A model generated the notes under the pieces. The model saw nothing but the letters and a program-made list of their open reading frames with translations. It did not search any database and was not told where the DNA came from. A stretch of DNA of 47,533 nt from Chloroflexota bacterium. Its GTDB lineage: Bacteria > Chloroflexota > Dormibacteria > CF-121. The translations under genes were made by a program, and so were the position numbers. Below, piece by piece: positions 1 to 47,533 of this stretch; the first letter of the stretch is position 1; the number at the start of each line of letters is the position of its first letter. The DNA is taken from NCBI GenBank assembly GCA_005889535.1, contig VBHC01000119.1:1-47533 (forward strand), in the 5' to 3' direction.

Positions 1-181
1 TCAGGTTCATCGCCGTGGCCGCGCCCCGGATTTTGAAGGATCCAATGGGCTGCAGGTTCTCGAGCTTCAGGAAGATCTCGGCAGACGCATCCCACACGTT
101 CAGGCGGACCAATGGCGTTCGGATGGCGGCGCCGGCGATCAGCTGGCGAGCTCGGCGAACCTCGTCGAGCGTCAACGGCAT
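1..181 (-). CDS. Serine/threonine dehydratase family protein (PLP fold type II), N-terminal part
   Basis: Only the first 60 codons are present; the gene runs off the left edge. Translating the reverse complement from the ATG at 181 gives a typical threonine/serine dehydratase N-terminus: a helix-rich start, then KLENLQPIGSFKIRGA with the expected PLP lysine at residue 50. The family removes water and ammonia from serine, threonine or 3-hydroxyaspartate in the cytosol. It lies 5 bases downstream of the ornithine cyclodeaminase-family gene on the same strand, so the two are probably co-transcribed. That pairing resembles eutB/eutC (ectoine degradation) and bhcB/bhcD (hydroxyaspartate cycle), as well as ordinary catabolic dehydratases. 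The visible part cannot decide the substrate. Confidence 0.88.
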   Translation of the reverse strand, partial: MPLTLDEVRRARQLIAGAAIRTPLVRLNVWDASAEIFLKLENLQPIGSFKIRGAATAMNL

Positions 182-186
182 CGTTT

Positions 187-1182
187 TCACATCTGCACCG
201 TCTGGCCGGTACCGGTTTCCCTGGCCCGGCGGACAATATAAGCGGCTGATGCGACGTCCTCGACTGCGAGCCCCAGCGATTTGAACAGCGTCAGCTCGCG
301 GGCCGATCGGCGGCCCGGTTTCTTCCCGGTGAGGACCTCGCCCAGCTCGGCCTGCACGTGATCGCCCTTGACCGCCCCTTCCAGCATCGGGATCAGCAGG
401 TCGCCGGCTTCCGCGAGCGCCGACTCCCGCCGGTCCACGAACAGGCGGGCCGCCGCCATGGTGGGCGTGTCGATCTCACGAGACGTTGGGATCGACGATC
501 CAACCGCGTTGATATGCACGCCTTCCTTCAGCCAACCACGCTGCAGGATCGGTTCCGCGCTCGCGGTAACGGTGGCGACGATGTCGGCGCCGCGAACAGC
601 AGCGTCGGCCATGGCCTCAGCCTCAATTGGAAAGTTGAAACGCGATCGCTGCTCCAACGCGAGGGCGGCGGCGCGATCGGGGTTGCGGCTCCAGATCCGC
701 ACCCGGCGCAGGGGCCGAACGGCGGCAATCGCGTCGATGTGGGTGCGCGCTTGCACGCCGGCACCAAGGATGGCGAGCTCTACCGAATCAGGACGCGCGA
801 GCAGGTCTGTCGCTACCCCAGACACGGCCGCCGTCCGGATTGCCGTGATGGCCGCCCCGTCCATCATCGCGGACAGCCGCCCGGTATCCGCTTCGAAAAG
901 CAGAACAGCGCCCTGGTGGGTCTCGATTCCACGTTCGGCGTTGGCGGGAAAGACCAGGACGGCTTTCAGCCCGAGGGCGCCGTCCCGGCGCTCACCTGGC
1001 GCGATGTAACCCGGCATCAAACCGACGAAGCCGCTCGCGCCCGGAACCCGCATGATCATCCGCAGGGGGACCAGGGCCTCCCCTCGCGCGAGCGCCGTCA
1101 GCGCGTCGCGCATCACCTGGATGCATTCGGACATCGGCAGCAGGCGCGTCACCTCCTCACCGTTGAGCACCAGCACTTCCAT
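187..1182 (-). CDS. Ornithine cyclodeaminase / mu-crystallin family protein
   Basis: A 331-residue protein of normal family length. It carries the conserved substrate-side lysine region (GLKAVLVFP, Lys73), the MDGAAITAIRTAA segment (about 108-119) and a Rossmann nucleotide-binding GAGVQA at about 140-145. Family members include ornithine cyclodeaminase, alanine dehydrogenase, pyrroline/piperideine-2-carboxylate reductase, iminosuccinate reductase (BhcD) and EutC, and sequence alone does not separate them here. Its stop lies 5 bases before the start of the dehydratase, and its ATG overlaps the stop of the aldo/keto reductase by 1 base (TGATG), so the three genes probably form one operon. A reductase of imino acids produced by the neighbouring dehydratase is a reasonable inference. 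Confidence 0.87.
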   Translation of the reverse strand: MEVLVLNGEEVTRLLPMSECIQVMRDALTALARGEALVPLRMIMRVPGASGFVGLMPGYIAPGERRDGALGLKAVLVFPANAERGIETHQGAVLLFEADTGRLSAMMDGAAITAIRTAAVSGVATDLLARPDSVELAILGAGVQARTHIDAIAAVRPLRRVRIWSRNPDRAAALALEQRSRFNFPIEAEAMADAAVRGADIVATVTASAEPILQRGWLKEGVHINAVGSSIPTSREIDTPTMAAARLFVDRRESALAEAGDLLIPMLEGAVKGDHVQAELGEVLTGKKPGRRSARELTLFKSLGLAVEDVASAAYIVRRARETGTGQTVQM

Positions 1183-2162
1183 CAGGCCACTGCCGCCTCC
1201 ATTCGCGACGCCACCGCCTCGCGTTCATCCTTGGTCAGATGAATCTCGACGGCCTCGAGCCAGGGCCGAAACTGCGCAACGGTCCGTGGGCCAATCAGGG
1301 CGGAAGTCACCGAGGGGTGACTGATGACCCAGGCGAGAGCCAGCGCGCTCATATCGACACCGCGCTCGGCGGCGGCCGACCGCAGCGCGTCAATCGCCTG
1401 GAACGTGGCTGGATTCATCAGGTGCCGGTAGGGTTGCGGTCGGAGCTCGACGCGCGACCCGGGAGGCGGTGGATCACCGAAGCGGTACTTCCCGGTGAGC
1501 AGGCCACCCGACGTCGGACTGAAGGGCGTGACGGCGATCCGTTCAGTCTCCGCGAGTGGAAGGACGTCGGCCTCGATGGCGCGATCGAGCAGGCTGTAGC
1601 CATTTTGGACCGACTGATATCGGTGGACGCCCAGCCGATCGCTGGCCGCCAGCGAGTCGCGTAGCTGCGAGGCTGCGATGTTGCTCGCCCCGATATGCCG
1701 CACTTTCCCCGCCTGCATCAGATCATTCATCGTCTGCAACGTCTCCTCGATAGGGGTCGCCGGGTCAGGTTCCATGGTCACGTAGAGATCGATGTGGTCG
1801 GTCTGGAGGCGACGCAGGCTTCCCTCTATTGCCTCCATGATGTGGCGTCGCGAAAGGCTCCGGTCCTGAGGACCCTCGGCAACCGCATAGAACACCTTGG
1901 TGGAAATGATCGGGTCGCGGACCTTACGCTCCTTCAGCCAATCCCCGATCATCCGCTCGGAGGCCCCGCCACCATAGCTGTCCGCCGTGTCAAAGTAGTT
2001 GATGCCCGCGTCCCAGGCGTGGTTCATCAGGGCGAAGGCCGTCTGTTTGTCCTCCCCCTTCCCGAAAAGCTCCGGGGCAGAACCAATCCCGCCGAATCCC
2101 CCGCAGCCGAGCCCCAACACCGAGACACGCATCCCGGTCCGCCCCAACGCGCGGTACTCCAT
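1182..2162 (-). CDS. Aldo/keto reductase with non-canonical active site
   Basis: A 326-residue (beta/alpha)8 NADPH-dependent oxidoreductase of the AKR superfamily. Visible active-site residues are Asp58 and Tyr63 (FDTADSYGGG) and Lys89 (ISTKVF). The fourth tetrad residue, normally His in a segment like DLYLIHWPD, is replaced: here it reads DLYVTMEPD, placing Met130 where His is expected. The codons were checked on the reverse strand. The cofactor-side GKVRHIGASN segment is intact. This is the first gene of the operon with the ornithine cyclodeaminase-like and dehydratase genes, and it diverges from the bicupin gene across 52 bases. The missing histidine may mean altered chemistry or loss of carbonyl reduction. 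The substrate is unknown. Confidence 0.86.
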   Translation of the reverse strand: MEYRALGRTGMRVSVLGLGCGGFGGIGSAPELFGKGEDKQTAFALMNHAWDAGINYFDTADSYGGGASERMIGDWLKERKVRDPIISTKVFYAVAEGPQDRSLSRRHIMEAIEGSLRRLQTDHIDLYVTMEPDPATPIEETLQTMNDLMQAGKVRHIGASNIAASQLRDSLAASDRLGVHRYQSVQNGYSLLDRAIEADVLPLAETERIAVTPFSPTSGGLLTGKYRFGDPPPPGSRVELRPQPYRHLMNPATFQAIDALRSAAAERGVDMSALALAWVISHPSVTSALIGPRTVAQFRPWLEAVEIHLTKDEREAVASRMEAAVA

Positions 2163-2214
2163 TGTGCCTCCGCCGAGATGGTAAAGGTTTTGCCGTTGCT
2201 ATCATCCGCAGGTC

Positions 2215-3000
2215 ATGCTGGAACAGCGTCGGGCGCGCCTGCGCCAGGAACGGGAGATCGAACGCCTTGCCATCGATGGGGGCGCCGTCCAGTGGCTAGT
2301 CGACCGCGAGCTCGGCGCGGAGCATCTGATGGCCTACCGGATGACCGTCGACCGGGACTCGGCGGCAGGCCACGTCCACCTTGGGGCGGAGGAAGCCCTC
2401 TATGTTGTCGAGGGTGACGGTGAGGTGCGTGTCGAGCAGATCGTCCACCCGGTCGGCAAGGGTCGGGCGGTGTTCGTGCCGGAAGGCGACGCGCACAGCT
2501 ATGTCAACACCGGCGCAGCCCCCCTCGTGGTCGTGGGGGCCATGGCACCGGTCATCGATGTGGGCGACATTCACCCGGCGATGCCGGCTCTCGACCTTCG
2601 CGGCGTCCGGCAGTCGGCCCTCGAGCCGGCCGGGGTGGTGACGCCCACCACGATCGACGAGCGTCTCGTCACACCGACGCTGATGGGTGAACGCAGCTTC
2701 AGGCTGCTGGTCAGCCCGCAACTTGGTTGCCTACGGATGACGCTGTTCACCGGTATCATTCCGACGGGTCGGGCGCGGCTGCACGCGCACCCGCACGAAG
2801 AGCTCGTCTATATCCTTGCCGGCGACGGCCGCCTCTGGATCGAGGATGACCAGGTCGGTGAGCTGCGGCCGGGCTCAGTGGTTTTCGTCCCCGTCGGTGT
2901 ACGCCACACCCTGGAGAACACCGGTGCAGTCGACATGAAAGTGCTGGGCGCCTTCTCACCCGCGGGCTCCCCGGAGGCGAAGCTCACAGCATCGGGCTGA
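2215..3000 (+). CDS. Bicupin protein
   Basis: A 261-residue protein with two cupin beta-barrels (roughly residues 38-115 and 165-250). The first has a metal-site pattern GHVHLGAEE (His53, His55) with a later His94; the second has LHAHPHEE followed by GVRHTLENTG. Both therefore keep most of the histidine/glutamate ligands for a divalent metal. Bicupins include dioxygenases, decarboxylases, isomerases and small-molecule-binding proteins; nothing here fixes the reaction. The ATG at 2215 is preceded by a TATCAT hexamer ending 9 bases upstream, which would give a very short leader. The gene diverges from the aldo/keto reductase operon and is followed after 3 bases by a small hypothetical gene. Confidence 0.82.
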   Translation: MLEQRRARLRQEREIERLAIDGGAVQWLVDRELGAEHLMAYRMTVDRDSAAGHVHLGAEEALYVVEGDGEVRVEQIVHPVGKGRAVFVPEGDAHSYVNTGAAPLVVVGAMAPVIDVGDIHPAMPALDLRGVRQSALEPAGVVTPTTIDERLVTPTLMGERSFRLLVSPQLGCLRMTLFTGIIPTGRARLHAHPHEELVYILAGDGRLWIEDDQVGELRPGSVVFVPVGVRHTLENTGAVDMKVLGAFSPAGSPEAKLTASG

Positions 3001-3003
3001 CGC

Positions 3004-3384
3004 ATGAACACTTTCGAGATCGCGTACTCGCCGGTCTGGCGGATCTTTCTCTCAATTCTCGGTCTCACTCCGAGCCACTCCGGGATCACGGTTAGCCCGA
3101 CCGAGATGAGCTGCTGGATGGGTTGGGCCTTTCGGCTGCGAGTCACGCGTGGGCAGATCCGGCGCGCGGCCAGGACGGCGGACATCTGGTGGGCCGTCGG
3201 GGTTCACGTCGCTCCGAACGCGCGATGGATCGTGAATGGGTCGACTCACAACATCGTGACGATCGAACTGGAGCCCGAAGGACGTGGCCGATGCCTCGGA
3301 TTCCCCGTGCGGATTCGCGGTCTGAGCGTCAGCGTCAGGCGGCCCAAGGCCTTGCTTCAGGCATTGGCCGAACCAGTCCACTGA
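3004..3384 (+). CDS. Conserved small hypothetical protein
   Basis: A 126-residue protein beginning 3 bases after the bicupin stop, so likely co-transcribed. Its sequence looks like genuine coding and resembles a family of about 110-130-residue actinobacterial-type hypotheticals. The pattern is a beta-rich body with MGWAFRLRVTRGQI, a tryptophan-rich DIWWAVGVHV strand, WIVNGSTHNIVTIEL and a late GFPVRIRGLSVSV strand. The spacing of short beta strands would suit a PH-like or other small beta fold, but that is inference. No signal peptide or convincing membrane helix is seen. No function can be assigned. Confidence 0.7.
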   Translation: MNTFEIAYSPVWRIFLSILGLTPSHSGITVSPTEMSCWMGWAFRLRVTRGQIRRAARTADIWWAVGVHVAPNARWIVNGSTHNIVTIELEPEGRGRCLGFPVRIRGLSVSVRRPKALLQALAEPVH

Positions 3385-3690
3385 GGGCGGGCTCGACGGC
3401 CCTATTTAATCAAGAACTGCCGCTGGCCGGCGCCTCACGCCCGCACCGCTGGCATTGCCGGCGACCCAGCGCGCTGCCAGGCGGCTGTCCCCCAGGCGGA
3501 TAGATCCGACCGGTTTTGACCGATCCCGTTTCGACCGGCACATAGTGGTGGCCCAATATGGGGCATAGAAATCCGGGCGTTTGTATCGCAACTATCCCGA
3601 ACGGTCGCCATTTCCGAAGCATGGTTCAATCGTAGAGCCAAATGTTCGGCGTCGCCTGCCTCGGAACGGAACTTCTGGCATTCTATTCGG
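3385..3690. other. Intergenic region before the aminotransferase gene
   Basis: A 306-base stretch without a convincing gene. Near its start a weak dyad (AGGGC/GCCCT) followed by TATTTAAT could be a poor terminator for the preceding gene. Three copies of GACCG occur at 3508, 3518 and 3532, and a short dyad GCCC-N6-GGGC lies at 3551-3564. These could be regulator-binding marks for the downstream aminotransferase gene, but they are too short to be persuasive. Short open frames on both strands here have no ribosome site or family resemblance. Confidence 0.35.
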
Positions 3691-4863
3691 ATGTCGCGGG
3701 GCATGACGTCGCAGAAGTCGCGGTCGTTCACCGAGTCGGTGATTCGAGAGATGACCCGGCTTTGCCTGGCCGAACACGGCGATGACTGCCTTAACCTGGC
3801 TCAGGGGTTTCCAGATTTTGCCGCACCTACCGCGTTGAAGGAGGCGGCGGTCGACGCCATCCGCAAAGACTTCAACCAGTACGCCACCACCTGGGGGGCG
3901 AAGGTGATGCGCGACGCGATCGCGGCGAAAACCCAGCACTTCCGGCAGATGGCCGCGGATCCGGAGACCGAGATCACGGTCTGCTGCGGCGTTACGGAGG
4001 CGATGCTCTCGAGCATCCTGGCTCTGGTCGACCCGGGCGACGAGGTCATCATCTTCGAGCCGTTTTACGAGAACTACGGGCCGGATTGCATCCTATCCGG
4101 GGCCACGCCGGTGGTCGTGCCATTGGTCGCACCCGACTGGCACTTCGACCGTGACCAGCTGCGCCGAGCCTTCAATCCACGGACGCGGGCGATCATCATC
4201 AATACGCCGCACAACCCGACAGGCAAGGTCTACAGCCGTGCTGAGCTGACCTTCATCGCCGGCCTCTGTCAGGAATTCGACGCGCTAGCCATCACCGACG
4301 AGATCTACGAACACCTTGTCTACCGAGGCGAGCACATCAGCATCGCCACGCTAGACGGGATGCGCGATCGAACGGTGACCATCAACGGACTTTCGAAGAC
4401 GTACAGCGTCACCGGCTGGCGGCTCGCGTACGCCATCGCGCCTCCCGAGATGACCAACGCGATCCGCAAAGTCCATGACTTCGTGACCGTGGGAGCGCCC
4501 CATCCGCTCCAGGTGGCGGCCGCGACGGCGCTACGGTTTCCGGATCAGTACTACGTCGACCTGCTGGCGGCGTACCAGGAGCGGCGCGACTTCATGCTCG
4601 AGATCCTCGACGGAGCCGGCTTCAAGGCTTACCCGCCCGACGGCGCCTACTACGTCATGACCGACATCTCGCGGTTTGCCGAGGATGACGTCAGTCTCGC
4701 GCACCGCATGGTCCGCGAGATCGGCCTCGCCACGGTTCCCGGGAGCAGCTTCTACCTCGAACCCGAACGCGGCCGGGGACAGATCCGGTTCTCCTTCCCC
4801 AAGAAGATGGAAACCCTCCGAAGGGCCGCCGATCGGCTCAAACGGCTCCAGCGCGTTGCCTGA
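3691..4863 (+). CDS. PLP-dependent class I/II aminotransferase
   Basis: A 390-residue fold type I aminotransferase, normal in length. Landmarks are NTPHNPTGK (171-179, substrate/PLP asparagine), ITDEIYEH (Asp203 and Tyr206 around the PLP ring) and SKTYSVTGWR with the Schiff-base Lys236. The overall pattern, including LNLAQGFPDF near the N-terminus, resembles the kynurenine/methionine/glutamine aminotransferase group and DapC-type enzymes, which transfer amino groups between amino acids and 2-oxo acids in the cytosol. The ATG at 3691 lacks a clear Shine-Dalgarno; an alternative ATG is at 3703. Its stop overlaps the start of the zinc-ribbon gene by one base. The exact substrate is open. Confidence 0.87.
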   Translation: MSRGMTSQKSRSFTESVIREMTRLCLAEHGDDCLNLAQGFPDFAAPTALKEAAVDAIRKDFNQYATTWGAKVMRDAIAAKTQHFRQMAADPETEITVCCGVTEAMLSSILALVDPGDEVIIFEPFYENYGPDCILSGATPVVVPLVAPDWHFDRDQLRRAFNPRTRAIIINTPHNPTGKVYSRAELTFIAGLCQEFDALAITDEIYEHLVYRGEHISIATLDGMRDRTVTINGLSKTYSVTGWRLAYAIAPPEMTNAIRKVHDFVTVGAPHPLQVAAATALRFPDQYYVDLLAAYQERRDFMLEILDGAGFKAYPPDGAYYVMTDISRFAEDDVSLAHRMVREIGLATVPGSSFYLEPERGRGQIRFSFPKKMETLRRAADRLKRLQRVA

Positions 4864-5183
4864 TGTTTCTCGCCTGTCCGAACCGGTGCAGCACGAACCG
4901 ATTCGAGCTCTGGAATGCATCCGTTTTTGTCGACAGTCTCGGCCGCTATCTCGATTACAAGGCGGTCGATGCCCCGCTCTACCGCTGCACCGAGTGCGGC
5001 AGCCCGGCGGTGGACCTGGGCGAGGTCGCGGGGGCCATGGCGACCGACCGGGAAGAGCAGAAAAATCCCGTTCGCGAGTACGCCTGCCCGAGCTGCGAAG
5101 AGCTGTTCAGCGCACCGAAGGACCAGACGCTGGTGGTCTGCCCGAGTTGTGGGCAGACCTTCCCCGTGACTGACGCCCCCTAG
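4863..5183 (+). CDS. Small zinc-ribbon protein
   Basis: A 106-residue protein with four cysteine pairs: CPNRC near the N-terminus, CTEC at about 43-46, CPSC at about 76-79 and CPSC near the C-terminus, consistent with two zinc ribbons. It starts with an ATG sharing one base with the aminotransferase stop (TGATG), so translational coupling is likely. Its own stop overlaps the sirtuin stop from the other strand (shared CTAG). No enzymatic motif is present. It may bind nucleic acid or act as a protein-interaction module, but there is no direct evidence. Confidence 0.75.
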   Translation: MFLACPNRCSTNRFELWNASVFVDSLGRYLDYKAVDAPLYRCTECGSPAVDLGEVAGAMATDREEQKNPVREYACPSCEELFSAPKDQTLVVCPSCGQTFPVTDAP

Positions 5184-5938
5184 AGCGCGGCGACCTGTCC
5201 AACGACCTGCGGCAGGATCTCACCGGCCTTGCCGTGGATAACCACGGCGGCGAGGTCGTCGAACGGGGTGGGTTCCGCGTTGACGATGCAGAGTTCTGCG
5301 CCGTGCTCGCGGGCCATTCGCGGAATCCCCGCAGCGGGATAGACCTGGAGCGAGCTACCCACGATCAGGACGACATCGGCGGCCATCGCCATCGCCTGGG
5401 CATCGCGCAGCGCCGCCACGGGAAGCGCCTCGCCGAAGAGGACGACGGTTGGTTTGAGGAAGCGCCCACCGCAGGCCGGGCAGCTCGGCGGACAGTGCTC
5501 GCGGTTCATCCGGTCCGCCTGGTCGCGAGGGAGGCGGGCCTCGCAATCCAGGCATACGACCTCGTGCGATGAGCCATGCAGCTCCACCACCCGGCCGCTT
5601 CCCGCCTGTTGGTGCAGGCCGTCGGTGTTCTGGGTGACCACCGCGCGCAGGTGGCCCAGTCGCTCCAGCTCGACCAGCGCGCGATGAGCCGGATTCGGCT
5701 CTGCGTCCATGCGCCGGTGGTTCAGGCTGTACGTCCAGTACTGCGCCGGATCCCTGCGGAAGGTGTCGATGTGGGCCACCTTGTAGGGATCGAACTTGGT
5801 CCAGAGTCCGCCTTCGCCGCGAAAGTGCGGGATCCCGCTTTCCACCGAGACGCCGGCGCCGGTGAAGGCGATGCCAGAACGGGCCCGGCTGAGCAGCGCG
5901 GCGGCCTCGGCCAATGCGGCTCCGGCGACGGTAGTCAT
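5180..5938 (-). CDS. SIR2-family NAD-dependent protein deacylase (sirtuin)
   Basis: A 252-residue single-domain sirtuin. I chose the ATG at 5938, which overlaps the preceding PIG-L stop as ATGA; the frame extends upstream only into that gene. NAD-binding and catalytic motifs are clear: GAGVSVESGIPHFR (27-40), TQNTDG (102-107), catalytic His121 in ELHGSS, a four-cysteine zinc site (C129/C132 and C153/C156), KPTVVLFGE and GSSLQV. It removes acyl groups from lysine using NAD. The Tyr-x-x-Arg pair typical of class III desuccinylases is not evident in the NHRRMDAEPNPAH region, so simple deacetylation is more likely. It is the last gene of an etfB-etfA-PIG-L-sirtuin string. Confidence 0.9.
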   Translation of the reverse strand: MTTVAGAALAEAAALLSRARSGIAFTGAGVSVESGIPHFRGEGGLWTKFDPYKVAHIDTFRRDPAQYWTYSLNHRRMDAEPNPAHRALVELERLGHLRAVVTQNTDGLHQQAGSGRVVELHGSSHEVVCLDCEARLPRDQADRMNREHCPPSCPACGGRFLKPTVVLFGEALPVAALRDAQAMAMAADVVLIVGSSLQVYPAAGIPRMAREHGAELCIVNAEPTPFDDLAAVVIHGKAGEILPQVVGQVAAL

Positions 5939-6757
5939 CGAAGGCCGGCGAAGAGGTCGTCCTCCGGGACAGGCGCATCGACCGAGCTGCGCACCCGCTC
6001 GAAGGTCTCCATGGACCACGCCTTGGGCCCGAGCACCTCACTCAGCTTCAGGAACCAGCTGTCCTCGGGGATCTGGGTCCGATGGGCCCGCATCGCCCCA
6101 AGCTTCTTGTCGATGAACGGGCTGACGTCGAGCCAGGTTGTGACTCGGTCATCCGAAACCGCGAACGGCGGCGGCTCGCCATCGGTGGAAAAACGGTTTT
6201 CGACTCCGGCCCGCTGCATGGCCTCGGCCATCTGCCGCATCAGCGATTTGGGGAAGGCCGAATAGTAGAGCTTGCTGGGGCGAAACGGCTCGCCCCCCGG
6301 AAAGCGCTCGGCGTCACCGGCGTAGTAAAAGGCGCCGATCGCCACCCGGTGCGTCATGATGTGGTCGGGGTGGGCATAGCCACCGAACTCGTTCTGGGTG
6401 ACCATCACCTGCGGTCGGACTCGGCGCACCACCTGGATCAACCGTCCTATGGCTTCTTCTTCGTCGGAGGCCCGCCATGCCTGAGTCCTCGTAGCCGAGG
6501 AAGACCAGCTCCTTGACGCCGAGGACCTTCACCGCGTTGCGAAGCTCTCCCTCCCGAATCGTCGCCAGCCTGGGTGCGGCCTCCTTGGGATCCAGGTCCT
6601 TGTCGAGGATTTCCCCGACCTCGCCTCGAGTCGCCGTTACCAGCGTCGTCCGTACGCCTTCCGCGCTGTAGCGCGCCAGCGTGCCGCCCATGCCGATCGA
6701 CTCGTCGTCCGGGTGCGGCTCGACCGCCAGCAGGCTGAGTTCGCCCGTCCCGCTCAT
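5935..6757 (-). pseudogene. PIG-L family deacetylase, interrupted by a deletion/frameshift
   Basis: Two reading frames together make one PIG-L (LmbE-like) zinc deacetylase. The N-terminal half starts at 6757 and shows VEPHPDDES, the metal-binding motif. It loses frame after GYEDSGMAG at about 6475-6485. The C-terminal half continues in another frame with SDEEEAIGRLIQVVRRVRP, then the second metal region GGYAHPDH, to the stop at 5935. Related proteins usually have roughly a dozen residues between GMAG and the acidic stretch, so a small deletion of 3n+2 bases is the simplest explanation. The start overlaps the etfA stop (ATGA) and the end overlaps the sirtuin ATG. The family deacetylates N-acetylglucosaminyl conjugates. 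It may be a real pseudogene or an assembly fault. Confidence 0.8.
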
Positions 6758-7725
6758 TTGCCCTTGCGGGAGCGGACTTCCTGGATCAGCTGCGGCACGA
6801 TCTTGTGCACGTCCCCCACCACCCCCAGATCGGCGAGCTTGAAGATGGGCGCTTCGGGGTCCTTGTTAATGGCGATGATCGTCTTGGCGCCCTTCATGCC
6901 GACCGTGTGCTGCATGGCGCCCGAGATCCCAAGGGCAATGTAGACCGTCGGCTTGACGGTCTTCCCCGTCTGACCGATCTGGAACGCATACGGTTTCCAG
7001 CCGGCGTCGACGACGGCACGGCTGGCTCCCACGGCAGCCCCCAGCTCCGCCGCCAGCTCGTCGAGCATCTTGAAATTCTCGGGGGCTCCCAGCCCGCGAC
7101 CACCGCTCACGATCACCGCGGCATCCTCGAGCTTCGGGCCGCTCGCCTTTTCCTTTTCGCGCCGGAGTACCCTGGCAACCGGCTTACTGGAATCAATCGG
7201 GTCGGTGAGCGTCTCCACCTGTGGGGCAGAGGCGTCCTGCGCGGGTTGCGCGGCAACCGCCTTCGGTCGCAGCAGGACAAGGGTGGGGGCTTTTGACTTC
7301 GGCGCCGTCGTGACCAGTAGGCTGCCGCCGAACATCGGGGTAGTCACTGCCCAGCCGCCGTCCCGCCTGGCCACGTCGGTGGCATTGGCGATCAGCGCCG
7401 TTCCAAGACGAGCGCTCAGGCGGGCAGCGACGTCGCGACCGTCGTACGTCATCCCGAAGAGGACGAGATCCGGCTGATCCTTGCCGATCTGCTTGGCGAG
7501 CAGCTCCACCGCGGGCGTGGCGAGGATGTCGCGAAAGGCGGCGTCCTCGTGCACATAGACCTTCTGGGCTCCGTGCCTGGCGAGCGCATCGGCCGATTTT
7601 CTGGCCTCCGGGCCGAGAGCGATCGCGGTGGTTGGGCCCAGGGAGCGCGCTTTCGTCAGCAGCTCGAGCGCCACTGGCGACGGCGTTCCATCGCTGGTCT
7701 CCGCGAAGACAAAGATCCCGGCCAT
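6754..7725 (-). CDS. etfA: Electron transfer flavoprotein subunit alpha
   Basis: A 323-residue ETF alpha subunit. The C-terminal FAD-binding domain is characteristic: SGGRGLG, GASRAVVDAGW, QIGQTGKTVKP, IALGISGAMQH and AINKDPEAPIF in the usual order. With the beta subunit it forms a soluble FAD/AMP heterodimer that carries electrons from acyl-CoA and other dehydrogenases to the quinone pool through ETF:quinone oxidoreductase, which is not in this window. It begins with a 1-base overlap with etfB and ends in an ATGA overlap with the PIG-L gene, so at least these genes share a transcript. Confidence 0.95.
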   Translation of the reverse strand: MAGIFVFAETSDGTPSPVALELLTKARSLGPTTAIALGPEARKSADALARHGAQKVYVHEDAAFRDILATPAVELLAKQIGKDQPDLVLFGMTYDGRDVAARLSARLGTALIANATDVARRDGGWAVTTPMFGGSLLVTTAPKSKAPTLVLLRPKAVAAQPAQDASAPQVETLTDPIDSSKPVARVLRREKEKASGPKLEDAAVIVSGGRGLGAPENFKMLDELAAELGAAVGASRAVVDAGWKPYAFQIGQTGKTVKPTVYIALGISGAMQHTVGMKGAKTIIAINKDPEAPIFKLADLGVVGDVHKIVPQLIQEVRSRKGK

Positions 7726-8501
7726 CAGATGACTTTCAACTCCTTGAGGAATTCCGCCACCCGCTTTGCGCCTTCACCCTTGTCATCGATGACCTCACCG
7801 GCCTTTCGTGCTTCCGCCGGGGCGGCGCCGATCACCTCCTGGGTGAGCGCCGCCTTGCCCGCTTGCCCCTCGAGTCCGATGTCCTTCAATCCGACCTGCT
7901 TTACTTCTTTGTTCTTCGCCTGCATGATGCCGCGCAGCGCGGGATAGCGGGCCTCGTTGATGCCGCCCGTGACGGTGATGAGGGCGGGTAGCGGAGCCTC
8001 CACCACGTCGTAGCCATCATCGGTCTGCCGGTCGATCACGGCCTTCCCGTCGCCAACCTCCAGCTTCTTCGCGAAACTGAGCAGCGGCAGCCCGAGCAAT
8101 TCCGCAAGCTGGGCCGGGACCGCGCCTGATGAGCCGTCCGTGCTCTCCGTGCCGCAGATGATGAGCTCGTAGTTTTGACCCTTGGTGGCTGCCGCGATGG
8201 CGCGAGCCGTGCTTATGGCATCCGAGTTCTCCAGTCCGGGATCGGTGATCAGGATGCCCCGGTGGGCGCCCATGGCGAGGGCCCGACGGATCGCCTCGAG
8301 AGCCTTGGGAGGACCCATCGAGATGATGGTGACTTCTCCGCCGTCCTTTTCAACCAATTGCAAGCCGGCCTCGACCCCGTGTTCGTCACCAGGGTCCAAC
8401 ACCAGGTCCACGCCTTCGCGAACGAGGCGCTTTGTTTGCGGATCGAGCTTGCCTGGCGCATTGGGATCGGGGATCTGCTTGACGCAGACGAGCACATTCA
8501 T
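7725..8501 (-). CDS. etfB: Electron transfer flavoprotein subunit beta
   Basis: A 258-residue ETF beta subunit, normal length. Recognisable parts are MNVLVCVKQIPDPN at the start, DPGDEHGVEAGLQL, the GAHRGILITDP region, and the conserved CGTESTDGSSGAVPAQLAELLGLP stretch (shown only in part in the protein at about 136-158). It pairs with EtfA and holds the AMP in known structures. It is the first gene of the minus-strand string. Only 17 bases separate its ATG from the nearest start codon proposed for the divergent radical SAM gene, so promoter elements must overlap that gene, or the radical SAM start is further downstream. Confidence 0.95.
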   Translation of the reverse strand: MNVLVCVKQIPDPNAPGKLDPQTKRLVREGVDLVLDPGDEHGVEAGLQLVEKDGGEVTIISMGPPKALEAIRRALAMGAHRGILITDPGLENSDAISTARAIAAATKGQNYELIICGTESTDGSSGAVPAQLAELLGLPLLSFAKKLEVGDGKAVIDRQTDDGYDVVEAPLPALITVTGGINEARYPALRGIMQAKNKEVKQVGLKDIGLEGQAGKAALTQEVIGAAPAEARKAGEVIDDKGEGAKRVAEFLKELKVI

Positions 8502-8518
8502 GGCTGGCTCTTCCCATT

Positions 8519-9463
8519 ATGAGGAAGTTACCATGGATCGAACGGATGTTCTATCATGAAAAACCCATGCCCCGCACCGAGTACTTCGAGATCGTGGCGA
8601 AGTCCGCGCTCAACCGCGTTCAGCACATGGGATTCAACTGGTCGCTCAACCCGTACCAGGGTTGCTTCCATAGTTGCGTGTATTGCTTCGCCCGCGCCCA
8701 CGCCAAGCTGGCCGACCGCGATCCGGGTTCAGGCTTCTCGGCACGGGTCGGCGCCAAGGTCAACGTGCCCGACCTGCTTCGGCTGGAGCTTTCCCGGCCA
8801 GGCTGGAAGCGCGAGATGGTCGCGTTCGGAACCGCGACCGACCCGTACCAGCCGATCGAGGGCAGCTACAAACTCACCCGTCGGTGCCTGATGGCGTTCC
8901 GGGATCACCGGACGCCGATCGGCCTGATCACCAAAGGCACGATGGTGATCCGCGATATTGATGTCCTCGTCGAGTTGTCACGCCGAGCGAAGACCACGGT
9001 CTCCTTCAGCATCCCGACGATCGACGAGGAAGTCTGGGCCCGCACCGAGCCGGGAACACCACCGCCTCGTAAGCGGCTAAAGGTGCTCAAGGCCCTGGTT
9101 GATGCCGGCATCGAGGCGGGCGTCGGCATGGCGCCCGTCCTGCCGGGCCTTTCCGACTCACCGCGGCAGCTCGAGGCAACCGTAGCAGCGGCCGCGTCGG
9201 CCGGCGCCTGCTTCCTGTGGGCCAACGTTGTGTACCTGAAGCCCGGCACTAAGGAGCACTTCATGGAATTCGTTAGCCGCGAGTACCCCGAACTGCTCCC
9301 GAAATACCAGGGCCTGTTTCCGGGTGCCTATGCGCCTGCCGCCGTCAAATCGCCGGTCGTGGAGGCGGTGGGCGAGCTCAAGCGCCGATACGGCGTTGGC
9401 GATCGACGGGCCTGGCGGGCGGAGCCGCCGCCGGAGCCGGTCCAACTCGGTTTGGCCGTCTAG
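8519..9463 (+). CDS. Radical SAM protein, SplB-like / Rv2578c-type
   Basis: A protein of up to 314 residues with a radical SAM cluster motif C-x3-C-x2-C at Cys49, Cys53 and Cys56 (NPYQGCFHSCVYCFARAH). The KSALNRV segment before it and FGTATDPYQPIE after it are typical of the Rv2578c-like relatives of spore photoproduct lyase. These proteins use a 4Fe-4S cluster and SAM to form a 5'-deoxyadenosyl radical; the substrate of this subfamily is not known to me. The start is uncertain: ATG at 8519, 8546 or 8567. The later ones would leave 45-65 bases of divergent promoter space next to etfB. Conserved sequence starts at about PRTEYFE, which fits 8546 or 8567. Confidence 0.85.
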   Translation: MRKLPWIERMFYHEKPMPRTEYFEIVAKSALNRVQHMGFNWSLNPYQGCFHSCVYCFARAHAKLADRDPGSGFSARVGAKVNVPDLLRLELSRPGWKREMVAFGTATDPYQPIEGSYKLTRRCLMAFRDHRTPIGLITKGTMVIRDIDVLVELSRRAKTTVSFSIPTIDEEVWARTEPGTPPPRKRLKVLKALVDAGIEAGVGMAPVLPGLSDSPRQLEATVAAAASAGACFLWANVVYLKPGTKEHFMEFVSREYPELLPKYQGLFPGAYAPAAVKSPVVEAVGELKRRYGVGDRRAWRAEPPPEPVQLGLAV

Positions 9464-9506
9464 CCCGCCGCGCCGAGTCCCCGCCCCGATCGCTCCCTGT
9501 ATTCAT

Positions 9507-9535
9507 TTGACTTCGCCGCCCCAGTGTTCTACCGT
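9507..9535 (+). promoter_or_regulatory. Sigma-70-like promoter, probably leaderless
   Basis: TTGACT at 9507-9512 and TACCGT at 9530-9535 are separated by exactly 17 bases. The expected transcription start would fall at about 9542-9544, that is, at the GTG start of the zinc-ribbon gene at 9544. No Shine-Dalgarno is present, as expected for a leaderless transcript. Confidence 0.5.
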
Positions 9536-9543
9536 AGCCGCGA

Positions 9544-9858
9544 GTGCTCCGCTGGCTGAGCCGGCTGTTCCGGCAGCGCGACGAGGCTGAGATTGCCCCC
9601 GCAGCAGCACCACCACTAGCGACACCACCCCCTGCCGTGGTCGAGCCGACCCAAAGCGAAGCGGCAGCGACGGTGGAACCGGTTCAGGCGCTGGCCGTGG
9701 TGGAGCTGCCGACGGCGACGGCCGAGGCCGAGGCGAAGGAGACCTGCCCAACGTGCGGTCGCACCAGCGTCTTCGCCGGGCCACCAGGGCAACGGTTCTG
9801 CACCTATTGCGCGCTACGCGACGAGCTGTTCGAGCGTAGCGCGGCCGCCACCGAGTAA
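9544..9858 (+). CDS. Small Ala/Pro-rich protein with C-terminal zinc ribbon
   Basis: A 104-residue protein starting at GTG. Residues 1-12 are basic/hydrophobic (LRWLSRLFRQR), about 17-65 form an alanine-, proline- and glutamate-rich linker, and the C-terminal part has CPTCG and CTYC, a probable four-cysteine zinc site, followed by LRDELFERS. The amphipathic N-terminus plus linker suggests a tethered small adaptor, but no function is known. The promoter described at 9507-9535 would start transcription at the GTG. The stop is 9 bases before the next gene, so the two may be expressed together. Confidence 0.65.
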   Translation: MLRWLSRLFRQRDEAEIAPAAAPPLATPPPAVVEPTQSEAAATVEPVQALAVVELPTATAEAEAKETCPTCGRTSVFAGPPGQRFCTYCALRDELFERSAAATE

Positions 9859-9867
9859 GCCGCGACC

Positions 9868-10845
9868 GTGACCGTCTACCCCATTCTGTGGGATGGCGGC
9901 GTCTACCTCCCCGACCAGGGGCTCTGGCTCGATCCTCGCCAACCGCGACCGCGCGCGGTCATCAGCCACGCCCACAGCGACCATGTGGCCGCGCATCCAC
10001 TGGCGTATGCCACGCCCGCCACTCAGCGATTGGTTTCTCATCGGCGGCCATCCCTGGGCTCCGTTAAGGGCGTTCCATACGGCGAGCCGATCGCGCTCGA
10101 GCGATGCCGCCTGACATTCTTTCCGGCGGGCCACGTACTCGGGTCGGCACAGACGCTCCTGGAGACCGATTTCGGCCGCGTCCTGTATACCGGAGATCTA
10201 AAAACGCGCAGCGGATTCACGAGCGCGCCGGCGAAGCCGGTTCCCGCCGACGTCCTGGTTTTGGAGAGCACCTTCGGAAAGCCGCACTATCGCTTTCCCG
10301 CTGCCACCGAGGTGATCGCCGACATGGTTTCCTGGTGCCGGAGTGTGCTGGACGGCCACGCCACCCCGGTGCTGCTCGGCTACTCGCTTGGCAAGGGCCA
10401 GGAGATTCTCTCCGCTCTCGCCGCCGAGGGGCTGTGTATCGCCCTTCACCCGTCGTTATTCGGCGTGACGGAAGTGTATCGAGAGCTTGGCTGCGATTTC
10501 CCTGCCTACCAGTCGCTCGCCGAGCTCGACGCGACGCCAACCGTCGTCATCACCCCGCCTTCGGCCCGCCGCAATGGCCTCAAAGCGCTCGTGGGCGAAT
10601 TCAAAACGGCCGCCCTGACCGGCTGGGCGATGGACCGCAGTCTCAAGGACCGTCTGGAAGTGGACGCCGTCTTTCCCCTGTCCGACCACGCCGATTTCGA
10701 GGAGCTGTGTTGCTACGCGGAAGAGGTCGGGGCGGCCATGACCTATACCGTGCTCGGCTTCGATGAAGAGCTGGCGATGCATTTGCGACGACGGGGTCTG
10801 CGGGCGAAAGCGCTGACGGACTTCGACCAGCTGCGACTGTTTTGA
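9868..10845 (+). CDS. Metallo-beta-lactamase-fold nuclease (ligase-associated exonuclease-like)
   Basis: A 325-residue protein starting at GTG. The N-terminal metal motif HAHSDH (34-39) is followed by GHVLGSAQ (second metal histidine), LYTGDLKTR (aspartate ligand), a mid-part LESTFGKP and a late SDHADF histidine. This order is that of beta-CASP-related MBL proteins of the ligase-associated DNA exonuclease or CPSF-like group, about 330 residues, which cut nucleic acid with two zinc ions. No ATP-dependent DNA ligase or Lhr-type helicase lies next to it, so the DNA-repair role known for some relatives is inference. Confidence 0.82.
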   Translation: MTVYPILWDGGVYLPDQGLWLDPRQPRPRAVISHAHSDHVAAHPLAYATPATQRLVSHRRPSLGSVKGVPYGEPIALERCRLTFFPAGHVLGSAQTLLETDFGRVLYTGDLKTRSGFTSAPAKPVPADVLVLESTFGKPHYRFPAATEVIADMVSWCRSVLDGHATPVLLGYSLGKGQEILSALAAEGLCIALHPSLFGVTEVYRELGCDFPAYQSLAELDATPTVVITPPSARRNGLKALVGEFKTAALTGWAMDRSLKDRLEVDAVFPLSDHADFEELCCYAEEVGAAMTYTVLGFDEELAMHLRRRGLRAKALTDFDQLRLF

Positions 10846-10914
10846 GACGCCGGTCGCCACAATTCTGCAAGATCGTTTTGGACTGAGCGTTATCTCGGAT
10901 AAGCGCATGCGATT

Positions 10915-10939
10915 CGTGCGCCGCGGTTCGCCGCTCACG
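10915..10939 (+). promoter_or_regulatory. TTCG-capped leader hairpin before the micropeptide gene
   Basis: GCGG-TTCG-CCGC at 10923-10934 forms a four-pair stem with a stable tetraloop, extended by outer pairs CGTG (10915-10918) with CACG (10936-10939). The hairpin ends five bases before the AAGGAGG ribosome site at 10944. It may stabilise the 5' end or influence ribosome access. Confidence 0.45.
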
Positions 10940-10956
10940 CGATAAGGAGGTGACGC

Positions 10957-11016
10957 ATGGCGACCAGGAAGAAGGCCACGAAGAAGGCCAAGAAGTCGAC
11001 TCGGAAGAGCCGCTAA
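10957..11016 (+). CDS. 19-residue Lys/Arg-rich micropeptide
   Basis: ATG at 10957, nineteen codons, TAA at 11014-11016. The product is MATRKKATKKAKKSTRKSR, with 11 of 19 residues Lys or Arg. Support for expression is a perfect AAGGAGG Shine-Dalgarno at 10944-10950 with six bases to the ATG, a leader hairpin just upstream, and a strong terminator 12 bases after the stop. Composition resembles histone H1-like or HU-tail Lys/Ala repeats and small basic ribosomal proteins such as Thx, so nucleic-acid binding in the nucleoid or ribosome is a reasonable inference. I do not recognise a named family. It is too short for normal gene finders. The alternative is a leader peptide, but no gene follows on this strand before the terminator. 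Confidence 0.65.
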   Translation: MATRKKATKKAKKSTRKSR

Positions 11017-11028
11017 AGAGCGGTAACG

Positions 11029-11053
11029 AAAGGGGCCCGCAAGGGCCCCTTTT
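11029..11053 (+). terminator. Strong intrinsic terminator, possibly bidirectional
   Basis: A ten-pair stem AAAGGGGCCC / GGGCCCCTTT with a GCAA tetraloop (arms 11029-11038 and 11043-11052), ending in TTTT on the plus strand. It closes the micropeptide transcript. The reverse strand ends in TTTC, so it may also stop the minus-strand gene whose stop codon is at 11060. Confidence 0.88.
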
Positions 11054-11059
11054 CATTCT

Positions 11060-11428
11060 TCAAGTGCCGGTGGTAAAGGCGCGGATCGTCAACCCGGCCA
11101 TGAACAGGCCGGCGATGCCGTAGACGAGAGGCTCGCGACGCGGATCCCGTCCCGAGGTGTAGGTGGCGGCGATTGGCAGGACGACCACGAGCAAAATTCC
11201 GTAGAGCCAGTGCAGTCCGTCGTGCGGGCGACGTCCTCCGAAGAACAGGGCGATCCCGATCAGGCCCTGGACGATAAACAGGCCCTCGGTCAGCACCAAC
11301 GTCGACCGGAAGCCGCCGCTCGACGGCAACTTCCGGAAATAGACGACCAATCCCCAGATAGCGATGATCACGGTGATGAAGAGTCCTGCGCGGAACAGGC
11401 CGGCGTGAAGGAACAGAAGCGCGCTCAG
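11060..11428 (-). CDS. Small integral membrane protein
   Basis: The secure part is 103 residues from a GTG at 11371, but this start cuts the first membrane helix. The frame is open upstream and adds LSALLFLHAGLFRAGLFIT from a CTG at 11428. That CTG follows a GAGGAGG ribosome site and overlaps a TGA as CTGA, so I favour it (122 residues). Four hydrophobic segments are visible: about 4-28, 40-62, 70-88 and 100-118 in the longer form, with a GRRPHDGLHWLYG loop between the second and third. This layout resembles small DUF-type four-helix membrane proteins; no catalytic motif or function can be named. It lies downstream of the NUDIX gene. Confidence 0.65.
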   Translation of the reverse strand: MSALLFLHAGLFRAGLFITVIIAIWGLVVYFRKLPSSGGFRSTLVLTEGLFIVQGLIGIALFFGGRRPHDGLHWLYGILLVVVLPIAATYTSGRDPRREPLVYGIAGLFMAGLTIRAFTTGT

Positions 11429-11438
11429 GAGGCCTCCT

Positions 11439-11792
11439 CTAATTCCCCGACGCGGGAAATGGCGCCGTCGAGCGCCTCCCTGACTGAACCGGGTAGTTGT
11501 GCACCGTCTTGAAGACGAGCCCGTCTCCCCATCGAAAGGCGTACTTGACAGGCGGCAGTTGGGTCACGATTCGCAAGCGGCTCAACGGCAGGCCCGTCTC
11601 TTCCGCGATCTCCCGAAGCGCGGTCGCTTCAGGGGTTTCATCCTTCTCGATGTTTCCCTTGGGAAAGCTCCACCGACCATTCGCCTTGATGAGTGCGACC
11701 TGCGGCCCGGCCGCAGTCCGGCGGAAGACCACGCCACCCGCGGATACCTCTCGCCGGGCGCGGGCCGGCTGGCGTGGACGAGGCACCCGCAC
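11439..11792 (-). CDS. NUDIX hydrolase with damaged C-terminus
   Basis: About 117 residues from a GTG at 11792; longer frames run antisense into the PIG-L gene and are not used. The NUDIX box is visible: GNIEKDETPEATALREIAEETGL matches G-x5-E-x7-R-E-U-x-E-E-x-G (shown here only in part as REIAEETGL). An N-terminal SAGGVVFRR strand and PPVKYAFRWGDGLVFKTVHNY precede the end. NUDIX enzymes hydrolyse nucleoside diphosphates linked to another moiety. After HNYPVQ the frame gives a low-quality tail and stops at 11439. Another frame at 11425-11480 reads REALDGAISRVGELEEAS and stops at TGA, as expected for a genuine C-terminus. A deletion plus frameshift is likely. Confidence 0.72.
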   Translation of the reverse strand: MRVPRPRQPARARREVSAGGVVFRRTAAGPQVALIKANGRWSFPKGNIEKDETPEATALREIAEETGLPLSRLRIVTQLPPVKYAFRWGDGLVFKTVHNYPVQSGRRSTAPFPASGN

Positions 11793-11822
11793 ATTATCGT
11801 CCGGGCACCTAGACTGCTCGCG

Positions 11823-12587
11823 ATGACGCGTAACGGGCAGCGCTTGATGGTGGTGATGCCTCATCCCGACGACGAATGCTTCGGCTGCGCATCCACGATC
11901 GCCCGTTATGCCACCGAAGGCGCCAGCATCTCCCTGGTCACCATGACCCGAGGCGGCGCCGGATTCTGGAACGGGCGCGCCGCCGGCGACCTTCGCCGGC
12001 TGAGTGACGTTCGGGAACTGGAGCTTCGCGACGCCGCGGCCGACCTCGGAGTCCGCTTCGTAGAAGTGCTCGACTACCCGGATGGGGCGCTGGAGAAGGT
12101 CGAGGAGGTCGATGCGGTTCGGGAGCGCTTCATTGGCGACATCGTGCGCTGCCTTCGCCAACACCGGCCTCAGGCGGTCGTCTGCTTCGGCCCAGAAGGC
12201 GCCTACGGGCATCCCGACCACAAGGTCGTTAGCCGGCTGACGGTGCAGGCCTGCACATTGAGCGGTGATCCAACGGCCTTCGAGCTGGAGGCGCTCGCTC
12301 TCGGCCTCCTCCCCTGGTCGCCAAGCAAGCTCTATTTCCAGACGGCTACCGTCGCGACCGTGGACTCCCTGCAGCTTCCGGCGCAACCGCCGATCACGAC
12401 CCGGATCTCAGTCAGCGGATTTCAAAAGGCCAAGCTGCGCGCCTTCAGCCGCCACCGAACGCAGACCCAGGAGTGGGAGCCGCTTCGCAAATTTGTGGAA
12501 GCGCAGGGCGATGTCGAAGTTTTCTCGCTGGTTGGGGGAGCCCCCGGCCTCTCAGAGGACGACCTCTTTGCGGGTGTCGACCTCTAG
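11823..12587 (+). CDS. PIG-L family deacetylase
   Basis: A 254-residue LmbE/PIG-L zinc deacetylase, intact. The metal motif MPHPDDE is at 12-18 and the second metal region is YGHPDH; ELELRDAAADLGV and the LDYPDGAL segment lie between them. Relatives remove acetyl groups from N-acetylglucosamine-type conjugates, including mycothiol and its S-conjugates in actinobacteria. The ATG at 11823 is chosen because longer frames run into the divergent NUDIX gene; a TAGACT hexamer ends 7 bases upstream, suggesting a leaderless transcript. Both PIG-L genes in this window end in a similar SEDDLFAG / PEDDLFAG tail, so they are paralogues. Its stop overlaps the MFS gene stop (shared CTAG). Confidence 0.87.
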   Translation: MTRNGQRLMVVMPHPDDECFGCASTIARYATEGASISLVTMTRGGAGFWNGRAAGDLRRLSDVRELELRDAAADLGVRFVEVLDYPDGALEKVEEVDAVRERFIGDIVRCLRQHRPQAVVCFGPEGAYGHPDHKVVSRLTVQACTLSGDPTAFELEALALGLLPWSPSKLYFQTATVATVDSLQLPAQPPITTRISVSGFQKAKLRAFSRHRTQTQEWEPLRKFVEAQGDVEVFSLVGGAPGLSEDDLFAGVDL

Positions 12588-13855
12588 GGCACGACCGAGG
12601 CGCTGGCCCAACGCGCCTCCATCTCCCTCCCATCGCGGTCCTCGTGCCGGAGTCCGAGGGAAGCAAACAGGGCGGCCAGCACCAGCAGCGGAGGCAGCAG
12701 GATGAGCAGTGCAAGCTGCAGGCTGTGCAGGGCGTCCGAGACCCTGCCGATCGCCCAGGGCGCGTATGAGTCGCCCAGGAGATGCTCGATCAGGAGTGCG
12801 ATGGTCACCGCGCTCGCCCGTACAGTTGGCAGAACGACATTCTGTTTGATCGCGGTATAGGGACCGTTGTAGAGGTAAAGGGACGCGGCGCCAAGCAGGA
12901 ACATGGGCACGAACAGCACAAGGCTGGGCATCACCAGGGCCAGCGCTACCAACACCGCTCCGGCCAGAAACCCGGCAATCCCGACGGGAAGGTTGCTAGC
13001 AGCGCCCCGCCGCCGCGTGAGCCGATCGGCGATCGTCCCACCCAGGAGGGAGCCGGCGAGAAGCCCGACCACGAGCACGCCGCCCGCCAGAGTCCCCGCC
13101 GCGCCGGTGCCGAGCCCGAAGCGCCGGCTCAAGTAGGTGGGGAGCCAGAACGCCGCCCCGCCCAGGACGAAGAAGAGGGCGGTCTCGGCGGCGATGGTGG
13201 CCCTCAGCGCAGGGATCTCGAGCAGCCGGGCGAACGTCCGCCACGTGATCGGCGCGGCCGCGCGCGTTTGCGGGCCCCGCGCCTCCGCCGCGCCGCGGAG
13301 CGGCTCGCGCAGGCCGAATGCCAGCACGGCGAAGACCAGCCCAGGGACGGCCGTCATGTAGAAGGCGACCCGCCAGCCGAGGCTGCCGGCAATGATTCCA
13401 CCCCCGGCAAAGCCAACAGCGATGCCGACCGCGGTACCGGCCGCCCAGACCGACATCGCCCGCGCCCGCCCCTCTTTCCTGAAGTAGTCGCCCAGCAGGG
13501 CGGTGCCTGCCGGGTAATAGCTGGCCTCGCCGATCCCGAGGACGGCTCGCGCCATAAAGAGCTGGACATAGTTGCGGGCCAGTCCGGTGAACAGCGTCGC
13601 GAGGCTCCAGATGGTTACGCCGACGGCCACCACCGTCTTGCGAACTCCCCGGTCGGCCCAGATGCCGAACGGGATCGTCGCCACGGCGTACACCAGCAGA
13701 AAGGCGCTGCCCAGCAGGCCAACCTGGCTGTCAGTGAGATGGAATTCGCCCTGGATCTTGGTCGCCACCGCCGGCAGGATGTAGCGGTCCAGGTAATTGA
13801 GGAAGTTGATGCCCACCATTACAGCAAGGACGTAGCGCGGATATCCGCGTGGCAT
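12584..13855 (-). CDS. MFS transporter, Spinster-like
   Basis: A 423-residue major facilitator with about 12 membrane helices. NYLDRYILPAV in helix 1, the loop-2 signature FGIWADRGVRK and the GIGEASYYPAGTALL segment in helix 4-5 are those of Spinster-type carriers, which in animals export sphingolipids and lysophospholipids; bacterial members have few known substrates. The second half has the equivalent ADRLTRRRG loop. The last 25 residues are a charged cytoplasmic tail. The ATG at 13855 diverges from a small cupin gene across 19 bases. Substrate unknown. Confidence 0.86.
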   Translation of the reverse strand: MPRGYPRYVLAVMVGINFLNYLDRYILPAVATKIQGEFHLTDSQVGLLGSAFLLVYAVATIPFGIWADRGVRKTVVAVGVTIWSLATLFTGLARNYVQLFMARAVLGIGEASYYPAGTALLGDYFRKEGRARAMSVWAAGTAVGIAVGFAGGGIIAGSLGWRVAFYMTAVPGLVFAVLAFGLREPLRGAAEARGPQTRAAAPITWRTFARLLEIPALRATIAAETALFFVLGGAAFWLPTYLSRRFGLGTGAAGTLAGGVLVVGLLAGSLLGGTIADRLTRRRGAASNLPVGIAGFLAGAVLVALALVMPSLVLFVPMFLLGAASLYLYNGPYTAIKQNVVLPTVRASAVTIALLIEHLLGDSYAPWAIGRVSDALHSLQLALLILLPPLLVLAALFASLGLRHEDRDGREMEARWASASVVP

Positions 13856-13874
13856 CGAGGAGCATTATGGATTG

Positions 13875-14141
13875 ATGGCTGACGGTGTGGAGCAGAAACT
13901 ACGAGGCGAGGCGGACCACTGCTACCAGTGGAGCACCGGGCCGGGCGCGGTCTACGCCGTCCACGACCATCCTTACCGAAAGATTCTCTATGTCGACCAG
14001 GGCTCGATCACGTTCACACCTGCAGGCCGAGCGCCCATCGAGATGCGAGCCGGGGACCGCATGGACCTTCCGGCCGGAACGCCCCACGGCGCAATCGTTG
14101 GCCCCGATGGCGTCGTCTGCTGGGAAGGTCGAGGGAAGTGA
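13875..14141 (+). CDS. Small single-domain cupin
   Basis: An 88-residue cupin from the ATG at 13875; a TTG one codon earlier (13872) is also in frame. Motifs are VHDHPYRKILYVDQGSI (metal-side histidines and a beta strand) and GDRMDLPAGTPHGAIVG, the second cupin motif with its histidine. This is the minimal length of a complete cupin barrel. It may bind a metal or small ligand and perhaps regulate the adjacent transporter, but no role is established. It is transcribed divergently from the MFS gene. Confidence 0.78.
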   Translation: MADGVEQKLRGEADHCYQWSTGPGAVYAVHDHPYRKILYVDQGSITFTPAGRAPIEMRAGDRMDLPAGTPHGAIVGPDGVVCWEGRGK

Positions 14142-14200
14142 GGCTCCGGGCGAACGATTTTTAGCGAGCGCGTCCGTTCCGACAGACAGCTGTCGTAACG

Positions 14201-15439
14201 ATGGCTCACGATGGCAGCATGTGCAGGTCCAGCGAGACACCGCTCGAGCGGATCATGTCGGGCCTTCGTGATTTCCCCCACTGGGTCGCCGAACAACCAG
14301 CCAGCCAGCTCGGCGAGGTCATCATCAAGAGCCGCCAAATCATCGACCGGACGGAGGCGGTGGCGGCCGACGCCACACGCCGTTTCGAGAAGGCGAGTGG
14401 TTATAAGGCCGATGGGTTCATTGGCATGGTGCCCTGGTTACGAGTCAACGGAAAACTTTCGGGAGGCGCCGCCGCTGAGCGAATGGAGGTGGCCCACAAG
14501 CTGAACGACCTGCCCCGGACCGAAGAAGCTTTGGCCCGCGGGGAGATCGGCTACCAACACGCTGTGACCATGGCGCGAACCGCGCAGAACCTTGGCGCCG
14601 CCCAGGTCCGTAAGGCCGAAGCCATGCTGCTGAAGGCGGCGGAGACGATGGACCCTGGTCAGTTTGTCGGCGTCGCCAAGAACTTCGAGCACGAGGTCGA
14701 CGCCCAGGCAGCCCTCGCCGCGGCGAATCGCGCACACGAGCGTCGTTATCTGCGCATTGGGCAGCCGGTCGACGGCCTGGTCCGGATCGACGGTCTCCTC
14801 GACGCCGAAGGCGGGGCGATCGTCCGCACCGCGCTCGAGCGTTACGCCAAACCGACCAAGGCCGACACCAGGACCACCGACCAGCGGCTCGCCGATGCGC
14901 TGATCCAGCGGTGCCAGGCCGGAATCGGCTCTGGGCACCCCGATGGCGCCGGTCCGCGCCCGCAGCTGATCATCAAAGCCAGCCTCGATACCCTGGGTGG
15001 CATCGACGGAGCTCCGGCGGGTGAGCTCGAGTGGGGCGGAACGGTGCCCTCGGAGGCGGTTCGTCGATTCGCCTGCGACGCCGCCATCACACGGATCACT
15101 GGATTGGGCGAGCTCGAGCAGGAAATCACGCATGCCGGCCGGAGCATTCCGCCAGCGACGCGTCGAGCGTTGGTCGCGCGGGATCGTCACTGCGTTTTCC
15201 CTGGTTGCGACCGGCCGGCGGCGTGGTGTGACGGGCATCACCTCGTCCATTGGGCCGATGGCGGGCCGACGAGGATGGAGAACCTGGGCCTGGTCTGTGG
15301 GACGCACCACAGAAAAGTCCACGAGGAGGGTTGGAAATTGCGGCGCGAAAAGGACGGCCGATGGGTCGCAACGCCTCGGCAACAGAAAATCGCGCCAGGC
15401 TGTCGATCAACCCGTGTGGTTAGGCCGGCTCGAGCTTGA
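14201..15439 (+). CDS. DUF222 / HNH endonuclease-domain protein
   Basis: A 412-residue protein. The N-terminal two-thirds is a DUF222 domain rich in helices (PRTEEALARGEIGYQHA and the MEVAHKLNDLPR region are typical). The C-terminal 70 residues are an HNH nuclease: RRALVARDRHCVFPGC, DGHHLVHWADGG and LGLVCGTHHRKVHEEGW, keeping the zinc cysteines and catalytic histidines. Such proteins occur in many copies in actinobacterial-type genomes and some belong to mobile introns or toxin-like groups, but the function is unresolved. The ATG at 14201 is the longest choice; 14255 is an alternative. The last 20 bases overlap the end of the amidohydrolase on the other strand. No repeats or element ends were seen around it. 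Confidence 0.87.
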   Translation: MAHDGSMCRSSETPLERIMSGLRDFPHWVAEQPASQLGEVIIKSRQIIDRTEAVAADATRRFEKASGYKADGFIGMVPWLRVNGKLSGGAAAERMEVAHKLNDLPRTEEALARGEIGYQHAVTMARTAQNLGAAQVRKAEAMLLKAAETMDPGQFVGVAKNFEHEVDAQAALAAANRAHERRYLRIGQPVDGLVRIDGLLDAEGGAIVRTALERYAKPTKADTRTTDQRLADALIQRCQAGIGSGHPDGAGPRPQLIIKASLDTLGGIDGAPAGELEWGGTVPSEAVRRFACDAAITRITGLGELEQEITHAGRSIPPATRRALVARDRHCVFPGCDRPAAWCDGHHLVHWADGGPTRMENLGLVCGTHHRKVHEEGWKLRREKDGRWVATPRQQKIAPGCRSTRVVRPARA

Positions 15440-16271
15440 GCAAGCGCGCGGCGTTCTCGCGAAGAATTTTCGCCTTGGCCTCCGGCTTGAGTGACAGCGC
15501 GTCGAGCTCTTCGAGTACGCGCGCCGGCTTGATGAACGGATAATCGCTGCCGAAAAGCGTCCGATCCTGGAGGCGGCCGCCAATTTCGCGAACAAGCTCC
15601 TCTGGGTAATAGCGTGGCGACCAGCCGGAGAGCTCGATATAGATGTTCGTCTTGTGGAGCGCCATGGCGATCAGCTCGGTATGCCACGGCCAGCCGAAAT
15701 GGGCCGCGATGATCGGCAGGTCGGGGAAGCGGGCGGCCACGGTGTCGAGATGGATGGGTCGGGCCGGGTCGAGCTTGATGCCCTGACCGCCCGGCTGGCC
15801 AGCACCGATGCCACTGGTTCCCGTGTGGAAGAGGCAGGGGATCTTGAGCTCCGCCGCTTTTTCCCAGAGTTTGAAATGGCGATCGTCGCTCGGATAGAAG
15901 TCCTGCATCGAGGGGTGAAACTTGGCTCCCCGGGCACCGAGTTCGGTGACGGCTCGTTCCAGCTCTTTGACCGCATCCGGCTTCCACGGATCAACCGATG
16001 CGAAAAACGCGAAACGCTTCGGGTGGCGCCTGACGATGCCGGCAACGAAGTCGTTGGACACCGGTGGGCGGTGGGTCGCCGTCTCGGCATCCCAGGCGAG
16101 CAGGATGCCGAAGACCTGTTCCTGGGCGAACTCGACAGCGAACTCGTCGACTGTGCGCTCGTGCACGTCACTCCGGAAATAGCGGGCGGCCCCGTCGCGG
16201 TACGGGCCCATGCTCCCATCCAGCCACTCCTTGAGCGGCAGATGAACATGCAGGTCGACCGCGCGGATCAA
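15420..16271 (-). CDS. Amidohydrolase-family TIM-barrel metal enzyme (amidohydro_2 type)
   Basis: A 283-residue TIM-barrel metal enzyme. DLHVHLP at 6-12 (H-x-H metal site), CLFHTGTS, IIAAHFGWPW and LFGSDYPF (late aspartate ligand) follow the order of the ACMSD / gamma-resorcylate decarboxylase-like branch. Members are hydrolases or decarboxylases of carboxylated aromatic or lactone compounds. The neighbouring MOSC gene ends 2 bases before its ATG, so they are likely one transcript. The substrate is unknown. Confidence 0.82.
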   Translation of the reverse strand: MIRAVDLHVHLPLKEWLDGSMGPYRDGAARYFRSDVHERTVDEFAVEFAQEQVFGILLAWDAETATHRPPVSNDFVAGIVRRHPKRFAFFASVDPWKPDAVKELERAVTELGARGAKFHPSMQDFYPSDDRHFKLWEKAAELKIPCLFHTGTSGIGAGQPGGQGIKLDPARPIHLDTVAARFPDLPIIAAHFGWPWHTELIAMALHKTNIYIELSGWSPRYYPEELVREIGGRLQDRTLFGSDYPFIKPARVLEELDALSLKPEAKAKILRENAARLLKLEPA

Positions 16272-16273
16272 GC

Positions 16274-16717
16274 TTACGAGGCCAGTGGCTCCGCTTCTTC
16301 GAGGGTGATGCGATCGCCCACCGCGATCGACCCGCCGTGCACGACGCGGGCGACCATGCCACGCCGGCCTACGAGCTCGTCTTTCAGTCCCATACGGATC
16401 TCATCCATGCGAAAGCACGGCTCGCAGACTTTCGTGATCTCGAGCACCGCACTGTCACCTAATCTCACCCGGGTGCCGACCGGCAGGCCCATCACGTGCA
16501 GGCCCTCAACTGTAAGGTTCTCCTTGATAGCGCCGGCTTCGACCCGCACCTCGTCGAGCGCTTCTTGGTCGGCCAGCAGCACCTGCCGATCAGAGGTCGC
16601 CACGGCGTGCTTGTCGCCTTCGATCCCGACGCCGCTGATCAGAGTCGCCCTCGGAACCAGCTGCATGGGCTGCCGGTGACCCGGACAGAGCTGGATGGAG
16701 ATTATGCGCGCGGGCAC
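16274..16717 (-). CDS. MOSC-domain protein
   Basis: A 147-residue MOSC domain (molybdenum cofactor sulfurase C-terminal family). It contains GIEGDKHA, EALDEVRVEAGAIKENLTVEG and the conserved cysteine region KVCEPCFRMDEIRMGL, followed by GRRGMVARVVHGG. Stand-alone MOSC proteins bind molybdenum-cofactor or sulfur carriers and include N-hydroxylated-base reductase components such as YiiM. The exact role here is not known. It precedes the amidohydrolase gene on the same strand and diverges from the fumarase gene. Confidence 0.85.
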   Translation of the reverse strand: MPARIISIQLCPGHRQPMQLVPRATLISGVGIEGDKHAVATSDRQVLLADQEALDEVRVEAGAIKENLTVEGLHVMGLPVGTRVRLGDSAVLEITKVCEPCFRMDEIRMGLKDELVGRRGMVARVVHGGSIAVGDRITLEEAEPLAS

Positions 16718-16787
16718 CGCTAAAGATTACGGGATGGGCCGCGCGACTGCCAGCCTCGAGCCGGCCCTTGCTACGATGAACCGTCGC

Positions 16788-18209
16788 ATGGCCGAGGAGG
16801 ACACGCGCGTGGAGCGCGACTCCATGGGCGAGGTTAAGGTTCCCGCAGGCGCGTATTACGGCGCCAGCACCGAGCGTGCCCGGCAGAACTTCCCGATCAG
16901 CAATTTGCGGATGCCTCGCCGCTTTATCCGCGCCCTGGCCCAGATCAAAGGCGCCGCTGCGCTGGTCAATGCGGAGCTGGGATTGCTGGAGGCACGCCTG
17001 GCCAACGCGGTCCAGCAGGCCGCCGAGGAAGTCGAGGAAGGCAAATTTGACAGGGATTTCGTTGTCGATGTTTTCCAGACCGGCTCGGGGACGTCGACGA
17101 ACACCAACGCCAATGAGGTGATCGCCAATCGCGCCAACGAGATCCTCGGCCAGCCCCTCGGCTCGAGGCAACCGGTTCATCCGAACGACCACGTCAATCG
17201 ATGCCAGTCGAGCAACGACGTGATTCCCTCGGCGATGCAGCTTTCGGCGCTGGTCGCCATCCACGAGGAGCTGGTACCGGCGCTGAGCTTCCTCCAGGAG
17301 ATACTCGAGCGCAAAGCGAAAGAGTTCATGCCCGTCGTCAAGACCGGGCGAACGCATCTGCAGGATGCGACGCCGATCCGCCTGGGCCAGGAGTTTCTCG
17401 GCTACGCGGGCCAGGCGCAACGGTCGATCGACCGCATCCGGCGGGCCGCCGAAGAGCTGGCCGAGCTGCCCCTGGGTGGCACCGCCGTGGGGACGGGCGT
17501 GAACGCCCATCCGGACTTCGCCCAGCGGGTGTGCGCGCACCTCAGCCGCCGTGCCGGGGTGATGGTGCGCGAAACCGATAACCATTTCCAGGCCCAGGCC
17601 ACCCTCGATGCCGTGCTGTCCACCGGCGGTGCGCTGCGGGTGGTGGCGGTCAGCCTCTGGAAGATCGCCAATGACCTCCGCTGGCTCGCCTCCGGGCCGC
17701 GGGCGGGACTGGGCGAGATCACGCTTCCCGAGGTTCAGCCGGGGAGCTCCATCATGCCGGGAAAGGTGAACCCCGTGATCATCGAGTCGATGACCATGGT
17801 GGTCGCGAAGGCACTCGGCAATGACCAGACGATCACCGTCGCGGCGCAGTCGGGAAGCGTCTTCGAGCTCAACCTGATGATGCCGGTGGCGGCCTATTGT
17901 TTGCTCGAAACGATCACGCTGCTCTCCACCGCGACCCAGAACCTGGCCCAGCGATCCATCGCCGGCATCAAGGCGACTGAACGCGGGCCGCAGATGGTCG
18001 AGCAAGGACTGATGCTTGCCACGGCGCTTGCGCCGGCCGTCGGCTACGATGCGGCGGCAGCCATTGCGAAAGAGGCGCTGACCACCGGCAAGACAATTCG
18101 CGACGTGGCCCGTGAGCGCACCACGCTCTCGGCGGCGGAGCTCGACCGTTTGCTCGATCCCGCGCGGATGACCGAGCCGGGCGTGGAGGCAGGACCCGCC
18201 GGCGGCTAA
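16788..18209 (+). CDS. fumC: Class II fumarate hydratase
   Basis: About 473 residues from the ATG at 16788 (an in-frame ATG at 16776 is also possible). RVERDSMGEVKVPAGAYYG at the N-terminus, GSGTSTNTNANEV, HPNDHVNRCQSSND and the superfamily signature GSSIMPGKVNPV are present, the last containing the catalytic-loop serine. It interconverts fumarate and malate in the TCA cycle as a tetramer. Aspartase belongs to the same superfamily; the QSSND and GSVFELN segments fit fumarase better. A TACGAT hexamer lies close before the start, which may mean a very short leader. The gene is followed after one base by the AlkZ-like gene. Confidence 0.85.
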   Translation: MAEEDTRVERDSMGEVKVPAGAYYGASTERARQNFPISNLRMPRRFIRALAQIKGAAALVNAELGLLEARLANAVQQAAEEVEEGKFDRDFVVDVFQTGSGTSTNTNANEVIANRANEILGQPLGSRQPVHPNDHVNRCQSSNDVIPSAMQLSALVAIHEELVPALSFLQEILERKAKEFMPVVKTGRTHLQDATPIRLGQEFLGYAGQAQRSIDRIRRAAEELAELPLGGTAVGTGVNAHPDFAQRVCAHLSRRAGVMVRETDNHFQAQATLDAVLSTGGALRVVAVSLWKIANDLRWLASGPRAGLGEITLPEVQPGSSIMPGKVNPVIIESMTMVVAKALGNDQTITVAAQSGSVFELNLMMPVAAYCLLETITLLSTATQNLAQRSIAGIKATERGPQMVEQGLMLATALAPAVGYDAAAAIAKEALTTGKTIRDVARERTTLSAAELDRLLDPARMTEPGVEAGPAGG

Positions 18210-18210
18210 C

Positions 18211-19335
18211 GTGCCGCTTTCCGATGCGCTCGTCCTGCGGCTTCGCTCCCAGGCGCAGCGACTGACCGCGGCCACCGGCCGCACATCGAGTCCACGCACG
18301 GTCTTGCGCGACATCTGTGGCCTGCAGGCCCAGCTCATGAGCGCGGCGGGGCTCGGGCTGCGGGTCCGCAGCGCGGGCCTGCCTGCGGGCGCCATCGTCC
18401 GTGCTCTCGACCAGGAACGCACGATCGTCCGGACCTGGCTGATGCGCGGCACCCTGCACCTGGTCGCCGCCGACGACCTCGGTTGGTTGCTCGGGTTGCT
18501 AGGCCCCGTCTTCGCGGCGGGAAACGAGACGCGGCAGGCCCAGCTCGGGCTCGCCCGTCTGAAGCTCCCCGGCGTCGATGCGATCCGCCGGATTCTGGCG
18601 GATACCGGACCGCTCACGCGTTACGAGCTGGTCGATCGGTTGCGGCGCCGCGGAATCAGGCTCGATCCAAAAACCCAGGCGCCCATTCATCTCATCCGGC
18701 TGGCCGCGCTTCAGGGCGTCCTGTGCCTGGGGCGCGACCGGGACAACGGTGAGCCCACGTACGTGTTGATCAACGATTGGGTCGGTCAGCCCTCTTCACC
18801 AGCCCACGCGCCCGCGCTCGGCGAGCTGGCTCGGCGCTACTTCGCCGCTTACGGTCCCGCCACGGTCGAGGACCTGGCCAGCTGGTCGGGAGTGCCGATG
18901 TCCCAGGCGCGAGCCGCGGTGGCGCTGGCGATGCCCGCGCTCGCTGAGATGGCGATTCGCGGGAAGCCGGCCTTTCTACTGAAAACGCGGCTAAAGCGAT
19001 CGCGCCCGCCGGCGCCCGGGAACCCCGACGTTCGGTTGCTGCCGGCGTTTGACACCTACCTCCTCGGGTATCGGACCCGCGAGCTGACGATTCCGATACC
19101 GCCACTTCAACGTCGCCTGCAGCGCGGCGGTGGATGGCTGCACCCGGCGCTGGTCGTCAATGGCCGGGCGGTCGGGGCCTGGCGCCTGGCGCGCACCGGC
19201 GGGCAGCAGGAGGTCGTCATCGAGCCATTCGAAAAGCTGACGAGTGCGGTCCGGGCTGGCATCGAGGCCGAGTCCCGGGACATCAGCCGCTTCCTGGAGC
19301 TTCCCCTTGAGACCAAAATCGTAGAGCCGACGTGA
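18211..19335 (+). CDS. AlkZ/YcaQ-like winged-helix protein, putative DNA glycosylase
   Basis: A 374-residue protein of the HTH_42 (DUF1006-type) family, starting at GTG one base after fumC. The N-terminus has CGLQAQLMSAAG; the Gln-x-Gln at 39-41 matches the catalytic motif known in the AlkZ DNA glycosylase (related YcaQ has Gln-x-Asp). RTWLMRGTLHLVAADD follows, also typical. Such proteins excise alkylated or crosslinked bases. Three winged-helix-like segments are expected along the chain; LTRYELVDRLRRRGI and GPATVEDLASWSG fit this. The gene converges on the response regulator with one base between stops. Activity is inferred from the motif. Confidence 0.78.
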   Translation: MPLSDALVLRLRSQAQRLTAATGRTSSPRTVLRDICGLQAQLMSAAGLGLRVRSAGLPAGAIVRALDQERTIVRTWLMRGTLHLVAADDLGWLLGLLGPVFAAGNETRQAQLGLARLKLPGVDAIRRILADTGPLTRYELVDRLRRRGIRLDPKTQAPIHLIRLAALQGVLCLGRDRDNGEPTYVLINDWVGQPSSPAHAPALGELARRYFAAYGPATVEDLASWSGVPMSQARAAVALAMPALAEMAIRGKPAFLLKTRLKRSRPPAPGNPDVRLLPAFDTYLLGYRTRELTIPIPPLQRRLQRGGGWLHPALVVNGRAVGAWRLARTGGQQEVVIEPFEKLTSAVRAGIEAESRDISRFLELPLETKIVEPT

Positions 19336-19336
19336 T

Positions 19337-19999
19337 CTAACTGTCCGCTTCGATCAAACCCTTGCGAATGGCGTACTTCACCAGCTCGGTCCGATCGTGC
19401 ATCCGCAGCTTCTTCATGATGTGGTCGCGGTGCGTCTGGACCGTCTTGATGCTCAGGAACAGGGTATCGGCGATCTGCCGGTTCGTCTTGCCTTCGGCCA
19501 CCAGCCGCAGAACTTCGCGCTCCCGATCGCTGAGCGGTTCAAAGGTCTCACGTTCGGGCGCTCGCTGGAGGTAGTCGGAAACCAGGAGCCGCGCTACCGA
19601 GGGATAGAGATAGGGCTCACCTTTGCTGGCGGCCTCGATGGCGGCGATCAGGTCTGAGGCCGCGGCTTTCTTGAGGACATAGCCGACCGCCCCGGCTTTG
19701 AGGGTCTGAAAGAAATATTCCTCGTTGTCGTGGGCTGTCAGGATCAACACCTGGGTCTGGGCACAGAGGCGGCGAATCTCGCGCGTCACCTCGATGCCCG
19801 ACATGTTCGGCATCGCCACGTCGACGACCGCCACGTCGGGGCAATTGGCTCGCGCCAGTCGGATGGCCTCCCGGCCTTCGGTGGCCTCGGCGATCACCTG
19901 GATGTCACTCTGTCCGTCGATCACGGCGCGGATGCCGGCGCGCACCAGGTTGTGGTCCTCGACCAGCATCACCTTGATCGACTTGCGCTCATCCGGCAT
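19337..19999 (-). CDS. NarL/FixJ-family response regulator
   Basis: A 220-residue regulator from the ATG at 19999. The receiver domain has VEDHN, phosphoacceptor Asp60 in VVDVAMP, and the TAHDNEE and KKAAASD switch residues. The C-terminal LuxR-type HTH reads LSDREREVLRLVAEGKTNRQIADTLFLSIKTVQTHRDHIMKKL (shown here only by name; helix at about 158-200). It overlaps the histidine kinase stop by 11 bases and is certainly its partner. It likely binds promoter DNA as a phosphorylated dimer. Target genes are unknown. Confidence 0.93.
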   Translation of the reverse strand: MPDERKSIKVMLVEDHNLVRAGIRAVIDGQSDIQVIAEATEGREAIRLARANCPDVAVVDVAMPNMSGIEVTREIRRLCAQTQVLILTAHDNEEYFFQTLKAGAVGYVLKKAAASDLIAAIEAASKGEPYLYPSVARLLVSDYLQRAPERETFEPLSDREREVLRLVAEGKTNRQIADTLFLSIKTVQTHRDHIMKKLRMHDRTELVKYAIRKGLIEADS

Positions 20000-21011
20000 G
20001 ACTGTCCTCCAGTGGCAGCTGGGCAACGACCTCGGTTCCCTTCAGCGGCGCAGAGCGGATTTCGAGCGTTCCACGCAGCAGCGTAGCCCGCTCCCGCATC
20101 CCGAAGATCCCCAGCCCGGCGCGCCCCGGCTCTTCTCGCTCGGGGATGCTTCCCGGATCGAACCCGATGCCGTCGTCGCGGACGCGGAGTCGCACATGGC
20201 CGTCGAGGCAGCGCAGGTCGATATTCACGCGCGATGCCTTCGCGTATTTGTTCGCGTTGGTCAGGGCTTCCTGCGCGATCCGATAGAGCGCCGTCTCGAT
20301 CGGCGCCGGCAGCCGCTCGCGCAGCCCGTCGACCTGGAGCGCGACCTGGGCTCCGGAAGGTTGCTTGGCCAGGGTGCGAAGCGCCGGGACCAGCCCGAGA
20401 TCGTCGAGGACCGACGGCCGCAGGTCCTGGGACATGCGGTGTACCTCTTCGAGCGTTTCCTCCAGGGTCCGTTTCACCGCCTCCAGCTGCTGGCGAGCTT
20501 TCGCATCGGCGGTGCGTTCCAGCAGCAGATCCAGGCTGATGATCTCGTGCGTCAGCGCCTGGCCGGTCTGGTCGTGTAATTCGCGGGCGACGCGCTGCCG
20601 CTCCCGCTCCTGGGCCTGCAGGACGCGCTGCGCGCTCACGTGCCGCTCGTGCTCGAGGCGGTCGAGCATGGTGTTGAAGACCGTCGCGATCCGCCGCAGG
20701 TCCGGGTCCGAGAAGTTGGTATGGACCCGGGGCTCCTCGAGACCAGGTTGCACGGCGCCCATCGTCGACTCCAGCTCGCGCATCGGCTTGAAGGCGAGCC
20801 GCAGGATCAGGAAGTTAGCGACCAGGATGGCGACCAGCCCGATGGCGAGCAGGCCGAGCAAGAACGGCAGCCGGGTCCTGCCAGAGAAATTCAGCGTGAT
20901 GAGCGGTCCGCTGACGGCTCCCGCGGCGATGATGGCGCTGTTCGCCACCACCACCTTTTGGAACGTGGTGAGGTTTCGATGCCACCACCGTGGGTCCAAC
21001 GAGGTCCTCAC
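19989..21011 (-). CDS. Sensor histidine kinase, HisKA_3 type
   Basis: A 340-residue kinase starting at GTG (21011). Two membrane helices (about 18-42 and 48-73) with almost no external loop, then a HAMP-like region (74-125), the dimerisation/phosphoacceptor helix ERQRVARELHDQTGQ with His146, and an HATPase domain containing ALTNANKYAKA (N box) and DDGIGFDPG (G1 box). The lack of a sensory loop suggests the signal is in the membrane or comes from a partner. A TAGAAT hexamer ends 5 bases before the GTG, consistent with a leaderless transcript. It is co-transcribed with the response regulator. Confidence 0.92.
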   Translation of the reverse strand: MRTSLDPRWWHRNLTTFQKVVVANSAIIAAGAVSGPLITLNFSGRTRLPFLLGLLAIGLVAILVANFLILRLAFKPMRELESTMGAVQPGLEEPRVHTNFSDPDLRRIATVFNTMLDRLEHERHVSAQRVLQAQERERQRVARELHDQTGQALTHEIISLDLLLERTADAKARQQLEAVKRTLEETLEEVHRMSQDLRPSVLDDLGLVPALRTLAKQPSGAQVALQVDGLRERLPAPIETALYRIAQEALTNANKYAKASRVNIDLRCLDGHVRLRVRDDGIGFDPGSIPEREEPGRAGLGIFGMRERATLLRGTLEIRSAPLKGTEVVAQLPLEDSHAG

Positions 21012-21168
21012 AATTCATTCTAGGCACCGCGTCGGAGAGCGATTTCGAGCCGGCCGCCGAATCAGTTCGGCCCGGAGCGTAATCAGGTGGGCGCCGGATG
21101 CCCAGTGGCGATCAACGGCATGCCAACTGGGTAAAGATAAATTCGTCGATCCTCCCTCCCCCTCTATC
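21012..21168 (+). ncRNA. Candidate structured leader or small RNA before an intrinsic terminator
   Basis: This 157-base intergenic stretch has no gene on the plus strand, yet is followed by a plus-oriented terminator. A hairpin is visible: CCCAGTGGC near 21100-21108 with GCCAACTGGG near 21122-21131, giving nine pairs with one bulged base. The region could be a small RNA or a 5' leader with an attenuator controlling the DUF3090 gene at 21237. I do not recognise a known riboswitch or RNA family. Confidence 0.3.
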
Positions 21169-21203
21169 GCGGGCCGTTTCCCCAACGGCCCGCTTCTCTT
21201 TTT
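21169..21203 (+). terminator. Intrinsic terminator / possible attenuator
   Basis: A perfect ten-pair stem GCGGGCCGTT / AACGGCCCGC with a TCCCC loop (arms 21169-21178 and 21184-21193) followed by TTCTCTTTTT. It is oriented for plus-strand transcription but no plus-strand gene lies upstream of it within about 1.6 kb. It ends 33 bases before the DUF3090 ATG. Confidence 0.82.
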
Positions 21204-21236
21204 CAAAGGCGGGAAACCGTGCGGGAGAATAACAGC

Positions 21237-21728
21237 ATGGCCTCGCACAGCTTCGACTTCGAACAGGTTACCCGGGTCACCGCCGGCGCGATCGGTGAAC
21301 CGGGTAAGCGGGCCTTTTACCTCCAGGTGCGGGCTGGCGCCGAGCTGATCAGCCTGGCACTGGAGAAGGACCAGCTGCGTGCCATGACCGAACGCTTGCA
21401 GGAAGTCTTCTCGCGGGTGGCTGTTCCGCCACCGGGGGCCTTACCCGACATGGCCCTCGAAGAACCCATCACCCCGCTCTGGCGAGTCGGTTTCATCTCA
21501 CTGACCTACAGCCAGGACGAAAAGAATTTCGAAGTCTCGCTGGTGGAACTGGTCGAAGAGGGTGCGGAGCCGGCCACCGGCCATTTCCAGTCCAGCCTCA
21601 CCCAGATGCAGGCACTCGCCACCCATGCATCGGGGATCATCAGCGCCGGCCGGCCGCCCTGCCCCATGTGCGGCGGACCCATCGATCACGACGGCGGCGT
21701 GTGCCCCCGGCTCAACGGGCATCATTGA
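21237..21728 (+). CDS. DUF3090 family protein
   Basis: A 163-residue protein of the DUF3090 family. SFDFEQVTRVTAGAIGEPGKR at the start, the FYLQVRAGAELISLALEK strand and the C-terminal zinc-ribbon-like PPCPMCGGPIDHDGGVCPRLNGH (described rather than quoted in full) are characteristic. The ATG at 21237 follows a GGGAGAA ribosome site; the frame from 21219 crosses the leader and is not used. In many actinobacteria it sits with a SCO1664-type protein, a histidine phosphatase and the mycothiol ligase gene. Here only the SCO1664-type partner follows, 5 bases downstream. The biochemical role is not known. Confidence 0.9.
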   Translation: MASHSFDFEQVTRVTAGAIGEPGKRAFYLQVRAGAELISLALEKDQLRAMTERLQEVFSRVAVPPPGALPDMALEEPITPLWRVGFISLTYSQDEKNFEVSLVELVEEGAEPATGHFQSSLTQMQALATHASGIISAGRPPCPMCGGPIDHDGGVCPRLNGHH

Positions 21729-21733
21729 GGTTC

Positions 21734-22474
21734 ATGGCACAGTCCGCGCCATTCATGGACAGCGAGGCGCAGCATCAGCTGCTGCGGGAGGGGCGGATCA
21801 AGCCACGGGGGTTGATGCCGGATTGCTCGAACTACACCTACCTGGCGCAGGTCAACGGCCCCAGCGGCACGGAGACCCTCGCCGTCTACAAACCGGGCCC
21901 CGGCGAAACGCCGCTCGACGACTTCCCCGACGGTACGCTGGGCAAACGCGAGGTGGCCGCCTACCTAGTCAGCGACGCGCTCCGCTGGCAGGTGGTGCCC
22001 TTTACGGTTTACCGGAAGGAAGGACCATTAGGCCCGGGATCGTTGCAGCAGTTCATCGTCGCCGACCTCCGCGAGCATTACTTTTCGCTGATGCCTGCTC
22101 GCGCCGTGGACTTTCGCACTATGGCCGCCTTCGACGTCATCGTGAACAACGCCGACCGTAAGAGCGGTCACTGCCTGCTCGATCGCCAGGATCGGATCTG
22201 GGGCGTCGACAACGGCCTGACGTTTCACGCCTTGCCCAAGCTTCGAACGGTGATCTGGGAGTTCGCGGGCGAAGACGTTGCGGCGAACCTGCGCGAGGAC
22301 GCCCGCCGCCTCGCGGGCGAGCTCGCTACGGGCGCAGGCTGGGTCAAGGAGCTTCGGGCGTTGATCTCGGCCGCCGAGATCAGGGCGCTGATCCAGCGGG
22401 CCCGGCGGCTGGCCGATCTGGGGCGATATCCCGAGCCAAGCTCGCGCTGGGCGTATCCCTGGCCGCTGGTCTGA
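21734..22474 (+). CDS. SCO1664 family protein (PI3/4-kinase-like fold)
   Basis: A 246-residue protein from the ATG at 21734 (GAGG ribosome site at 21727). The pattern CSNYTYLAQV, AVYKPGPGETPLDDFPDG, KREVAAYLVSDAL, AFDVIVNNADRKSGH and IWGVDNGLTFH fits the SCO1664 family, whose lysine, NNADRK and D-N-G positions resemble a degenerate phosphatidylinositol-kinase-like fold. Activity is unproven. It forms a two-gene unit with DUF3090, as in many high-GC Gram-positive genomes. No third member of the usual cluster follows; 162 bases of apparently empty DNA lie before the minus-strand run. Confidence 0.9.
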   Translation: MAQSAPFMDSEAQHQLLREGRIKPRGLMPDCSNYTYLAQVNGPSGTETLAVYKPGPGETPLDDFPDGTLGKREVAAYLVSDALRWQVVPFTVYRKEGPLGPGSLQQFIVADLREHYFSLMPARAVDFRTMAAFDVIVNNADRKSGHCLLDRQDRIWGVDNGLTFHALPKLRTVIWEFAGEDVAANLREDARRLAGELATGAGWVKELRALISAAEIRALIQRARRLADLGRYPEPSSRWAYPWPLV

Positions 22475-22636
22475 GACCCTGCCGCTAGGGAACCCGATGA
22501 TCGGAAGAAACCAGGCGATCAGGCTGCATAGGCCAAGACATAACGAGGCGATCGCCTTGCCACCCCCCGCGCTCGGCAGAGCGGACTCCGGCGGCGCAGG
22601 GAAGACCCGCCCGCGGCGGACCGTATACGAGCCGGG

Positions 22637-23350
22637 CTAGGGCCTCGTCAGAACGGGAAGTCGCGGACGACCGGCCTCGGCGGGCAGCTCGTCGTCGAGC
22701 CGGCCCAACCAGGCGGGCTCGCTGGGCGGAAGGTCCGGGAGCTCCAGGTCCCGATCCTCCCAATCCGGCGGTTCGGGCTGCGGCGCCAGCATCCGCCAGA
22801 GGATGACGAACGTTCCGGCGACCAGCGCAAATTTCGCCGTCCCGAACAAGAGCAGGCCCGCGATCTGCTGGTCCTCGATCGAGCGATAGGCCTGATAGAA
22901 GAGATGGTGCGAGAGGGCCAGGGTGATCCCCGGGATGGTCGGCGGCACGCCAGCCACCATCAGGTACCCGATCTTGGCGATCGGCGTAAGCCCATTCGGA
23001 CGGACGATCGGCCACCAGAACAAAAAGGCGCCGGCCATGAACGCCACCTGGGCCGCCTCGCCCAGCAGCATGTCCTTCGTCGTCAGGTCGAGAACGGCCG
23101 GCAGTTGCGAGCCAAAGAGCACCACGTTGAGCGCCATGATCCCGGCGACCGGATGCAGCCACGCCAGCCGGCCGCCGATGAGGGGATGCGCGCCGTAGGC
23201 CAGCAGGGGAATGACGAGGGCCAACACGAGCATCTGCAGCAGCATGTGAAGGCTGAGTTGCCGGTCGGCGAATCCGATGACCGGTGGAAGCAGGGCACCG
23301 AGGGACAACAGCGAACCAGCTACCAGGGCTGCGCGATGACGCCGCGCCAT
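22637..23350 (-). CDS. CtaG-type (caa3 oxidase assembly) membrane protein
   Basis: A 237-residue protein with about six to seven membrane helices and a hydrophilic, acidic C-terminal tail (about 180-237). SLHMLLQMLVLALVIPLLA, the HPVAGIMALNVVLFG helix, and WWPIVRP and the LSHHLFYQAYRSIEDQQIAGLL region are those of CtaG (caa3_CtaG) proteins involved in cytochrome oxidase maturation or copper handling. No oxidase genes are in the window. The gene is the last of the long minus-strand run, 5 bases after the phospholipase D-like gene. About 150 bases downstream hold no clear terminator. Confidence 0.83.
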   Translation of the reverse strand: MARRHRAALVAGSLLSLGALLPPVIGFADRQLSLHMLLQMLVLALVIPLLAYGAHPLIGGRLAWLHPVAGIMALNVVLFGSQLPAVLDLTTKDMLLGEAAQVAFMAGAFLFWWPIVRPNGLTPIAKIGYLMVAGVPPTIPGITLALSHHLFYQAYRSIEDQQIAGLLLFGTAKFALVAGTFVILWRMLAPQPEPPDWEDRDLELPDLPPSEPAWLGRLDDELPAEAGRPRLPVLTRP

Positions 23351-23355
23351 GGTCT

Positions 23356-24438
23356 CTATTGTCGCGCAGCCGCCGGGGCGGCCGCGTAGCGGGCAAACAC
23401 GGCGTCGATGAATTCGACGAATCGATCGGCCAGGGGCGCGCTGTTGAGCTCGAGCAGGTTCTCCGCGTTGTCCTCACCGGCGTGCGACAGGTTGTAGCTG
23501 CCGGTGAAGACCGTGTTGTCGACAACCGTGATCTTGGCGTGCATGAAGTCATGCACGCTGGTCGGCGTGTATGGCGTGGTGACCTTGGAGGCGAAGGGGA
23601 AGGCGGCACTGACCGCCTGGAAGGCCGGCCCCTTCCAGGTCGCGTGGGGGTCGACGCGCCACTGGCCGAGCACCTCGGCCATCTGCGTGCGATCGTAGAC
23701 ACCCTTGAAGTCTGGATGCGGCCGATGCGCCAGGTCGCCCAGGGTTCCCAGGATCACCCCGGCGGTGATCACCGGTGAACACACGCGGATGCGCCGTTTG
23801 GCGTGCGCGATCCCCTGGGCGATCACGTGCGCCATCTGGCGCCCGCGCCCCGGCGCAAAGAAGACATGCGCCTTGACCTGGCTCCCTTGATAGTCGACGG
23901 GGACGCCGGCGAGGTCGTACTTGCCGCTTCCCTCGACGCGGCCGGCGTCCCAGAGCTCGGTGAAGTTCTTCGCATACTCCGCCGCCAGTGCTGCGGATGG
24001 AATCTTGAGGATCACGTTCTCCTCTCTCGTCCAGGAGTCGTTCGTCCAGTTCGTGGAGCCGGTCCAGACGGTGGCTGCGTCAGTCGCCGCATCGCGCACG
24101 ATGTATTTGTGGTGCATCAGGTCGGGCACGCCGGACACCGGTTTGGTCGGTACCCCCAGACTGCCGATGAACGCGGTGTCGGCTTGCGAGGGCGGTGGCA
24201 CCGGGATGGGGTTGGGAAAGTCGACGTTGTAGAGCAGCCGGACCGCCACGCCGCGAGCGGCGACGGCCCTGACCGCGGAGCGCACCTGCTCAGCCGGCCC
24301 GCCGGTCAGGTTCAGGTCGTAGATGGCAATGTCGAGGCTGCGCTGCGCCGCGCCGATAAAGCCGGCCAGTTCTCCCGCGAACTGCTCGGCCGGCTGTCCT
24401 CGGTCCGTGAGGAAGGTCACCTCGACGGACGCCGTCAC
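23356..24438 (-). CDS. Phospholipase D-like protein with two HKD motifs
   Basis: A 360-residue member of the PLD superfamily. Two catalytic H-x-K-x4-D motifs are visible: MHHKYIVRD followed by GSTNWTND, and MHAKITVVD followed by GSYNLSHAGEDNAEN. These two halves make one active site for phosphodiester transfer. The domain occurs in phospholipases, nucleases and lipid synthases. There is no signal peptide, so it probably acts in the cytosol. The start (24438) overlaps the LOG gene stop as ATGA. The substrate is unknown. Confidence 0.84.
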   Translation of the reverse strand: MTASVEVTFLTDRGQPAEQFAGELAGFIGAAQRSLDIAIYDLNLTGGPAEQVRSAVRAVAARGVAVRLLYNVDFPNPIPVPPPSQADTAFIGSLGVPTKPVSGVPDLMHHKYIVRDAATDAATVWTGSTNWTNDSWTREENVILKIPSAALAAEYAKNFTELWDAGRVEGSGKYDLAGVPVDYQGSQVKAHVFFAPGRGRQMAHVIAQGIAHAKRRIRVCSPVITAGVILGTLGDLAHRPHPDFKGVYDRTQMAEVLGQWRVDPHATWKGPAFQAVSAAFPFASKVTTPYTPTSVHDFMHAKITVVDNTVFTGSYNLSHAGEDNAENLLELNSAPLADRFVEFIDAVFARYAAAPAAARQ

Positions 24439-25223
24439 TGAGCGTCGCTCTTCTTCGGTTCCGCTCGTTCCTTCGGCTGGGCCTCGAGCACTTTTCGCTG
24501 GTAGAACTGCTGCACGATGTCGGCGGCGTGCTGGATGTCGTCGGTGACGACCATGAGGTCCAGGTCCTCGCGCGAGATCTTGCCCTCAGCCAGCACCCGG
24601 TCGCGGATCCACTGCTGCAGTCCGGTCCAGTAGTCGGCGCCAAACATGATCACCGGGAAGTGCACGATTTTTCCGGTTTGGATCAGCGTCAATGCCTCGA
24701 ACAGCTCATCCATGGTGCCGAAGCCGCCCGGGAAGATGACGAAGGCTTCCGCGTACTTGACGAACATCGTCTTGCGCACGAAGAAGTAGTGGAACTCGAT
24801 GCCGAGGTTGACGAACTCGTTGAGGCCCTGCTCGAACGGCAGCTCGATGTTGAGACCGACCGACAGACCGCGACCTTCACGGGCGCCCATGTTGGCCGCT
24901 TCCATTACGCCCGGGCCGCCGCCAGTGATGATGGCGAAGCCCCGCCGGGCGAGCTCGGCCGCCAGCGCGCGCGCGGCATCGTACATCGGGTCGGGCGGAC
25001 GAACGCGCGCCGAACCGAAGAACGTTACAGCCGGACCCAGGGTGGCCAGCGCATCGAAGCCCGCCACGAACTCGGCCTGGATGCGCAGCACCCGCCAGGG
25101 GTCGCTTTCGAGGAACTCCGGGGCGTCCCCGGGCCGCTCCAGCAGCTTGCGGTCTTCGATCTGCCGCTCCACCCCGCGTCGGACGATTCCACCGGTGCGC
25201 CGCTCGCCGGATTCTTCCCCCAT
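24435..25223 (-). CDS. LOG family protein (TIGR00730-type nucleotide hydrolase)
   Basis: A 262-residue protein of the LOG family; I chose the ATG at 25223 because longer frames run into the methyltransferase gene. It has TFFGSARV, the ITGGGPGVMEAANMGA nucleotide loop and PGGFGTMDE, the catalytic signature. Family members hydrolyse the N-glycosidic bond of nucleoside 5'-monophosphates to release a base and ribose 5-phosphate; plant LOG proteins do this with cytokinins. The N-terminal 60 residues form a family extension. Its position downstream of the pyrimidine operon may link it to nucleobase supply, which is inference. Confidence 0.88.
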   Translation of the reverse strand: MGEESGERRTGGIVRRGVERQIEDRKLLERPGDAPEFLESDPWRVLRIQAEFVAGFDALATLGPAVTFFGSARVRPPDPMYDAARALAAELARRGFAIITGGGPGVMEAANMGAREGRGLSVGLNIELPFEQGLNEFVNLGIEFHYFFVRKTMFVKYAEAFVIFPGGFGTMDELFEALTLIQTGKIVHFPVIMFGADYWTGLQQWIRDRVLAEGKISREDLDLMVVTDDIQHAADIVQQFYQRKVLEAQPKERAEPKKSDAQ

Positions 25224-25236
25224 GGCCTCGCTAACT

Positions 25237-25923
25237 CTAACCGCGGCCGGCCACGACGTAGAAACTGGGACTCGACGCGAGCTCCGCGTCATTACGCCCG
25301 AACATCCGGCGCAACCTCAGCCCCGCGCCGATGGCCAGCCAGTTTTCGACCTCGTCGGGCCAGACGAGCGGAATCTCGGCTTCTTGGGTGACGACGCGCC
25401 CATCAGCCAGCGTGTAGTCGACCTGGAACCGTGCCCCGTTGCCATCGAACGACTGCACCCGCACCCCCTGGCTCGCGCCGGCCTGTAACCAGTAGGGATT
25501 GGTCAACTCGAAGGCGAGCGACCCGTCGGCGGCCAGGTGGTTGGCCGCGGACCGCAGCCGCTCCACCAGACAGAGGATGTTCGAGGGGACGATGATGAGG
25601 TCGAACTGCCGGCCCAGGTGGAGGTCTTCGATCCGAGACAGAATCAATTCGGTGTCCGGAAGGCGTCGTCGGAGCGACGCGAGCATTCCGGGGTGACTGT
25701 CGACTCCGACCAGCATGATGCCGGTCTCGTGCAGCGGGACCGCGAGCCGGCCGGACCCGATGCCCAGATAGAGGACGGGTGGCTTTGCCGTAAGCGCGAG
25801 GTCCTTCCAGGGCCAGAGATCGGTGGCGTCGGGCAGGCTGGCGTAGAGCTCGGCAAACCCCGGGTCGGGCCGCAACGGGTCGTCCCGGACGACGCTATGC
25901 GATGGCTTGATCGGCGATCTCAA
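25237..25923 (-). CDS. Class I SAM-dependent methyltransferase
   Basis: A 228-residue protein. The Rossmann SAM site reads VLYLGIGSGRLAVPL (motif I), with the acidic residue after the second strand in VGVDSHPGML and a motif IV-like DLIIVPSNIL. It is short of an added substrate domain, as usual for class I enzymes acting on small molecules. The ATG at 25923 gives a 29-base overlap with the aminotransferase end; no better start is available. Its substrate is unknown, and it may simply ride in the operon. Confidence 0.8.
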   Translation of the reverse strand: MRSPIKPSHSVVRDDPLRPDPGFAELYASLPDATDLWPWKDLALTAKPPVLYLGIGSGRLAVPLHETGIMLVGVDSHPGMLASLRRRLPDTELILSRIEDLHLGRQFDLIIVPSNILCLVERLRSAANHLAADGSLAFELTNPYWLQAGASQGVRVQSFDGNGARFQVDYTLADGRVVTQEAEIPLVWPDEVENWLAIGAGLRLRRMFGRNDAELASSPSFYVVAGRG

Positions 25924-27235
25924 GCGCCTTGTCGATGATGGCGAAGCCTTCAGCCAGCTCGGCCTCGTTGATGCACAGCGGCGGGTTCGTCATGATGGTG
26001 TGCCAGCGCACGAAAGTGTACAGGCCGTGCTCGCGGAAGTACTTGCCGACCGCCTTCATCTCATCTGAGGTCCCGTTGAACGGTGCCAGCGGTTCCATGG
26101 TCTTGCGATCGCGAACCAACTCCAGGATTCCGAAGAGGCCGATCGACCGCGTCAGCCCCACGCATGGGTGCTTTACCCGCAGGGTTTCGTGTTGGCGTTT
26201 CATCACCTCGCCCATCCGCCGTGCGTTGCCGATCATGTCGTCTTCCTCGTAGGCCTGGATGGTGCCGAGCGCGGCGGCGCAGGCGAGCGGGTGGCTGTTA
26301 TACGTGAGCCCGCCGTAGAAGACGCGGTTCTCGAAGTATTCCGCGACATGCGGGCGTACGCCGACCGCGCCCAGCGGGACGTAACTGCTCGTCAAACCTT
26401 TTGCCATGGTGATGATGTCGGGCACGACATTCCAATGGTTGACGGCAAACCATTCGCCGGTGCGGCCAAAACCCGACATGACCTCGTCGCAGATCATCAG
26501 GATGCCGTACCGGTCACAGAGCTCCCGCACGCCCTGCAGGTAGCCGTCGGGCGGGATCAGGATCCCGTTCGTCCCGGTGACCGGCTCCAGGATGAAGCCG
26601 GCAATGGTAGCCGGCCCCTCGAGCTGAATCGTCTCTTCCAGGTAGCGCAGCGACTCCTCAGCACTGTCCACTTCTCGCTGGGGGCCGTGATAGGGATCGA
26701 GCACATGCACGACGCCTGAATCGCCGATGTCATTGGCCCAGCGGCGCGGATCGCCGGTCAACGCGATGGCCCCGGCGGTTGCGCCGTGGTAGGAGCGGTA
26801 GCGCGAAACGATCTTGTGTCGGCCAGTTACCCAGCGCGCCATCTTGATGGCGTACTCGTTGGCCTCGGCGCCGCCCAGCGTGAAGAAAACTTTGTCGATG
26901 TCACCCGGAAGCAACTCGGCCAGCTTCTTGCCCAGCAGCGCCCGCGGCTCGTGGGCCATGAACGGGTTGATGAAGGCGAGTTTCTCGGCCTGCCGCTTGA
27001 TGGCCTCGATGATTCGAGGGTCGCCATGGCCGGCATTCACGCTCATGAACTGACTGTTGAAGTCGATGATGCGTTTGCCGTCGGGCGTGTAGAAATAGAC
27101 ACCTTTCGCGTGGTCGACGGGAATCGGGTCGGCAGCGGACTGGGCAGTCCAGTCGTACAGCGTGTACTGGCGACAGAGGGCGACGATCTCCTCACCGCTC
27201 AGCACACGTGGCCGAGCGCTCGTTTCTAGAGCCAC
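25895..27235 (-). CDS. Class III aminotransferase, probably beta-alanine / 3-aminoisobutyrate:2-oxo acid
   Basis: A 446-residue PLP aminotransferase of class III starting at GTG. FFTLGGAEANEYAIKMAR, FILEPVTGTNG, MICDEVMSGFGRTGEWF (PLP aspartate) and DIITMAKGLTSSYVPLG with the Schiff-base lysine are in normal order. The overall type resembles omega-amino acid:pyruvate and taurine:pyruvate aminotransferases. In this operon, next to dihydropyrimidinase and CoA-acylating semialdehyde dehydrogenase, it would convert beta-alanine or 3-aminoisobutyrate to malonate or methylmalonate semialdehyde. The start overlaps the dehydrogenase stop by 10 bases. The assignment depends on context. Confidence 0.87.
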   Translation of the reverse strand: MALETSARPRVLSGEEIVALCRQYTLYDWTAQSAADPIPVDHAKGVYFYTPDGKRIIDFNSQFMSVNAGHGDPRIIEAIKRQAEKLAFINPFMAHEPRALLGKKLAELLPGDIDKVFFTLGGAEANEYAIKMARWVTGRHKIVSRYRSYHGATAGAIALTGDPRRWANDIGDSGVVHVLDPYHGPQREVDSAEESLRYLEETIQLEGPATIAGFILEPVTGTNGILIPPDGYLQGVRELCDRYGILMICDEVMSGFGRTGEWFAVNHWNVVPDIITMAKGLTSSYVPLGAVGVRPHVAEYFENRVFYGGLTYNSHPLACAAALGTIQAYEEDDMIGNARRMGEVMKRQHETLRVKHPCVGLTRSIGLFGILELVRDRKTMEPLAPFNGTSDEMKAVGKYFREHGLYTFVRWHTIMTNPPLCINEAELAEGFAIIDKALEIADQAIA

Positions 27236-28674
27236 CGCGTCGTGATCACCTTATGCCGGGTATAGAACCGCACGCTGTCCTGGCCGGTGGCGTGCAGGTC
27301 GCCGAAGAAGGAGTTCTTCCATCCGGTGAAGGGGAAGAACGCCATCGGGGCGGCGACCCCGATATTCACGCCCAGCATGCCGGCCTGCGCCCGGCGTTTG
27401 AACTCTCGCGCGTACTTGCCGGAGCCGGTAAAGATCGATGCCATGTTGCCGTAGGTGCTGGCGTTGAGCAGGTTCAAGGCCTCGTCGATGTCCGAGGCGC
27501 GCATCACCGAGAGCACCGGTCCGAACAACTCCTCCTTCCAGATCTTCATGTTTGGTGTGACCCGATCAAAGATCGTCGGCCCCAAAAAGAAGCCGTCCTT
27601 CAGCTCGACGCTGCGGCCGTCCGAGACCAGCTGCGCCCCTTCCGTCTGGGCGCCGTCGATGTACTCGATCAGCTTCGCCTTCCGCTCACCCCGGATCACC
27701 GGCCCAAGGGTCGTCTTTGGATCGGTCCCCGGGCCGACCTTGAGCTTCGCGGCATCGCTGGCCAGCTCCCGCACGAGGGCGTCGCCAATCTTTCCGACGC
27801 CGACAGCCACGCTCCCAGCGAGGCAGCGCTGGCCGGCGTTGCCGAACGCCGAGGAGATCACATGGGGGGCGGACAGTTCCAGGTCGGCATCATCCATCAC
27901 CAGGATGTGGTTCTTGGCGCCACCCAGCGCCTGGACCCGCTTGCCGTTTGCCGCCGCGGTCGCATAGATGTAGGCCGCGACCGTAGCGGAGCCGACGAAC
28001 GATACCCCGGCCACATCGGGATGGGTCAGCAACTGGTTGACGGCATCGTTGGCCCCGTGCACTACATTGAAGACGCCCTCCGGCAGGCCGGCTTCGTGCA
28101 GCAGCTCGGCGATCCGCATCGCCGAGAGTGGCGTCAACTGCGAGGGCTTCAGCACGAACGTGTTGCCGGTAACAATCGCAACCGGGATCATCCACATCGG
28201 CACCATGTTTGGGAAGTTGAAGGGCGTGATGCCGGCGACGACGCCAACCGGGAATCGGGTCAGCTCCTCATCGATGCCTTTGGCGATCTGGTCGAGGTTC
28301 TGTCCCATCATCAGCGTGGGAGCGCCGCAGGCAAAGTCGATGACCTCGATCGCCCGCTTGACCTCGCCCCTGGACTCATCCAGGGTCTTGCCGTTCTCCT
28401 GGGTCACGAGTGCCGAGAGCTCATCGATGTGCTGGTCGAAGAGCGCCTTGAATCGGAACATCACCTGGGCCCGCTCGGGCACCGGGGTCTCGCTCCATCC
28501 GGGAAACGCCTTCTTGGCCGCGGCAATCGCCTCGTTGATCTCCTCTCGGGTTGAGTAGGGAAGGCTGGCGATCGTCTCCCCGGTCGCCGGGTTGGGAATC
28601 GGTTGGGTCTTATCCGCCCGCGAGTCGCGGAACTTTCCGCCGATGAAGCTCTGCACGGTTCTCGTCGCAATCAT
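27226..28674 (-). CDS. mmsA: CoA-acylating methylmalonate/malonate-semialdehyde dehydrogenase
   Basis: A 482-residue aldehyde dehydrogenase of the MmsA type. GVVAGITPFNFPNMVPMW, VLKPSQLTPLSA, the ALGGAKNH loop and catalytic Cys in GNAGQRCLAGS are diagnostic; these enzymes use CoA rather than water. Products are acetyl-CoA from malonate semialdehyde and propionyl-CoA from methylmalonate semialdehyde, both NAD-dependent. The last residues FYTRHKVITTRWL fit the family C-terminus. Its ATG overlaps the dihydropyrimidinase stop (ATGA). It finishes pyrimidine breakdown in this operon; valine or inositol catabolism are other known uses. Confidence 0.93.
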   Translation of the reverse strand: MIATRTVQSFIGGKFRDSRADKTQPIPNPATGETIASLPYSTREEINEAIAAAKKAFPGWSETPVPERAQVMFRFKALFDQHIDELSALVTQENGKTLDESRGEVKRAIEVIDFACGAPTLMMGQNLDQIAKGIDEELTRFPVGVVAGITPFNFPNMVPMWMIPVAIVTGNTFVLKPSQLTPLSAMRIAELLHEAGLPEGVFNVVHGANDAVNQLLTHPDVAGVSFVGSATVAAYIYATAAANGKRVQALGGAKNHILVMDDADLELSAPHVISSAFGNAGQRCLAGSVAVGVGKIGDALVRELASDAAKLKVGPGTDPKTTLGPVIRGERKAKLIEYIDGAQTEGAQLVSDGRSVELKDGFFLGPTIFDRVTPNMKIWKEELFGPVLSVMRASDIDEALNLLNASTYGNMASIFTGSGKYAREFKRRAQAGMLGVNIGVAAPMAFFPFTGWKNSFFGDLHATGQDSVRFYTRHKVITTRWL

Positions 28675-30089
28675 GCTGTCACTCCTACCGGGCTTGGCTC
28701 GCCGGCCGGCACTCCATGGAAGGCCGAGCGCCTCAGATACTGGCCGGCGCCTTTGGTGCCGTGGAACTTCCCGTCGCGCACCAGCACGTTGCCCCGCTGG
28801 ATCACCACCTCCGGGAGGCCCCTAACGGTCATGCCCTCGTAGCAACTGTAGTCCACGTTCATATGGTGGGTCCTGGCCGACAGGGTCCGCTCGACATTCG
28901 GGTTGAAGATGACGACGTCGGCATCGCTCCCCGGCGCGATCGTGCCCTTTCTGGGGAACAGGCCGAACATCCGGGCGGGCGCCGTTGCCACCAGCTCGAC
29001 GAACCGGTTCACAGAAATGCGGCCCGAGTTCACGCCGCCATGGAAGATCAGGGTAAAGCGGTCTTCGACCCCCGGCAGCCCGTTCGGGATCTTGGAGAAG
29101 TCACCCCGTCCCATCTCCTTCTGTCCCTTGAAATGAAATGGGCAGTGGTCGGTGGCAACCAGCTGCAGGTCGTCCTGGATCAGGCCCTTCCAGAGCTCAT
29201 CGTGGTGCGGCCTGGTTCGAAGCGGCGGCGAGCAGACATACTTGGCGCCCTCGAAGCCCGGCCGGCCGAGGTCCTCGAGGCTCAGGTACAGGTACTGGGG
29301 GCAGGTCTCGGCAAAGGCAGGGGCGCCGTCGTCGCGCGCCTGGCGGACGGCATCCAGCGCTTCTTTGGAGCTGAGGTGCACGATATAGACGGCGACCTCG
29401 GCCAGCCGGGCGAGCGCGATGGCGCGGCCGGTCGCCTCGCCCTCCATGCTCGCCGGCCGCGTGAGCCCGTGATTGATCGGATCGCCCTTGCCTTCAGCCA
29501 GGTAGCGCTTCACGAGCACGTCGATCGCGCCGCCGTTCTCGGCGTGCATCATGATCAAGCCGCCGTTTTCGGCGGTCCGGCTCAGGGCGCGGAAGATCGC
29601 GCCATCGTCGAGCATGAAGACGCCGGGATAGGCCATGAACAACTTGAAGGACGGCACCCCTTCCCTGACCAGGGTGTCCATCTCCCTGAGGATCGAGTCG
29701 TTCACCTCGCGCACGATCATGTGGAAGCCGTAGTCGATGTGGGCTTTGCCATCGGCCTTCTGGTGCCATTGGTCGAGCCCCTGCCGCAGGCTTTGGCCAA
29801 ACGTCTGCACCGCGAAGTCGACGATGGTGGTCGTGCCTCCCCAGGCCGCGGCGGCGCTGCCGGTGGCAAAGTCATCGGATGCAAACGTGCCGCCGAAGGG
29901 TAGTTCCATGTGGGTGTGAACGTCGACCGCCCCGGGCATGACGTAGCGGCCCTCGGCGTCGATCGTCTGGTCGGCTTTCACTTCGAGGGCGTTACCGATC
30001 GCCATAATCTTTTCGCCATCGATCAGGACGTCGGTTTTCGCCGTGTCGCTCGCCGTCACCACGGTGCCGTTTCGGATCAGGGTCTTCAC
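28671..30089 (-). CDS. hydA: Dihydropyrimidinase (D-hydantoinase)
   Basis: A 472-residue cyclic amidohydrolase starting at GTG. Metal ligands are visible as DVHTHME (H-x-H near residue 59), the carboxylated-lysine region SFKLFMAYPG (about 149-158), MMHAENG, IVHLSS and LVATDHCPF. This is the zinc-dependent dihydropyrimidinase/hydantoinase pattern at full length; it opens dihydrouracil to N-carbamoyl-beta-alanine and dihydrothymine to N-carbamoyl-3-aminoisobutyrate. The C-terminal FHGTKGAGQYLRR fits the family. The GTG overlaps the nitrilase stop as GTGA. Neighbours support pyrimidine breakdown over hydantoin use. Confidence 0.94.
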   Translation of the reverse strand: MKTLIRNGTVVTASDTAKTDVLIDGEKIMAIGNALEVKADQTIDAEGRYVMPGAVDVHTHMELPFGGTFASDDFATGSAAAAWGGTTTIVDFAVQTFGQSLRQGLDQWHQKADGKAHIDYGFHMIVREVNDSILREMDTLVREGVPSFKLFMAYPGVFMLDDGAIFRALSRTAENGGLIMMHAENGGAIDVLVKRYLAEGKGDPINHGLTRPASMEGEATGRAIALARLAEVAVYIVHLSSKEALDAVRQARDDGAPAFAETCPQYLYLSLEDLGRPGFEGAKYVCSPPLRTRPHHDELWKGLIQDDLQLVATDHCPFHFKGQKEMGRGDFSKIPNGLPGVEDRFTLIFHGGVNSGRISVNRFVELVATAPARMFGLFPRKGTIAPGSDADVVIFNPNVERTLSARTHHMNVDYSCYEGMTVRGLPEVVIQRGNVLVRDGKFHGTKGAGQYLRRSAFHGVPAGEPSPVGVTA

Positions 30090-30931
30090 GGCAGCTCCTT
30101 GACCAGGTCCTCGTAAGTCTCCGGCCGGCGATCGCGCAGGAACTGCCAGGTATTACGGACCTCGCGAATCAGGTCCAGGTCGAGGTCGCAAACCAGTACT
30201 TCGTCTTCCGTCTCCGAAGCCTTCCCGATGATCCGTCCCCGCGGGTCGCAGAAGTAGCTCGACCCGTAGAACTGCGCCTCGTTGAGGGGTTTTTCGACGC
30301 CGACGCGATTGATGGCGCCGATCCAGTAGCCGTTCGCCACCGCGTGGGCTGGTTGCTCCAACTCCCAGAGGTAGCGCGAGAGCGACTTGACAGTGGCGGA
30401 CGGATTGAAGACCAGCTCCGCACCCTTGAGGCCGAGCTCCCGCGCCGGTTCCGGGAAGTGCCGGTCGTAGCAGATCAGCAAACCCACCCGGCCGACCGAT
30501 GTGTTCCAGACTGGATAGCCGAGGTTTCCCGGCTTGAAGTAGAACTTTTCCCAGAAACACGGCCCGACATGCGGGATGTGCGTCTTGCGATACTTGCCGA
30601 CCATCGTCCCGTCGTTCTCGATCACGACGGCGGTGTTGTAGTAGACGCCGGTCTGCGCCTCTTCGTAGAAAGGCACGACCAGCACCATCTTGTGTTTTTT
30701 TGCCAGCTCCTGCATGCGCCGGACGGTCGGCCCGTCGTCGGGCTCGGCGGTGTCGTACCACTTCGTGTCTTGTTCCGCCGGGAAGTAGGGCCCGAAGAAG
30801 ATCTCCTGCAGGCAGGTGACCTGCGCTCCCTTCGCGGCCGCCTGTCCGATCAGTTCCTCATGTTTTTTTATCGCCTCGTCCTTGGGCATGTTTGCGTACG
30901 CCTGGATCAGCGCCGCCCGCACCTTGGCCAT
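30086..30931 (-). CDS. Nitrilase-superfamily amidohydrolase, likely beta-ureidopropionase
   Basis: A 281-residue carbon-nitrogen hydrolase. The Glu-Lys-Cys triad is visible: Glu in CLQEIFFGPYF, Lys in GKYRKTHIPH and Cys in LLICYDRHFPE. FGPYFPAEQDTKWYD and the ATVKSLSRYLWELEQP region are typical of N-carbamoyl-beta-alanine and N-carbamyl-D-amino acid hydrolases. In context it would split N-carbamoyl-beta-alanine to beta-alanine, CO2 and ammonia. The ATG at 30931 has a GAGGAGG ribosome site eight to nine bases upstream. Its end overlaps the dihydropyrimidinase start. Confidence 0.91.
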   Translation of the reverse strand: MAKVRAALIQAYANMPKDEAIKKHEELIGQAAAKGAQVTCLQEIFFGPYFPAEQDTKWYDTAEPDDGPTVRRMQELAKKHKMVLVVPFYEEAQTGVYYNTAVVIENDGTMVGKYRKTHIPHVGPCFWEKFYFKPGNLGYPVWNTSVGRVGLLICYDRHFPEPARELGLKGAELVFNPSATVKSLSRYLWELEQPAHAVANGYWIGAINRVGVEKPLNEAQFYGSSYFCDPRGRIIGKASETEDEVLVCDLDLDLIREVRNTWQFLRDRRPETYEDLVKELP

Positions 30932-30949
30932 AAATGCTTCGCCTCCTCG

Positions 30950-31948
30950 CTAGCTGAACGTTGGGATGATGGCTTCGCCGTATTTCTCGATCACTTGCTC
31001 GGGTTTCTCCACCATCAGGTAGAGGTTGAACTGGTCGACGCCGGCATCGATGAGCTCCTCGATTCGTTGCCGGCTCTGCTCCACCGTCCCGATTACGCAA
31101 AACCGATCGATGACATCGTCGGGCACGAAGTCGGCGTGCGCCGCGCCGCGCTTGACATGGTCAGCATAGTCATAGTGGTCACGCGCCTTGATGTAGTCGG
31201 TGAGCGTCTTGGGTAGGTCCTGGGCGTCGTAGCGCTTAAGGAGGTCGACGACATGGTTCGATACGAGCGCCGGAAACCAGCGCACCTGCTCCCGCGCCGC
31301 AGCCAGGTCATCGGAGATGAATGCTGGTGCCGCCGCCTGGATCTGGATGTCGTCGAAGGAGCGTCCGGCTTCCTGGGCGCCCTCGCGCACGAATTGCAAG
31401 CACCATTTGATGATGGCCGGGTCGGCGAGCTGAATGATGACGCCGTCGGCCACCCGGCCGGCCGCGCGCAGCGCCTTCGGTCCGTAACCGGCGATCCAGA
31501 TGGGCAATTCGTGCTCGGCCCATTTCAGCCGGATCTTGACCCCGTCATAGCTGACCTCTCGCCCGGCTGCCAGGTCGCGGATCAGCCGGCAGTCGGCCTC
31601 CATCTGCTCGACGCTCACCGGCTTCTGCCCGAGGACCCGCCGGGCGCTGTCCCCCCGACCGATCCCCATCACCATCCGGCCCCCCGAGATCTCGTTCAGG
31701 GTGGCGAGCGCGCTGGCGGTCACCGTGGGATCGCGGGTGGCGGGGTTGGTGACGCAGGGACCGATCTTGATGCGCCGGGTATTGGCCGCCATCAGGGTGA
31801 AGATCGGGTAGACCTCTTGCCAGAGCACGTGCGAGTCGAAGAGCCACGCGTACTCGAAGCCCTGGGCTTCGGCGAGCTTGGTCAGATCCACCCACCGGCT
31901 CGGGGGAGGATCCGGAGCAAAGCAAACGCCGAAGCTCAACCGTGCCAT
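30950..31948 (-). CDS. Luciferase-like (LLM) flavin/F420-dependent oxidoreductase
   Basis: A 332-residue TIM-barrel oxidoreductase. GVCFAPDPPPS, AQGFEYAWLFDSH, IGPCVTNPATRDP, MVMGIGRGDSARR and WIAGYGPKALRAAG are typical of the F420-dependent methylene-H4MPT-reductase-like branch. I recall a CPS_4043-like subfamily placed beside hydantoinase genes, from memory. The protein starts the coupled part of the operon after the hairpin at 31964-31997. No dihydropyrimidine dehydrogenase is present nearby, so this protein may reduce uracil/thymine or act on a related nitrogen ring. This is inference; a monooxygenase role is equally possible. Confidence 0.86.
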   Translation of the reverse strand: MARLSFGVCFAPDPPPSRWVDLTKLAEAQGFEYAWLFDSHVLWQEVYPIFTLMAANTRRIKIGPCVTNPATRDPTVTASALATLNEISGGRMVMGIGRGDSARRVLGQKPVSVEQMEADCRLIRDLAAGREVSYDGVKIRLKWAEHELPIWIAGYGPKALRAAGRVADGVIIQLADPAIIKWCLQFVREGAQEAGRSFDDIQIQAAAPAFISDDLAAAREQVRWFPALVSNHVVDLLKRYDAQDLPKTLTDYIKARDHYDYADHVKRGAAHADFVPDDVIDRFCVIGTVEQSRQRIEELIDAGVDQFNLYLMVEKPEQVIEKYGEAIIPTFS

Positions 31949-31963
31949 TGATCTCTTGAAAGG

Positions 31964-31997
31964 CTGGAGCCCCGGCCGCGAGGTCGGGGCTCCAGCG
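31964..31997 (-). terminator. GC-rich hairpin between permease and catabolic genes
   Basis: Arms 31964-31978 and 31983-31997 pair over 15 positions with one mismatch (G-T type on one strand) around a 4-base loop. On the transcribed minus strand the stem is followed by CCTTTCAAG, only a short U run. It may act as a partial terminator or 3' mRNA stabiliser separating permease and enzyme expression levels. Confidence 0.6.
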
Positions 31998-32013
31998 CGT
32001 TTCTACGCCGCGA

Positions 32014-33603
32014 TCAGGTCGCCGCCACTGCCCGCGGTCGCCGCGACACGGCACCCGCTGGGAACACCGCCGAGAGCACGAGGTAGCAAACGAACGCCGC
32101 CACCAGGCCCACGATCCAGCTGTAGTCGTAGACGTGGAATGGGAACCAACTGTAGAGCGGGCCGACGATACCCTTCGGCGGGAATGGCCCTTGCGTCCCT
32201 GGAGCCGTGTAGGCGCCGCCCACCGCGAGCACGCCGCCGACCACCAGGCTTACCAGGCCTCGCCAGTTGAAGCCGGCCGAGTACCGGTACTCACCCTCGA
32301 CGCGGTAGAGGTCGCCGAGCTTGAGGTTGGTGTTGCGCATCACCCAGTAATCGGCGATCAGGACCCCCGCGATCGCACCCAGCGCGCCGCCGTAGAAGCC
32401 GAGCCAGGTGAAGATGTACACGTTCGGGTCGGCGATCAGCCGCCAGGGGGCGATCACGATCCCCAGGACACCGGTGATCAAGCCGCCCGTGCGGAAGCTG
32501 ATCAGTTTGGGGAGGGCATTGGAGAAATCGTACGAGGGACTGACGATGTTGGCCGCCACGTTGACAGACAGGGTGGCCACCGCCAGCGTGAAGAGCGCGA
32601 AGATCACGACCAGAGGGTTGTCGAACTTTCCCGTCAGGGTGACCGGATCCCAGATGGGCGCGCCGTATACCTTCTGCGTCGCCGCCGTGATGAGCACGGC
32701 CACTAACGGAAACAGCGTCATCGTGGTTGGCAGGCCGAGCACCTGGCCAATGGCCTGGGCGCGCTGGCTCTTACCGAACCTGGTGAAGTCGGGCATGTTC
32801 AACGAGAGCGTCGACCAGAACGCGATCATGCCCATCAGCGCCGGCGGGAAGAGCACGAACCAGAAGTTGCCACCCCAGCCCACCTTGCCCGGCTCGCTGA
32901 GGATCGGTCCGAAGCCGCCCGCCTTGGTGACCATCCAGGCAAGGAGCCCGAGGGCGACGATCAGCACGAACGGCGCCGCCCAGTTTTCGAACCGGCGGAC
33001 GGCGTTCATCCCTCGCAGGATGATGAAGATGTTGATCACCCAGAAGATGGCAAAGCTGAGCCACTGCGTCCAATGCTGGCCCGCAACCATCGTGGAGTTG
33101 GTCCAGCCGGCGCCGAACAGCTTGCCGGCGAGCACGTAGAGAGCGCTGCCGCCGATCCAGGTCTGGATACCGAACCAACCACAGGCGACGCCCGCCCGAA
33201 GGAGGGCCGCAACGTTGGCTCCGAACACGCCGAACGACGCACGGGCAAAGACGGGGTACGGGATGCCGTACTTCGTACCGGCGTGGCTATTCGCCAGCAT
33301 CGGAATCAGCACGATGACGTTGGCCAGCGCGATCGTCAGGATGGCCTGGTACCAGGCCATCCCAAGCGCGACCAGACCTGATGCCAGCAGATAGGTCGGG
33401 ATGTTGTGCGCCATTCCGATCCACAGCGCCATGTAGTTATAAGTCGTCCAGGTCCGCTGCTTGATTGGGACCGGCGCCAGGTCCGTGTTGTAGAGCGGAC
33501 TGTCACGAATCGCCGCAACGTCGGCCAGCTCGTGCCGGCCGTCTGGGTAGACGAGCTCCTCCCCCACTCGCTGCGCCGGCGGCGTGTAGGTCGCAACTCC
33601 CAT
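32014..33603 (-). CDS. NCS1-family nucleobase/hydantoin permease
   Basis: A 529-residue cation symporter with about 12 membrane helices. NTDLAPVPIKQRTWTTYNYMALWIGMA (partly quoted), YGIPYPVFARASFGVFGAN, GWFGIQTWIGG and WSTLSLNMPDFTRF, with NVAANIVSPSYDFSN, are NCS1 substrate- and sodium-site segments as in Mhp1, PucI and uracil carriers. It probably imports uracil, thymine, dihydropyrimidines or hydantoins with Na+ or H+. The ATG at 33603 follows an AAGGAGGGG ribosome site, and a consensus promoter is at 33645-33673. It is the first gene of the pyrimidine operon. Confidence 0.94.
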   Translation of the reverse strand: MGVATYTPPAQRVGEELVYPDGRHELADVAAIRDSPLYNTDLAPVPIKQRTWTTYNYMALWIGMAHNIPTYLLASGLVALGMAWYQAILTIALANVIVLIPMLANSHAGTKYGIPYPVFARASFGVFGANVAALLRAGVACGWFGIQTWIGGSALYVLAGKLFGAGWTNSTMVAGQHWTQWLSFAIFWVINIFIILRGMNAVRRFENWAAPFVLIVALGLLAWMVTKAGGFGPILSEPGKVGWGGNFWFVLFPPALMGMIAFWSTLSLNMPDFTRFGKSQRAQAIGQVLGLPTTMTLFPLVAVLITAATQKVYGAPIWDPVTLTGKFDNPLVVIFALFTLAVATLSVNVAANIVSPSYDFSNALPKLISFRTGGLITGVLGIVIAPWRLIADPNVYIFTWLGFYGGALGAIAGVLIADYWVMRNTNLKLGDLYRVEGEYRYSAGFNWRGLVSLVVGGVLAVGGAYTAPGTQGPFPPKGIVGPLYSWFPFHVYDYSWIVGLVAAFVCYLVLSAVFPAGAVSRRPRAVAAT

Positions 33604-33644
33604 GATCCCCTCCTTGAATTTGCGGTCGCCGTTTTGGCGAGCTA

Positions 33645-33673
33645 AATGTACGGTTGGCGAAGGCCTAAGTCAA
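33645..33673 (-). promoter_or_regulatory. Sigma-70-like promoter of the pyrimidine permease operon
   Basis: On the minus strand TTGACT (33673-33668) and TACATT (33650-33645) are 17 bases apart, the optimal spacing. The predicted start near 33638 gives a leader of about 35 bases ending in AAGGAGGGG three bases before the ATG. Confidence 0.65.
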
Positions 33674-33700
33674 TGGCACTTCGCCCTACACTACAGCGCG

Positions 33701-34474
33701 TTGCTCCCCAGCCTTCTGCTCAAAGTGGTCCTCACGCCCGCGCTCATTGCCACCGCCACGCTGGTCGGCCGCCGCTGGGGGGAAACCATGAGCGGCTGGC
33801 TGGTCGGGCTGCCGTTGACCTCTGCACCCGTCGTGTTCTTTCTGGCGCTCGACCAGGGCCCAGCGTTTGCGACCACCGCGGCGCTGGCCGTCCTGCTCGG
33901 CACCATCTCGCAGGCCGCATTTGCCGTGGCCTACGCTAGGGTGGCCCTCCGGGCCGGCTGGCTTCCGGCCACGGCCGCCGGGTGTGCCGTGTTCGCCCTG
34001 GGGACGATCGCCTTCCAGCGGCTCAGCATGTCAGCCTTGCCAGCCTATGGCGCGGTGCTGGCCTCGCTGCTCCTCGGCATCGTCCTGTTGCCGCGACCTA
34101 AGGGCCCGCGGCCTTCAGCTGCCGCCGTACCCGACTGGGATTTACCCCTGCGGATCGTGCTGGCCACCGGCCTGGTGCTGGGGCTGACGGGAATCGCGCC
34201 GCGAATCGGCGCGCACCTCAGTGGATTGCTCTCCCCCTTTCCGGTCTACGCCGGCGTGCTCGCCATCTTCGCCCACCGCCAGGGTGGTGCCGCCGCAGCC
34301 AGCAATGTGCTCCGAGGTCTCCTGCTCGGCCTGTTCTCCTTCGCGGCGTTCTTCCTGGTGCTGGCCCTCGGCCTGAATCGAATTGGCATCGCCCTATCCT
34401 TCGGGGTCGCGACCCTGGTTGCCCTGCTGCTGCAGGGCGCGACGCTCCGGGCGGTTCGCACCACCTACGCCTGA
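33701..34474 (+). CDS. Hydrophobic membrane protein of unknown function
   Basis: About 257 residues from a TTG at 33701. The only in-frame ATG (33602) overlaps the divergent permease start codon, so a start inside the sequence is more likely. Eight to nine hydrophobic segments are visible. The N-terminal LLLKVVLTPALIATATLVGRRWG and GWLVGLPLTSAPVVFFLALDQGPAFA regions resemble a family of bacterial membrane proteins without known role. There is no transporter signature I recognise. The gene ends 7 bases before the ABC permease end on the opposite strand. Confidence 0.75.
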   Translation: MLPSLLLKVVLTPALIATATLVGRRWGETMSGWLVGLPLTSAPVVFFLALDQGPAFATTAALAVLLGTISQAAFAVAYARVALRAGWLPATAAGCAVFALGTIAFQRLSMSALPAYGAVLASLLLGIVLLPRPKGPRPSAAAVPDWDLPLRIVLATGLVLGLTGIAPRIGAHLSGLLSPFPVYAGVLAIFAHRQGGAAAASNVLRGLLLGLFSFAAFFLVLALGLNRIGIALSFGVATLVALLLQGATLRAVRTTYA

Positions 34475-34481
34475 GCCGCCG

Positions 34482-35330
34482 CTACAGGTCTCGCCTGGCA
34501 AAACTCCAGTTCGCCAGCAGCGCCACGGTCAGGATCCACCCGACGATCCAGAGGAGGTATGGGAGTGGAAGGGAGGAGTCGGCAAAGAACGGGTTGCCCG
34601 CTCGCACTCGCCCCGCGGCCCGGGCGGCGGCCAGAAAGTCGGATGGCTCCAGGTAAAAGATCGCCCCGTGCCAGAGACCGTCGGTCGGGATCAGCAGACG
34701 GCTGCCAACGCCGATGTTGATGATGGTGTTGTTCTCGAACGTCTGGCCGATCGCCAGCGCGATGCCGCCGATCCAGCCGACGAAGAAGAGCACCAGGGCG
34801 ATCACACCACCCGTCATCGGCGCCAGCCGGGTGCTCAGCAGCAGGGCAAGCGTCATCAGCACAATGCCTTCGGCGGCGACGAAGACGATGGCAGCAGCGG
34901 GGTTCGGCGGAAGATATGTGGTCGCCCACCAGATGCCGACCATCTCGAGCACGCCGCTCAGGACGGCGTAGAGCGCGATCAGCACCGCCAGCCCCAGCCA
35001 CTTCCCGATGAGAACCTCGCTTCGCCGGATCGGTCGGGGCAGAATCGCGAGCGCGATCCCGGACTCGATGTCACTGGCGATGCTGGGCGCCGCCACCAGC
35101 GTGGAACCGAGGGCCAGCACGCCGCTGAACATGAAAGCCACCAGGATCGTGAGCTGGGATGCCGCCACCCGGACTTCGGCTGGGGTCACGCCATTCATGG
35201 TCGGCAAGCGGCTGAACCCCCAGCTCGTCAGGACGATCACCACCAGGGTGAGCAGCGCCAGGGCGAGCAGCAACTTTCGGCGGGACGCCTCGAGCACTGT
35301 CAATCGGGCGATCGTCAGGACACGCATCAC
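34482..35330 (-). CDS. ABC-2 type transporter permease
   Basis: A 282-residue permease with about six membrane helices. It has the ABC-2 organisation: a first helix after VLEASRRKLLLALALL, a long external loop, and helices such as GVIALVLFFVGWIGGIALA. It overlaps the ATPase gene by 4 bases (ATGA) and should form an export complex with it. ABC-2 permeases of this type move drugs, lipids or peptides outward. The gene is the last of the sigma/anti-sigma/ABC string. Confidence 0.88.
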   Translation of the reverse strand: MMRVLTIARLTVLEASRRKLLLALALLTLVVIVLTSWGFSRLPTMNGVTPAEVRVAASQLTILVAFMFSGVLALGSTLVAAPSIASDIESGIALAILPRPIRRSEVLIGKWLGLAVLIALYAVLSGVLEMVGIWWATTYLPPNPAAAIVFVAAEGIVLMTLALLLSTRLAPMTGGVIALVLFFVGWIGGIALAIGQTFENNTIINIGVGSRLLIPTDGLWHGAIFYLEPSDFLAAARAAGRVRAGNPFFADSSLPLPYLLWIVGWILTVALLANWSFARRDL

Positions 35331-36289
35331 GCTTCTTGCTCCTTGAGCAGCTGCAGGAACCGATCTTCCAGGGTCTCGTGGCGGGGCTCAACCGCATATA
35401 CGCGGCCGCCATGTCGCACGATCTCGCTGACCAGCTCGGGAACGCGCTCCGACGCAAGGCCCCGGAACGTCAGCCATTCACCCTCGTCTTCGAGATTGCC
35501 GTAGGTGCGCAGGGAGGCTCGGCCCGCCGCCGGCAGCCCGGTCACCCGCACGCGAACCGCTCCATCCTGTCCGAGGATTTGCGACATCGTTCCGGTGGCG
35601 ATCACGCGGCCGCGGTCGACGACCGCCAGCCGATCGCAGACCTGTTCCACCTCACTCAAGAGATGGGAGTTGAGGAACACCGCCGTACCCCTTTCCTTCA
35701 GCTGCCGAATGATCTCCCGAACGTCGTGGCGTCCGACCGGGTCCAGCGCCGACGTGGGCTCGTCCAGTAGCACCAGCTCGGGCCGTCCGAGTAACGCGAC
35801 ACCCAGGCCGAGGCGCTGCTGCATGCCTTTCGAGAAACCCTCTACATGGTCATCGGCACGTTCGCTGAGGCCAACCGTTTCGAGTGCGCCGGCGATTTCG
35901 GCCTTCCACTCAGAACGGGGCAAACCGGCCAGCTCGCAATGAAGACTCAAGACTTCGCTCGCCTTCATCCAACCCTGGTAGCGAAAGAGCTCCGGCAGAT
36001 AACCCAGACGCCGCCGGGTTTTCAAGTCACCGACCGGCGCGCCCAGCACCCATGCCTGGCCAGCGGTTGGACGGGCGAGCCCGACGAGCAGCTTGACGGC
36101 CGTCGTCTTGCCCGCCCCGTTGGGTCCGAGGAATCCAAAGACCTCCGCTCGCCGGACGCTCATGGTCAGGCCGCTGAGCGCTACCGTCTTTCCGTAGCGC
36201 TTGGCCAGGTCCTGGGTATGCACGGCCAGGGAGGCGGCGTCGGCCGCCTCGATCGGATTCAGGTTGCGATCAGTGGAGGGTCGTTGCAA
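35327..36289 (-). CDS. ABC transporter ATP-binding protein
   Basis: A 320-residue ATPase of the CcmA/drug-exporter type. Walker A GPNGAGKTT (about 54-62), Q-loop region before LGYLPELFR, signature FSKGMQQRLGLG, Walker B LVLLDEPTSALDP and NSHLLSEVEQ with the switch histidine are present. A C-terminal extension (about 230-320) is typical of DrrA-like subunits. Its start is inside the last 20 bases of the anti-sigma gene, so it is probably co-translated with it. It energises the permease at 34482-35330. Confidence 0.93.
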   Translation of the reverse strand: MQRPSTDRNLNPIEAADAASLAVHTQDLAKRYGKTVALSGLTMSVRRAEVFGFLGPNGAGKTTAVKLLVGLARPTAGQAWVLGAPVGDLKTRRRLGYLPELFRYQGWMKASEVLSLHCELAGLPRSEWKAEIAGALETVGLSERADDHVEGFSKGMQQRLGLGVALLGRPELVLLDEPTSALDPVGRHDVREIIRQLKERGTAVFLNSHLLSEVEQVCDRLAVVDRGRVIATGTMSQILGQDGAVRVRVTGLPAAGRASLRTYGNLEDEGEWLTFRGLASERVPELVSEIVRHGGRVYAVEPRHETLEDRFLQLLKEQEA

Positions 36290-37382
36290 TGGCGAGCACC
36301 TGGTCGGGAGTGAGCTGGCCTCCGACGGCGTAGATTACGCCATTCTTGACCCAGACCACCCCTGCCCCCAGGACAGCCTTGATCAGCAACCCTGAGACGC
36401 CATTGACCTGTACCGGTTCGGTCGTCGCCAGTCCCTTCGGAATCGGAATCGGAAGCGTCGTCGACGGATCTTTGATCGCCCTGAGCTGGGCGGCGAGATC
36501 GGGCGGCACGCCCGGCTGCGACAGCAGGTAGTCCTCGAGCTGCGTCGCGGTGGCGCCCGTCGAGTCCACGGTCGGCACCCGGGTCTGGGCGATCACAAGG
36601 GTCGGCATCTGCGCCCGGCCGGCGTTTGCCGAAAGGCCCCAGACCTCGATCAGTGCCGGACCGCCGTTGACGACCAACGTACTGCCGTTGATGCTGGCGG
36701 GCATCGGGTTTACTCGCACGTTTTTCTGGGCCGCCGACACCCGCAGGCGTTCCGCGTCGAGCGTCAGTGACCCGGTCGCGTGCGAAACGACGCCGAAGGT
36801 CACCGGGCCAGAGACGCCCTTAGGCAGTGACACCGGCATCAGAACCGGAAAGCCCGACGCCGTCTGGGCCACGGTTGGATCACTGAGCTGCTGCACCGTC
36901 GGCGCGTTCGGCAGCCACTTCACCTCGCCGTAGTCAAGCACCGCGCCGCTACCGGCGAAGTCCGACGGGGAGACCTGCACCGCCGTGACCGAGCGCGGCT
37001 CGAAGATCCGGATGAGGCTCTGCACCACACCAGTCGCCGCCAGCCCGGTTACGAGGGTTGCGGCGAGCAGTACCGCGACCGCAGGGGTCGCGAGCGGACG
37101 CCAGCGCGGTGTGGCAAAAACCACCCAGCGCTCGTACCAGCGGGGCGGCCGGGCGGCTTCCGCGGCACGGATCCGAGCCCGGACCGAGCCGAGCGCCGCC
37201 GTCGGCTGAGGCGAAAAGGAAGGGAGCTCGAGCATCGCCGCGGTCGCGCGGGCGGTGTTCGCGATCGTCTCGAAATGCGTCTTGCACTCGAGGCAGCCGT
37301 CGTAATGCGCCTGGTCGGCCGCCGTCAGCGCCAGCGGCTCATCGTAAATCCGTCGCAATGTCCCGTCACTCAGATGTCGCAC
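36270..37382 (-). CDS. Membrane anti-sigma factor with zinc motif
   Basis: A 370-residue protein from the GTG at 37382, overlapping the sigma gene by 17 bases. The N-terminal cytosolic region has His26-x3-Cys30-x2-Cys33 (HYDGCLEC), the zinc-binding anti-sigma pattern, followed by helices. A single membrane helix spans about 97-120, and the rest (about 125-370) lies outside and contains repeated beta-rich segments such as SGFPVLMPVSLPKG and the LEDYLLSQPGVPPDLAAQLR stretch. It likely holds the sigma factor at the membrane until an external signal releases it. The extracellular part is DUF4367-like in look, but I am not certain. Confidence 0.83.
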   Translation of the reverse strand: MRHLSDGTLRRIYDEPLALTAADQAHYDGCLECKTHFETIANTARATAAMLELPSFSPQPTAALGSVRARIRAAEAARPPRWYERWVVFATPRWRPLATPAVAVLLAATLVTGLAATGVVQSLIRIFEPRSVTAVQVSPSDFAGSGAVLDYGEVKWLPNAPTVQQLSDPTVAQTASGFPVLMPVSLPKGVSGPVTFGVVSHATGSLTLDAERLRVSAAQKNVRVNPMPASINGSTLVVNGGPALIEVWGLSANAGRAQMPTLVIAQTRVPTVDSTGATATQLEDYLLSQPGVPPDLAAQLRAIKDPSTTLPIPIPKGLATTEPVQVNGVSGLLIKAVLGAGVVWVKNGVIYAVGGQLTPDQVLAIATTLH

Positions 37383-37953
37383 GATTGACCTCCTTGCGCA
37401 GGGCGTCTTCGCCCCGGCGCAGCAGCGTTCCCACATTTCCAACCTTGATGCCGAGCGCGGTGGCGACCTCCGCGTAACTCAAGCCGCTATGACGAAGCAT
37501 CAGCAGCGCCGCCGTCCGCCGGGGCAGCCGACGGAGCGCCCGCCGCACCTCACGCCGGCCCTCCGCCTCCTCGACGACTCGCTCCGGGTTCGCGACGGAC
37601 GGTTGGGCGGGGTCCAGCGCATGCGCCGTTTCCCGCTGGGTTCGCCGCCGCTCGCCCCGAACCACGTTGAGCGCCGAATGGACGGCGGCCGCGTGCAACC
37701 ATCCGGAGGCCCGCTCGGAGTCGGGGGAGAGACTCCGATGGAACTTGAGGAAGACCTCCTGGGCCACATCCTCGGCCGCCGGCCGATCGGCAAGTACCCG
37801 GTAGGCGATGGCGACGACCTTTGGGTATTCCTGTAAGAACAGCCGTTCGAAGGGATCCGGCACGCGGTGGTTAATCGCGCTCAACTCGGCGGGAGTTACG
37901 GAAGGGCGCCAGGCATCGAGCTGCAGCATCCAGCCCATACGCACCGCCGCCAT
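37366..37953 (-). CDS. ECF-type RNA polymerase sigma factor
   Basis: A protein of up to 195 residues with region 2 (FLQEYPKVVAIAYRVLADRPAAEDVAQEVF, quoted in part) for core and -10 binding, and region 4 (LPRRTAALLMLRHSGLSYAEVATALGI, in part) for -35 binding. It lacks regions 1 and 3. ATG choices are at 37953, 37938 and 37929. With the overlapping anti-sigma gene it forms a signal-release pair. The string continues into the ABC exporter, which is a plausible target. It diverges from the mce operon across 156 bases. Confidence 0.9.
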   Translation of the reverse strand: MAAVRMGWMLQLDAWRPSVTPAELSAINHRVPDPFERLFLQEYPKVVAIAYRVLADRPAAEDVAQEVFLKFHRSLSPDSERASGWLHAAAVHSALNVVRGERRRTQRETAHALDPAQPSVANPERVVEEAEGRREVRRALRRLPRRTAALLMLRHSGLSYAEVATALGIKVGNVGTLLRRGEDALRKEVNRATSE

Positions 37954-38038
37954 CGCGAATGTGACAGGCGGAGTCAGGCAGCCGCCCTGGCCGGGCGCCG
38001 CTGAGATGAGGTGTCAAGGCATTGTGGGGAAAGGCGTA

Positions 38039-38081
38039 TACAATACTGTAAGGATGGGTGAGCCGCCACCCGTAGGGTGGC
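38039..38081 (+). promoter_or_regulatory. Putative mce operon promoter -10 and leader dyad
   Basis: TACAAT at 38039-38044 is a good -10 within GTATACAATACTG, although no clear TTGACA is found 16-18 bases upstream. A transcript starting near 38051 would carry a perfect seven-pair dyad GCCACCC-GTA-GGGTGGC at 38065-38081 before the GTG at 38110. The dyad could be a leader hairpin or a regulator site. Confidence 0.4.
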
Positions 38082-38109
38082 AAATGGAGTCTGCTGCGGG
38101 GGTAGCGGG

Positions 38110-38889
38110 GTGATCGGGCGGGCGCAACGCTCCGTGACCAACGTTGGCGAGCTGAGCCTGCTCTTCTGGGCGGCGCTGCGCGGCGCCATGCGCCGGCCCT
38201 TCTACTGGAAAGAATTCTTTGACCAATGTCGCTTCATCCTGACGGCGAACTTCATCCCACTCCTGCTCACTGGAGTGGGCTGGGGCGTGATCGTCTCTCT
38301 CGAGGCCGGCCATTTCTTCGCGGCCGCCAGCAGCGAGTGGCGGCTGGGCGGTTTCACGGTAATGGCCAACGTCCGCGAATTTTCGCCGGTCGCGACCGGA
38401 CTGATGATCGCCGCGGTCAGTGGTACGGCGATCGTTGCCGACCTCGGTGCCCGCCAGGTTCGCCAGGAGCTCGAGGCTCTGAGTGTGATGGGTCTCTCCA
38501 ACGTCCTCTTCATCGTGGTGCCACGGGCCCTGGCGCTGATGGTGATGACGGCGCTCTACAACATCCCCATGATCGTCTTCACCACGTTGTCCGGCTTTTT
38601 CATCGCGGTGGCCGTGGTGGGGGTCAACCCGGGCGCGTTCCTGGCCAGCTTCTTTACCCAGGGCACGCTGGTCGACCTGTTCGGAGGCGAGATCAAGTGC
38701 ATCCTCTTCGGCGCGCTCGTTGCCGCCATCTGCATATATAAAGGTATAAGCGCCAAAGGGGGCGCCGAAGGCGTGGCGCGCGCCGTGCACTCCGGCGTCG
38801 TCTGGTGCTTTGTTGGCATCCAGGCGCTCGAGTACCTCTATACCCCCACCGTTCTGGCCCTGTTCCACAATCAGAACGTCCTTCGCTAG
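38110..38889 (+). CDS. MCE-system permease, YrbE/MlaE family (first copy)
   Basis: A 259-residue integral membrane protein. I chose the GTG at 38110 because a GGGGGT ribosome-like site precedes it. VGWGVIVSLEAGHF and the GTAIVADLGARQVRQELEALSVMG segment (in part), with VPRALALMVMTALYNIPM, are the conserved MlaE/YrbE core, about five to six helices. In mce systems two YrbE proteins form the inner-membrane permease dimer that passes lipid to the MCE tube. It is followed 3 bases later by the second YrbE gene. Confidence 0.92.
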   Translation: MIGRAQRSVTNVGELSLLFWAALRGAMRRPFYWKEFFDQCRFILTANFIPLLLTGVGWGVIVSLEAGHFFAAASSEWRLGGFTVMANVREFSPVATGLMIAAVSGTAIVADLGARQVRQELEALSVMGLSNVLFIVVPRALALMVMTALYNIPMIVFTTLSGFFIAVAVVGVNPGAFLASFFTQGTLVDLFGGEIKCILFGALVAAICIYKGISAKGGAEGVARAVHSGVVWCFVGIQALEYLYTPTVLALFHNQNVLR

Positions 38890-38892
38890 AGG

Positions 38893-39744
38893 ATGGCCAC
38901 CACATCGGTTCGGCCGCCCGCCCAGCAGTTCGGCCCGTTGCCGCGCCGCTTCTGGGCCCCCGGGCTCGATCTCTTCGATGTCCTCGGCCAGATCGTGCTC
39001 TTTGCGGTACGCGCGCTCAGCTATGTCCCGTTGGTCCTCCGCTCCGTGCGGTTCCGGAGGGAGATCTGGTGGTACGCGGCGTTCCTCGCCATCTTCTCCA
39101 CCCCGGTCGCGTTGGTGATGACCTACTTCAGCGGGTCGGAATGCTCGGTGGAGGCCTACTACTCGTTGCACCAGCTCGGCGGCGCCGAGAGTCTCGCCGG
39201 CGTGTTCAACGCGCTCTGCGACATGCGGGAGATCACGCCCCTCTTCTTCGGTTTCGCGATCGGCGCCAAGGTCGGCTGCGGGCTGGTGGCGGAGCTGGGG
39301 ACCATGCGGATCAATGAAGAGATCGACGCGCTCGAGACCATGGGCGTACCGTCGGTTCCCTTCCTTGTCACCACCCGCATGGTGGCCGCGCTGCTGGTGC
39401 TCCCGGTGATGTACGTGCTGGCGCTGGCCACCAGCTTCTTCGCCAGCTGGGTGGTGCAGCACTTTCAAATCGGGCTCGTCTCCAACGGCGTGTACTTCTC
39501 CTATTTCTGGCGCTTCACCAACCTCACGGATTTCGGCTACTCGGTGATCAAGGCGGTCATCTTCGCGTTTCTGGTGATCTGCGTCGGGGTTTACTACGGT
39601 TATCACGTCACCGGCGGGGCCGTCGGGATCGGCCGCGCCGTTGCCAAGACCATGGCAGTCAGCCTGGTCCTCACCGTCGTGGTCAACGCCATTCTCACCC
39701 AGATCTTCTGGGGACAGAACCCCAACCTTCCGATCCCCTCATAA
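38893..39744 (+). CDS. MCE-system permease, YrbE/MlaE family (second copy)
   Basis: A 283-residue paralogue of the first YrbE protein. The family core ITPLFFGFAIGAKVGCGLVAELGTM (in part) with RINEEIDALETMGV and TRMVAALLVLPVMYVLALATSF lies in the middle; the N-terminus is about 40 residues longer, with a helix LFAVRALSYVPLVL. It would pair with the first copy as an asymmetric permease, as in mycobacterial YrbEA/YrbEB. The gap to the ATPase ATG is 4 bases. Confidence 0.92.
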   Translation: MATTSVRPPAQQFGPLPRRFWAPGLDLFDVLGQIVLFAVRALSYVPLVLRSVRFRREIWWYAAFLAIFSTPVALVMTYFSGSECSVEAYYSLHQLGGAESLAGVFNALCDMREITPLFFGFAIGAKVGCGLVAELGTMRINEEIDALETMGVPSVPFLVTTRMVAALLVLPVMYVLALATSFFASWVVQHFQIGLVSNGVYFSYFWRFTNLTDFGYSVIKAVIFAFLVICVGVYYGYHVTGGAVGIGRAVAKTMAVSLVLTVVVNAILTQIFWGQNPNLPIPS

Positions 39745-39748
39745 GCAG

Positions 39749-40522
<774 letters not shown>

Positions 40523-41620
40523 GTGGACGCCATCCGGGCCTGGGTTGCCAGGTATCGCGTCGGCCTCATTCTGGCAGTCATCGTGCTGCTGGCCATTGTG
40601 TCCACTCGGATCGTGAACGGACTGACGGAGTACCGGCTCATCGTGCCGCTCGACTCGGCCGACGGCCTCTATCCCGGAAGCGATGTCCTGATCGCCGGCG
40701 CCAGGGCGGGGAGCGTGCGCGACATTAGCGTCGAGGGGGCGCAGACCCTGGTGACGATTGCGGTCGACGATGCCCACGCGCCGGTCCACGCCGACGCCAC
40801 GGTTACGGTACGACCGAAAAGCCTGCTGGGCGAGAAATACGTGGCGCTCGATCCGGGCCACTCGGACGAGCTTCCCTCGGGGTCCCGGCTCTCCCGCGAG
40901 CAGGTGGCGCGCGCCGTCGATCTCCAGGACGTCGTCAACAGCCTCGATCAGCCGACCCGCGAGAAGCTGCGTACGCTCGTGATCGCCCTGGGCGGCGGTC
41001 TCGCCGGTCGCGGCCTCGACACCAATCAGACGATCAGCTACGGCCGGCAGGACCTCGATCACCTGGCGGCGATCACCGACACCCTGGCGGCACGCGACCA
41101 GGATTTGCAAAAGGTCATCCAGGGCCTCGACCAGGTGACAGCCGAGCTGGCAAAGAGCGACCGGCGGCAGCAGCTCGGTGAACTCATCAAGAACTCCGAG
41201 ACTCTCCTGCACTCACTCTCGCAGCAGGACGCACAGATCAAAGCCACGCTGGCCAACGCGAACGCGGCGCTCAGCCGAACCGATACCTCGCTATCGGGCA
41301 CTGCCGCGCAACTCAACAGCATTTTCCGCCAGGCGCCGACAACCGTCGATCTCCTCAACGGGATCAGCCGCGACTTCGCCACCAATACCGATCTGCTGGT
41401 GGGTGACCTCGGCACCTTCGATCGCGGCATGAAATACGGCACCGATGTCTTCGGAGCACAGGACGGGCAAGGCTACGCCACCCGGATCAGCGTGCTGGTG
41501 GGCGCCTGCAGTCCGGGCGTCGTGCCCTGCACCCTGCCGACTGCGACTCCGGGGGCGGGACTTCCGGTCCCCAACGCCTTCGATGCCGTGCTCGGCGTGC
41601 TGCTGGGAGGCCGCCGATGA
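40523..41620 (+). CDS. MCE-domain protein 1
   Basis: A 365-residue protein starting at GTG directly after the ATPase stop. One N-terminal membrane anchor (about 10-30), then a single MCE domain (about 37-115) with YPGSDVLIAGARAGSV and SLLGEKYVALDP, then a long helical region rich in leucine and glutamine/aspartate (about 130-300) that would form part of a coiled tube, and a C-terminal part with two cysteines (GACSPGVVPCTLP). The last 4 bases overlap the next gene (ATGA). It would be a subunit of an MCE hetero-hexamer spanning the envelope. Confidence 0.93.
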   Translation: MDAIRAWVARYRVGLILAVIVLLAIVSTRIVNGLTEYRLIVPLDSADGLYPGSDVLIAGARAGSVRDISVEGAQTLVTIAVDDAHAPVHADATVTVRPKSLLGEKYVALDPGHSDELPSGSRLSREQVARAVDLQDVVNSLDQPTREKLRTLVIALGGGLAGRGLDTNQTISYGRQDLDHLAAITDTLAARDQDLQKVIQGLDQVTAELAKSDRRQQLGELIKNSETLLHSLSQQDAQIKATLANANAALSRTDTSLSGTAAQLNSIFRQAPTTVDLLNGISRDFATNTDLLVGDLGTFDRGMKYGTDVFGAQDGQGYATRISVLVGACSPGVVPCTLPTATPGAGLPVPNAFDAVLGVLLGGRR

Positions 41621-42654
41621 GGAGCCGCGCCAACCTGCCGGTGTTCGTCGCCTACGCCGTGATCGGCCTGCTGGCGACCGCCTTTCTGGCTGTGCAGATG
41701 GGCGGCGAGTTTGTCTTCGGCGGCTATCGAGTGGACGCCATCTTCAAGAGCGGCGCCGAGCTGGTCGCCGGCGATGACGTCTCGATGTCGGGCCTGCGAG
41801 TCGGGAAGGTGGAGAGCCTGACCCCGCTGGCAGGGGCCACCAGGGTCAGCATGCTGCTGCACCACGACTTCACGCCGGTCTTCAAAGATGCTCGCGCCGT
41901 GATCCGGCAGAAGAACCTGCTGGGAGAAACGTACGTCGAACTCAATCGCGGCAATCGTTCGGAGGGGGCGATCGCGGACGGCGGCACGATCAGCGAGGAC
42001 CACACCCTGACCCCGGTCGAAGTGGACGAGGTGCTGAACGCGCTCGACCCGCAGGTCCGCGACCAGCTCGATATCGTGATCAACACGCTGGGTCAGGGGA
42101 CGGCCGGCCGCGGCCAGGACATGAACGCGGCCGCGGCGGACCTGTCGTCCGTGGCCGTCGATCTCCGGACTCTGGCCCACACACTGGCGAGCAATTCGGA
42201 CCATCTCGACGCCCTGATCGCCGACCTGCGCAAGGTCATGGATACGCTGGCGGCCTGGCACGCCGACTTCCGAGCCATGATCGCGGACTGGGACCATGTC
42301 ATGGCCACCCTCGCGTCGAGGGAGCAGAACCTGCAGGGCACGCTCGTCGAGCAGGACCGGGTGATGGGCATTCTCGACCAGGCGTTGAGCGGTGGCGCGG
42401 CCCAGCAACTGCACGGCGCCGTGGCGGAGGGCCCGGCGATGATGGATAACGCGAACCATTACCTCAATGGCGCCGCCACGGTCTTCGGCGTGGTGCAGAG
42501 CGATACGCCAGGCATCCAGCAACTGTTCCGCGAGCTGGCCTCGGTGATGAGCGGCATCGGGCACCCGGATGAGCCCGGCAGCAATCCAAACGATTGGGTG
42601 CACATGTGGCGCGTCCACTGCGCCGATCAATGCTTCCAACCGGCGGTGCCCTGA
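41617..42654 (+). CDS. MCE-domain protein 2
   Basis: A 345-residue protein with an N-terminal anchor (VFVAYAVIGLLATAFLAVQM, about 7-26) and a MCE domain (about 31-115) with DDVSMSGLRVGKV and NLLGETYVELNR. The helical part carries repeated heptad-like segments. Near the end two cysteines occur in VHCADQCFQPAVP. The gene overlaps both flanking MCE genes closely (ATGA upstream, 4-base gap downstream). It is paralogous to the other five, most similar in plan to mycobacterial MceB-like subunits, but I cannot assign letters firmly. Confidence 0.92.
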   Translation: MRSRANLPVFVAYAVIGLLATAFLAVQMGGEFVFGGYRVDAIFKSGAELVAGDDVSMSGLRVGKVESLTPLAGATRVSMLLHHDFTPVFKDARAVIRQKNLLGETYVELNRGNRSEGAIADGGTISEDHTLTPVEVDEVLNALDPQVRDQLDIVINTLGQGTAGRGQDMNAAAADLSSVAVDLRTLAHTLASNSDHLDALIADLRKVMDTLAAWHADFRAMIADWDHVMATLASREQNLQGTLVEQDRVMGILDQALSGGAAQQLHGAVAEGPAMMDNANHYLNGAATVFGVVQSDTPGIQQLFRELASVMSGIGHPDEPGSNPNDWVHMWRVHCADQCFQPAVP

Positions 42655-42658
42655 GTTG

Positions 42659-43813
42659 GTGCGCCGGACCGTGGTCAGCGTCGTGATGGTAATCGCCTTC
42701 GCCGCGCTGTGTCTTTTTGGTCTGGGCTTCATCGCCCTCAACATGGGTCTTCACGGCCCCTGGAGCAACGAATTTGCACTGAACGCCGAGTTCGCCAGCG
42801 CCAACGGGCTGGTGCCGCAGGCCGAGGTGCGGGTCAGTGGGGTGCACGTCGGCACGGTGCTGGCCATCGGCGACGCGAACGACGGCGGCGCCCTGGTGCA
42901 TATGGCGCTGCAACCCGGCATCCGGCTGCGCCAGGATACGCGCGCCGTGATCCGGCCCAAGACTCTGTTGGGCGAAAAGTTTGTCGAGCTGGTTCGGCCA
43001 CAGGGCAGCAACCAGGCTTACCTGGAGAGCGGGGCAACATTGCCCAAAGGCCAGACCGGCCAGGCGATCGAGATCGACGACATCCTCAACGCGATGGACG
43101 CGCCGACCCGCAAGGCGATGTCCGAATCCTTTCAGCAGCTGGGCATCGCGCTGGATGGCCGGGAGCAGGACATCGGCGCCGCCCTGCCGCCGCTCGACGA
43201 CACCGTGGCGAACCTGCGTCCACTGGCGCGCGTCGGCGAAGCCCGACAGAAGGAACTCGATCGGATCCTGACGAACCTCAACGTCATCATGCAGGCGCTG
43301 GCCGACGAACAGGACCAGCTGGGCCACCTCGTGGACAGTGGCGACACGGTGATGAGCGGCATCGCCTCCCGCGACCAGGCGCTGGCCGGCACCGTGCAAA
43401 ATGGCGCGGCGGTCTTTGGATCGCTCGACCAGGCCTTCAGCGGCGTGACGGCGGCGAACCGCGCCTCCCTGCAAAAGAGCCCGTCGACCATCGCCGCGGG
43501 GCGCCGGACATTGAGCCTTACCAATCCGCAGGTCGATCAGCTTCTGCCGGAGATCCTGCTCGGACAGATCAGCTACCCCAATGATCAACTGAACATCAGC
43601 GACGCTGAATCGCTGACGCTGGCCGCTGAGTGGATTTCCGCCTTCTCCCATCAGGACGCCGCGGGCATCCATTCGTTGCGCATCACCGGGATCAATCCCT
43701 CGACGCAGAAGACCAGCATCGCCGTCCCCGGTGGCGGGACAGTCCCTGCAGCGCCGACGGCCCCGCAGGACCTGGCCGACCTCCTCCTGATGCAGCTGGG
43801 GAACGGACGATGA
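42659..43813 (+). CDS. MCE-domain protein 3
   Basis: A 384-residue protein from the GTG at 42659 (a TTG at 42656 is also in frame). The anchor is about 6-30 (VMVIAFAALCLFGLGFIAL). The MCE domain (about 36-125) has AEVRVSGVHVGTV and TLLGEKFVELVR. The helical region is followed by a hydrophilic C-terminal domain containing LNISDAESLTLAAEWISAF and a short proline-rich end (PAAPTAPQ). It ends in an ATGA overlap with the next MCE gene. It is likely a tube subunit. Confidence 0.92.
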   Translation: MRRTVVSVVMVIAFAALCLFGLGFIALNMGLHGPWSNEFALNAEFASANGLVPQAEVRVSGVHVGTVLAIGDANDGGALVHMALQPGIRLRQDTRAVIRPKTLLGEKFVELVRPQGSNQAYLESGATLPKGQTGQAIEIDDILNAMDAPTRKAMSESFQQLGIALDGREQDIGAALPPLDDTVANLRPLARVGEARQKELDRILTNLNVIMQALADEQDQLGHLVDSGDTVMSGIASRDQALAGTVQNGAAVFGSLDQAFSGVTAANRASLQKSPSTIAAGRRTLSLTNPQVDQLLPEILLGQISYPNDQLNISDAESLTLAAEWISAFSHQDAAGIHSLRITGINPSTQKTSIAVPGGGTVPAAPTAPQDLADLLLMQLGNGR

Positions 43814-44832
43814 AGCTTTTGCTTGCGGTCATCGCCGTAGGCGGGCTCCTCGCTGGGCTCGGCGGCGCCGTCTTCGGCAACCACTCGTACACGGTGACCG
43901 CCTACTTCTTGAGCGCCGAAGGCCTCACGCAGGAGAACGACGTGGTGATCAACGGAGGCCGCGTCGGGAAGGTGGTCTCGGTCGGCATCGCGCCCGACAA
44001 CGGTCCAAGCCAGGGCGGGGCGCAGGTGGTGATGGAGATCGGCGCCGGCTCTGCCCCGCTCCATCGCGGCGCCCGAGCGACCATCCGATCAAAGGGGCTG
44101 CTCGGTAATCCGTTCGTCGAACTGACGGCGGGACCGCCCGGCGGCGAAGTGATCCCGTCCGGCGGCACGCTGCCGCTGCAGGATACGGCCTCGCCGGTCG
44201 ATCTCGACCAGGTGATGGACCTCTTCGATCCGCAGACGAGGGCGCGGATTCAGACGCTCACCCGTGAAGGCGGAACCGCGCTCCAGGATCGCGGATCGGA
44301 CCTGAACACGTTCCTTAAGGCCCTGCCCGGGATCGTCCAGGACACGTCGGCCGTAAGCGGCAAGATCGCGAGTCAGGATCAGCAGCTCAGCGCGCTCGAC
44401 GTGGAGTTCGACCGGATCGCCCAGATGATGGCGAGCGAGGACCAGGCGTTCCGCCGGGACATCGCCAACGGCGCCAGCCTGCTCGACCTCACCGCCGCGC
44501 ACGAGGCCCAGCTCCAGGCCGAGCTGGTCTATGCGGACCGAGCGCTTGGAGAGCTGGCGGGCGGACTCAAGGGTCACGAGCGCGACCTCAATCAGATGCT
44601 CAAGCAGCTGCCGGCCGTCCTCGATGCGCTGCAGAAGCTGTCCGATCATTCCGCGACATCCCTGGCCATCCTGAACCCATGTATGTCCGACATCGTGCAA
44701 ACCCTCGCCGAAATGCGAAGCGCCACCTCCTACCGCGATGGCAACGGCAACCTGCTGCGCGTCCATCCCTACGTGTTCAGCGGAACGGAGCCGGTCAACC
44801 CGGCTCGGATCGCCTGCGGCGGAGGCGGCTGA
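43810..44832 (+). CDS. MCE-domain protein 4
   Basis: A 340-residue protein with a short N-terminal anchor (KLLLAVIAVGGLLAGLGGAVF) and a MCE domain (about 28-115) with NDVVINGGRVGKV and GLLGNPFVELTAG. No lipobox cysteine is present, unlike the mycobacterial MceE lipoproteins. A long helical segment follows to about residue 290, with LNPCMSDIV and a final SGTEPVNPARIACGGGG containing another cysteine. The start overlaps the previous gene (ATGA) and the stop shares one base with the next ATG. Confidence 0.92.
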   Translation: MKLLLAVIAVGGLLAGLGGAVFGNHSYTVTAYFLSAEGLTQENDVVINGGRVGKVVSVGIAPDNGPSQGGAQVVMEIGAGSAPLHRGARATIRSKGLLGNPFVELTAGPPGGEVIPSGGTLPLQDTASPVDLDQVMDLFDPQTRARIQTLTREGGTALQDRGSDLNTFLKALPGIVQDTSAVSGKIASQDQQLSALDVEFDRIAQMMASEDQAFRRDIANGASLLDLTAAHEAQLQAELVYADRALGELAGGLKGHERDLNQMLKQLPAVLDALQKLSDHSATSLAILNPCMSDIVQTLAEMRSATSYRDGNGNLLRVHPYVFSGTEPVNPARIACGGGG

Positions 44833-46217
44833 TGGGCCTGTATCGGGGAAACGCGTTGCGGGCCGGCATGGTGGCCTTGGCCGGCGTGCTGATCATCGTG
44901 CTGTTGGCCGTGGCGATCAACGTCAGCTTCGGTCTTCCCTTCAACCTCAGCCTGATCCCACCGGGGCAAGACTACTCGGTGAAGGCGGCCTTCACCGATG
45001 CCAACGGCGTCAGTCGCGGCGCCGACGTGGTGATCGCCGGCCACACTGTCGGCCAGGTCACCGGCGTCGAGGTCGCTGGCAAGCAAGCGATGGTGACCAT
45101 GCGGATCACTTCGCACTACGCGCCGCTCCACCAATTCACGACGGCACGCATTCGGTACTCGACGCTGCTCGCGCAGAAGTACATCGAGATCACGCCGATC
45201 AATGGCGGAGCCGAATTGCAGAGTGGCGGCACGCTTCACAGCGACAACACGTTGAGCCCCGTCGATTTCGACCAGTTCCTGAGCGCTCTCGATCCGGAAA
45301 CCCGATCCCGGCTGCAGACATTGATCCAGCAGGCCGGCGGGGGACTTCAGGGCCAGCAGGAAACCATCAACGACCTGCTGGCGCAGCTCAACGGCCTCTC
45401 CCAGGAATCGGTCGCCCCCCTGACGACATTTCACCAGCACGATCAGGACATCGATGCCATCGTCGCCAACCTGGCGATCGTCAGCGACCGGTTGGCGCAG
45501 AGTCACCAACAACTGGGTGACCTGGTTGGCAGCATGAGTGACGTAACCGGGACCCTCGCGAACAACGACCGGGCGCTCGCCTCACTGCTTGCCCACCTGG
45601 GCAACGTCATGGGCGACTTCGATGCCACGCTTGCCGGAAACGAGCAAAATTTCCACACCACAGTCGTCACGCTGGATCCACTCGTGACCCAGCTGAACGG
45701 CACCCTGGCGATTGTCTATTCGGATACGCAGTACAGCATCGCGGCCATCAACACCAATAATCGAGCGCTGCAGCCGGAGCTGGTCAGCGCCGTCTCCCAG
45801 ACGGATGCCGCCGGCGATCACCTGCTTCGCCAGTACTTCGTCGTCAACCCCGCCTGCGATCAGGTAAGTGCGCAGCCCAACCCGCAGTGCCAGACCGGTG
45901 TCGGCCAGGCGCCGCCGACCGTCGTGGCACCGGCGCTGCCGGCGCTGCCGTCGCTGCCGAGCCTGCCGCTGCCAAAGTGTCTGAAGACCCCAACGCCGCC
46001 GAAGCTGCCGACGCCGACCCTATCGCCCCTGCCCTGTCCGTCCGTCTCGCCGCCCGCCGTTCCGACGGCGCCCTGCACGCCGGCCACGCCCACGCCGCCA
46101 AAACTGCCCGTGCCAACGCCGACGCCGACAGTCTGCCCGTCGCTGCCCGGCTTATCGTTGCCCCTCGGCGAGTTGCCGGACTGGCTCAGTCTCTTGCTTT
46201 TCGGAGCACCGCGGTGA
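44832..46217 (+). CDS. MCE-domain protein 5 with Pro/Thr-rich tail
   Basis: A 461-residue protein. Anchor about 12-35 (MVALAGVLIIVLLAVAIN), MCE domain about 48-130 (ADVVIAGHTVGQV and TLLAQKYIEITP), helical part to about 335, then a proline-, threonine- and leucine-rich tail of about 85 residues (about 350-437) made of repeats such as LPALPSLPSLPLP and TPTPPKLPVPTPTPT. The final 20 residues are hydrophobic (WLSLLLFG). Such tails occur in some mycobacterial Mce proteins and may reach through the cell wall. The start shares one base with the previous stop; the stop overlaps the next GTG. Confidence 0.92.
   Translation: MGLYRGNALRAGMVALAGVLIIVLLAVAINVSFGLPFNLSLIPPGQDYSVKAAFTDANGVSRGADVVIAGHTVGQVTGVEVAGKQAMVTMRITSHYAPLHQFTTARIRYSTLLAQKYIEITPINGGAELQSGGTLHSDNTLSPVDFDQFLSALDPETRSRLQTLIQQAGGGLQGQQETINDLLAQLNGLSQESVAPLTTFHQHDQDIDAIVANLAIVSDRLAQSHQQLGDLVGSMSDVTGTLANNDRALASLLAHLGNVMGDFDATLAGNEQNFHTTVVTLDPLVTQLNGTLAIVYSDTQYSIAAINTNNRALQPELVSAVSQTDAAGDHLLRQYFVVNPACDQVSAQPNPQCQTGVGQAPPTVVAPALPALPSLPSLPLPKCLKTPTPPKLPTPTLSPLPCPSVSPPAVPTAPCTPATPTPPKLPVPTPTPTVCPSLPGLSLPLGELPDWLSLLLFGAPR
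45931..46145 (+). repeat. Degenerate Pro/Thr/Leu codon repeats inside MCE gene 5
   Basis: Imperfect short repeats such as GCGCTGCCG and ACGCCGCCGAA(A)CTGCC encode the extended proline-rich tail. The same stretch stays open in the other plus-strand frame, giving an artificial alanine-rich extension of the next gene. Confidence 0.6.
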
Positions 46218-47296
46218 CCGGCAGGCGCCTGCGCGGCTCGCGGCTGGTCGGCCTCCTGGTGGCGGTCGCCGCCGTCGCCTTCGCGGTCCTCGTCTTCATC
46301 CCCTTCTCTCCGCCCTGGAATCAGCGCCTTCACCTCCAGCTGCAGGCCGGGGCCTATGGGGAGCTCAACCCGGGCGCCTGGGTCGAACTGAGCGGTGCGC
46401 GGGTCGGGTCGGTGGACCGCGTCGACTACAAGGACGGCTATTCCTTGATCCAGGTGTCGATCGATGCGCGCTATGCCGGTCAACTTCATGCCGATACCAC
46501 CGCCGCCATCCGCCCGCACGGCCTGCTCGGTCCCAAGTACGTCTACCTGGAAGGCGGTCGCACGGGCGCGCTTCGTGACGGGGCATCGATCCCGCTGTCC
46601 CGAACCACGGTGTCGACCGACTTCGACCAGGTCCTGAATTCCCTGCAGCCCGATGTCCGGGCGAACCTGAAGACCATCTTCATCGAGCTGGGGCGCGCCG
46701 CCGATGGACGCGGCGCGACCATGAATGCCGCCTTTCAGGCGCTCGGCCAATCCTCGGCTGATCTCTCCACCACCACAACCGTGCTCCACAATCGGGCCGA
46801 TGACCTCGCCGGCCTGATCGCCGCCAGCGAACGGCTCGATGCCGACCTGCAGCGTGCCCCGATCGACCGGCAGATCCGGGACACCGACCTGGTGCTGAGC
46901 GGCCTGGTCCAGGTCGAGGATGCGATCGGGTCCGGCATCGACCATACCGCTGCGGTTACCCAGGACCTGGACACTGCCATGAGTGGGAACTCGGCAAACC
47001 TGGCCCACATTCTCGCCAAGGGGCCCGCCACTGTCGAGCAGCTGCGGGTCGTCGCCACCGAGCTCGACGCGGTGATCGTGGGCATCAACCCGGCGCTGCC
47101 CTGCCTGATGCAGGCCGTGCTGGAGACGAAGTCCGCCTTTGGCGGTCGGGACGGCAACGGCCATTACGTCCGGGTCCAGGTTGTTCCCACCGGCAGCGGC
47201 AAGGCCCCCTCACCACCGTGCGGGACGGGATCATCGACCTCCGAGGTCCCACCGCTTCATGATCAAGACCTGGTGGCGCTCTTCCTTGGCAACTGA
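46214..47296 (+). CDS. MCE-domain protein 6
   Basis: A 360-residue protein from the GTG at 46214, which overlaps the preceding stop (GTGA). The anchor is about 11-32 (LVGLLVAVAAVAFAVLVFI), the MCE domain about 38-118 (AWVELSGARVGSV and GLLGPKYVYLEGG), and a helical region follows. One C-terminal segment ALPCLMQAV and a final CGTGSS contain cysteines. The frame is open upstream to 45887 only because of the repetitive tail of MCE gene 5, so the long version is not used. It completes a set of six different single-domain MCE proteins. Confidence 0.92.
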   Translation: MTGRRLRGSRLVGLLVAVAAVAFAVLVFIPFSPPWNQRLHLQLQAGAYGELNPGAWVELSGARVGSVDRVDYKDGYSLIQVSIDARYAGQLHADTTAAIRPHGLLGPKYVYLEGGRTGALRDGASIPLSRTTVSTDFDQVLNSLQPDVRANLKTIFIELGRAADGRGATMNAAFQALGQSSADLSTTTTVLHNRADDLAGLIAASERLDADLQRAPIDRQIRDTDLVLSGLVQVEDAIGSGIDHTAAVTQDLDTAMSGNSANLAHILAKGPATVEQLRVVATELDAVIVGINPALPCLMQAVLETKSAFGGRDGNGHYVRVQVVPTGSGKAPSPPCGTGSSTSEVPPLHDQDLVALFLGN

Positions 47297-47533
47297 GACG
47301 ATCGCCCGGTCATCTCCGGCCTCCGGCGAATCGGCGTCAGCGCTCTCGGTCTTCACGGCTCCCTCCCGCTGGCGACTGCTGCTGTTGGTCCTCGCCATCC
47401 TGCTATCGGCGGGCAGCATCCTCGGCCTGGTGCGGTTGCAGCCGGACGCGCGCGTCGACCTCCTGATCGACCCCAATGCCAGCGCGTTCAAAGACCAGGC
47501 TTTGTTCGCGGATGCCTTCGGTGCCGATCCGGT
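47259..47533 (+). CDS. RND/MMPL-type transporter, N-terminal fragment
   Basis: Begins at ATG 47259 (or TTG 47286) and runs off the window with 91 complete codons. After a basic, serine-rich N-terminus there is a membrane helix (WRLLLLVLAILLSAGSILGL) followed by VDLLIDPNASAFKDQALFADAFGADP, quoted in part, which resembles the first periplasmic loop of MMPL/HpnN-like RND transporters. It overlaps the MCE protein 6 end by 38 bases, so it belongs to the mce operon. The assignment rests on one helix and loop only. Confidence 0.68.
   Translation, partial: MIKTWWRSSLATETIARSSPASGESASALSVFTAPSRWRLLLLVLAILLSAGSILGLVRLQPDARVDLLIDPNASAFKDQALFADAFGADP

Follow-up and report, generated by a model that had tools for sequence, protein, structure and literature searches.

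The HU/IHF family (PF00216) consists of small, basic, and abundant nucleoid proteins, and HU itself is a folded dimer of about 90 residues. The C-terminal domains of AlgP and PhaF, and chlamydial Hc2, are domains or proteins of more than 100 residues that share Lys/Ala-rich repeats, a strong positive charge, and an expected unfolded state. The KPAA domain of AlgP, which is of the histone H1-tail type, binds DNA, and AlgP also associates with polyphosphate granules (PMC9239181). Very small, very basic, and lineage-restricted proteins are found in ribosomes as well (bTHX [S31], bL37, bS22, and eL41), and such micro-proteins are often encoded apart from ribosomal genes (PMC3353972, PMC10085706).

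The stretch of Chloroflexota DNA analyzed here, 47,533 nucleotides in length (the window), contains a gene for a micropeptide whose AAKK/ATKK composition resembles that of H1-tail domains such as the AlgP KPAA domain, with 10 Lys/Arg among 19 residues and the Lys/Ala-rich low complexity of H1-like nucleoid proteins. It differs from the folded HU dimer, and it departs from AlgP, PhaF, and Hc2 in that the 19-residue peptide is the whole product, is near-invariant in its family, and has its own expression unit. We propose, with confidence and doubt about evenly matched, that this gene is an autonomous source of an abundant, unfolded, H1-tail-like peptide that neutralizes nucleic acid, with the nucleoid as its likeliest site of action. 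The features of the locus are as follows.

9868 to 10845, forward strand: upstream neighbor, a metallo-beta-lactamase-fold exonuclease of the ligase-associated type (TIGR04122), outside the unit
10865 to 10893, forward strand: candidate promoter/operator block CTGCAA-N17-CGTTAT, in which 17 of the 29 positions do not vary among the 18 family genomes
10903 to 10921, forward strand: leader hairpin 1, with GCGCA...TGCGC-type arms of variable sequence, both present in most relatives
10923 to 10934, forward strand: leader hairpin 2, GCGG-TTCG-CCGC, conserved in sequence
10944 to 10953, forward strand: extended Shine-Dalgarno sequence AAGGAGGTGA, with 10944 to 10956 invariant at 13 of 13 positions in 18 genomes
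10957 to 11016, forward strand: micropeptide gene, 19 codons plus stop, product MATRKKATKKAKKSTRKSR, in 18 of 18 family genomes
11029 to 11053, forward strand: terminator-like GC hairpin (by sequence and fold), loop GCAA, T-tract short, separating two convergent genes
11060 to 11371, reverse strand: downstream convergent neighbor, a 103-residue protein of unknown function in conserved synteny, outside the unit

The frame opens with ATG at 10957, closes with TAA at 11014 to 11016, and translates into the 19 residues of MATRKKATKKAKKSTRKSR, of which seven are Lys and three Arg, with Ala, Thr, Ser, and Met making up the remainder. The original prediction had placed the 19-codon frame correctly but had counted 11 basic residues in it. 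Its AAGGAGG is found six bases upstream of the ATG (10944 to 10950, spacer TGACGC), and complementarity to the standard 16S 3' tail reaches past this core to AAGGAGGTGA, the sole perfect copy within the window. Such an extended Shine-Dalgarno sequence would be a strong signal for what is as yet putative expression. Upstream, the UUCG-type leader hairpin that had been described is present as GCGG-TTCG-CCGC, but it is not of the extra-stable C(UUCG)G form because G-C closes its 4-bp stem. The region from 10922 to 10943 has a mean major-allele frequency of 0.98 across the 18 family genomes, with loop differences in leader hairpin 2 in two relatives (G016 and G015) and one broken pair in a third (G007). 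On the downstream side, the hairpin AAAGGGGCCC-GCAA-GGGCCCCTTT (11029 to 11052) does begin 12 bases 3' of the stop, as had been claimed for an intrinsic terminator, but it is a weaker terminator than that description implies: the U-tract is short and lies partly within the stem, and a strict consensus terminator scan did not list it. Most relatives carry hairpins of differing sequence at this position.

A DNA search of 61 related genomes recovered the unit from every one of the 18 genomes in f1, the GTDB family of the source genome, which spans four genera (labels f1 to f33 denote groups assigned in the search), with E values from 5.9e-104 to 4.1e-39. For the most part, the carrier genomes are incomplete or were assembled from metagenomes, and each f1 genome has one copy of a MATRKKATKKAKKSTRKSR-type peptide. 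Of the 18 peptides, 14 share one sequence, S14A occurs in three, and the remaining one contains a small insertion, so that S14A is the single residue change among the 17 ungapped copies. Synonymous changes in these 17 copies fall at codons 3, 4, 8, 9, 13, 15, and 16 and include a two-base AGG/CGT switch. Relative to the window copy there are 10 distinct point differences, of which two are nonsynonymous when counted base by base (one of them being half of the AGG/CGT switch), compared with 7.8 expected under random placement (P about 5e-5). Judged by these substitutions, 10957 to 11016 is a protein-coding gene. The original prediction had asked whether relatives might conserve RNA structure and not the codons; instead, the residues are kept, the differences are nearly all synonymous, and the leader has no compensatory pairs.

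Conservation also extends beyond the residues. In the 17 ungapped copies, about half of the codons (10 of the 18 that are degenerate) show no change at any of their three bases, compared with 3 of 92 invariant-residue codon columns in the exonuclease control, a comparison that is biased because the Lys codon AAG is favored in a GC-rich genome. The leader from 10922 to 10956 is likewise almost invariant in f1. We read this additional conservation as a probable constraint on the translation start and the level of expression, and possibly on an RNA role too.

The conserved block at 10865 to 10893 is sharply bounded in the 18 f1 genomes, with no invariant position among the 19 just upstream or the 9 just downstream. 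In one genus (g3, genome G016), the unit and its block are inverted with respect to the exonuclease and sit behind the gene for the 103-residue neighbor. These boundaries and this inversion bear out the idea of a stand-alone unit, and on such comparative grounds the micropeptide unit is autonomous, with a conserved upstream block of its own. CTGCAA-N16-18-CGTTAT occurs once in the source genome, and hence the block may serve specifically as promoter or operator of this unit; as a general promoter it was rejected for the same reason. The adjoining exonuclease has a clear match to TIGR04122, the model for the ligase-associated DNA damage response exonuclease (E 3.3e-66, 223 bits), but falls short of the curated cut-off of 325, which makes it either divergent within that family or an offshoot of it. 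A viral-contig search with this exonuclease gave one distant match, and a Pfam search with the 103-residue neighbor gave no family.

Similar genes are found well outside f1. A search pattern of a strong Shine-Dalgarno sequence, a short Lys-rich frame, and a stop matched 42 of 110 genomes of the class, and the reversed control pattern matched none; the counts are lower bounds because a GGAGG site and certain codons were demanded. Within the genus of the source genome, 14 of 15 genomes have a second micropeptide, which is MAAKKKAGGKKKAAKKSSKKK in all except one, where it is MAAKKKASKKKAAKKSSKKK.

G000:C138:28054-28133 (locus L101:1501-1566), reverse strand: second micropeptide MAAKKKAGGKKKAAKKSSKKK, with extended Shine-Dalgarno sequence and hairpin

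This second gene is flanked by genes for a ribonucleotide reductase and a PNPOx-like protein, and its codons are near-invariant as well. The 10-mer CGCTCACGCG at 10932 to 10941 of the window recurs in its leader, and thus in the leaders of both micropeptide genes of the genus; this could be a chance match in GC-rich sequence.

In the sister family f3, 27 of 42 genomes encode peptides of 20 to 24 residues, for example MMAKKKAAKKPAKKAAKKTSKKK, with at most three matches per genome. They are accompanied by AAGGAGGT and the hairpin CCGGGGTTCTGTGGAGCCCCGG, and their length varies mostly in AKK-type steps. At six f3 loci (L057, L059, L061, L062, L067, and L068), a strongly conserved untranslated leader of about 150 or more bases (GGAACC...GGGTCC) is present, and the f3 terminator hairpin is conserved even in its loop, beyond the need of a plain terminator. 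The conserved leader and terminator represent a possible structured RNA; an L20-leader-like Rfam match over the f3 terminator region was below threshold and was taken as chance. Families f2 and f4 have practically no micropeptides by the Shine-Dalgarno and Lys-rich pattern. Family f33, also within Chloroflexota, has six carrier genomes with peptides of 16 to about 21 residues, for example MPAKKKAAKKSTKKSSKKK, and three of the six have two matches.

A scan of GTDB contigs with the MATRKKATKKAKKSTRKSR-type pattern gave matches in soil Chloroflexi metagenome-assembled genomes (CF series), together with two further records: MATKKKAAKKAKKATKKKK from Acidobacteria, which has a Shine-Dalgarno sequence and a hairpin, and MATKKKATKKATKKTAKKKK from GN15, which has another such frame close by. 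In the GN15 genome, the two similar Lys-rich frames (L136:1501-1563 and 1898-1960) share a strand and are separated by about 400 bases. A pattern without the Shine-Dalgarno sequence matches 14 of 101 relatives of the Acidobacteria genome and 6 of 99 relatives of the GN15 genome, some of the latter matches not being in-frame ends. The likeness across lineages is one of a composition so simple that it can have arisen by convergence. With slightly more doubt than confidence, we suggest that free-standing, H1-tail-like micropeptides of about 16 to 24 residues, present in several phyla and often numbering at least two per genome, are abundant minimal nucleoid or ribosome proteins that annotation has overlooked. 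Frames so short and simple are passed over by gene finders and family libraries, and such a class would therefore be missed systematically.

The genomic surroundings give no function, since neighbors vary across lineages with no common theme. The MATRKKATKKAKKSTRKSR gene lies beside the exonuclease and the second peptide beside ribonucleotide reductase and the PNPOx-like protein, and the corresponding neighbors are a RecA-like protein, an FAD oxidoreductase, and hydrolases in f3, a menaquinone enzyme or glycosyltransferase in Acidobacteria, and a MatE transporter in GN15. A common neighborhood was accordingly discarded as a clue to function.

Searches of family libraries gave no match for five relatives of 20 to 24 residues in Pfam and NCBIfam at E values up to 10, the 19-mer itself being under the 20-residue limit; the original remark that no family matches thus holds for these five longer relatives. 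Short, low-complexity queries have little power in PDB sequence searches: a 20-residue variant, at E values up to 10, returned no ribosomal chain and only eukaryotic histone H3 tails (E 2.9 to 6.5, not significant), with which it shares an ATKxARKS-like string, and an f3 peptide returned no match. No Rfam family was found in the window at the gathering threshold, and ten related loci gave only sub-threshold matches at E values up to 1. None of 20 predicted leader pairs covaries. A search of a literature library for AAKK-type peptide strings did not find such a protein.

From composition and conservation, we infer binding to nucleic acid or to the ribosome, and the micropeptides are probably abundant DNA- or rRNA-binding proteins. 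The peptide would be made in large amounts from its autonomous gene and would have no fold of its own, acting like a fragment of histone H1 tail on its own, a small polycation that binds nucleic-acid phosphates and screens their charge. Its likeliest target would be chromosomal DNA, as an accessory nucleoid micro-protein beside a divergent HU, with rRNA as a close alternative. The AKK-type steps in the length of the f3 peptides fit a polycation and fit less well a protein embedded in rRNA. Against a nucleoid polycation counts the near-invariance in f1, which includes many codons and goes beyond what simple charge would need.

The divergent HU-like protein mentioned above (G000:C37:23516-23776, locus L160, reverse strand) has a C-terminal extension and scores about 34 bits to PF00216. 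It is conserved in most f1 genomes, one of which (G015, genus g2) has a canonical HU in addition. In the search of relatives, HU (PF00216) was found in none of the f3 genomes and in nearly all f2 and f4 genomes, which together with the divergent form in f1 suggested that the micropeptide replaces HU. Within the class the pattern fits, since f3 lacks HU and mostly has micropeptides and f2 and f4 show the reverse. Across the phylum it fails: among 400 Chloroflexota genomes, HU is present in each of the six f33 carriers, and both HU and micropeptides are missing from many families, so replacement was rejected. The sole f3 genome listed with HU in this sample (G100) has no micropeptide match, a single genome that proves nothing.

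The main rival to the nucleoid explanation is a lineage-specific ribosomal micro-protein, a very small basic peptide embedded in rRNA like bTHX, bL37, bS22, or eL41, which we regard as unlikely yet deserving serious weight. Size, charge, the extended Shine-Dalgarno sequence, the single copy per genome, and near-invariance across the four f1 genera are all as such a protein would have them. The known micro-proteins differ in that no solved chain of theirs matches (the 20-residue query having little power), whereas relatives of the micropeptide show second copies and length variation. A second micropeptide in the same genus, up to three copies of variable length in f3, and practically no matches in the sister families f2 and f4 would be unusual for a ribosomal protein.

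A less probable assignment is that of a polycation for some other polyanion (polyphosphate granules, RNA condensates, or the cell envelope) or, alternatively, of an antimicrobial-like peptide that is secreted. The H1-tail-like AlgP does associate with polyphosphate granules (PMC9239181), and inhibition of bacteria in vitro is known for bS22 and bL37, which are basic peptides of the ribosome (PMC10085706). The micropeptide, however, has neither a signal sequence nor a hydrophobic face, and the scanned neighbors include no export, immunity, or polyphosphate gene.

That the RNA is the main product, as a small or dual-function RNA with the peptide secondary, is a good deal more improbable still. 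The invariance of the leader and of about half of the codons, far above the exonuclease control, and a shuffle z-score of -3.1 for the region would suit it, but it does not account for residues conserved through synonymous change, it finds no covarying pairs and no Rfam family in the window, and its predicted fold pairs partly with the candidate promoter, which would lie outside the transcript.

A leader peptide or attenuator of a downstream gene, to which a terminator-like hairpin after a short frame might point, is close to refuted, as the next gene is convergent, leaving no same-direction gene to regulate, and the unit is inverted in G016. A chance open frame, conceivable for 19 codons of low complexity, is refuted by conservation in all 18 genomes with synonymous substitution, by the invariant Shine-Dalgarno sequence, and by the reversed control of zero.

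Under either the preferred nucleoid reading or its ribosomal rival, the peptides, if made, would rank with the smallest chromatin-type or ribosome-type proteins known. They occur in common uncultured soil bacteria and have no match in the family libraries tested. An extended Shine-Dalgarno match, changes confined to synonymous sites, and autonomy of the unit together make it possible to call so short a frame with confidence, and the conserved set can be targeted directly by small-protein mass spectrometry, by cryo-EM of ribosomes, and in nucleoid assays.
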